Assembly (NCBI GenBank): GCA_903917755.1
Contig: CAIXBT010000006.1
Location: 1 to 38,761, forward strand
Origin: an uncultured Bacteroidota bacterium
Lineage (GTDB): Bacteria; Bacteroidota; Bacteroidia; Chitinophagales; LD1
DNA length: 38,761 bases
Direction: 5' to 3'
The translations under genes were made by a program, and so were the position numbers. Positions 1 through 38,761 of the stretch are shown here, one piece after another. Numbering within the stretch: the stretch's first letter is position 1; the number at the start of each line of letters is the position of its first letter. Under the pieces are notes generated by a model. The model searched no databases, had not been told where the DNA came from, and saw nothing but the letters and a program-made list of their open reading frames with translations.

Positions 1-623
1 GTATTTGAATGTTTTTTTGCTACAAAGTAATAGCTCATAAATTCTCTTAGTTTTTCAAATCGAGATGCAACACTTGATTGAGCCATACCATTAGGGTTTT
101 TATCCCCTGTCTTGTTCTCCAGATAATTTCGAAACTTGTCGAAAAAGATATTGTCAAGGTCATCAAAAGTGAAAATTTTATGTTTGGCAGAAAATTCTAA
201 TAATAAATCGTGTGTGCGGGAATGTGTTAAGTAGGTATTGTGATTGCCATTTTTCTTTATTAATAGGAATTCTTTGTAGTAGTCAAATATATTTCTGTCA
301 GCCGTTGTTTCACCTACATACTCTCTCTCTACTCCAGTAATCGAAATAGGTAGGTTGGAATGTTTTATTCGCCATTGAGCTATAATTGAGTCAATCCTCC
401 TTTCTACTTCAGAGACATTCTGAAATTCTGGCTCTTTTAAAATATTCCGTAAATCATTAGCCTTGACATATTTCTTGGTTGGATAAAATTTACGGTTGAT
501 TTTTACCCCAGTGCTAAATCTTTTTTGTTGACCAGCGATTGAAATTTCTACATAAATTGCAGACAAGCCTTTTGCGTCCTTGTTTTTTAAAGATAAATGG
601 CTTGTTTTTAGATGTGTTTTCAT
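1..623 (-). CDS. Tyrosine recombinase/integrase, N-terminal part (cut by window edge)
   Basis: Reading the minus strand from the ATG at 623 gives 207 open codons with no stop, running off the left edge. The protein starts MKTHLKTSHLSLKNKDAKG and continues through an arm-type DNA-binding region (about residues 1-60, with QKRFSTGVKINRKFY) into an alpha-helical core-binding domain (about 105-207, with FDYYKEFLL, THDLLLEFSAKH and FRNYLENKT). This order is that of Bacteroidota phage/transposon integrases of the tyrosine recombinase family. The catalytic domain (R, H, R, Y residues) lies outside the window, so activity cannot be judged. Such enzymes cut and rejoin DNA to move genomic islands and conjugative elements. 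The gene is AT-rich compared with the metabolic genes to its right, in keeping with transfer. Family assignment rests on domain pattern only. Confidence 0.75.
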   Translation of the reverse strand, partial: MKTHLKTSHLSLKNKDAKGLSAIYVEISIAGQQKRFSTGVKINRKFYPTKKYVKANDLRNILKEPEFQNVSEVERRIDSIIAQWRIKHSNLPISITGVEREYVGETTADRNIFDYYKEFLLIKKNGNHNTYLTHSRTHDLLLEFSAKHKIFTFDDLDNIFFDKFRNYLENKTGDKNPNGMAQSSVASRFEKLREFMSYYFVAKKHSN

Positions 624-828
624 AGTGATATTTTGTTTACAAATGAGACACAAAGTTAGTCTATGTTTAGTCTAAAAAACAAGTGGAACCGCTTGGAAGT
701 GTTTGGAACGAATACCTCAAAATCCCCTATTGGTAAGGGTTTGATGGAATGATTTGGAAAGGCAATGCTGGTAGTACTCTTCTTCCCGCAAATGAGACCA
801 GAGAAGGAAGGGTAAAATAAATTTTCAC

Positions 829-1149
829 ATGAAATTGAGTCATTCATTTTCAGGGGCCTTAAGGACATTTGCCTATTTTATGGCAAGCGGTAAGCACTAT
901 AATCTTAAGGGTATAGATTATTTATGTCTTTACGGTGAAGAGCCGAGTGCAATTGAGCAGGTTTTTGCCATTTATGTCAATGTCATAGAATTAGATGATA
1001 AGGGCAAGGTGTTAAATGCTAAATATGCAGAATGTAGAGCTTCAGACTATTTGCGGTCTTATTGCGATCCCAATTTTGTGGTGTCGCCACCATTTGAAGA
1101 TTGGGAAACAGCGCTACATAACCCACCACAATTATTGGATTTAATTTGA
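829..1149 (+). CDS. Uncharacterised small protein (106 aa)
   Basis: The ATG at 829 opens a 106-residue protein with no signal peptide or membrane segment. It has a compact, conserved-looking core: SGALRTFAYFMASGKHYNLKG, then a region with CLYGEEPSAIEQVFAIYVNV, then YAECRASDYLRSYCDP. It resembles a family of small cytoplasmic proteins of unknown function seen in bacterial accessory regions (possibly the group named DUF7677; this is recollection, not a search). Acidic and aromatic composition and the setting next to an integrase and a toxin-antitoxin locus would fit an immunity or defence-associated protein, but that is inference only. A GGAAGG stretch lies upstream, rather far from the start (over 20 bases). 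No function is proposed. Confidence 0.6.
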   Translation: MKLSHSFSGALRTFAYFMASGKHYNLKGIDYLCLYGEEPSAIEQVFAIYVNVIELDDKGKVLNAKYAECRASDYLRSYCDPNFVVSPPFEDWETALHNPPQLLDLI

Positions 1150-1191
1150 CGAATTGGCTTAGCAAATGTCGGAGAAGGAGAGTAATTAACT

Positions 1192-1483
1192 TCAAATCCT
1201 GTCTTTCCAATAAAAGGGTTTTCTGCTTTGGTGTTGAATGGCAAGAATGATCACTTCATCGTTTGAAGCGGAATAGTCGTAAACAATAGAGTAAGGAAAT
1301 ATCTTAAAATTCAGCTTTCTAAGATCCAAATAATAATGGGCCCATGCCTTTGGCATGGCTTCAATGAATGAAAGTGTTTGTTCAAAATCGTATAGATATT
1401 TCTCGGCAAGTTCAGGTGATATTCCAGCATAGTACAGTGCAGATTCTACAATTCAAGCCTTCTGAAGGATGAATTTGACTCAT
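1192..1483 (-). pseudogene. RelE/ParE-family toxin, frameshifted near its N-terminus
   Basis: The ATG (1483-1481) overlaps the antitoxin stop as ATGA, the normal coupling for this kind of pair. It reads MSQIHPSEGL, then runs into a stop after 23 codons. From about 1445 down to 1192 another frame reads ESALYYAGISPELAEKYLYD and goes on to AWAHYYLDLRKLNFKIF, VYDYSASNDEVIILAIQHQS and KPFYWKDRI, a clear ParE-type mRNase/gyrase-toxin fold with the usual C-terminal HQSRxP. The two frames join if two bases are restored near 1450-1462, where short T and A runs each look one base short. The product would then be about 97 residues. As written the toxin cannot be made. Either the gene is genuinely dead or the assembly has two homopolymer errors. 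Confidence 0.75.
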
Positions 1484-1707
1484 GTTCTTATTCTATTTCT
1501 CAGGTCAGCGATCACAGATTTTGCCGAAACTAAATTTGCGTTTCCGGTCCGCACTTCGTCAAGACGTTTTTGCAATTCCAATTGCCATGCCTTTATGTAA
1601 TCTGGCTCAGTTGAATTTTGCTTATCCCTTAAAAAAATGCCGATCAACTCTCTTTCCTCTACGGAAAGTAACGATATTTCGTTCTGTATTTTCTCCAATT
1701 TTCCCAT
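1480..1707 (-). CDS. Addiction-module antitoxin (unstable antitoxin family)
   Basis: A 75-residue acidic and helical protein starting MGKLEKIQNEISLLSVEERE, with the pattern of the short 'addiction module component' antitoxins (Unstab_antitox family): an N-terminal helix of hydrophobic and glutamate residues (VEERELIGIFLRD), a central aromatic (AWQLELQKRLDEV) and a C-terminal tail that wraps the toxin. The start is supported by an AAAGG ribosome site about 7 bases upstream of the ATG at 1707. The stop overlaps the start of the ParE-like toxin by four bases, so the two were one translationally coupled unit. Because the toxin is frameshifted here, the antitoxin is effectively an orphan. A candidate promoter lies at 1726-1756. 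The same antitoxin family recurs at 11238-11453. Confidence 0.75.
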   Translation of the reverse strand: MGKLEKIQNEISLLSVEERELIGIFLRDKQNSTEPDYIKAWQLELQKRLDEVRTGNANLVSAKSVIADLRNRIRT

Positions 1708-1725
1708 GACCCATCCTTTGTATTG

Positions 1726-1756
1726 TAAAGATAATGGATTTTGCTTTTATATACAA
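1726..1756 (-). promoter_or_regulatory. Candidate Bacteroidota promoter for the antitoxin/toxin pair
   Basis: On the minus strand TTG (1756-1754) is followed after 20 bases by TATCTTTA (1733-1726), one mismatch from the Bacteroidota -7 consensus TAnnTTTG, with a normal -33/-7 spacing. It would start transcription roughly 10-15 bases before the antitoxin ATG. The TACAAT/ATTGTA half-sites at 1723-1728 and 1753-1758 could be antitoxin operator sites, but the spacer is long. Confidence 0.4.
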
Positions 1757-1768
1757 TGCACTACCCTG

Positions 1769-3481
1769 CTAAAACTCCCACCCGATCAGCCCTGCCACTT
1801 CCTCTGCAGACAGAGGCTTAACAGCTTTCAGATCAGAACCGCCATAATGTGTGGTCAGATATTTCAATGCCGGTTCAACCCATCCTTTGCTGCCATCATC
1901 GAGTGCATCTATGAGCAGCGATATCTGATATAGTGAGGTCAGCTTTTCGAAAAATACACGAGCGGTAGCTTCCATCTCATCCTGTGGCAGCTGTCTGAGC
2001 TGTTCGCCGAATGCGATGATCTTAGATAGCTCCTCTTTCACAAAAGCGCCATACACCTGACTCCTGGCCGCACTTGCACTGATCTCGGAGGATATCATTT
2101 TAAACCCATCAGATTTAAACAAGGCACGCAGCATATCCAGGATGATGATATTGCCGGAACCTTCCCATATCGGCAGCACCATCATATCGCGCATGAGTTT
2201 AGGTATTACACCGTCTTCGATATAACCGATACCACCCATCAGCTCCATGCTTTCGCGAACTATATAGACTCCCTTTTCAGCGGACCATTTTTTAGCCATC
2301 GGATTTATGATGCGGAAAAGCTGTGCTTCTCTTTCATTGCCGTTATCAGCATTGTCCAGCGCTTTGACCGCGCGCCATACGAGATAGAAGTTCGCCACAT
2401 TTAGCGCACCGATCTCTGTCAGTTTGGTGCGAATGAGCGCATGTTCCAGCACAGTCTTGCCGAAAGTCTGACGTGTATTCAGATATTGATATGCCTCGAT
2501 CAGAGCGCGCCGTGAGTTAGACAGTGCAGCCACAGAATTATACAGGCGAGAGAGGTTCACCATGTCTACCATCACTTTGAATCCCTCAAATTCATTGCCT
2601 ATCAGTTTCCCGACGGTATCGGTCAGTATGCACTCTGCACTTGCCATACTGCGCACACCGAGTTTTTCTTTCAGCCTGATGAAATCGATGGGATTTCTTT
2701 CTCCATCTGGCAGATTTTTTTCTACCAGAAATATCGACAGACCTTTGGTACCTTTGATGGCCTCATCTGTACGTGCCAGCGCGAAAATGATATCCGCATT
2801 GGCATTACTGCAGAACCACTTTTCGCCGTTCAGCAGATAGTTTTTTTCTTCCTTATAGGTCGCTGTGGTGATATTGGCCCCCACATCCGAACCGCCTGTC
2901 TTTTCGGTCAGATACATAGCCCCCGTGAAAAGCTCTTCCGGGTTTTCGGTATAGATGCGTGCCAGCAGGCGGGCTTTGTCATCTTCATCGCAATACAGAT
3001 CTATCAACCGTGCAGCGCCATCGGTCATGCATAGCGGGCAGTACTGTCCGCTCTCACTCATGGCATAGAGATAGCCCGCCGCAAAACCCAAACGATGTGT
3101 TTCTTTGATGAATTTTTTGCGAAGCGATGGCTCCCATTTCACCCGAAACATTTCGGTCTTCACGGCTGTTCTCATGAGCTCCCAGTAGGCAGGATGAAAA
3201 CTGATCTCATTTATATCCTCGCCAAAAAAATTGCGCTTGACCAGTTGCGGGCCATATTTATCTGCCTGCAGAGAGAGTTCATTCATCTTGCCCGCAGCCT
3301 CGGCACCGGTATACTCCAGTTTGTCCTGCATGTAGGCGAGTCCTTCTTTTGACACTTCATGAGCCAGATAGTGGCGAAGTATCTGATCGCTTTTATAAAA
3401 ATTTTCGCTGGGGCGAAACTCCGTATTCAGTACTTTGTTCTTTTCTTTGGGATAGCGTGCGGTAGATAGCGTTGTGTCCAT
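1769..3481 (-). CDS. Acyl-CoA dehydrogenase, AidB-like
   Basis: A 570-residue flavoprotein of the acyl-CoA dehydrogenase superfamily, which oxidises the alpha-beta bond of an acyl-CoA using FAD. The helical N-terminal domain (about 1-180) is followed by the beta-domain signature YLTEKTGGSDVGAN (about 190-205) and NGEKWFCSNANAD, then the C-terminal helical bundle with RQTFGKTVLEHALIRTKL and LMGGIGYIEDG. Near residue 440 comes PIWEGSGNII, whose glutamate is at the place of the catalytic base in AidB and isovaleryl-CoA dehydrogenase relatives. At 570 residues it is longer than ordinary 380-residue dehydrogenases, as expected for the AidB branch common in Bacteroidota. AidB itself binds DNA and protects against alkylation in E. 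coli; whether this one does is unknown. It stands alone, with a palindromic candidate operator just upstream. Confidence 0.88.
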   Translation of the reverse strand: MDTTLSTARYPKEKNKVLNTEFRPSENFYKSDQILRHYLAHEVSKEGLAYMQDKLEYTGAEAAGKMNELSLQADKYGPQLVKRNFFGEDINEISFHPAYWELMRTAVKTEMFRVKWEPSLRKKFIKETHRLGFAAGYLYAMSESGQYCPLCMTDGAARLIDLYCDEDDKARLLARIYTENPEELFTGAMYLTEKTGGSDVGANITTATYKEEKNYLLNGEKWFCSNANADIIFALARTDEAIKGTKGLSIFLVEKNLPDGERNPIDFIRLKEKLGVRSMASAECILTDTVGKLIGNEFEGFKVMVDMVNLSRLYNSVAALSNSRRALIEAYQYLNTRQTFGKTVLEHALIRTKLTEIGALNVANFYLVWRAVKALDNADNGNEREAQLFRIINPMAKKWSAEKGVYIVRESMELMGGIGYIEDGVIPKLMRDMMVLPIWEGSGNIIILDMLRALFKSDGFKMISSEISASAARSQVYGAFVKEELSKIIAFGEQLRQLPQDEMEATARVFFEKLTSLYQISLLIDALDDGSKGWVEPALKYLTTHYGGSDLKAVKPLSAEEVAGLIGWEF

Positions 3482-3496
3482 TTTGCTTTGTTTAGT

Positions 3497-3518
3497 AAAT
3501 ACTAAGTTAATAGTATTT
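3497..3518. promoter_or_regulatory. 22-bp palindrome upstream of the acyl-CoA dehydrogenase, candidate operator
   Basis: AAATACTA (3497-3504) and TAGTATTT (3511-3518) are perfect inverted arms separated by six bases, 16-37 bases upstream of the ATG at 3481. A further TAGTA at 3493-3497 overlaps the left arm, giving a second nested palindrome. This is the size and position expected for a TetR- or FadR-type repressor operator controlling fatty-acid genes. The region is AT-rich, so a chance palindrome is possible. Confidence 0.35.
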
Positions 3519-3600
3519 CAAGTGTCAAAAGCATGATTTTTCTTAGCCATTACCTTAAAAAGGAGCCCCCCGACAGCTACTTTGTATCCACGCCGCTTAT

Positions 3601-3665
3601 TTACTTGTTACTGAACTTAAAGAGAAAATAATTTTCCGCTTTAGAGCATTGTTGCGCCTCATACG
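3601..3665 (-). repeat. Remnant copy of the 3' end of a rhomboid gene
   Basis: Bases 3608-3629 are identical (22 of 22) to 6038-6059, the last codons of the rhomboid gene at 6031-6903, in the same orientation. Similarity fades but continues to about 3650. Read on the minus strand the copy gives CSKAENYFLFKFSNK followed by a stop, matching the true tail LSKEEKDFLFKFSNK. There is no start codon or catalytic domain, so this is a gene fragment. With the real gene end it brackets the BRCT/propeller gene as a direct repeat. Confidence 0.65.
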
Positions 3666-3743
3666 TGACTCTAAAGGATATCTTTTATATTTACCACACA
3701 TGGCATAAAGAACAAAGTATAAAATATAAAACCTAACCCAACC

Positions 3744-6014
3744 ATGAAAGCATTAAGCAATAAAACCATTCTATTCTCCGGCGTATTTGAAGGATATGAT
3801 AGAACTGATCTGGAGATGCGCGCTGTGGCTGCAGGCGCTAAACTTTTAAGTGGAGTAACAAAAAATCTCGACTACCTCGTAGCCGGCGAAAAGATGGGTC
3901 CTCAAAAAAAGCTGAAGGCCGCCGAACTCGGAGTACCCGTCATCACTTTGCAGGACTTTCTGAATATGCTGGGCACCGAGCCTCAGGCCAAAAGCACAAG
4001 ATCAGTATCAGTAGAAAAGGAAACCAATACAGACGCAGCTATACAGCAGATAGAAAAGATCAACTGGTCTACATTTAAGGCAGCTACTGACTTGCAGCCC
4101 CTGCGCGATCTCCTGCAGCAGATAGAAAAGAAACAAGGTGTTGACCTGCACAAAAAGGTATCAGACCTCCTGCTAAAGAAAACGAAATGGCGACTGCAGC
4201 ATAACTATGGACATAAAAGCGAGATGGTGGCTTTCGGCCTGAGTCCTGACGGCAAATATTTTGCTACTGGTAGCTGGGTGAGCGATGACTACGAAGCAGG
4301 CGGAGACCTGATGGTCTGGGAGGTCGCATCCGGCAGATGCATCCGTACACACAACGTGGATGGAGGTCTGGGGTGGCCGGATTATGCTGACTGTATTCAG
4401 TGGAGCGCAGATGGCAGCCTGCTGGGGATCAGCGAAAACACAAATGCTGTAGGAGTATATCAGGCTTTCTCTCCTGATTTTAAAAATATCGCATACGCAG
4501 GTGTGACAGATGGGTACTCAAGACCAGCCGCATGGGCTCTCTCGCCTGACAATAAGATGATCACTGTTTCCTGTCACTATGGCAAGGATAATGTGCCCGG
4601 TGGCAAATGCCTGCTGAAGGATTTTGACGAAGATGAGATGCAGTGGTTCGCAGAAAGCTGGGACAAATCCCTCTACAAAACGAAAAATGGTAGTGACGAC
4701 GAAGCAGAACTGCACCCTATGAAATGGACAAAGTGGAGCCCCGATGGCAAATGGATATATGGCGCCAGCAATCGTCAGTTCTATACCATCAATGCCAAAA
4801 CGGGTGATCTGAGATACGCTCTCACCGTGGGTTCGAACGAACATGCAGCAGTGAGCTCTGATGAGACACTGATCGCTATGGATATGGGAGGGCTTTCTTT
4901 TTATAGTTTTGAAAACGGCACTCTGATCAAAACACACAAGACCAAAACCATCAACGATCTCCTCTGGGCCTCAGGCAAAAAAAACAGACTGGCAGTGATC
5001 GGCGCCGGTATTCAAATATATGACAATGCAGAACTGCTATGCAGCATCGATACATCACCCATCAAGGCTAAATACGATCTCCCCGATGCCAGACAGTGGG
5101 CATTCTCTCCCGATGGCGGAAGCGGTGCCTGTCTCACAGCCAAAGGTATCGTGCTGATATGGAGTATTAGTAACGAGCCTCAGCTGGTCAATACCATACA
5201 GGTCAAAAAAGATGCACGAGGCATCTATTGGGGAGCCGGCGATATCCTTGTGGCCGTTTCGGGTTCAGATGTTGAATTCATCAATATTAAAAACGGTGAA
5301 ACCCTCAATGCTTATACCATTGATCACGGCAGCGGGGTTTCCATACCATATACCAGTATGTCGCCATTGGCCAGCTCTGCCCTCGAGGCTCAGTCAGCCA
5401 ATATCTCCTGTGCCATTTATAATAAAAAAGACTTCCGTTGGATCGCGGTCTTTGACAATGTGGTGGTAGCACCCGCCGATCTTCATTCAAAACTGGATGA
5501 GACCATCAGCTGCATACTCGATGAGAGATACAGCTGGCCGTGGAGATGGACGAAGCCTAATGTCTTTGCCACTGCTACAGAGGCAGCTAAAATGCTGCCG
5601 GCCTATACCGCAGCGCAGCTGGCCACAGTGAGTCTTGCCCCGCCTATACTCACTCAGGATGAGCTATTCGAGACACTTAGTATTAATGATAAGTGCTTCG
5701 CCAGCACGGTGGCCACTTTCAAAAAAAGTATTAAGATCACAGAGATCGTGATCCCGCTGAAGGATGCTAAATTTTATAAAGCACAAAACAAAATGCAGGG
5801 TCCAACTCTGATCATGGAGAATGTTAAGAAGCTGGTGGGGAAAGTTGTCTTGTTCGCACATAAATATTCTCCTAATAGAACTCAGATCGGCTCTATCATA
5901 GGTTTCTATGACGGCACTGTCATTGTGATATACAAAACCGCTACCAGTAGCGGTATGGCCAGAGCTGCCTGTGAGGACTATATATTCATGGCTGAGGCAG
6001 TAGCTAAAGACTAA
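3744..6014 (+). CDS. BRCT domain fused to a WD40-like beta-propeller protein
   Basis: The 756-residue product starts with a BRCT domain (about 3-76: KALSNKTILFSGVFEGYD, the GAKLLSGVTKNLDYLVAGEK strand-loop, and ELGVPVITLQDFLNML), of the type found at the C-terminus of NAD-dependent DNA ligase, where it binds DNA ends or phosphopeptides. A charged helical linker (about 90-150) leads into WD40-like blades, recognisable by repeated SPDGK or SADGS turns (FGLSPDGKYFATGS near 165, QWSADGSLLGIS near 220, WALSPDNKMITVS, KWSPDGKWIYGAS, AFSPDGG). The last 180 residues are not assigned. No signal peptide is present, so it is expected in the cytoplasm. It stands alone between the acyl-CoA dehydrogenase and the rhomboid genes and is bracketed by a rhomboid-tail duplication. 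A signalling or DNA-damage scaffold role is only a guess. Confidence 0.8.
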   Translation: MKALSNKTILFSGVFEGYDRTDLEMRAVAAGAKLLSGVTKNLDYLVAGEKMGPQKKLKAAELGVPVITLQDFLNMLGTEPQAKSTRSVSVEKETNTDAAIQQIEKINWSTFKAATDLQPLRDLLQQIEKKQGVDLHKKVSDLLLKKTKWRLQHNYGHKSEMVAFGLSPDGKYFATGSWVSDDYEAGGDLMVWEVASGRCIRTHNVDGGLGWPDYADCIQWSADGSLLGISENTNAVGVYQAFSPDFKNIAYAGVTDGYSRPAAWALSPDNKMITVSCHYGKDNVPGGKCLLKDFDEDEMQWFAESWDKSLYKTKNGSDDEAELHPMKWTKWSPDGKWIYGASNRQFYTINAKTGDLRYALTVGSNEHAAVSSDETLIAMDMGGLSFYSFENGTLIKTHKTKTINDLLWASGKKNRLAVIGAGIQIYDNAELLCSIDTSPIKAKYDLPDARQWAFSPDGGSGACLTAKGIVLIWSISNEPQLVNTIQVKKDARGIYWGAGDILVAVSGSDVEFINIKNGETLNAYTIDHGSGVSIPYTSMSPLASSALEAQSANISCAIYNKKDFRWIAVFDNVVVAPADLHSKLDETISCILDERYSWPWRWTKPNVFATATEAAKMLPAYTAAQLATVSLAPPILTQDELFETLSINDKCFASTVATFKKSIKITEIVIPLKDAKFYKAQNKMQGPTLIMENVKKLVGKVVLFAHKYSPNRTQIGSIIGFYDGTVIVIYKTATSSGMARAACEDYIFMAEAVAKD

Positions 6015-6030
6015 TGTCCGCTTCTGTTCA

Positions 6031-6903
6031 CTATTTATTACTGAACTTAAAGAGAAAATCCTTTTCCTCTTTCGAAAGGCTGTTATAGCCTGATTTAGCT
6101 ATTTTGTCGAGTATCAGGTCCAGTTTCTTTTGTTCGCTGTCAGATGGAGAATCCTTTCTGTTTGCGGTATTGACATAAGTGGCTTTGAGCTTGCTTTTGG
6201 GTTTAAACAAACCTGCAATCTTATCTAAAAAAGTAAACCAGTCTGTCCCTGCCCGCAGAGATATGATATACAGATAGCCAAAAGCTGCACCGCCTATATG
6301 CGAGATCATACCACCTGCATTGCCGCCTGCTATGGTCACATAACTGATCAGAAAACATACGAGGGCCACATATTTGATAGCCACCTCACCGATCAGCCAG
6401 ATATTCACCCGGTGCTCGGGATTGAGTGCTGTGGCAGCAAATATAACTGCAAAAATACCCGCAGATGCGCCCACCAGATGTCCGTTATTTATACTCGTAG
6501 CAAGTACTGGCAGCAGATGGCTGATGCACATGGTCAGGATGCCTCCCGTCAGGCTACCGAAAATAAAAATAGCGAGCAATCGCTTCTCCCGCATATACAA
6601 TTCATATATCTCACCAAACCAATACAGACATAGCATATTGAAAACGATATGCGAGAGGCCCGCATGCATGAACATGAACGTAATGAGTGACCAGGGCTGC
6701 CACAGCAGGCTGCCGAAGCTCAATGGCAGAGCAAACCTGTCATATATATTGACATAATACCAGACATCCTTTTTGGCAGACCAAAATCCAAGATGCAAGG
6801 TTTCAAACACTAAAAAAAATACAATACAGATACAGATCAATATCATCACGATATTGCCGCGTCTGAACTGATAGCTTATATCTTCCCAAATGGATCTGAA
6901 CAT
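6031..6903 (-). CDS. Rhomboid-family intramembrane serine protease (290 aa)
   Basis: A six- or seven-segment membrane protein that would cleave transmembrane helices within the bilayer. Visible hallmarks are HAGLSHIVFNMLCLYWFG (about 80-97, the HxxxN region), the nucleophile motif GASAGIF with Ser147, and SHIGGAAFGY with His202, giving the Ser-His dyad. A cytoplasmic C-terminal tail (about 225-290) ends KEEKDFLFKFSNK, a tail common on Bacteroidota rhomboids. The gene lies 39 bases downstream of the second rhomboid and is probably co-transcribed with it. Its last codons are duplicated at 3601-3665. The substrate cannot be told from sequence. Confidence 0.9.
   Translation of the reverse strand: MFRSIWEDISYQFRRGNIVMILICICIVFFLVFETLHLGFWSAKKDVWYYVNIYDRFALPLSFGSLLWQPWSLITFMFMHAGLSHIVFNMLCLYWFGEIYELYMREKRLLAIFIFGSLTGGILTMCISHLLPVLATSINNGHLVGASAGIFAVIFAATALNPEHRVNIWLIGEVAIKYVALVCFLISYVTIAGGNAGGMISHIGGAAFGYLYIISLRAGTDWFTFLDKIAGLFKPKSKLKATYVNTANRKDSPSDSEQKKLDLILDKIAKSGYNSLSKEEKDFLFKFSNK
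6038..6085 (-). repeat. Rhomboid 3' end matching the remnant at 3601-3665
   Basis: Direct-orientation partner of the fragment upstream of the BRCT/propeller gene: the first 22 bases (6038-6059) are identical to 3608-3629, and similarity continues weakly further into the rhomboid coding sequence. The two copies start 2430 bases apart and enclose exactly one gene. Confidence 0.6.
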
Positions 6904-6942
6904 CTTTGTCGTTTATGGTTTTATCGTTTCGCAATAGCATTC

Positions 6943-7659
6943 TCAAAATAAAAAAGTTCTGTTGCGATTCCAGATCTTTACTATGATATATCCGGTCAAT
7001 GCTCCTCCGATATGTGCGAAATGCCCTGTGGTATCTGATGGATTGTTAGCGAAGCCAAATACCACTTCACCAAAAAACATAGCTCCCAGGAGATATTTGG
7101 CCTTGATCGGTACGGGTATGAACATCAGCATCAGTTCCGTATTGGGAAAATACATCATAAAGGCCGCCTGCAATCCGAATATGGCTCCCGATGCACCTAC
7201 CGCCGTAGCGTTGACCAGGGAGAAAAGCTGCTGACTGGAGTACACCATATTCATCGGCGGAACGAAGGTTCCCGCTATGTTATATATCTGCAGTGCCTTG
7301 ATACCAAAATCCAATATCGTAGCTCCAAGACCAGTCATCAGATAAAATTCCAGAAATCGCCTTTGCCCCCAGAACCGCTCCAGCATGCTACCGAATATAT
7401 ACAGGGCAACCATATTGAAGAAGATATGCCCGATACCCTCGTGCATGAACATGTGCGTTACTATCTGAAACGGCCTGAAAAATTCTGAGGTGGGATAATG
7501 CACCCCCAGAAACATGAGCGCAGGACTGATCACTCTGTCATATAGCGTGGATGGAAAGATGCCCGGCAGCAGTGATGTGACTCCGTAAATGAAGACATTT
7601 ATTGCTATCAGATTGAATACTACACTGCGGGTATCGATATTAGGACCTCGATTGTACAT
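6943..7659 (-). CDS. Rhomboid-family intramembrane serine protease (238 aa)
   Basis: A second rhomboid protease, first gene of the minus-strand pair. It has HEGIGHIFFNMVALYIFGSM (about 73-92), GASGAIFGLQAAF with the predicted nucleophile Ser157, and HFAHIGGALTGY with the dyad His216. Six membrane segments are visible. It lacks the long cytoplasmic tail of its neighbour and ends soon after the last helix (KIWNRNRTFLF). The ATG at 7659 faces coaX, 100 bases away, so both transcripts start from a shared intergenic stretch. Tandem rhomboids in this arrangement are frequent in Bacteroidota; the pair may have split by duplication. Confidence 0.9.
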   Translation of the reverse strand: MYNRGPNIDTRSVVFNLIAINVFIYGVTSLLPGIFPSTLYDRVISPALMFLGVHYPTSEFFRPFQIVTHMFMHEGIGHIFFNMVALYIFGSMLERFWGQRRFLEFYLMTGLGATILDFGIKALQIYNIAGTFVPPMNMVYSSQQLFSLVNATAVGASGAIFGLQAAFMMYFPNTELMLMFIPVPIKAKYLLGAMFFGEVVFGFANNPSDTTGHFAHIGGALTGYIIVKIWNRNRTFLF

Positions 7660-7759
7660 GCTGTAAAATTAGTAAAGCCGTTGATAATGATATACCAGAT
7701 TATGAACGAAAACGCCCCTGCTGACATTGTAAGCGAATAAAATCTATTTTTGTTTGAAT

Positions 7760-8485
7760 ATGCATCTGACCATAGACATAGGAAACACTGCCATGAAGTT
7801 TGCCATTTTTGATGGTGAAAAAATGATCGGGCAGGGCTGTGGAATGCAGGACCTATCGACTGCTGTATCAGAAAATTGCACCCACATCACACGATCTATC
7901 ATCGCATCGGTAGCAGATAATGCCGAGGTGGTCGACCTGCTTAGGAAATTTAACATTTCTTCTGTCATCCTCTCTCCGCACACCGAACTGCCGATCCGAA
8001 ATCTCTATCAGACACCCGAGACACTCGGTGCAGACAGGATCATGCTGGCAGTGGCTGCAGACAGGATCTTTTTGGGCGCACCGGCTCTGGTCATAGGCGC
8101 CGGCTCCTGTATCACCTATAATTTTTCCGAGCAGGGTTGTTTCATCGGCGGGGCCATATCACCCGGTATCACGATGCGCTTTAAGGCATTGAATCACTAT
8201 ACCGCCAGGCTGCCTCTTATTGACTGGACAGCCCATCAGCACAAGGTTTACGAGGGGCTGACCGGCAGAAATTCTGAAGATTCCATACTAAGCGGTGTGT
8301 TAAATGGCGTACTGCAGGAAATAGATGGCACAATAGAACAATATAAGCATCGTTATAGCGGCCTTCGGGTAGCTGTGACAGGGGGTGATATGAGTTTTTT
8401 GGTAAAGAACCTGAAAAATGACATCTTTGCCCGCCCCGATATGGTATTGGAGGGATTGAATTATATTTTATTACACCATGCATAG
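7760..8485 (+). CDS. coaX: Type III pantothenate kinase
   Basis: Phosphorylates pantothenate in the first step of coenzyme A synthesis; the type III enzyme is insensitive to CoA feedback and depends on a monovalent cation. The ATG at 7760 gives 241 residues, the usual length, and puts LTIDIGNTAMKFAIF (phosphate-binding loop 1) at the N-terminus; a TTG two codons earlier is less likely. TPETLGADRIM (about 86-95) carries the catalytic Asp92, and GGAISPGITMRFKAL (about 130-144) follows. One oddity: the second phosphate motif reads VIGAGSCITYNF, with glycine where many family members have aspartate (DxGTxxT). The stop overlaps the next gene by eight bases, so the two are translationally coupled. 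Confidence 0.9.
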   Translation: MHLTIDIGNTAMKFAIFDGEKMIGQGCGMQDLSTAVSENCTHITRSIIASVADNAEVVDLLRKFNISSVILSPHTELPIRNLYQTPETLGADRIMLAVAADRIFLGAPALVIGAGSCITYNFSEQGCFIGGAISPGITMRFKALNHYTARLPLIDWTAHQHKVYEGLTGRNSEDSILSGVLNGVLQEIDGTIEQYKHRYSGLRVAVTGGDMSFLVKNLKNDIFARPDMVLEGLNYILLHHA

Positions 8486-9794
8486 ATATTTTACGGGATT
8501 ACTTTTTTTGATGATCATGTCCGGGAGCAGCCTGCATGCTCAGGCATTTTCTCCTTATTCCCGTTTTGGTCTGGGATATATGCCACTAGATATCATGTCT
8601 GCCACCAGAGCCATGGGCGATATTTCTGCGGGCTATTCCAGTTCGTTTCACATCAATCATGCTAATCCTGCATCCTATGCTGATCTGGGCCTGACCACAT
8701 TTGAGGTAGGGGCGAATACTGATGCCGGCACGATCAATACCAAAGATTCCGTTTATAATGGTGTGAATGGCTCCGTAAGCCATGTGGCGATCGGTATCCC
8801 TCTCATTAGAGGCAAGTGGGGCATGAGCTTCGGTTTGCTTCCATTTAGCTTTGTGAATTATAATTTCACCAACTCTCAGGGGGATACAAATCAGGTCTAT
8901 AGCGGCAAGGGTTCATTATATCAGGTCTATCTCGGCACAGCATACAAGATCAAAGATTTCTCTATCGGTATCAATGCGGGATATCTATTCGGCAATGTGA
9001 ATTACAGCAGAGGATATGTATTCTCGGATTCGATACAGGCATACAATATTCAGAATCTCAGCACGACTCGCGTCAATGGATTCATCTACAATATCGGTCT
9101 GCAATACAGAAAAAGGATACTCAAAAAAACTCCTCAGAATGCACTGAAAAGCGATGTATTCTTTACCATAGGTGCACAGGGTACTACCAATGTGAAGCTC
9201 AACACCCGCGTATCAAGCATGTGGCAGAGATACACCGGCACAGACCCGCAGGTGGTGATAGATACACCGCTGAACTATGCTGACAAGATCGGTAAAATCA
9301 CCTTGCCATTTAACTTCTCTACCGGTTTCACGATCGGTAATGAGAACTGGTGGCTGGTCGGTGCAGATTTCAAATACTCAGGCTGGAGCCAGTTCTCTAA
9401 TTACCAGAGTGCATTGCCTCCCGGCGACAACTGGAGCTTCGGAAATAGCTGGAGGGCCATGATAGGCGCAGGTATCGTACCTGATTATGATTCAAAGAAA
9501 TTTTTCTCCCGTATTCAATATAAGGTCGGTGGTTACTATGGCAAGAGCGAACTCATCTATCGCGCCTCTGCGGATGCGGCAGGCACTCATCTTTCCGAAT
9601 ATGGTGCTACATTTGGTGTGAGCGTACCGATACTGATCAATCCAATCTATCGCGAAGCAGCACACTTTCATTTTTCGGCTGATATAGGCGCTCGTACTCC
9701 GGGCATCTCAGGCCTTATCTCCGAAAACTACTACCGCTTCAACTTCGGCTTCACATTGAATAATGTGTGGTTCATCAAGAGAAAATTCGACTAA
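8478..9794 (+). CDS. Predicted outer-membrane beta-barrel protein
   Basis: 438 residues starting with a clear signal peptide (MHRYFTGLLFLMIMSGSSLH, cleavage near AQA) followed by FSPYSRFGLGYMPLD and a long series of alternating hydrophobic and polar strands with frequent aromatic residues and glycines, ending in aromatic-rich strands (YYRFNFGFTLNNVWFIKRKFD). This is the pattern of a 14- to 16-strand barrel related to the long-chain fatty acid transporter or PorV-like shape, annotated in Bacteroidota only as an outer-membrane protein. The start overlaps the coaX stop by eight bases, an arrangement found in many relatives. What it transports or anchors is unknown. Confidence 0.75.
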   Translation: MHRYFTGLLFLMIMSGSSLHAQAFSPYSRFGLGYMPLDIMSATRAMGDISAGYSSSFHINHANPASYADLGLTTFEVGANTDAGTINTKDSVYNGVNGSVSHVAIGIPLIRGKWGMSFGLLPFSFVNYNFTNSQGDTNQVYSGKGSLYQVYLGTAYKIKDFSIGINAGYLFGNVNYSRGYVFSDSIQAYNIQNLSTTRVNGFIYNIGLQYRKRILKKTPQNALKSDVFFTIGAQGTTNVKLNTRVSSMWQRYTGTDPQVVIDTPLNYADKIGKITLPFNFSTGFTIGNENWWLVGADFKYSGWSQFSNYQSALPPGDNWSFGNSWRAMIGAGIVPDYDSKKFFSRIQYKVGGYYGKSELIYRASADAAGTHLSEYGATFGVSVPILINPIYREAAHFHFSADIGARTPGISGLISENYYRFNFGFTLNNVWFIKRKFD

Positions 9795-9890
9795 ATCTCC
9801 GCTTGCCGGTTGTTTATTGTCAGATGTCGGTACTAAAAGTATTTGCTTACCTTCATTTATTGCTACTGTATTTACTGACAACCCGATTAC

Positions 9891-10346
9891 ATGCTAGACA
9901 AACTGCTATATGAAAAACTCTGCCACTTCTGCGAATATGCGGAGCGCTGCAAGTATGATGTAGCAAAGAAATGTTATGCACTCAAGATCCCGAAAGATCA
10001 GGTGACAGGCTATATGGAGCAACTTGAAAAGTCAGGATTCCTTAGTGAAAAAAGATACATCAAAACCTTTATAGACAGCCACTTCACCAAGAAAAAATGG
10101 GGCGCAGCCAAGATCAAAGCAGCCTTATCATCTAAGGGTATCAAAGACAGCCAGTACAAAGATCTGCTACAGGAAATAGATCAGGAAGAGTACTATGCCA
10201 CTGCACTAAAACTGGCAGAAAAAAAAACCACTTCCATCAAATCAAAATCGCTGCAGGATCACAAAATAAAACTGATGCGCTTTCTGATGAGCAAAGGTTT
10301 CGAGCAGGTAGTGATACAGAGGGTGATGAAGAAAATACAGTTCTGA
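9891..10346 (+). CDS. recX: RecX-family regulatory protein
   Basis: 151 residues built of three-helix repeats typical of RecX, which binds the groove of RecA filaments and limits recombinase activity. Recognisable parts are AERCKYDVAKKC near residue 20, LEKSGFLSEKRYIKTFIDSHF (about 45-65), KKWGAAKIKAALSSKGI (about 68-84, matching the RxxGxxxIxxxLxxKGI signature) and the C-terminal KLMRFLMSKGFEQVVIQRVM. It is not next to recA, which is normal in Bacteroidota. It sits 96 bases after the barrel gene, with no clear terminator between, and converges on the lipoprotein gene, leaving six bases. Confidence 0.88.
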   Translation: MLDKLLYEKLCHFCEYAERCKYDVAKKCYALKIPKDQVTGYMEQLEKSGFLSEKRYIKTFIDSHFTKKKWGAAKIKAALSSKGIKDSQYKDLLQEIDQEEYYATALKLAEKKTTSIKSKSLQDHKIKLMRFLMSKGFEQVVIQRVMKKIQF

Positions 10347-10352
10347 CAACTG

Positions 10353-11153
10353 TTAATAGATACCGCTATATATACCTACATTACTTTTTTTATAAAAATC
10401 CACACTCTTTTCATATTTACAGGTATCTATTGGATCTCCATTCTTGCTCCTTACTGTTTGTGAAAAATGTCTTTCGTCCATTTCGTCCATTTCTGACACA
10501 TAGAATTCATTGTCTGTATAAAACTCCGTTGAAAAATCTTCTTTGAAAGAAAATGTCAAAAAATTTCTGAAATGCACCAAGCTATTTTCCTTCTGAAAAT
10601 TTTTTGAGTAGACACTGGTTTGCTTTTTAGGATTATCATTTCTGGTCTCAACTCTTTTTGTGAAATCCGTATTTCTCTTATCAATATAAATATAATCTCT
10701 GACTATTGGATACGTGGTTTTAACAATGTAGGTTTTGGGGGGCATGAAAATTACCCTCTCTTGTTTTGTTTGTGAGACATTCATGGCGGCAATAGAACTA
10801 AACCCTATGCTATTTGGAAAATCTGACTTATTAATTTTCGAGTACGACTTAAATTTAATTCCAGTCATAGTTTTGTCAACCCAATATTCATATCTCGAAT
10901 CTTTAGTAATAAAGGTACATTTTTTCAAATCAAGATAAAGCGGCTTATCCGATTTATTTCTAATTCTGAATTCCACAATGCCCCCATCATCCCAAAATCT
11001 ATAATCTATACCAAGTGTGTCGTTTTCATAAACGTAAATACCATCCTTATTTATAGTATTTGTAGAGGCTGTTTTATAAAGCTGTACATAGGCAGTAGTG
11101 CAACCTTCAATTAAGAATAAAGTAGCCAATAAACTAAGTAAGCATGCTTTCAT
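10353..11153 (-). CDS. Uncharacterised lipoprotein (266 aa)
   Basis: Starts with a lipoprotein signal (MKACLLSLLATLFLIEGC, lipobox IEGC with Cys18), so it is expected to be lipid-anchored in the envelope. The mature part has a short beta-sandwich-like region (DTLGIDYRFWDDGGIVEFRIRNKSDKPLY resembles domains with an immunoglobulin-like fold), then lysine- and aromatic-rich strands, with no catalytic motif I recognise. The gene is noticeably more AT-rich than the flanking recX and mutase genes and lies beside a toxin-antitoxin pair, so it may be part of an acquired patch. It points away from the antitoxin gene; the 84 bases between hold a palindromic element. Confidence 0.6.
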   Translation of the reverse strand: MKACLLSLLATLFLIEGCTTAYVQLYKTASTNTINKDGIYVYENDTLGIDYRFWDDGGIVEFRIRNKSDKPLYLDLKKCTFITKDSRYEYWVDKTMTGIKFKSYSKINKSDFPNSIGFSSIAAMNVSQTKQERVIFMPPKTYIVKTTYPIVRDYIYIDKRNTDFTKRVETRNDNPKKQTSVYSKNFQKENSLVHFRNFLTFSFKEDFSTEFYTDNEFYVSEMDEMDERHFSQTVRSKNGDPIDTCKYEKSVDFYKKSNVGIYSGIY

Positions 11154-11177
11154 TTGTATCGGGTATATTATACAAAT
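11152..11177. promoter_or_regulatory. Inverted repeat between lipoprotein and antitoxin genes, candidate operator
   Basis: ATTTGTAT (11152-11159) and ATACAAAT (11170-11177) form perfect 8-bp arms with a 10-base spacer. The left arm overlaps the lipoprotein start codon and the whole element lies about 60 bases before the antitoxin. Antitoxins often repress their own promoter through such sites. The AT-rich context makes chance matches easier. Confidence 0.3.
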
Positions 11178-11237
11178 ATATAAAAGGCACTTTCAAGAAT
11201 GGAGGAGAATAAGTAAATTTACATGAAAGGAAAGTAT

Positions 11238-11453
11238 ATGACCAAATCGCAAATATCAGAACTTCATAAATTGCCGACCAAAGACAAGATCAAAATAATA
11301 CAGGATTTGTGGGATGATATTGCCATTGAAAACTCATTGAATACAATATCGGCAGACCATAAAATGATCTTGAACGAAAGAATAGAAAAGATCAATTCCG
11401 GAAAGACCACATTTAAACCTTGGTCAGAGATTCAGTCAAAATACAAAAGGTAA
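11238..11453 (+). CDS. Addiction-module antitoxin (unstable antitoxin family)
   Basis: I take the ATG at 11238 (MTKSQISELHKLPTKDKIKI) because AGGAAAG stands just before it and the N-terminus then matches relatives; an in-frame ATG at 11223 would add five residues. The 71-residue protein shows the family pattern: KLPTKDKIKIIQDLWDDIA helix, a mid-section with ADHKMILNERIEKINSG, and the C-terminal KPWSEIQSKYKR that would contact the toxin. It neutralises the ParE-like toxin encoded one base downstream. It is a distant relative of the antitoxin at 1480-1707, not a recent duplicate, as the sequences differ widely. Confidence 0.78.
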   Translation: MTKSQISELHKLPTKDKIKIIQDLWDDIAIENSLNTISADHKMILNERIEKINSGKTTFKPWSEIQSKYKR

Positions 11454-11454
11454 A

Positions 11455-11742
11455 ATGAAGTTCAGTATACCTGTATCATCAGAGGCTGAGATTGATATTG
11501 ATACAGCCTATATCTGGTATGAAATACGACAAACTAGCTTAGGAGACATGTTTTATGATTCTGTAAATGAATCGGTACAGTTTATTCTGAAAAACCCTTT
11601 TAGCTATGAAGAAATTTATAAAGGAATAAGACGCTGTGTGATCAAAAGATTCCCCTATGGAATCTATTACAAAATACTACCGGACAATAGTGAGATACAG
11701 ATATTAGGAGTGGTGCATTTCAAGAGAAATCCCGTATTATAA
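11455..11742 (+). CDS. parE: ParE/RelE-family toxin
   Basis: 95 residues with the ParE fold: MKFSIPVSSEAEIDIDTAYIWYE (first strand and long helix), the second helix through SLGDMFYDSVNESVQFILKNP, then IRRCVIKRFPYGIYYKI and the final strands DNSEIQILGVVHFKRNP. ParE toxins poison DNA gyrase and RelE relatives cut mRNA; sequence alone does not settle which. The start follows the antitoxin stop by one base, so the pair is translationally coupled. Unlike the toxin at 1192-1483, this reading frame is intact, so this should be a functional module. It ends 95 bases before the mutase gene. Confidence 0.8.
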   Translation: MKFSIPVSSEAEIDIDTAYIWYEIRQTSLGDMFYDSVNESVQFILKNPFSYEEIYKGIRRCVIKRFPYGIYYKILPDNSEIQILGVVHFKRNPVL

Positions 11743-11837
11743 GAAAACGGCTTTAGATCGCTAATGAAAATACTTTAAGCCTATTTTCTTTACATCATTT
11801 CCCGTTTTAATCTAATTTAGAGGTCTCATTCTCAGAT

Positions 11838-13775
11838 ATGCTCGCAGAACTCAAACAGAAGTATAAAGAAATAGAACTCAGGCTTCATCCTGACTGCAAG
11901 GCGCTATTGGATAACTGGAAAGCCATCAAAGAAAAATATGCTGCCGAGACTTTCGCCTTTGGTGTAAGGGATAAAGTAGTACAACTTCCCCTGACATATA
12001 AAAGTCTATCCGGCACCAGCATCAAAAAAGTGTATCTGCCTCGTTATAACGACTGGGGCGATATTCTCCAGTGGCAGCTACAGGAGAATGTACCGGGCGA
12101 GTTTCCTTATACAGCGGGTGTGTTTCCGCTGAAGCGTGATGGTGAAGACCCTACACGTATGTTCGCCGGCGAGGGTGGCCCTGAGCGCACTAACAAGCGT
12201 TTTCACTATGTATCTCTCGGTCAGCCTGCTATCAGGCTCTCTACGGCTTTTGACTCGGTCACGCTCTATGGCGAGGACCCTGATCACCGCCCCGATATCT
12301 ATGGTAAGATAGGCAATAGCGGCGTGAGTATAGCCACCGTTGATGATGCAAAAAAACTCTATAGCGGTTTCGACCTCTGCAATCCCAAGACATCGGTGTC
12401 CATGACCATCAACGGCCCCGCACCTATTATTCTGGCATTCTTTATGAATGCTGCGGTAGATCAGGAATGCGAAAAGTATATCAAAGAAAAAGGGCTAGAG
12501 AAAGAAGTAGCTGCCAAGCTAAAGGAAATATTCAAAGGTAATAGACCTCCTTCCTATAGCGGAGCTTTGCCGACCGGTAATGACGGCCTGGGGCTGATGC
12601 TTCTGGGCTTATCGGGTGATAAAGTTTTGCCTGCGGATGTGTACGAGCAGATCAGAGCCAAGGCGGTGGCATCTGCACGCGGTACCGTGCAGGCAGATAT
12701 TCTGAAAGAAGATCAGGCGCAAAATACCTGCATCTTTTCGACCGAATTTGCGCTCAAGATGATGGGCGACGTACAAGAATATTTTATCCATAATAAGGTA
12801 CGTAATTTCTACTCCGTATCCATCTCTGGCTATCACATTGCAGAAGCAGGTGCCAACCCCATCACACAGCTAGCATTCACACTCTCAAACGGTTTCACCT
12901 ATGTGGAATATTACCTGAGCAGGGGCATGCATATCGATGATTTCGCGCCAAACCTTTCCTTCTTCTTTAGCAATGGTATGGATCCTGAGTATTCGGTGAT
13001 AGGCCGTGTGGCCCGCCGTATCTGGGCCAAGGCCATTAAGTATAAATACAAAGGCAACGACCGCTCACAAAAGCTGAAATATCATATCCAGACATCAGGC
13101 CGCAGCCTCCATGCGCAGGAGATAGACTTCAACGATATACGTACTACGCTGCAGGCGCTTTATGCTATTTACGACAACTGCAATTCGCTTCACACCAATG
13201 CCTACGATGAGGCTATCACTACGCCTACGGAGGAGAGTGTACGCCGCGCTATGGCTATACAGCTTATCATCAACCGTGAACTGGGTACTGCCAAAAACGA
13301 AAACCCTAATCAAGGTTCATTTTTAATAGAGGAACTGACCGATCTGGTCGAGGAAGCTGTGTTGACCGAATTCAAACGACTGACAGACCGTGGCGGTGTG
13401 CTCGGTGCCATGGAGCGTATGTATCAGCGCAATAAGATACAGGAAGAATCGCTCTACTATGAGCATCAGAAGCACACCGGAGAATTTCCGATAGTGGGGG
13501 TCAATACTTTCCTGAGCAAAAACGGGTCTCCGACCATCATACCCGGCGAGGTGATCCGCTCTACCACCGAGGAAAAGGAGTATCAGATCGATGCATTGAA
13601 TGACTTTAAAAAACGTCATACCGAGGCAGCAGCAGCGCTGAAAAAGCTTCAGCATGTGGCAGTAAACAATGGCAATCTTTTCGCTGAACTGATGGAGAGT
13701 GTCAAATACTGCTCTCTGGGTCAGATCTCCAATGCACTGTATGAAGTAGGAGGTCAATACAGAAGGAGTATGTAG
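11838..13775 (+). CDS. Methylmalonyl/isobutyryl-CoA mutase catalytic domain, IcmF-type, stand-alone
   Basis: The 645 residues match the C-terminal catalytic half of fused acyl-CoA mutases of the IcmF type, which isomerise isobutyryl-CoA or related acyl-CoAs using adenosylcobalamin. Seen in order: [12 protein letters not shown] (about 67-78), [31 protein letters not shown] (substrate pocket), [86 protein letters not shown] and [20 protein letters not shown]. Usual IcmF proteins are over 1000 residues because a B12-binding domain and a MeaB-like GTPase precede this part. Neither is here: an in-frame stop lies about 30 bases before the ATG and the toxin gene is directly upstream. Either the partner domains are separate genes elsewhere, or the gene has lost its 5' half. 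Confidence 0.85.
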
Positions 13776-13938
13776 GTCAAAACCTTCATTTTCCCCATAA
13801 ACCAGCCCCCAAAATCACTTTTAAAACCGTTGTCTTTTCGGTACACAGACAGTTTTATAAGCTATTTTAATTTTTTTGAGCGTAAATTTTATGTTTTATA
13901 AATAATCTCTTTAGATTGGTACATTAAATTTAACAGGT

Positions 13939-15276
13939 ATGAATATCAAGTTTACTTCGATATGGTGTTGTTGTCTTATACTTCTTGCATCAGTTCAGCT
14001 TTCTGCACAAAACAAGGACATAGAAAAAGGCAAAGAAAAACTCAAAGGCGCCTTCAAACAAAAAGATCAGGCCAAGAAAAATGAAGAAATTCAAAAAGCT
14101 ACCGAGCTGCTCCAAAAGGGTGGTCTGAAAAGAGAAATGTATGTGATACTCGGTGATGCATTTTTAGAAAATGGAGAATTAACTCAAGCTGAAACCAAAT
14201 ACGGACAGTGCGACAAAGTAGAAAAAGCGGAGGGCTATGGCAAAGTAGCCGCGGCTTATGTAGAGCAGGCCATGGGCGATGCCAAACAGGAAAATAAGCT
14301 ACTGGACAAAGCCATGAAAGATTACGGCAAAGCCGGCAAAGCAAAAGAAGGTGCGGCAAGCATAGGTGATAAATTTTATGAGCGCGGAGAAAAATTCTAT
14401 CCTAAAGCAATAGATTATTATTTCAGAGGTACCGACACTCCATCTGTGATCAAGATCGCACGCGACTACGAAAAGAAAGGCGCTGATGGAATGACACCTG
14501 CATTTGACCTGTACAAAAGAGCAGGCCTATTCAAGAAAGCCGGTGATCTGGCATGGGAGTCAAAACAATATGCGAAAGCATACGATGCATACTCTGCAGG
14601 CGAGGTGACTGACGGTATGCGCAAATGTGCGGACAAATTCTACAGTTTGGGTCAGGAGAGCGAGGCTCAAAACATCTACATCAAAATGGTGGAAAGCTAT
14701 ACTAAGACAGCCAATACTGATGGTATCGAAAAACTCGCCACTGAGAATGTAAACGTGATGAACTACGGACTGGCTGCCAGGATCTATGATAAGGCCGGCA
14801 ATCTCAACCAGGCAAAAAAATACTATGCTTATGACAAGTTCATGGCATTAGATCTTGATAGTGCTAAACTTTTATTCACCGAAAGCGATCAGGTTAATCT
14901 GGCGAAAGCGATCGATGCAAATATGAAAGTCTTGCTCCCTCTGAAAGATGTCAAAATGCAATTTGATGACTGGGCAAAACAACAGCCTAACGTAGGAATA
15001 GAAATGGATCCGGAAACCAATCAATACAAACCTGTGGCTAAGGACGAGCAGATGCTGGTGGACTATTACAAACTGATCAAAGACCAGATCTCTGACCAGT
15101 GCCAGATCATATCAAAAAACATCAACCTGATCAAAGATCCTGAATTGAAAAAAGTATTGATGAAAAGATTCCTGCAGTATCCTGCAGTAGGAAAAATACT
15201 CGACAAACAAACCTTTGCAGTCAAACTGACTCGTGGCTCTACACAGGTCAAAGACGTATATCTGAAGAGACTCTAG
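13939..15276 (+). CDS. Secreted helical-repeat (TPR-like) protein
   Basis: 445 residues beginning with a signal peptide (MNIKFTSIWCCCLILLASVQ, cleavage near LSAQ). The mature part is lysine-rich and almost wholly helical, with repeating 30- to 40-residue hairpins of tetratricopeptide type, for example GDAFLENGELTQAETKYGQC, KFYERGEKFYPKAIDYYFRG, LFKKAGDLAWESKQYAKAYD and LAARIYDKAGNLNQAKKYYA. Such proteins act as periplasmic scaffolds. The C-terminal 130 residues (from about 315) are helical but not repeat-like and end VKDVYLKRL. I do not recognise a named family. It forms a single-gene unit closed by a strong terminator 20 bases downstream. Confidence 0.65.
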   Translation: MNIKFTSIWCCCLILLASVQLSAQNKDIEKGKEKLKGAFKQKDQAKKNEEIQKATELLQKGGLKREMYVILGDAFLENGELTQAETKYGQCDKVEKAEGYGKVAAAYVEQAMGDAKQENKLLDKAMKDYGKAGKAKEGAASIGDKFYERGEKFYPKAIDYYFRGTDTPSVIKIARDYEKKGADGMTPAFDLYKRAGLFKKAGDLAWESKQYAKAYDAYSAGEVTDGMRKCADKFYSLGQESEAQNIYIKMVESYTKTANTDGIEKLATENVNVMNYGLAARIYDKAGNLNQAKKYYAYDKFMALDLDSAKLLFTESDQVNLAKAIDANMKVLLPLKDVKMQFDDWAKQQPNVGIEMDPETNQYKPVAKDEQMLVDYYKLIKDQISDQCQIISKNINLIKDPELKKVLMKRFLQYPAVGKILDKQTFAVKLTRGSTQVKDVYLKRL

Positions 15277-15295
15277 GATCTTAGAGATAAGACAT

Positions 15296-15339
15296 AAATG
15301 AAAAAGCCCTGAGTGTAAAGATTCAGGGCTTTTTCATTT
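15296..15339. terminator. Rho-independent terminator after the helical-repeat gene
   Basis: Arms 15296-15312 and 15323-15339 are perfectly complementary over 17 bases, with a core AGCCCTGA/TCAGGGCT, a 10-base loop and A/T flanks that give a T run on the plus strand and an A run ahead of it. It would stop plus-strand transcripts from 13939-15276 and could work in both directions. It is the only strong terminator in the window. Confidence 0.9.
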
Positions 15340-15359
15340 TAATCCCAATCATTTTATTC

Positions 15360-15367
15360 TAACTTTG
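15360..15367 (+). promoter_or_regulatory. Candidate -7 box (TAACTTTG) for the YHS lipoprotein gene
   Basis: TAACTTTG is an exact TAnnTTTG match, 20 bases before the ATG at 15387 and just after the terminator, where a new promoter is needed. No clear -33 TTG is seen at the usual distance. Confidence 0.4.
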
Positions 15368-15386
15368 ACCTATAAAATTCCAGCAT

Positions 15387-15674
15387 ATGAAGCTCACACA
15401 AATTGCAATATTTGTTTTGATCGGTATCAGTCTCAGTGGCTGTGATAATCTTTTCAAAGGTGAGAGCAAAAGCATGGCACCAGCCCCGAAAAAAACGATT
15501 GATATCGCGGTCACTTCACTTGCGATAAAATCTGACCCTGTCTGTGGAATGACCCTCAAGCAAGGCGAAGTAGCAGATACTGCTATCTATCAAAGCAAGA
15601 TATATGGATTCTGCGGCACGGGCTGCAAGGAAGAATTCGTCAAAACACCAAACCAGTATCTGACGCAACAGTAA
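15387..15674 (+). CDS. YHS-domain lipoprotein (metal binding)
   Basis: 95 residues with a lipoprotein signal (MKLTQIAIFVLIGISLSGC, lipobox LSGC, Cys19), a short linker, and a YHS domain (about 49-92) that begins KSDPVCGMTL and ends YGFCGTGCKEEFVKTPNQYL. The cysteines of CGM and FCGTGC are the expected metal ligands. YHS domains occur in copper- and heavy-metal-handling proteins, often as part of P-type ATPases, and as small envelope proteins in Bacteroidota. A periplasmic metal-binding role is inferred from the anchor. It is a single gene between a terminator and the 3' end of the giant gene on the other strand. Confidence 0.8.
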   Translation: MKLTQIAIFVLIGISLSGCDNLFKGESKSMAPAPKKTIDIAVTSLAIKSDPVCGMTLKQGEVADTAIYQSKIYGFCGTGCKEEFVKTPNQYLTQQ

Positions 15675-15780
15675 TAAACTCTTTTACATTTATTTCTTAC
15701 ATTCTGATTACAGTTTGTTAGGCCGACACTGGCATTTTGCCATATCAGTCTGATATCATTTCCTTTAGAGATATTCCCTT

Positions 15781-18700
15781 TTACTTATTCAATACAAGTC
15801 TGTAATACAGAGACCTTCCATCTACAGTGAGCTGAACTATATAGACTCCCGATACAGCACCTGTCAGTGAGATCAGTTCCCTGTTATCTCCCGAATGAAG
15901 TATCAATGGCCTGATCAGCACGGTCTGGCCTACCATATCTATGACAGATACCTGAGCATCTCTGTTCGTGATCGAGAGTGCATTGATATCCATATTAAAT
16001 GTGCCCTGTGTAGGATTCGGATAGATATTGACACCCTGTATGAATGATATCTGATCTGAAATACCGGTGAAGAAACTATTGCTGAAACTGTGTGTCACAG
16101 CCGGGCATTCATTATTACAATCTATTCTGCACAGGATACTATCCTGCTCACCCTCCGGATATGACACGACAGCCACAGGACTATGTATACCCAAGGGTCT
16201 GATATTTATATACCAACTGTAATATGGATCCGTGCAATCTGTATAACTGGCAGTGAAAGTATCTATCTGCATACCTCCTACTACCGGGCCGCGACTCACA
16301 ATGATACTAACTGAAGGAGTGATGGATGGCAATACTGTCAAATGAAGTGTACGTATGCTATCACAGCCACTAACGCCCGCTAGTGTATCAATATAGCTAC
16401 CAGCCTGTGTGTAAATATGTGAGCCGATGGTCACATTCTGTCCCTGACAGATACTCTGTGCTACTGAGTCATAGACCGGAAATGACAATCTTAGAGTCAA
16501 AGTCACTATACTATCGCAGGAGGCGGTAGCAATGGTATCTTGATAAACTCCCGCCTGAGTCAGCACCTGAGTTCCGAATACAAAATTTTGGCCCTGACAC
16601 ATTGTATGCGAGAAGGCACCATGACTAAAGTTTCCTACATGTAGATTCAACACATGAATACTGTCACAATTGGCTGTGGTGAATGTATCTCTATATATGC
16701 CCGGCGTGCTGTATGTGTGTGTACCCACAGTCACGCTTTGTCCGGCACAGATACTGGTCGATGTCGAATCATAAGCTGGCGCAGTGCTGGTCAGCGTAAG
16801 TGTCACGATACTATCGCAGCCCGATGTAGGGATCGTATCATAATATACTCCTGCCTGAGTAAGTGTAATACTGCCGAAACTAAAGTTCTGACCCTGACAG
16901 ATGTTTTGCGAAATAGAGCCACGACCAAAGCTGCCCATCTGTAGATTTAAAATATGGATGCTGTCGCAGTTTGCCGTCACAAAAGTGTCTCTGTATATAC
17001 CTGTGGCCGAATAGGTATGTGTGCCTACTATGACACTCTGCCCCGGGCAGATGCTTTGGGAAACGGAATCATATGAAGGCGCAGTGATACTCAGTGTGAG
17101 GGTTATGATGCTATCGCATAGCACTGTAGGGATCGTATCATAATATACCCCCGCCTGACTGAGCGACACAGCACCAAACAGAATACTCTGTCCCTGACAG
17201 ATGCTCTGCGAAACGGAGCCATATATATAGTTGTTGACCTGCAGATTGAGGATATGAATACTGTCGCAGTAGACCGTAGTGAAAGTGTCGCGATAGATGC
17301 CAGTAGTAGAATATGTGTGTGAACCGACCGTCACACTCTGTCCGCTGCATATATTTTGTAATACGCAATCAATGGCCGGACCGTGGACAGTCAGTGCCAG
17401 TGTCACAATACTATCACAGCCTGCAGTAGAGATCGTATCATAATAGGTGCCTGACTGTGTGAGCGTGTTCGTTCCGAATACATAGCCCTGCCCCGTACAT
17501 ATAGTTTGTGACACAGCGCCATGCTTGAAGCCGCTGACCTGAAGATTCAGAATATGAATGCTGTCGCAGTTTGCTGTCGCAAAAGTATCTCTGTAAATAC
17601 CTGTAGTGGTATATGTATGTGTACCGACTGTTACACTCTGTCCCGTACATATACTTTGGTAAACCGAGTCAATGACGGGGCCTTGCACCGTGAGGGTCAA
17701 GGTTATAATACTATCACAGCCTGCAGTCGGGATAGTATCATAATACAATCCTGCCTGAGACCGGGTTATACCTCCGAATACTACACTCTGCCCCTGACAG
17801 ATGGTTTGTGCTGTAGCGCCATGAGTGTAGCTGTTGACCTGAAGATTCAGTATATGGATACTATCGCAATTGGCCGTCACAAAAGTATCTCTGTAAATAC
17901 CGGCTGTTGTATATGTATGCGGACCCACTGTCACACTTTGTCCGGGACATATACTTTGCGATACCGAGTCATACGCAGGCCCCCAGACCGTCAGTGTAAG
18001 TGTTACTATACTATCGCAGCCCGATGTAGGGATCGTATCATAATATGCGCCGGTTAGCGATCTCGTTATTCCTCCGAATAGGATGCTCTGTCCCTGACAG
18101 ATGGTTTGAGCCACAGCTCCATGTTTAAATCCGCTCACCTGCAGGTTAAGTATATGAATGCTGTCGCAACCTGCGGTCACGAACGTATCTCGATATATTC
18201 CGGTGGTGGAATATGTATGAGTCCCGACGGTTACACTTTGTCCGGTACAGATACTTTGAGCTACCGAATCATAGACCGGCCCCCTGATGGTCAGTGTCAA
18301 TGTCACTATACTATCGCAGCCTGATGTTGCTATAGTATCATGGTAAGATCCGGCCGTAGTGCGCGAGATACCTCCGAATAATACACTCTGCCCGGGGCAT
18401 ATGGTCGAAGCGATGGCACCATATCTATAGCTGCCAATATGCAGATTCAGGATATGGATACTATCGCAACCAGAAGTCACAAAAGTATCTCTGAAGATAC
18501 CGGTGGTCGTATAAGTATGTGTACCGACTGTTACACTTTGGCCGGGACAAATATTTTGTGCCACCGAATCATAGACCGCCCCCCTGATGGTCAGTGTCAA
18601 TGTCACTATACTGTCACATGGGTTTGCAGGTATCGTATCATAATATACTCCCGCCTGTGTGCGCGATATTCCTCCGAAAAGGTAGCTTTGACCCGGGCAG

Positions 18701-20949
18701 ATACTTGCAGATCGTGAAGAGACACCCGTACCGGAAAATATATATGTACTAAAGAAAGTATCCCGGCACCCATTTACACTCACTATTTTAGTGATATGGT
18801 AAGTACCATATTCGGAGATTGTCACAGGACTTAGATAGAGCGAGTCTCCGGTATAAGTGCCCCCGGAAGGCAGATGCCAGATATAGGTGACATACGGTGA
18901 ATACTGACAAATAAGAGTAGCACTATTTCCAGCGCATGAAGATCCAGTATTAGATGCAGGAGTGAATGAAGTAGTATCGACCGTGAAGGTATAGGTACCA
19001 GCAAATCCGCATGAATCTGTGACACGCACCACATACGAGCCGGGCAGAGTCAGCGAAAAGTAATTGGACGACTGCACACCTGTGGTCTGAGGGCCGCTCA
19101 GTATCTGATATTTATAAGGCGGTACCCCTGTGGTGCTATCAGGCTGCATCACCACCTGAACTGCACCATGACATTTTGCCTGACTGACTACTGATATCTG
19201 AGGAGACTGATATGGCGGGATAGTGATGGTATCTCGTATGATCTGACAGGAAGTATTATGATTGACCGGAATGGAGTATGTGGTCTGGATATATTGTAGT
19301 GTTAGCTCGTATGTACCTGCATTAAGACTATGGATCGTATCAGTCGGTGAAGTCATACCAGTCGTACCACTTGATTGGGTCAAAATGGCCGAGGAGAAAT
19401 AATCATTGCCAAAAATGATCGTATTCTGACCCGGACATCCCTTGATATAAGAAAACTTGAAATGGTCATTGTTCAAATTTTGTCGTGTGATCGTAAAACT
19501 GTCGGTGATCGTATTGCCGCATGAATCTGAAACACGATAATGATATGTACCGGCGGCCAGATTGGTTAGCTGAACGAAGTAGCCATTAGTCCCGCTATTA
19601 GCTATATGCGTCTGGGGATAAATGATGGAGTCATAATACACAAAAAAGGGCTTCGTGCTGCTGATATGGTTAGGCCCGGAGAGCAACGTAACGGCAGGTA
19701 AGGAAAAGAAGGTGTTTTGCCAGTAGATCTGCATACAGGCCGTCGAATCCATACAGGTCACACCTATTATGCTTTTTGTGGTCAAAGGTGTGGGTGCATT
19801 AGGCCACAGGATATTACTGGTATATGTATGCCCGCACCCGTCTGTGACTGTTACCTTATATGTTTGGCCTGCCATCATAGCAGCTGAATATCCGAATGGA
19901 GTATAATGATTGATCGCATCATTGGTCACCGTAGAATCGAGGACCGCACCTGTTGTGACACTTTTGACCACCACAGTGACAGGCTCGGGCATATAGGTGG
20001 TGTTCACATTACGCTGAGCGGTATCTCCGGTCACATAAAAATCTGCTATGAACTTCACATGACATGAATCTGATATCGAACTGAAATTTTCAGCTATATT
20101 AAAATCAGAAACCGTGTTGGCTCTGTGTATACTTCGCCCGCAAGCATCTGTAATGGTGATATTGATAGAGTCTCCATAACTTACCCCGCCTACATTTTCA
20201 TTTATCAAAGGATTTGAACCGCTGTAAACGATATTGGTGATCGTGTGCTGGTAGGTCCCGTTATGTGTCTGTACCTTGATGGTATATGGCTTGGAATAAT
20301 AGGAATTGATCACAAACAATACGATATTGAGGTTGACCGAATCGCAATTGAAGATGCGGTTAGTGATCGTTAATATCCCAAATGAATCATTAGGATCTGT
20401 GAGTGTACCCGAATAGGTAGCATAGTTTCCGCATGAATCAATTTGTCTGATGCTGTAATTGCCCGAGGTCAGATTGGAGAAAGTATCAGATGCCTGAGTA
20501 GTAGTTTGATTAGTAGTTAAATTGGTCAGCACCCATGAGAATGGCGGCATACCTGTGTGTGCAGCACCTGATATGACACCCGTGGCAGTACCTGCGCATT
20601 GAGGGCTGGTAAAGGTGGGAGTGAAATTGGGCGATGTATAACTCCCCGTCACTATAGCAGCTACACGTGAGGTATCGTGGAGATTGTCCGTCACCATCAC
20701 CTGATAAGTGCCTGATAGCAAATTCACGAATTGATCAGGGCTTTGTTGGGGGCGTGTCAAAGGACCGCTGGTGATAGTGTACAGCATTGTACCCGTACTA
20801 TGAGCATATACCGTGATCGTACCGTTATTGGCACATGTACTGGGTGTGGTACGCACTGAGTCTATTGTGAGACTTGCGAAGCTGGCTGCTGCATTACAAA
20901 CCAGGGCGATCAGCAAAATTGTTTTAAAAAAAAGTGAATTTACTTTCAA
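15781..20949 (-). CDS. Giant secreted repeat protein, T9SS type A-like sorting domain (1722 aa)
   Basis: Start is TTG at 20949 (an in-frame stop lies two codons upstream), giving a signal peptide MKVNSLFFKTILLIALVCNA. Residues about 30-740 hold Ig-like and SprB-like repeats with paired cysteines (for example TGVPPYKYQILSGPQ and YVVRVTDSCGF). About 741-1536 are eight units of roughly 100 residues, each with two half-repeats: ICxGQ...FGG...GCDSIVTLTLT, then YDSVxQSICPGQSVTVG...CDSIHILNL. Each half has two cysteines about 27 residues apart. The end (from about 1636) is a C-terminal sorting domain: NIYPNPTQGTFNMDI ... VIDMVGQTV ... GVYIVQLTVDGRSLYYRLVLNK. The protein is predicted to be exported by the type IX system and attached to or shed from the cell surface; adhesion or a fibre-like role is inference. 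Paralogue of the gene at 21069-28049. Confidence 0.88.
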   Translation of the reverse strand: MKVNSLFFKTILLIALVCNAAASFASLTIDSVRTTPSTCANNGTITVYAHSTGTMLYTITSGPLTRPQQSPDQFVNLLSGTYQVMVTDNLHDTSRVAAIVTGSYTSPNFTPTFTSPQCAGTATGVISGAAHTGMPPFSWVLTNLTTNQTTTQASDTFSNLTSGNYSIRQIDSCGNYATYSGTLTDPNDSFGILTITNRIFNCDSVNLNIVLFVINSYYSKPYTIKVQTHNGTYQHTITNIVYSGSNPLINENVGGVSYGDSINITITDACGRSIHRANTVSDFNIAENFSSISDSCHVKFIADFYVTGDTAQRNVNTTYMPEPVTVVVKSVTTGAVLDSTVTNDAINHYTPFGYSAAMMAGQTYKVTVTDGCGHTYTSNILWPNAPTPLTTKSIIGVTCMDSTACMQIYWQNTFFSLPAVTLLSGPNHISSTKPFFVYYDSIIYPQTHIANSGTNGYFVQLTNLAAGTYHYRVSDSCGNTITDSFTITRQNLNNDHFKFSYIKGCPGQNTIIFGNDYFSSAILTQSSGTTGMTSPTDTIHSLNAGTYELTLQYIQTTYSIPVNHNTSCQIIRDTITIPPYQSPQISVVSQAKCHGAVQVVMQPDSTTGVPPYKYQILSGPQTTGVQSSNYFSLTLPGSYVVRVTDSCGFAGTYTFTVDTTSFTPASNTGSSCAGNSATLICQYSPYVTYIWHLPSGGTYTGDSLYLSPVTISEYGTYHITKIVSVNGCRDTFFSTYIFSGTGVSSRSASICPGQSYLFGGISRTQAGVYYDTIPANPCDSIVTLTLTIRGAVYDSVAQNICPGQSVTVGTHTYTTTGIFRDTFVTSGCDSIHILNLHIGSYRYGAIASTICPGQSVLFGGISRTTAGSYHDTIATSGCDSIVTLTLTIRGPVYDSVAQSICTGQSVTVGTHTYSTTGIYRDTFVTAGCDSIHILNLQVSGFKHGAVAQTICQGQSILFGGITRSLTGAYYDTIPTSGCDSIVTLTLTVWGPAYDSVSQSICPGQSVTVGPHTYTTAGIYRDTFVTANCDSIHILNLQVNSYTHGATAQTICQGQSVVFGGITRSQAGLYYDTIPTAGCDSIITLTLTVQGPVIDSVYQSICTGQSVTVGTHTYTTTGIYRDTFATANCDSIHILNLQVSGFKHGAVSQTICTGQGYVFGTNTLTQSGTYYDTISTAGCDSIVTLALTVHGPAIDCVLQNICSGQSVTVGSHTYSTTGIYRDTFTTVYCDSIHILNLQVNNYIYGSVSQSICQGQSILFGAVSLSQAGVYYDTIPTVLCDSIITLTLSITAPSYDSVSQSICPGQSVIVGTHTYSATGIYRDTFVTANCDSIHILNLQMGSFGRGSISQNICQGQNFSFGSITLTQAGVYYDTIPTSGCDSIVTLTLTSTAPAYDSTSTSICAGQSVTVGTHTYSTPGIYRDTFTTANCDSIHVLNLHVGNFSHGAFSHTMCQGQNFVFGTQVLTQAGVYQDTIATASCDSIVTLTLRLSFPVYDSVAQSICQGQNVTIGSHIYTQAGSYIDTLAGVSGCDSIRTLHLTVLPSITPSVSIIVSRGPVVGGMQIDTFTASYTDCTDPYYSWYINIRPLGIHSPVAVVSYPEGEQDSILCRIDCNNECPAVTHSFSNSFFTGISDQISFIQGVNIYPNPTQGTFNMDINALSITNRDAQVSVIDMVGQTVLIRPLILHSGDNRELISLTGAVSGVYIVQLTVDGRSLYYRLVLNK
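16340..18725 (-). repeat. Eight tandem 300-bp coding units
   Basis: Equivalent positions such as the CDSIVTLTL codons recur at 16501, 16801, 17101, 17401, 17701, 18001, 18301 and 18601, that is exactly every 300 bases with no indel. Each unit encodes two related half-repeats. Nucleotide identity between units is high but not complete, so the sequence has diverged while keeping its register. Confidence 0.9.
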
Positions 20950-20986
20950 CGCTTAATGTTTTATCGATGGATGGCCAAATTTCCAA

Positions 20987-21017
20987 ACAATATACATTTT
21001 TGTTTTTTAATATTCCA
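20987..21017 (-). promoter_or_regulatory. Upstream element shared by the twin repeat genes (copy 1)
   Basis: 31 bases, ending 37 bases before the TTG start, differ by one base from 28086-28116 upstream of the paralogue. On the minus strand it begins TGGAATAT, has an A-rich middle and ends TGTATATTGT, the last part loosely like a -7 box. It is either the core promoter or a conserved untranslated-leader element. Confidence 0.65.
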
Positions 21018-21068
21018 CCATGCTTGGTATGAATATAATATGCCTTAAGTTTAGAACTGATGCATTGT

Positions 21069-24000
21069 TTACCGTATCAGGGTCACATTACCGCTTTGTT
21101 TTAACACATTGCCGATAGATCCCTTTACGGTTATGTAATAGATATATACTCCTATCGGTTGTTTAAGGTTTTTATAAGTTCCATCCCAACCTATTGTGCC
21201 TGAGCCCTCATAGTCATAAACCATTTGTCCCCAGCGGTCATATATCTGAAATGAAAGTACCTCTACCAAGCCATTTTTCAATATCGGGCGATAAATATCA
21301 TTGAGATTGTCGCCGTTTGGCGAGAATGCCGTCGGTATTAAAAAGTCCGGAAGGTCAGCTCCTGTCACCGTTATCAGGATCTCTGCAGAAACAGGGCAGT
21401 GATTAATATCTTCAGCGGTCACATAGTAGATCGTATTCTCTGAAGGAGACACAATGGTAGAGGCTGAATAAATATTTGATATGGCTGAATCCGGTGACCA
21501 AAGGATGTTATAATAATTTCCCGTAGGGCTGATACTGAGCTTGACAGGATTGCCGGATACTACCGGAAGCTGCGTAGAAGAAATGACGATGATGGAAGGT
21601 TTGTAAAGGTGTACAGAGTCTACCCATATGATACTATCCAGACCGCAGCTGGACAGAATCGTATCTCTGATGACGGTGTCTTTCGTATAAGTTACGCCAC
21701 CGATAGTAGCCGAGTAGCAGCTATCTACATGCTGATGTGTATGAAGCGGACTAATGACCTGCAGATGAGTATTGCTAATAATACTATCACAGCCACCAAG
21801 CAGAGTCCGTATTGTATCTGAATATACACCCGGGGCAGTGCGCGTCTGCCCCGCTATCACATACGATTGGCCGCTGTAGATACAAGCGGAATGATTGATC
21901 ACACTGTCCACCATAGGCGAAATATGTATCTGTGTAGCCCTGAATATACTGTCGCAACCCATAGCACTATGTAGTGTGTCAAGTATGGTGGCATCAGATG
22001 TATACAGCTGACCACCGTACACCACTGTGCAGATGCCGTTAATATTTACGGTTTGTGGTGCAGGAGATATGACATTGAGCTGTGTAGTGATGATACTGTC
22101 ACAGCCACCCGGTACTATCACAGTGTCTGCATAGCTGCCACTGACAGAGTAGCTGTGCGACCCGATCGTAGCACTCTGACCCTGACAGATAGTGATAGTG
22201 GCAAAACCCTGTAAATATGGCCCGATCCTCAGGTTCAATACATGTATGCTGTCGCATCCTGCCGTCGGGATCGTATCTCTGTATATACCTGCGGTGCTGT
22301 AGTTGTGGGCACCTACTGTCACTACTGCACCGGGACAAATGATCTGTGTCACGGAATCATAGAGCGGCCCCCTGATGCTCAAAGTCAGGACCACGATACT
22401 ATCACATGCAGCGGTAGGGATACTGTCATAATAAACACCCGCCTGAGTGAGTACATTACTGCCAAACACAAAACTTTGTCCCGGACATATGACCTGAGAA
22501 ACAGCCCCATAAGTGAAACTGCCCACCGTCAGATTCAATACATGTATACTGTCGCAGCCTGCGGTAGGAATGGTGTCATAATAAATGCCGGCGGTGCCAT
22601 ATGAATGTATACCGACGGTCACGCTTTGTCCCGGACATATATTTTGTACCACTGAATCATATAGCGGCCCTCTGATACTTAAAGTCAGCGTCACTATACT
22701 ATCGCATGCTGCTGTAGGGATGGTGTCGTAATAGGTGCCTGCCTGTGTAAGTGTCGCACCGCCGAATACAAAACTCTGGCCCGGACAGATCAGCTGTGAA
22801 ACTGCACTGTAAGTAAAGCTTCCCATCACGAGATTCAATACATGTATGCTATCGCAGCCTGCTGTCGGAATAGTATCGTAATAAATACCGGTAGTGTTAT
22901 ATGTATGCACACCGACGATCACGCTTTGGCCCGGACATATATTTTGTGAGACAGAATCATAGAGTGGCCCTCTGATGCTCAGGGTCAATGTCACTATACT
23001 ATCACAACCCGTCGTAGGAATGGTATCATAATATACTCCAGCCTGTGTCAGGACATTAGCTCCGAATACGAAACTCTGACCAGGACAGATAATTTGTGAA
23101 GTGGAGCTCCGTCCATTACTTATCACCTGAAGATTCAGGACGTGAATACTATCACAGCCCGCTGTAGGAATAGTATCATAGTAAATACCTGTGCTGTTGT
23201 ATGAGTGCGCCCCGACAGTCACAATTGTACCCGGACAGATACTCTGCGATACGGAATCATATAGCGGACCTCTGATACTCAATGTCAAGGTCACGATACT
23301 ATCGCAGGCAGAGGTAGGGATACTGTCATGATACACACCTGCCTGTGTGAGTACATTGCTGCCAAATACAAAATTTTGTCCCGGACATATCACCTGAGAG
23401 ATAGCTCCATATGTGAAACTACCCACACTGAGATTTAATACATGAATACTATCACAGCCCGCTGTAGAAATGGTATCGTAGTAAGTACCTGTCGCGCTGT
23501 ATGTATGCACACCGACAATCACACTCTGACCCGGGCATATATTTTGCGACACCGAATCATAGAGAGGTCCTCTGATCGTCAGGGTCAGGGTCACAATACT
23601 ATCACATCCTATGGTTGGTAATGTGTCATTGTAAGAACCAGCCTGAGTGAGCACATTTGTTCCAAATACAAAGCTTTGACCAGGACATATCACCTGCGAA
23701 AATGCTCCGTATTTAAAATTTGTTACCACCAGATTTAAAACATGAATACTATCACAACCTGCAGTTGGGATCGTGTCATAATATAGGCCTGTCGTATTAT
23801 AGGTATGTGTGCCGACCGTTACACTTTGTGCAGGGCAGATACTCTGCGATACTGAATCATAGAGCGGGCCTCTGATGGTCAGGGTCAATGTCACTATACT
23901 ATCGCATCCAGTGGTCGGCAGTGTGTCATTATACACTCCCGCCAAAGTGAGTGTGTTTGCGCCAAAAACTAAACTCTGACCCGGACAGATCATCGTGGCT

Positions 24001-27000
24001 ACTGCACCACGCTTATATGGCAACACTGTCAGATTCAGAATATGAAAACTGTCACAGCCCCCCGTCAGGATGGTGTCTCTGTGTATACCTGTGGTATTGT
24101 ATGTATGTGCTCCTACTGTCACAATATTGCCTGCACAGATCGTTTGATTCACTGAATCATAAAGGGGACCTCTGATGGTCAATGTCAATGTCACTATACT
24201 ATCGCATCCTGTGGTTGGTAGTGTATCATTATAGACTCCTGCCAGAGTGAGTGTGTTTGTGCCGAATACTAAACTCTGACCCGGACATATCATTGTAGCT
24301 ACTGTACCTCGCTTATATGGAGTGACCTGCAGATTCCAAACGTGAATACTATCACAGCCAGCCATCAGGATAGTGTCTCTGTAGATGCCCGTTGAATTAT
24401 ACGTATGTCCTCCTGAAGAAACGCTTTGCCCTGCACATATGGTTTGTGACACTGAGTCATATAGGGGACCTCTGATGGTTAGATTTAGGGTCACGATACT
24501 ATCGCATCCGGTAGTAGCGAGCGTATCATAATACACACCAGCCACGGTGCGTGCTATTCCGCCAAAGACCAGACTCTGACCTGGACATATGAGGGTCGAA
24601 ACCGAACCTGTTTTGTATGGAAGGATAGTAAGGTTCAATACATGGATGCTATCGCAGCCAGCCGTTAGGATCGTGTCGCGAAATAGTCCTGCTAAATTAT
24701 AGGTATGTACACCGATAGTCACACTTGTTCCCGGGCAGATACTTAGTGAAACTGAATCATAGAGCGGGCCTCTGATGCTCAGGGTCAATGTCACAATACT
24801 ATCGCATCCAGTGGTCGGCAGTGTATCATTATAGACTCCCGCCAGAGAGAGTGTGTTTGTGCCGAATACTAAACTCTGACCCGGGCAGATCATCGTGGCC
24901 ATGGTACCGCGTTTATATGGCAGTACTGTCAGATTCAATATATGAAAACTGTCACAGCCCCCCGTCAGGATCGTGTCTCTGTGTATACCTGTGGTATTGT
25001 ATGTATGTGCTCCCACTGTCACACTATTGCCTGCACAGATCGTTTGATTGACTGAATCATAAAGGGGACCTCTGATGGTCAATGTCAATGTCACTATACT
25101 ATCGCATCCTGTGGTCGGCAGTGTATCGTTATAGGCTCCTGCTGTGGTATGGGTTATTCCTCCAAAGACAAGACTCTGACCCGGGCATATCATAGTAGCT
25201 ACGGCACCTCGTTTATATGGGGTGACCTGCAGATTCCATACATGAATACTGTCGCAGCCTGCTGTCAGGATCGTGTCGCGGTATATGCCCGTCGCAGTAT
25301 ATGTATGTCCTCCAGAAGAAACGCTGTTGCCCGCACAGATAGTTTGTGATACAGAGTCATATAGTGGTCCTCTGATGGTTAGATTCAGGGTCACGATGCT
25401 ATCACATCCTGCAGTAGTCAGCGTATCATAATACACACCCGCCACTGTGCGGGCTATTCCGCCGAAGACCAGACTCTGACCCGGACATATGAGGGTCGAA
25501 ACGGCACCTGTTTTGTACGGAAGGATAGTAAGGTTCAGGATATGTATGCTATCACATCCCGCCACGGTGGTGAAGCTATCCCGATATGTTCCGGCGGTAT
25601 TGTATGTATGTACACCGACTGTCACGTGCGTACCGGGACATATACTTTGTGATACGGAATCATAGATGGGCCCTCTGATGGTCAGATTCAGTGCCACAAT
25701 GCTATCGCAGGCCGTAGTTGCAATGGTGTCATAATATACCCCCGGCAGTATGCGTGTGATACCTGCAAATACGACACTCTGTCCCGGACATACACTTTGA
25801 TGAAGCTGTGTAATGGTATCTCCTGTAAAATTATAGGTAGCATAGAACGTATCTCTGCATCCGTTTATGCTTACGATTTTGCGGATATGATAGATACCGA
25901 AATTGGCAGTCGTTATCGGATTGATAAGTAAAGAGTCACCTGTGTAGGTACCCCCGCCCGGTAGCTGCCAGAGGTAAGTGGCATAAGACGAATATTCTAA
26001 ATTAAGATAAGCACTATAGCCCACACACGAAGAGCCCACTTTCACTACCTGCGCAAATGAGATCGTATCTACGGTGAAAGTAAATGTATTTGCGAAGCCA
26101 CAGGAGTCAGAGATACGTGCCACATAGGTACCCGGCAGTGTCAGCGAGAAATTATTCGATGTCTGCAAGCCAGTGGTCTGGGGGCCGCTGAGTATTTCAT
26201 ATTTATATGGCGGTACTCCGGTAGTGCTATCAGGTAAAAATACCACATCGACAGCACCATGACATTTGATTTGTGTGGCATAAGAAACCCGAGGAGACTG
26301 ATATGGAGGTATCGTGATTGTATCTCGTATGATCTGACATGGCAGATTTTTATTTACGCCTATTGAATAAGTTGTTTGCAAATACTGAAGTGATAGTATA
26401 TAGGTACCGTAGTTAAGATTGATAATGGTATCCTTAGCCGAAGGGAGATTAATCGAAGTGCTTGGTTCGGTTAGTATTCCTGCTGAAAAATTGTCATAAG
26501 ATAGAGCGATCGTATTCTGTCCGGGGCAACCTTTTACATAATTAAAAGTGAAATGGTCGCTATTCAGATTCTGCGGAGTAATTGTGAAACTATCAGTAAT
26601 TGAGTTTCCACAGGAATCATACACACGATAGTGATATGTCCCCGCAGCCAGATTGGTCAATTGGATGCGGTATCCGTTGGTATTGCCCCATCCCAGATGA
26701 AATTGCGGATATACTATGCTATCATGATAAACATAGTGTGGTTTTGTACTACCTATCTGTGTAGGGCCTGACAGCAATTCAAACGTAGGGACTGTGAAAA
26801 ATGTATTTTGCCACAGAAACTGATAACATGCCGTAGAGTCCATGCATGTTACGGCAATGATTCCTTGGTTGATGGAGCGAGGAGGTGTGCCTGGCCAGAC
26901 ATAAGTAGCAGTAAACACATGCCCGCACGCATCGCTCAGCTTGACGTTATATGTTTGGCCGGTGGTCATAGCCCCCGAAAAAGCATATTGCGAAAAATGG

Positions 27001-28049
27001 TTGATAGAATCGTTTGTAACCATAGAATCAAGCACAGCACCGGTCACAGGGTTGCTCACAATCACCGTGAGCGGTGCAGGCATGTATGTCAAATTCACAT
27101 TGGTCTGGCTTGAATCGCCCAACACGAAAAAGGTAGCCAGATATTTCAGCTGGCAGGAATCCGTAAGGGTCAGGGCATTAAAATTATGCAGCACATTGAA
27201 GCTCGCCACAGTATTGGGCACATATACGCTTCTGCCACAAGCATCGGTAATGGTTACGTTGATATAGTCTCCGTAGCTCACACCACTCACATACTCAATG
27301 ATCTGAGGATTCGATCCTGCAGCTACCATATTGGTGATGGTATGTGAATAAGTGCCGTTATGAGTTTGTATCTTGATCGTATATGGCGCAAAGTAGTTTG
27401 CATTGAGCACATTGAGCACAATATTCAGACGCACAGAGTCACAAGGGTAGATGCCGTTAGTGATATTCGCTACACTAAATGAATCATTAGGCGCAGCCAG
27501 TGTGACGCTGTATGTATCGAAATTTCCGCAGGAATCGTACTGTCGAAGCGTATATGTGCCAGCGGGAAGATTTGGAAAACTATCTGAAGCCTGAGTGGTG
27601 CTCACATGTGTGGTTGTATTGGTCAGCACCCAACTGAATGGCGGAGTACCGGCAGCTAGTGCATGGCCCACTATATAACCTGTAGAACTGCCTGGACAAA
27701 AAGGACTCTGAAAAGACGGGGTAAAACTCGGCGAAGTATAACTGCCCCCCACCGTAGCTGTGGTTCGCGCACTGTCATTCAGCAAGTCAGTGATCAATAT
27801 CTGATAGGTGCCGGGAGGCAAGCTGGCAAAAAGATTGCTGCTCTGCGGGGGGCGTGTATTAGGCCCGGCAGTAATAGAATAAAACATAGTACTGCCACTT
27901 CGCGCATATACCGTGGTGGTACCATTATTCGCACAAGTGCTCTTGGTAGTCCGCACCGAATCTATAGTGATAGCAGCATGACCATTCGCTGCCCCAATGA
28001 CTAAAAAGATCAACGCAAAAAACTTAATAACAGCAGCAGTTATTTTCAA
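21069..28049 (-). CDS. Giant secreted repeat protein, gliding-type T9SS sorting domain (2326 aa)
   Basis: Starts with TTG at 28049, giving the signal peptide MKITAAVIKFFALIFLVIGA. Residues about 30-745 are the same Ig/SprB-like N-terminal region as in the 1722-residue paralogue. About 748-1946 hold twelve 100-residue units of the ICPGQSLVFG...GCDSIVTLTL / YDSVSQTICAG...GCDSIHVLNL type. Four looser half-units follow (to about 2149, such as GFATITICQGQSATIGSHSY), then an Ig-like domain and a gliding-motility-associated C-terminal domain (about 2234-2326): FLIPTAFSPNGDNLNDIY ... IYDRWGQMVYD ... GWDGTYKNLKQPIGVYIYY. This is the type B T9SS signal used by large adhesins such as SprB. Export by the type IX system and a surface adhesin role are inferred. 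Cysteines come in regular pairs, suggesting a disulphide-stiffened rod. Confidence 0.88.
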   Translation of the reverse strand: MKITAAVIKFFALIFLVIGAANGHAAITIDSVRTTKSTCANNGTTTVYARSGSTMFYSITAGPNTRPPQSSNLFASLPPGTYQILITDLLNDSARTTATVGGSYTSPSFTPSFQSPFCPGSSTGYIVGHALAAGTPPFSWVLTNTTTHVSTTQASDSFPNLPAGTYTLRQYDSCGNFDTYSVTLAAPNDSFSVANITNGIYPCDSVRLNIVLNVLNANYFAPYTIKIQTHNGTYSHTITNMVAAGSNPQIIEYVSGVSYGDYINVTITDACGRSVYVPNTVASFNVLHNFNALTLTDSCQLKYLATFFVLGDSSQTNVNLTYMPAPLTVIVSNPVTGAVLDSMVTNDSINHFSQYAFSGAMTTGQTYNVKLSDACGHVFTATYVWPGTPPRSINQGIIAVTCMDSTACYQFLWQNTFFTVPTFELLSGPTQIGSTKPHYVYHDSIVYPQFHLGWGNTNGYRIQLTNLAAGTYHYRVYDSCGNSITDSFTITPQNLNSDHFTFNYVKGCPGQNTIALSYDNFSAGILTEPSTSINLPSAKDTIINLNYGTYILSLQYLQTTYSIGVNKNLPCQIIRDTITIPPYQSPRVSYATQIKCHGAVDVVFLPDSTTGVPPYKYEILSGPQTTGLQTSNNFSLTLPGTYVARISDSCGFANTFTFTVDTISFAQVVKVGSSCVGYSAYLNLEYSSYATYLWQLPGGGTYTGDSLLINPITTANFGIYHIRKIVSINGCRDTFYATYNFTGDTITQLHQSVCPGQSVVFAGITRILPGVYYDTIATTACDSIVALNLTIRGPIYDSVSQSICPGTHVTVGVHTYNTAGTYRDSFTTVAGCDSIHILNLTILPYKTGAVSTLICPGQSLVFGGIARTVAGVYYDTLTTAGCDSIVTLNLTIRGPLYDSVSQTICAGNSVSSGGHTYTATGIYRDTILTAGCDSIHVWNLQVTPYKRGAVATMICPGQSLVFGGITHTTAGAYNDTLPTTGCDSIVTLTLTIRGPLYDSVNQTICAGNSVTVGAHTYNTTGIHRDTILTGGCDSFHILNLTVLPYKRGTMATMICPGQSLVFGTNTLSLAGVYNDTLPTTGCDSIVTLTLSIRGPLYDSVSLSICPGTSVTIGVHTYNLAGLFRDTILTAGCDSIHVLNLTILPYKTGSVSTLICPGQSLVFGGIARTVAGVYYDTLATTGCDSIVTLNLTIRGPLYDSVSQTICAGQSVSSGGHTYNSTGIYRDTILMAGCDSIHVWNLQVTPYKRGTVATMICPGQSLVFGTNTLTLAGVYNDTLPTTGCDSIVTLTLTIRGPLYDSVNQTICAGNIVTVGAHTYNTTGIHRDTILTGGCDSFHILNLTVLPYKRGAVATMICPGQSLVFGANTLTLAGVYNDTLPTTGCDSIVTLTLTIRGPLYDSVSQSICPAQSVTVGTHTYNTTGLYYDTIPTAGCDSIHVLNLVVTNFKYGAFSQVICPGQSFVFGTNVLTQAGSYNDTLPTIGCDSIVTLTLTIRGPLYDSVSQNICPGQSVIVGVHTYSATGTYYDTISTAGCDSIHVLNLSVGSFTYGAISQVICPGQNFVFGSNVLTQAGVYHDSIPTSACDSIVTLTLSIRGPLYDSVSQSICPGTIVTVGAHSYNSTGIYYDTIPTAGCDSIHVLNLQVISNGRSSTSQIICPGQSFVFGANVLTQAGVYYDTIPTTGCDSIVTLTLSIRGPLYDSVSQNICPGQSVIVGVHTYNTTGIYYDTIPTAGCDSIHVLNLVMGSFTYSAVSQLICPGQSFVFGGATLTQAGTYYDTIPTAACDSIVTLTLSIRGPLYDSVVQNICPGQSVTVGIHSYGTAGIYYDTIPTAGCDSIHVLNLTVGSFTYGAVSQVICPGQSFVFGSNVLTQAGVYYDSIPTAACDSIVVLTLSIRGPLYDSVTQIICPGAVVTVGAHNYSTAGIYRDTIPTAGCDSIHVLNLRIGPYLQGFATITICQGQSATIGSHSYSVSGSYADTVIVPGGCDSIITTQLNVISPAPQTVNINGICTVVYGGQLYTSDATILDTLHSAMGCDSIFRATQIHISPMVDSVINHSACIYSGQSYVIAGQTRTAPGVYSDTIRTLLGGCDSIISNTHLQVISPLHTHQHVDSCYSATIGGVTYTKDTVIRDTILSSCGLDSIIWVDSVHLYKPSIIVISSTQLPVVSGNPVKLSISPTGNYYNILWSPDSAISNIYSASTIVSPSENTIYYVTAEDINHCPVSAEILITVTGADLPDFLIPTAFSPNGDNLNDIYRPILKNGLVEVLSFQIYDRWGQMVYDYEGSGTIGWDGTYKNLKQPIGVYIYYITVKGSIGNVLKQSGNVTLIR
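22210..25810 (-). repeat. Twelve tandem 300-bp coding units
   Basis: Matching positions recur at 22381, 22681, 22981, 23281, 23581, 23881, 24181, 24481, 24781, 25081 and 25381 in exact 300-base steps, with a last one near 25681 shifted by three bases. The unit is homologous to that of the neighbouring gene. Confidence 0.9.
23715..25515 (-). repeat. 900-bp higher-order duplication inside the repeat array
   Basis: Units 2-4 (about 24615-25515) and units 5-7 (about 23715-24615) match each other better than they match other units. Marker residues recur in the same order in both blocks: GGIARTVAGVYYD, SSGGHTY, DSIHVWNLQVTPYKRG and TGIHRDTILTGGCDSFHILN. This shows a three-unit block duplication. 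Confidence 0.75.
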
Positions 28050-28085
28050 ATATAAAAAACTTTAGATGGATTGTTAGATGTTAGC

Positions 28086-28116
28086 ACAATATACATTTTT
28101 GTTTTTTGATATTCCA
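28086..28116 (-). promoter_or_regulatory. Upstream element shared by the twin repeat genes (copy 2)
   Basis: Matches 20987-21017 in 30 of 31 bases and ends 36 bases before the TTG start of the 2326-codon gene. A TTG just upstream of this copy (minus strand) stands about 21 bases before TATATTG, a spacing near that of Bacteroidota -33 and -7 boxes. Confidence 0.65.
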
Positions 28117-28189
28117 ATTAAATACTAATACTTTTATACAAATAAAATTTGTATAAACGGTTTCTAATCTTTCTTTTTTATTGGTGGCG

Positions 28190-28206
28190 TTAACTTTAAC
28201 TTAACA
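28190..28206 (+). promoter_or_regulatory. TTAAC direct repeats upstream of the response regulator, candidate operator
   Basis: TTAAC occurs at 28190, 28196 and 28201; the first and third are 11 bases apart, one helical turn, the usual layout of OmpR/PhoB-family binding sites. The cluster overlaps the -33 position of the candidate promoter at 28216-28223, so the regulator may act on its own gene. Confidence 0.35.
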
Positions 28207-28215
28207 TTCCGAAGA

Positions 28216-28223
28216 TACCTTTG
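28216..28223 (+). promoter_or_regulatory. Candidate -7 box (TACCTTTG) for the response regulator
   Basis: An exact TAnnTTTG match 17 bases before the ATG at 28241, the position expected for a Bacteroidota promoter with a short leader. Confidence 0.5.
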
Positions 28224-28240
28224 CACTAAATTATTGCAGC

Positions 28241-28921
28241 ATGGAAATGAATGATTTCAAAATACTACTCGTCGATGATGAGCAGGATGTACTGGAGTTT
28301 ATGAAATACAATCTGGAGAAGGAAGGTTTCTGGGTATACACTGCTACCAACGGTGCTGATGGCATTCAGTTGGCAAAAAAAATAAAACCGCATCTCATTG
28401 TGCTCGATCTCATGATGCCCGTGAAGGACGGTATCACGACCTGCCGCGAACTTCGGGCAATGGAAGAATTCAAACACACACTCATAACATTTCTTACCGC
28501 TCGTGATGAGGATTATTCTCAGATAGCCGGATTCGAATCGGGTGCAGATGACTATATCACCAAACCTATCAAACCAAAAGTTTTCATCAGCCGTATCAAT
28601 GCATTGTTTCGCAGGCTCGAAGAAAAAAGCACTTCCAATAATATCAAGATCGGCAATATCGAGATCGATAAGGAAAAATATATTGTGATCAAAGACGGCA
28701 AAGAGATCACATTGCCTCGCAAAGAATTCGAACTCCTTGGTCTGCTTGTTTCTAAACCCGGCCGCGTATTCAAACGGGAAGAGATCCTGAATAAAGTATG
28801 GGGAAATGACACCATAGTAGGCGACAGGACCATAGACGTACATATCCGCAAACTACGTGAGAAGATCGGCGAAGAACTTTTCAAAACCATAAAAGGTATC
28901 GGATACAAATTTGACGCCTGA
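28241..28921 (+). CDS. OmpR/PhoB-family response regulator
   Basis: 226 residues: a receiver domain (about 5-120) with the acidic pair Asp12-Asp13 (LLVDDEQ), phospho-acceptor Asp56 (IVLDLMMPVKDG), switch Thr86 (FLTARDE) and Lys108 (YITKPIKP), then a winged-helix DNA-binding domain (about 135-226) with LPRKEFELLGLLVSKPGRVF, the recognition-helix region VGDRTIDVHIRKLREKIG and the wing FKTIKGIGYKF. All phosphorelay residues are present. No histidine kinase gene is next to it, so it is an orphan within this window; in many Bacteroidota the related PhoB-like regulator lies next to a kinase, which may have moved. An in-frame ATG three codons later is also possible. It is divergent from the 2326-codon gene with 191 bases between. 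Confidence 0.92.
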   Translation: MEMNDFKILLVDDEQDVLEFMKYNLEKEGFWVYTATNGADGIQLAKKIKPHLIVLDLMMPVKDGITTCRELRAMEEFKHTLITFLTARDEDYSQIAGFESGADDYITKPIKPKVFISRINALFRRLEEKSTSNNIKIGNIEIDKEKYIVIKDGKEITLPRKEFELLGLLVSKPGRVFKREEILNKVWGNDTIVGDRTIDVHIRKLREKIGEELFKTIKGIGYKFDA

Positions 28922-28931
28922 GACCATAGAT

Positions 28932-29783
28932 CTATTTCGTCTCGACTCCCATTGAGTATATTTTGACCGTGGCATCTCCCTCCTTAGGGATCAGTTTCCC
29001 TTCGCCCTGACGCTTATTGGCTTTCCATGTCCCGACGAAAGTATCTCCGTCTGCCCAGTGAAATTTCCCTTTGCCATCCATGAGGCCGTTCGCAAATTCA
29101 CCCTCATACACATCTCCATTCGCATAATAGAAAATGCCTGCTCCGCTCCGTTTATTATTGATAAACTGACCGACATATTTGTCGCCGTTCACGAAATACA
29201 TGATGCCTGAACCGATCTTAATATCATCGGCGAAAGTTCCCTCATATATCTTGCCGTCTCTGTAATAATATTTGCCCGATCCGTTCTTTTTGCCATTCAG
29301 AAAATCCCCTTCATAGCGCTCACCATTAGCATAATGACATTGCCCTCTGCCCGTCACCTGCCCGTTCTGGACAGTACCTGCATATTCATCGCCGTTAGCA
29401 TATCTATATGTGCCGGGGCCATTCATCAGGTCATTTACAAACTCACCTGTATAGATATCTCCGTTAGCGAAATAATAAATCCCTTTTCCGTTACGCTGAT
29501 CGTCCTTCCAGTTACCATCATATCGGTCTCCGTTCGGAAACACCGCTTTGCCAAATCCATCGCGCATATTGCTTGCCCAATTTCCTTTATAGCTTTCACC
29601 GCCATCCAGCAGCGCATAGCCGAAACCCGTCCTCATGCCGCTGGCATCATGGGCGCCATCATAAGTACCGTTGATATATTTATAATTGGGTCCTGTCCTT
29701 TTAGGTGGATCTGCGGAATTTTCCTGTGCCTGTGCACTCAGACAGAGAATTATTGTGTAGAAGAATATTATTAAGGGTTTCAT
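28932..29783 (-). CDS. Secreted MORN-repeat protein
   Basis: I take the ATG at 29783, which gives the signal peptide MKPLIIFFYTIILCLSAQAQ; a GTG seven codons earlier is less likely. The 283-residue protein has about nine MORN repeats of 23 residues from about position 45 to 270, recognisable as YxGxWxxxxRxGxGxxxxxNGDxY (for example SYKGNWASNMRDGFGKAVF, YTGEFVNDLMNGPGTYRYAN and YEGEFANGLMDGKGKFHWAD). MORN repeats form elongated beta-hairpin rods that bind proteins or lipids. Bacteroidota secrete many such proteins with unknown roles. It is convergent with the response regulator gene (ten bases between) and divergent from the flippase. Confidence 0.85.
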   Translation of the reverse strand: MKPLIIFFYTIILCLSAQAQENSADPPKRTGPNYKYINGTYDGAHDASGMRTGFGYALLDGGESYKGNWASNMRDGFGKAVFPNGDRYDGNWKDDQRNGKGIYYFANGDIYTGEFVNDLMNGPGTYRYANGDEYAGTVQNGQVTGRGQCHYANGERYEGDFLNGKKNGSGKYYYRDGKIYEGTFADDIKIGSGIMYFVNGDKYVGQFINNKRSGAGIFYYANGDVYEGEFANGLMDGKGKFHWADGDTFVGTWKANKRQGEGKLIPKEGDATVKIYSMGVETK

Positions 29784-29900
29784 CACATTCGATATAAAAT
29801 TCACAAACGGGAAACCGACCGAAAATCAGCTTGTTTTCAAAACCTGAACAAGACGGCATAATTTCCCCATATTTGTTTACGAAAAAAATCCGATTAAGTT

Positions 29901-31376
29901 TTGAATCCCCTTAAAAAATTAGCCTCCCAGACTGCCATATATGGCGTGAGCAGCATAGTGGGCCGTTTTCTCAATTACCTGCTGGTCCCGATCTATACCC
30001 GTGTCTTTGACCGGGCAGAATTTGGCGAAGTATCTGAGTTTTATGCATATACGGGCTTTTTGACGGTGCTGCTGACCTTTGGTATGGAAACGGGCTATTT
30101 CAGGTTTAGCAAGTCTGAAGACGAAAATCGCACTTATTCGACCACTCTTATTTTTCTTTCTGCCATATCACTTTTATTTGGCGCTTTGGCATTTTTGCTT
30201 TCGCCCAAGCTCGGCAGCGTCCTTCATTATAGCGATCATTTGGAATATTTCGGCTGGTTCGGGCTCATACTCGCATTTGATACCATTGGAGCCATTCCAT
30301 TCGCGCGTCTGCGAAACGAAAACAAAGCCACACACTTCGCTGGTGTCAAGATCATTGAGATCATGGTCAATATCGGCCTGAATATCTTTTTCATAGTGAT
30401 CTGCAGAAGTGCTTTTGACAAAAATCCCGACTCTTTTTTCGGCAAATTTTATAGTCCGGCCATCGGTGTGGGCTATGTATTTATAGCCAATCTGGCGGCC
30501 AGCGCAGTCAAGCTATTGCTGCTGTCGCCGCAGCTCAGGGGTATGGCTTATGGTTTTGACAGCGTCATTTTTCGAAAGATATTATCATACTCACTGCCCA
30601 TGGTCATCATCGGGCTGGCGGGTGTGACCAATGAGATGCTCGACCGGGCCATGTTGCCGCATTATCTCAGCGGTACTGTGCTTGAAAACCGTGAACAGAC
30701 AGGCATCTATGGCGGCTGCTATAAAATGAGCATACTCATGTCTCTGTTCATACAGGCATTTAGATTTGCGGCAGAGCCCTTTTTCTTCGCTCATGCAGCC
30801 AAAGACGGTTCTCGCAAGACCATTTCTGATGTGATGACATGGTTCGTTATCTTCTGTTGTTTCATCTTTCTAATGGTGACTTTGTATATGGATCTCTTTG
30901 CGCGATTCATCGGAGAGAACTTCCGTGTGGGACTGCCGATAGTACCTATCCTGCTCTTGGCCAATCTCTTCCTCGGGGTCTATGTCAATCTCTCCGCCTG
31001 GTACAAACTGACCGATCGCACCATGATGGGCGCATATGTCTCGATAGGCGGAGCTGTGGTCACTATCATTTTAAACATACTCTGGATACCGACCATGGGC
31101 TATATGGGTTCGGCATGGGCCACACTGATATGCTACGGGCTTATGGCGCTGGTATCATACATACTCGGTCAGAAATATTATCCAGTGCCCTACGAAACGC
31201 TAAAGGTCTGCGCATATATAGGGCTCGTGGTCATTCTCTATGAGATCTTCGCCCACTCTACTGAGGGCCTGACACATACGGTCAGGTATCTATCTGCCTC
31301 AATATTCATGTTGCTGTTTGTAGCATTTGTTTATATCACAGATGGCAAGAGACTTCCTAAGCTGCTGAAAGGGTAA
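29901..31376 (+). CDS. Wzx/MATE-like polysaccharide flippase
   Basis: 491 residues, almost entirely membrane-embedded with about 14 hydrophobic segments, of the polysaccharide-biosynthesis flippase family that moves lipid-linked sugars across the inner membrane. The start is TTG at 29901: MNPLKKLASQTAIYGVSSIVGRF is the standard N-terminus and the next Met is 60 residues later. Other family marks are YLLVPIYTRVFDRAEFGEVSEFYAY, FAKIIEIMVNIGLN-like helices and the C-terminal PTMGYMGSAWATLICYG. It heads a plus-strand series with dut (77 bases later), rfaE2 and a DUF3078 protein, a gene order frequent in Bacteroidota. The sugar it moves (O-antigen, capsule or peptidoglycan precursor) cannot be told. 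Confidence 0.88.
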   Translation: MNPLKKLASQTAIYGVSSIVGRFLNYLLVPIYTRVFDRAEFGEVSEFYAYTGFLTVLLTFGMETGYFRFSKSEDENRTYSTTLIFLSAISLLFGALAFLLSPKLGSVLHYSDHLEYFGWFGLILAFDTIGAIPFARLRNENKATHFAGVKIIEIMVNIGLNIFFIVICRSAFDKNPDSFFGKFYSPAIGVGYVFIANLAASAVKLLLLSPQLRGMAYGFDSVIFRKILSYSLPMVIIGLAGVTNEMLDRAMLPHYLSGTVLENREQTGIYGGCYKMSILMSLFIQAFRFAAEPFFFAHAAKDGSRKTISDVMTWFVIFCCFIFLMVTLYMDLFARFIGENFRVGLPIVPILLLANLFLGVYVNLSAWYKLTDRTMMGAYVSIGGAVVTIILNILWIPTMGYMGSAWATLICYGLMALVSYILGQKYYPVPYETLKVCAYIGLVVILYEIFAHSTEGLTHTVRYLSASIFMLLFVAFVYITDGKRLPKLLKG

Positions 31377-31453
31377 TTATAACTATTGGCCCCTATTATC
31401 AAGTGCTCTTATGATTACTTTCCCGCTTCTGCTAAAGTTATATATTTGCTACC

Positions 31454-31885
31454 ATGCAGATCCGTATCATCAATCAATCTAACAATCCCCTGCCTGCCTA
31501 TGAGACAGCAGGTTCAGCAGGTATGGACATCAGGGCCTATATAGAGGTAGATACCATACTGAAACCTATGGAGCGAAAACTGATACCTACGGGTTTGTAC
31601 ATTGAGCTGCCGGATGGGTATGAAGCGCAACTCAGACCTCGGAGTGGTATGGCATTCAAGTATGGCCTCACACTGCCCAACACACCCGCCACGATAGACA
31701 GCGACTATCGCGGTGAAATAAAAGTAGCGGTGATCAATCTCTCGGATGTTGAATTTACGATACGTAGCGGTGACCGCATAGCACAGATGGTCATTGCAAA
31801 ATATGAAAAGGCAACGTGGTCTCTCACTGATTCCCTCACCGAAACCCAAAGAGGAGAAGGAGGCTTCGGACACACTGGAATATGA
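31454..31885 (+). CDS. dut: dUTP diphosphatase
   Basis: Hydrolyses dUTP to dUMP and pyrophosphate, keeping uracil out of DNA and supplying dUMP for thymidylate synthesis. The 143 residues contain all five motifs of the trimeric enzyme: AGSAGMDIRA (motif 1), LRPRSGMAFKYG (2), PATIDSDYRGEIKVAVIN (3, with the catalytic Asp), SGDRIAQMVIAKY (4) and RGEGGFGHTGI (5, the glycine-rich C-terminal arm). Length is normal. It lies within the flippase-rfaE2 run and may share their transcript. TATATTTG at 31441-31448 fits a -7 box but would give almost no leader. Confidence 0.95.
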   Translation: MQIRIINQSNNPLPAYETAGSAGMDIRAYIEVDTILKPMERKLIPTGLYIELPDGYEAQLRPRSGMAFKYGLTLPNTPATIDSDYRGEIKVAVINLSDVEFTIRSGDRIAQMVIAKYEKATWSLTDSLTETQRGEGGFGHTGI

Positions 31886-31990
31886 AAGTGTTAAACAACG
31901 TCCCTCGTCTCTTGCCCTCGCTCCTTGTTTGATACCAAATTTTCCGTTCTTTCGTTTCTAATTAATACCCTAATAAACAGACTTTAAGCT

Positions 31991-32479
31991 TTGAATATTC
32001 ATCCTGATATAGCCTATAAGATAGTCGATATGCCGACCCTTCAGTCTCGTCTGCACCACTGGCGGGCAGTGGGTAGCCGCATCGTTTTCACAAACGGCTG
32101 CTTTGATATTCTTCATAAGGGACATGTAGAGCTACTGGCACGATGCAGAGATTTCGGCGACCATGTAATACTCGGGCTCAACTCTGATGCTTCGGTCAGG
32201 CGTATCAAAGGTTCGCTACGCCCCATCAATGATCAACTCTCCCGAGCAGCAGTTTTGGCCGGACTTAGTTTCGTAGATGCCATCATCATATTTGAAGAAG
32301 ATACTCCTCTCGAACTTATCACACAGATCCAACCCGATGTGCTGGTCAAGGGCGGCGACTATAAGATATCAGAAATAGTCGGTGCTGATATAGTGAAACA
32401 AAAGGGTGGAGAGGTCAGGATCATACCATTGGTCGAGGGCTATAGTACCACATCAATCATCGGAAAGACAATTCTTTAA
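31991..32479 (+). CDS. rfaE2: Heptose 1-phosphate adenylyltransferase (RfaE2/HldE C-terminal type)
   Basis: A 162-residue nucleotidyltransferase of the cytidylyltransferase fold. It carries VFTNGCFDILHKGHVELLA (about 31-49, with the HxGH-type nucleotide site), the GLNSDASVRRIKG strand, the NDQLSRAAVLAGLSFVD helix, PDVLVKGGDYK and the C-terminal GYSTTSII. This enzyme adds AMP to heptose 1-phosphate to make ADP-heptose for lipopolysaccharide core. The stand-alone form (no kinase half) is usual in Bacteroidota. The start used is TTG at 31991; an ATG at 32030 would drop 13 residues but still include the domain, so the start is uncertain. Confidence 0.88.
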   Translation: MNIHPDIAYKIVDMPTLQSRLHHWRAVGSRIVFTNGCFDILHKGHVELLARCRDFGDHVILGLNSDASVRRIKGSLRPINDQLSRAAVLAGLSFVDAIIIFEEDTPLELITQIQPDVLVKGGDYKISEIVGADIVKQKGGEVRIIPLVEGYSTTSIIGKTIL

Positions 32480-32583
32480 GCCGTCTTTCAGTCCTCACAT
32501 CGCCCATTACACTAATGTGTCTTTCGTTTTTTGGCATAATAATTGAATATTTGCACAAAAATTTCGAAACACAAATTCCATAT

Positions 32584-33717
32584 ATGAAAAATCTGATACT
32601 ATGCTTCGCGATCCTCGTATGCGCTGCATCAGCCTTCGGTCAGGCCAAAACGGACCTAAAAGATGCTCTGAAACCACAAGAGGTAAAAATCAATGATACA
32701 GCAGTCCACAACTGGAAATACGGTGGATTTTTAGGCGTCAACTTCGGACAGGTAGCACTCGTCAACTGGGCTGCCGGTGGCCAAAATTCAATATCCGTCC
32801 AGGCTAATGCGAACGGATTTCTGACTTATGAGAACAAGCATTTTCTGTGGGACAATCAGCTCAATTTCTCTCTGGGCGGCATTGCACAGGGCCGCATCCG
32901 TCAGCCGCATCCAGCCAATAAATATCCATTCAGAAAAAACGTGGATATACTTCAGGTCACATCGAGAATAGGATATATACTCGATCATAAAAAACATTGG
33001 ATGGCCACATTTCTGACGGATCTCAAGACAAACCTGCTCAACGGTTATGATTATTCGGGATATGATGCCGGTACAACATCTGACAGGCAACTCGTATCAA
33101 CACCTTTTTCGCCATCATATCTTTTGCTATCAGTAGGTGTCAACTATAAACCGGCTCCTTTCTTTTCTCTCTACGTATCACCTGCTACCGCCAAATTTGC
33201 AATAATGAATGGCAGTACGCTGCTGCCGCATGACTCCACCTCTTTCAGCAAAGTGGACCGTACCCGCTACGGACTTGACAACTATACTACTTTCCACGCA
33301 TCAGTCGGAGCCTATCTCAGAATGGATTTTCAGAAAGATATCTGGAAGAACATAAACCTCAAAACATCTCTGGAGCTCTTTCAAAACTATACAGACAAAC
33401 ATGTACTCGATGGTATCGTGCAGGGTGAGATCACTAACATTCAGAAACAATATCCTACTGCCGATGTATCAAATCTGCAGAACCATCTGTACTATGACAA
33501 CCGTGGCAATACATATGTAAACTGGCTGACCAATATCACATTCAAGGTCAATAAATTTATCACGGCCAGCCTGGAATGTCAATTGCTATATGACCATACT
33601 GCTGCCGTACCGCACTTGCTGCCAGACGGCTCTACTTATCTGGGCCGCGGCACACAGTTCAGAGAGGCTTTCACACTTGGGTTCGGATATAAATTCGACC
33701 AGAAGCCGAAGAAATAA
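32584..33717 (+). CDS. DUF3078 outer-membrane protein
   Basis: The ATG at 32584 gives 377 residues with a signal peptide MKNLILCFAILVCAASAFGQ; an ATG at 32515 would add 23 residues that spoil the signal, so it is rejected. The mature protein matches the DUF3078 family of Bacteroidota: WKYGGFLGVNFGQVALVNWAAGG (about 45-67) and a chain of beta strands through YENKHFLWDNQLNFSLGG, WMATFLTDLKT and the final FREAFTLGFGYKFDQ. It is expected to be an outer-membrane barrel; no function is established. It follows rfaE2 by 104 bases and converges on rodA. Confidence 0.82.
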   Translation: MKNLILCFAILVCAASAFGQAKTDLKDALKPQEVKINDTAVHNWKYGGFLGVNFGQVALVNWAAGGQNSISVQANANGFLTYENKHFLWDNQLNFSLGGIAQGRIRQPHPANKYPFRKNVDILQVTSRIGYILDHKKHWMATFLTDLKTNLLNGYDYSGYDAGTTSDRQLVSTPFSPSYLLLSVGVNYKPAPFFSLYVSPATAKFAIMNGSTLLPHDSTSFSKVDRTRYGLDNYTTFHASVGAYLRMDFQKDIWKNINLKTSLELFQNYTDKHVLDGIVQGEITNIQKQYPTADVSNLQNHLYYDNRGNTYVNWLTNITFKVNKFITASLECQLLYDHTAAVPHLLPDGSTYLGRGTQFREAFTLGFGYKFDQKPKK

Positions 33718-33822
33718 TCAAGCCTTTATAATATCAGCACCCCCAAATTGTTCCGTTTACGATTTGGAGATTTTTATTTAAAATATAAAAGGTTTGGAGG
33801 AGAGACCTGTCCGATGCCATTG

Positions 33823-35094
33823 CTATCTGAGCACTTCGAGCCGTTGAGAATCTAGCCTTAAAAATACAAACAAAAGAATCGTAAATGCAAGCAGCGATGA
33901 CCCTCCATAACTAATGAAAGGCAGAGGTATGCCGATGACAGGTGCTACTCCGATGGCCATACCGACATTGATGAGAAAGTGAAAGAAAAGTATCGATACA
34001 ACACAATAGCCATATATGCGACTATACTTGGAGCGCTGTCGCTCGGATAGATACAGCAGCCGCATCAGCAGCCCCATAAATAATCCAATTATCACGACAC
34101 TGCCCGCGAAACCCCACTCTTCTCCTATAGAGCTGAAGATAAAATCGGTGCTTTGTTCCGGTACAAATTTGAGTTTGGTCTGTGTGCCCTGCAGGTAGCC
34201 CTTGCCAGTCAGTCCGCCCGATCCGATAGCAATGATAGACTGCTTGATATTCCAGTCTTTGCCTTTTTCCACTTCACGGCCCAGCAGTACATTGATACGA
34301 TCCCTTTGGTGAGACTTGAGGTGATCAAAAATAAAATTCACACCGGTCACATAGATACTTGAGACAAGCACGATACCCGTGATCAGATAGACCAATTGTC
34401 GCTTTTTATAATTGAAATAGATCAGTACGCCACCTATCACGGCGAAGATTATCCATAGGTACCAGAGTTTGGGCACCACCAATGCGATCACTGACAGAAA
34501 GATGACCGATGCTCCTATGATAAGAAAGTACGATTCCAATCCCTCTCTGAACAGCACCAATGCAAATACTACAAAGACGATGGCCGAACCCGCATCACCC
34601 TGTATCAATACGATCATCATGGGCAGTGCTATGATGGCAAACGCTTTCCATTTGTCACGCCATTTGCGAATGTCAACATTCAGCCCTGAGAGATATTTAG
34701 CTAGTGCCAGGCTGGTCGTAAATTTAGCCAGCTCGGATGGCTGCATCTGAAAGCCGCCTATCCTGATCCAGTTGCGCTGCCCTTTCACCATGGCCCCGAA
34801 GAACATCACACCGATAAGAAGCGGTATGAAAAATCCAAAGATGGGATAAGAGAAAGTGACAAAAAATTTGCCGTCGATAATCAGGATGATAGCACCGATC
34901 ACTAAGCAGCCCACTATCCACTGAAACTGTTTGCCCGTATTAACCGCAGTGCCGCTGCCGGCTGTATTGAATGGGCTTAAACCTTCGGTATAGACAGCAG
35001 AATATATCGTGGCCCAACCAATCAGTACCAAAACAATATAGATCAGCACCGTGAGCCAATCTATATTTCCTGTAAATTTCTGGTCGTTGCGCAT
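33823..35094 (-). CDS. rodA: Rod-shape peptidoglycan polymerase RodA
   Basis: A 423-residue SEDS-family glycosyltransferase with about ten membrane segments that polymerises lipid II during cell elongation. Signature parts are MQPSELAKFTTSLALAKYLS (about 135-155), the GDAGSAIVFVVFALVL helix, and the large extracytoplasmic loop DWNIKQSIIAIGSGGLTGKGYLQGTQ followed by FVPEQSTDFIFSSIGEEWGF, whose Asp in STDF is the catalytic residue in RodA homologues. The C-terminus has GIPLPFISYGGSSLLA. It starts 17 bases after the stop of mrdA and is certainly in one operon with it, as the SEDS enzyme and the class B penicillin-binding protein work as a complex. Confidence 0.93.
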   Translation of the reverse strand: MRNDQKFTGNIDWLTVLIYIVLVLIGWATIYSAVYTEGLSPFNTAGSGTAVNTGKQFQWIVGCLVIGAIILIIDGKFFVTFSYPIFGFFIPLLIGVMFFGAMVKGQRNWIRIGGFQMQPSELAKFTTSLALAKYLSGLNVDIRKWRDKWKAFAIIALPMMIVLIQGDAGSAIVFVVFALVLFREGLESYFLIIGASVIFLSVIALVVPKLWYLWIIFAVIGGVLIYFNYKKRQLVYLITGIVLVSSIYVTGVNFIFDHLKSHQRDRINVLLGREVEKGKDWNIKQSIIAIGSGGLTGKGYLQGTQTKLKFVPEQSTDFIFSSIGEEWGFAGSVVIIGLFMGLLMRLLYLSERQRSKYSRIYGYCVVSILFFHFLINVGMAIGVAPVIGIPLPFISYGGSSLLAFTILLFVFLRLDSQRLEVLR

Positions 35095-35111
35095 TTATTT
35101 CTTCTCGTCTA

Positions 35112-36986
35112 TTAATGTCCTGATGTTATTGCCATATTTTTTCCCTGCTGATATTTCTGTATCAGGTTTGTTTCTATCATTTTCTTCTGTTTGGCCAGTC
35201 TATTTTCAGCGACCGTATCATTCAGATATCGCTCCACCATGAGGCTGGCTATTGGGCAGCCATAGGTAGCACCAAAACCTGCATTTTCCACTATTACTGC
35301 GATCGCTATTTTGGGATGATCTTTCGGCGCGAAACCTGCGAAGACCGAGTGGTGATCTCCGTGACTGTTTTGTACTGTACCTGTCTTACCACAAAGGCTT
35401 ATCCCATTTATTTTGGATTCTATAGCGGTACCTGACTCTACTACCTGACGCAACCCTTCATTGACTGGTATATACCACTGAGGGTCTATCGTAGCGTTAT
35501 TTTTAGGAAGGGTGACCTTTATATTCTTTTTCGCATGCACTTCTTCCATATTCCTGACCAGATGGGGTTTGATATACCATCCCTGATTGGCGATAGCAGC
35601 ATACATATTGCATAACTGCAAAGGGGTAACGAGTATCTCGCCCTGCCCGATACCCAGTGATATGATGGTGGCAGAATGCCAGCCTTTTTCTCCATATATC
35701 TTGTTGAAATAATTTACTGATGGAATATTTCCTCTGGCCTCAGATGGTAGATCGATACAGAGTCTGCTTCCCAAACCGAAACTGCGGCAAAAGTCTGACC
35801 ATGTGCCATAGCTCTCCTGTATATTAGTGAATTTCGGGTTTTCGATGGCATTGCGGAAGGTCTGCCAGAAATATGGATTGCAGGATTGAGCCAATGCATA
35901 TTCGATATTTGTGGCCCAAGGGTGATGGTGCGAACACTTCAGGCTCATACCCGCGAAAGCATAAAAGCCATTGCAGGGCACCGTATATTGTTCACCCTGC
36001 GCCCTTTCATTGAGCGAAATGAGCCCAACCATGGGTTTAAAAGTAGAACCCGGCGAATAGGTAGCCATGGTAGCTCTGTTGAACAGTGGCTCAAGCGAAT
36101 CGAATACCAATTTTTTGAAATTTTCTCCGCGTATCGCACCGCAGAGCAGGTTGGGATCATAGCCCGGAGAGCTCACCATACAGAGGATCTCTCCAGTCTC
36201 CGGCTCTATCGCTATGATGCTACCTTTTTTGTTTTGCATCAGCTGCTCACCATACTCTTGCAGTTTGATGTCTATGCTGGTGTATAGATTATCTCCCGCT
36301 TTGGCTGCCGTATCATATTTCGCATCGGCGAAACTGCCCTGCTCACGGTTATGCACATCAACATAAATAAATTTCTTGCCCTGAGTGCCGCCCAACTCTT
36401 TCTCATAATATCTCTCCAGACCGCTCTTGCCGACATAGTCACCAGGTTTGTAATAGCCATTTGAATTCTTGATCTGGTTGTCGTCTACCTCACCTACATC
36501 ACCCAGTATCACGGCCGCACAATGGTGAGGATACTTGCGGATGGTACGCACCTGCCCGTCAAATCCCGTAAAGAGATACTGCGACTCCTGAAAACGCTGA
36601 TAATCTTCCAGCGAGACCTGCTTCATAAACACTGATGCCTTTCTGGTAGAGTAAGCACGGGCTTTGGCCATACGTGCAGAGTAGTCATCCATTGTGATCC
36701 TGAGCAGGCTGCATATCTTGGCTGAGTCTGCGGTTTTAGCAATATGTGGCGTAACCATGATGTCATAGATAGCTTCATTGTATACAATGAGCTCGCCTTT
36801 GCGATCATAGACCAGCCCACGTGTGGGATATATCTCCAACTCCTTGATAGCATTTTCAAATGCGATCCTGTCATACTTCTTTTCAAACAGCTGCAAATAC
36901 CCCAGCCTCAGCAGAAATACAGCAGCAAAAACCGCTATAATTATGCGCACGACATCGTATCTGTTTTTAAAGAGGTCTTTATTCAC
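35112..36986 (-). CDS. mrdA: Penicillin-binding protein 2 (peptidoglycan transpeptidase)
   Basis: 624 residues with one N-terminal membrane helix (about 12-30), a pedestal/dimerisation domain (about 50-230) and a transpeptidase domain holding the three active-site motifs: SPGSTFKPMVG with nucleophile Ser314 and Lys317, SCN at 368-370 (AQSCNPYFW) and KTGT at 534-537 (GKTGTVQNSHG). It cross-links peptidoglycan made by RodA during elongation. The start is GTG at 36986. In many Bacteroidota the genes mreB, mreC and mreD lie directly upstream; here the ars operon does instead, so the mrdA-rodA pair stands alone. Confidence 0.93.
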   Translation of the reverse strand: MNKDLFKNRYDVVRIIIAVFAAVFLLRLGYLQLFEKKYDRIAFENAIKELEIYPTRGLVYDRKGELIVYNEAIYDIMVTPHIAKTADSAKICSLLRITMDDYSARMAKARAYSTRKASVFMKQVSLEDYQRFQESQYLFTGFDGQVRTIRKYPHHCAAVILGDVGEVDDNQIKNSNGYYKPGDYVGKSGLERYYEKELGGTQGKKFIYVDVHNREQGSFADAKYDTAAKAGDNLYTSIDIKLQEYGEQLMQNKKGSIIAIEPETGEILCMVSSPGYDPNLLCGAIRGENFKKLVFDSLEPLFNRATMATYSPGSTFKPMVGLISLNERAQGEQYTVPCNGFYAFAGMSLKCSHHHPWATNIEYALAQSCNPYFWQTFRNAIENPKFTNIQESYGTWSDFCRSFGLGSRLCIDLPSEARGNIPSVNYFNKIYGEKGWHSATIISLGIGQGEILVTPLQLCNMYAAIANQGWYIKPHLVRNMEEVHAKKNIKVTLPKNNATIDPQWYIPVNEGLRQVVESGTAIESKINGISLCGKTGTVQNSHGDHHSVFAGFAPKDHPKIAIAVIVENAGFGATYGCPIASLMVERYLNDTVAENRLAKQKKMIETNLIQKYQQGKNMAITSGH

Positions 36987-37073
36987 GGGAGAAAAGGTGG
37001 AATGTATGCTTGCTAAATATCGCTCACAAAAATAATGGACTTAAGCGAATGTAGGCGATAGATCAATTCTTTA

Positions 37074-37466
37074 TTATAATATTTTTTGAAGCAGCTCCCT
37101 GACCTTTGATCCGATCAGATCCCTCACTTTTCTGAATTCAACTTCATCCATGTCTCGCGGATCAGGAATGTTCCAGTCCTCTCTGTTGCGGGCATTGACC
37201 ATAGGGCAGGCATCACCGCAACCCATCGTTATAGCATAGTCATATACTTCATTCGGTATTTCATCGAGCGATTTTGAGTCGTGTGTGCTCAGGTCATAGC
37301 CCAGCTCTCTCATGGCCGCTATTGCCTTTGGGTTGATGCGTCCCGATGGCCGTGAGCCTGCACTGTAGGCATTGACCCGGTCCCCACCGTGAATGATAGC
37401 AAAGGCCTGCGCCATCTGGCTGCGGTTGCTGTTTTCTATACAGACGAAAAGGATATTCTTTTTCAT
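37074..37466 (-). CDS. arsC: Arsenate reductase (low-molecular-weight phosphatase type)
   Basis: 130 residues of the thioredoxin-coupled arsenate reductase family, which turns arsenate into arsenite. The N-terminal loop VCIENSNRSQMAQAFA holds the P-loop Cys9-(x5)-Arg15-Ser, and MGCGDACPMV carries Cys83 and Cys87, the pair that takes the disulphide after reduction. The conserved acid loop is NIPDPRDMDE. Length is normal. It follows the channel gene by 30 bases and is the last gene of the ars operon here. Functional coupling to thioredoxin is family knowledge. Confidence 0.92.
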   Translation of the reverse strand: MKKNILFVCIENSNRSQMAQAFAIIHGGDRVNAYSAGSRPSGRINPKAIAAMRELGYDLSTHDSKSLDEIPNEVYDYAITMGCGDACPMVNARNREDWNIPDPRDMDEVEFRKVRDLIGSKVRELLQKIL

Positions 37467-37496
37467 ATAATTTAATTACAGCTACTTCATTGGCAG

Positions 37497-38162
37497 CTAA
37501 ACCACCTTTGTCGGTTTCGGGGCTTCTTCTTTCAGCATATGCCATATCAATACTGCAAAGGCCGCTCCCATGAAGGTCGAAGTAAGGTATATCCACTGAT
37601 GCTCATAGTGCCCCGATACGATAGCCGGAGCGAGCGAGCGGATCGGATTCATAGATGCTCCGCATACCGGCCCGGCAAACAAAGCCTCAACAGCCACCAT
37701 TGAGCCCACTGCTATCGCGGCAAACATCCCCTTTTCTTTTGCCCCTGTAGATACCTGCATCACGAGCAGCATCAAAAAGAAGGTCAGTAGAAATTCCAGT
37801 ATGAATGACTGCATATCTGATCCTGCCGGATAGGTACCACCGAGCAGTTTGTTTTCGGGAAAAAGAAAATGAAGTGTGGCGCTGGCCGCTATGGCACCGG
37901 CGGCCTGACTGAGTATATACGGGATGATCTCTTTGGTTTCAAAACGCTTTGCTATCCAGAAAGCCACTGTCACTGCGGGATTGACATGTGCACCCGATAC
38001 GTCACCGAAGGCAAATATGATACAGGTGACTATCGCGCCAAACACGATCGAGATACCAACGTGTGTGACAGTTCCCCCATACTGCTGATCAATGACGACG
38101 GCCCCTGTGCCGCAAAAGACCAGTGTAAATGTCCCTATGAACTCAGCCAGATATTTCTTCAT
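37497..38162 (-). CDS. Aquaporin/aquaglyceroporin, probable arsenite channel
   Basis: 221 residues with six membrane helices and the two half-helix loops of the major intrinsic protein family. The first loop is GAHVNPAVTVAFW (Asn61-Pro-Ala). The second reads GASMNPIRSLAPA (Asn172-Pro-Ile), where most family members have NPA; Arg175 of the selectivity filter follows. The DNA codon is ATC, so this is not a misread. The gene overlaps arsM by four bases (ATGA) and is followed by arsC, matching the AqpS-ArsC arrangement in which arsenite made by ArsC leaves down its gradient through the channel instead of an ArsB pump. Specificity for arsenite is inferred from this context. Confidence 0.88.
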   Translation of the reverse strand: MKKYLAEFIGTFTLVFCGTGAVVIDQQYGGTVTHVGISIVFGAIVTCIIFAFGDVSGAHVNPAVTVAFWIAKRFETKEIIPYILSQAAGAIAASATLHFLFPENKLLGGTYPAGSDMQSFILEFLLTFFLMLLVMQVSTGAKEKGMFAAIAVGSMVAVEALFAGPVCGASMNPIRSLAPAIVSGHYEHQWIYLTSTFMGAAFAVLIWHMLKEEAPKPTKVV

Positions 38163-38761
38163 GAGCAGCAGTTTGGTCCACAGCAGTCTTTTGGTTTCTC
38201 TCCGTAGACGGTTATACTATATATACCTTTGCCACTGCCTTTATATGTATCTATTACGTCCTGAGATACATAGTTCAGCAGGATATCATCCGGGACAATA
38301 ATAGGCTTTTCTTTTTGAATAGAGATATTGACGAATCCGGTATCGTGGATGAGTGCATGGTATTTACTTTTTTGGATCGCTCCGGCCACACAGCCTGCAT
38401 ATAGTTCAGCCTGTCCTTGGATCTCTGCAGGCAGCTCGCCCACCAGCACCACATCGCTGATGCTAAAGTGTCCTCCGGGTTTGAGCACTCGGTATATCTC
38501 TTTTATGGCTTGCTCTTTGTCGGGCACCAGATTGAGCACACAGTTGCTGACCACTACATCCACTGTATTGCCGCCCACAGGCAGTTTTTCTATATCGCCC
38601 TGACGGAATTCCACATTGTGAAAGCCAAGTTTGTCGGCATTTGCGCGGGCCTTTTCGATCATAGCCTCGGTGAAATCCACACCTATTACTTTTCCGGTTT
38701 CGCCGGTTTCATGGCGGGCTATGAAGCAGTCATTTCCTGCGCCGCTGCCGAGGTCGAGCAC
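38159..38761 (-). CDS. arsM: Arsenite S-adenosylmethionine methyltransferase (5' end outside window)
   Basis: The visible 200 codons begin inside the protein at VLDLGSGAGNDCFIA, the S-adenosylmethionine-binding motif, so the true start lies to the right. Other motifs are VIGVDFTEAMIEKA, VSNCVLNLVPDKE and ELYAGCVAGAI; the cysteines in SNC and AGC are two of the three arsenite-binding residues of ArsM (the third is in the missing N-terminus). The C-terminus ends KDCCGPNCCS, a cysteine-rich tail seen in several ArsM proteins. It methylates arsenite to mono- and dimethyl forms. Its TGA overlaps the aquaporin ATG, so the two are coupled. An ArsR regulator may lie beyond the edge. Confidence 0.9.
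   Translation of the reverse strand: MLDLGSGAGNDCFIARHETGETGKVIGVDFTEAMIEKARANADKLGFHNVEFRQGDIEKLPVGGNTVDVVVSNCVLNLVPDKEQAIKEIYRVLKPGGHFSISDVVLVGELPAEIQGQAELYAGCVAGAIQKSKYHALIHDTGFVNISIQKEKPIIVPDDILLNYVSQDVIDTYKGSGKGIYSITVYGEKPKDCCGPNCCS

Follow-up and report, generated by a model that had tools for sequence, protein, structure and literature searches.

A LigA/RFC1-class BRCT domain heads five proteins of one uncultured Bacteroidota bacterium and looks like a shared address tag, probably for DNA breaks

The BRCT domain of bacteria usually occurs in one copy, in the NAD-dependent DNA ligase LigA, and networks of BRCT-tagged proteins are, to our knowledge, regarded as a eukaryotic DNA-damage trait. 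In LigA the single BRCT domain is placed at the C terminus of an adenylating enzyme. The eukaryotic clamp loader protein RFC1 has a single N-terminal BRCT domain, which binds 5'-phosphorylated DNA and sits on an AAA+ subunit of the loader. XRCC1 is a non-enzymatic scaffold that is led to strand breaks by BRCT and gathers ligase and end-processing factors, and the candidate defence protein PDC-S48 of PADLOC carries a LigA-like BRCT domain at its C terminus. PARP1 contains another small domain associated with DNA breaks, the WGR domain, which is DNA-binding in PARPs. The MolR/DUF4132-type WGR proteins and the WGR-PARPs place one such domain at the N terminus in front of many different C-terminal parts, sometimes with several of these proteins per genome. 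In Deinococcus radiodurans, WGR-domain proteins as well as DUF4132 proteins are strongly upregulated when the damage-response repressor DdrO is depleted (PMC8533742).

The window analysed here, a stretch of 38,761 nucleotides from an uncultured Bacteroidota bacterium, contains a gene (3744..6014, + strand) that encodes 756 amino acids from an ATG start and is composed of a BRCT tag, a helical linker, a WD40-like propeller and a C-terminal domain. No paper describing a BRCT-propeller fusion in bacteria was found in the literature searched, the coverage of which is incomplete. The gene is divergent from an acyl-CoA dehydrogenase gene with an AidB-type N-terminal domain (1769..3481, - strand), from which it is separated by 262 bases. 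AidB itself is an alkylation-response protein, but its family is a broad one. Downstream, two rhomboid protease genes (6031..7659, - strand) form part of a conserved block. The flanking genes are context rather than proven partners, and neither a ligase gene nor any other evident repair gene is among them. In congeners the acyl-CoA dehydrogenase and the rhomboid block lie in separate places and the BRCT gene is absent, which bears out the description of the gene in the first-pass annotation as standing alone in a rearranged site. The window also contains two very long open reading frames with TTG starts, at 21069-28049 and 15781-20949 (-), of 2326 and 1722 amino acids. The tag was not found in 60 relatives or in samples of the order and the phylum (about 400 genomes each), where the BRCT matches look like LigA. 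A pattern scan of contigs for orthologues of the tag returned 28 loci, nearly all of them LigA, the exception (L057) being another kind of protein, in which the BRCT domain is C-terminal.

The BRCT tag comprises residues 1-77 (3744..3974, + strand), as delimited by Pfam, comparison of the copies, AlphaFold and Foldseek. Residues 2-74 match PF00533 with an E value of 5e-10 (39.9 bits, where the cut-off is 21.3), and the PDB sequence matches are LigA and RFC1 BRCT domains with E values of about 1e-8 to 1e-7. In the AlphaFold model of the full-length protein residues 11-70 have pLDDT values of 97-98, and the domain folded alone gives 88.8, the alignment behind the model consisting of 23 LigA BRCT domains. 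The best folds returned by Foldseek are the human and yeast RFC1 BRCT domains and bacterial LigA (TM 0.82-0.90), RFC1 being the best structural match, and BRCT heterodimers of the XRCC1-ligase III type are also among the matches. Pfam, AlphaFold and Foldseek agree on the fold of the single-BRCT LigA/RFC1 class, and the N-terminal BRCT domain proposed in the first-pass annotation is confirmed.

The phosphate pocket of this class (Thr/Ser-Gly, Arg, Lys) is complete in the tag. Window residues 5-80 align with residues 159-234 of yeast Rfc1, in which the DNA phosphate is held by Thr166, Gly167, Arg174 and Lys209 (PMC9359705). In this alignment the equivalent residues are S12 and G13 (3777..3782, + strand), which form the 'TG' motif by which single BRCT domains bind phosphate, with serine replacing threonine, R20 (3801..3803, + strand) and K55 (3906..3908, + strand). 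G13, R20 and K55 are invariant across the tag and the 23 LigA BRCT domains, position 12 being threonine or serine, so that the pocket, whose conservation had been put forward as a check, is preserved. The likeness to LigA extends to 36-50% sequence identity with identical phosphate-pocket residues, whereas the tag is N-terminal and the protein that carries it lacks a ligase domain. An assignment of the window protein to LigA itself was rejected, as the LigA models match at the BRCT end only and not in the adenylation, OB and HhH domains. The identity with RFC1 is 26-32% in structural alignments. XRCC1 resembles the window protein only in its way of working, having no homology beyond BRCT and no propeller.

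C-terminal to the tag, a helical segment of about residues 91-149 (4014..4190, + strand) is common to WGR-tagged and untagged homologues. It is followed by the WD40-like β-propeller, about residues 150-575 (4191..5468, + strand), which is recognised by Pfam, homologues, AlphaFold and Foldseek. PD40 scores above its Pfam cut-off and several WD40-type families well below theirs; a four-strand pattern recurs over about residues 150-575, with pLDDT values of 65-87 mainly in residues 330-525, and the Foldseek matches of the region are propeller folds. The mean pLDDT of the full-length model is 54.7 because the alignment covered only the BRCT part, and the model of the propeller is of low confidence. 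The propeller noted earlier stands as regards PD40, the repeated strands and the fold matches, a closed ring of blades being putative. The C-terminal region, residues 576-756 (5469..6011, + strand), belongs to no named family, in agreement with the earlier remark of 180 unassigned residues, but it does have a homologue, as its last ~140 residues are related to the C terminus of G027, a protein from the same order whose N terminus is cut off by a contig end (score 76; shuffled sequences reach at most 50).

Few relatives of the propeller were found, namely G027, G302 and G366 within the same order and proteins encoded on Embleya, Nonomuraea and Streptomyces replicons. The window protein forms a family with G302, G027 and the Embleya and Nonomuraea proteins by homology across the helical segment and the propeller (BLASTP E 1e-91 to 1e-24, 25-42% identity), and phylum-wide and order-wide propeller searches of about 400 genomes each returned this genome and three homologues only. 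The Embleya homologue has a weak N-terminal BRCT match (Pfam E 0.025, scoring only slightly higher than 1000 shuffles) and is therefore only a probable second case of the BRCT-propeller arrangement; no BRCT domain was found in the Nonomuraea homologue. Additional tags on the Embleya replicon were looked for and rejected, the other BRCT domains there belonging to two LigA proteins and to a short open reading frame in which BRCT is followed by a LigA-like segment.

The G302 homologue (1753 amino acids) differs at its N terminus, where it begins with a WGR domain (PF05406, E 2e-9). Like the window protein it has a DNA-break-associated domain at the N terminus followed by the homologous helical segment and propeller, with 27% identity over 572 alignment columns; unlike it, G302 has WGR instead of BRCT, an additional propeller region and a TPR-like C terminus. 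BRCT and WGR interchange in front of the same propeller family. Elsewhere in the order N-terminal WGR domains are found on ATP-dependent ligases, a PARP, a propeller protein and DUF4240, LRR-like, TPR and HEAT proteins, with up to five WGR-headed proteins per genome. One order relative has four WGR domains within 18 kb (G100:C69:36665-54661), with proteins of the WGR-ATP-dependent ligase and WGR-DUF4240 kinds among them. Pfam detects no WGR domain (PF05406) in the window protein, none was found in the window genome, and homology to the C-terminal parts of the BRCT-tagged proteins was not found in the sampled WGR-tagged proteins other than G302. The comparison with the MolR/DUF4132-type proteins and WGR-PARPs is one of arrangement, the WGR fold being unrelated to BRCT. 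On this analysis the BRCT domain of the window genome would work like a WGR tag, and its carriers are not themselves WGR proteins.

The genome to which the window belongs (4.05 Mb in 430 contigs, 96.7% complete with 2.6% estimated contamination) is a fragmented assembly and not that of an isolate. It contains four more copies of the first 80 residues, with 72-80% identity. This BRCT piece thus also stands at the N terminus of four further proteins, most of them unrelated, and looks like a shared address tag. In all, the carriers are two WD40 proteins, a WG-repeat protein, a small protein with an orphan domain and another orphan. Similarity among the copies starts at the ATG and stops near residue 78, and none was found upstream of the ATG; shared promoters or a mobile cassette behind the copies are rejected for this reason. 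The base composition of the tagged genes is close to that of their own contigs. Four of the tags are full-length and form one clade with a support of 0.994. S12, G13, R20 and K55 are identical in all four, as are about 50 of the 81 alignment columns. By simple Nei-Gojobori estimates their dN is 0.13-0.22 with saturated synonymous sites (pS 0.72-0.84), while the propellers behind the window tag and the tag on contig C412 differ by a dN of 0.67. This combination indicates purifying selection on the tag, and the saturation excludes recent gene conversion. The tag has been long kept while its cargo diverged, as expected for a common ligand. A single tag, kept by selection and found within one genome on several proteins that are unrelated apart from it, is the arrangement of a shared-tag (adaptor) network. 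A separate LigA is encoded on contig C78, and descent of the tag from it is unlikely at about 36% identity, this LigA not being placeable in the tree.

No partner gene is shared across the five contexts. The tagged protein of C412 is a WD40 protein with a longer C terminus, and its gene is followed by two orphan genes, of 203 and 238 amino acids, and an ATP-dependent DNA ligase core of 239 amino acids (L074:4490-6538, -). Neither a family nor a PDB match was found for the two orphans; the ligase core matches PF01068 (E 1.2e-6) and the NCBIfam DNA ligase model (E 4.6e-10) and is absent from all other genomes of the 296 sampled. Orthologues beside repair or defence genes had been named as support in advance, and this sister locus with its ligase is the only such case found, the window gene having no partner of this type other than the divergent acyl-CoA dehydrogenase gene with its AidB-type N terminus. 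The C412 copy has a frameshift and lacks the middle of its propeller, the frame breaking at about 8772-8887 of L074, near a run of eight A. A homologue from Streptomyces chartreusis (L067) is likewise split, into two overlapping frames. The protein on C148 has 212 amino acids, and the gene that follows encodes a paralogue of the second half that carries no tag; this domain was not found in any other sampled genome in order- and phylum-wide searches. The protein on C405 contains eight WG repeats. A ComF-like phosphoribosyltransferase (L076:7771-8514, -), located some 2 kb downstream from where that gene starts, begins with KLLSGVSKNFSYL. The tag has the nearly identical KLLSGVSKNLNYL, a likeness that may be due to chance or may be a recombination scar. 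The orphan on C262 has a deletion and frameshift inside the tag, with about 26 bases lost and the frame shifted at about 6950-7033 of L077. Two of the five loci (C412 and C262) are thus disrupted and three intact, so that decay or misassembly may affect some of the copies.

The reading favoured here, which we hold about as probable as all others together, is that the window protein is a BRCT-addressed scaffold, most likely recruited to DNA breaks or nicks. The tag, as a single BRCT of the LigA/RFC1 class, probably binds DNA and would most likely recognise 5'-phosphorylated ends, nicks or single-strand/double-strand junctions. It would bring the WD40-like propeller and the C-terminal domain to the damaged site. 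Partner proteins would be held there by the propeller and might include enzymes of end processing or ligation, for example the ATP-dependent ligase of the C412 locus; the role may lie in repair or defence. The main rival, rather unlikely in our estimate, is that the tag is a protein-protein address and DNA is not its ligand, all five tags docking on one partner, whether by tag-tag contacts, on the LigA of this genome or on a phosphorylated protein. Such docking is consistent with the invariant columns extending far beyond the phosphate pocket in spite of saturated synonymous sites, with the BRCT heterodimers among the structural matches and with the use of the same DNA-phosphate pocket for phosphopeptides by other BRCT domains (PMC9359705). 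However, the BRCT domain of RFC1, which is of the same class, has DNA and not a phosphopeptide as its known ligand (PMC9359705). The correspondence of S12, G13, R20 and K55 to the Rfc1 pocket favours 5'-phosphate ends, nicks and junctions over phosphopeptides. The usual phosphopeptide readers are, moreover, tandem BRCT domains, and Pfam detects one BRCT and no second repeat in the window protein, and the domain that replaces the tag on the same propeller, WGR, is DNA-binding in PARPs. Because the tag belongs to the single-BRCT class and is not a tandem reader, binding of ends or nicks fits better than phosphoprotein sensing; of the earlier suggestion of a scaffold sensing DNA damage or phosphorylation, the DNA-break scaffold is retained as the best reading and the phosphorylation sensor is the poorer fit.

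A role in defence against phages or other mobile elements, in which patchily distributed accessory proteins would recognise the ends of foreign DNA with their BRCT or WGR domain and exert their effect with the C-terminal parts, is improbable. The tag is indeed very patchy, being absent from the order and phylum samples, the C412 ligase and the C148 domain occur in no other sampled genome, and PDC-S48 has a matching BRCT; but the match to PDC-S48 covers only profile positions 337-407 of 411, the BRCT piece, so that membership was rejected. The neighbours of the tagged genes include none recognised as encoding a nuclease, a toxin or a defence protein, the viral contigs searched yielded no relatives, and phage records gave one LigA BRCT fragment only. 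That the tags are leftovers of a horizontally acquired LigA-type BRCT piece, amplified onto bystander genes and decaying with no common function, agrees with the two disrupted loci and the lack of the tagged gene in congeners but is very unlikely given the long purifying selection implied by low dN at saturated synonymous sites, the three intact loci and the WGR domain on the same propeller in another lineage.

Extended from the window protein to the whole set, a DNA-break response based on the tag is a more tentative proposal, which we hold less likely than not: one LigA-type BRCT tag would recruit unrelated proteins (WD40, WG-repeat and orphan), one of them with an ATP-dependent ligase gene nearby, to broken DNA. 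The set would be a functional counterpart of the WGR set of neighbouring lineages with its ligase, PARP and propellers, the two tags being interchangeable. Five BRCT-tagged proteins in one genome, together with WGR on the same propeller elsewhere, suggest that domains associated with DNA breaks serve bacteria as interchangeable address tags. Recruitment to DNA ends would then be a common role, open to testing, for the many WGR proteins that lack an explanation, among them those in the DdrO regulon of Deinococcus.
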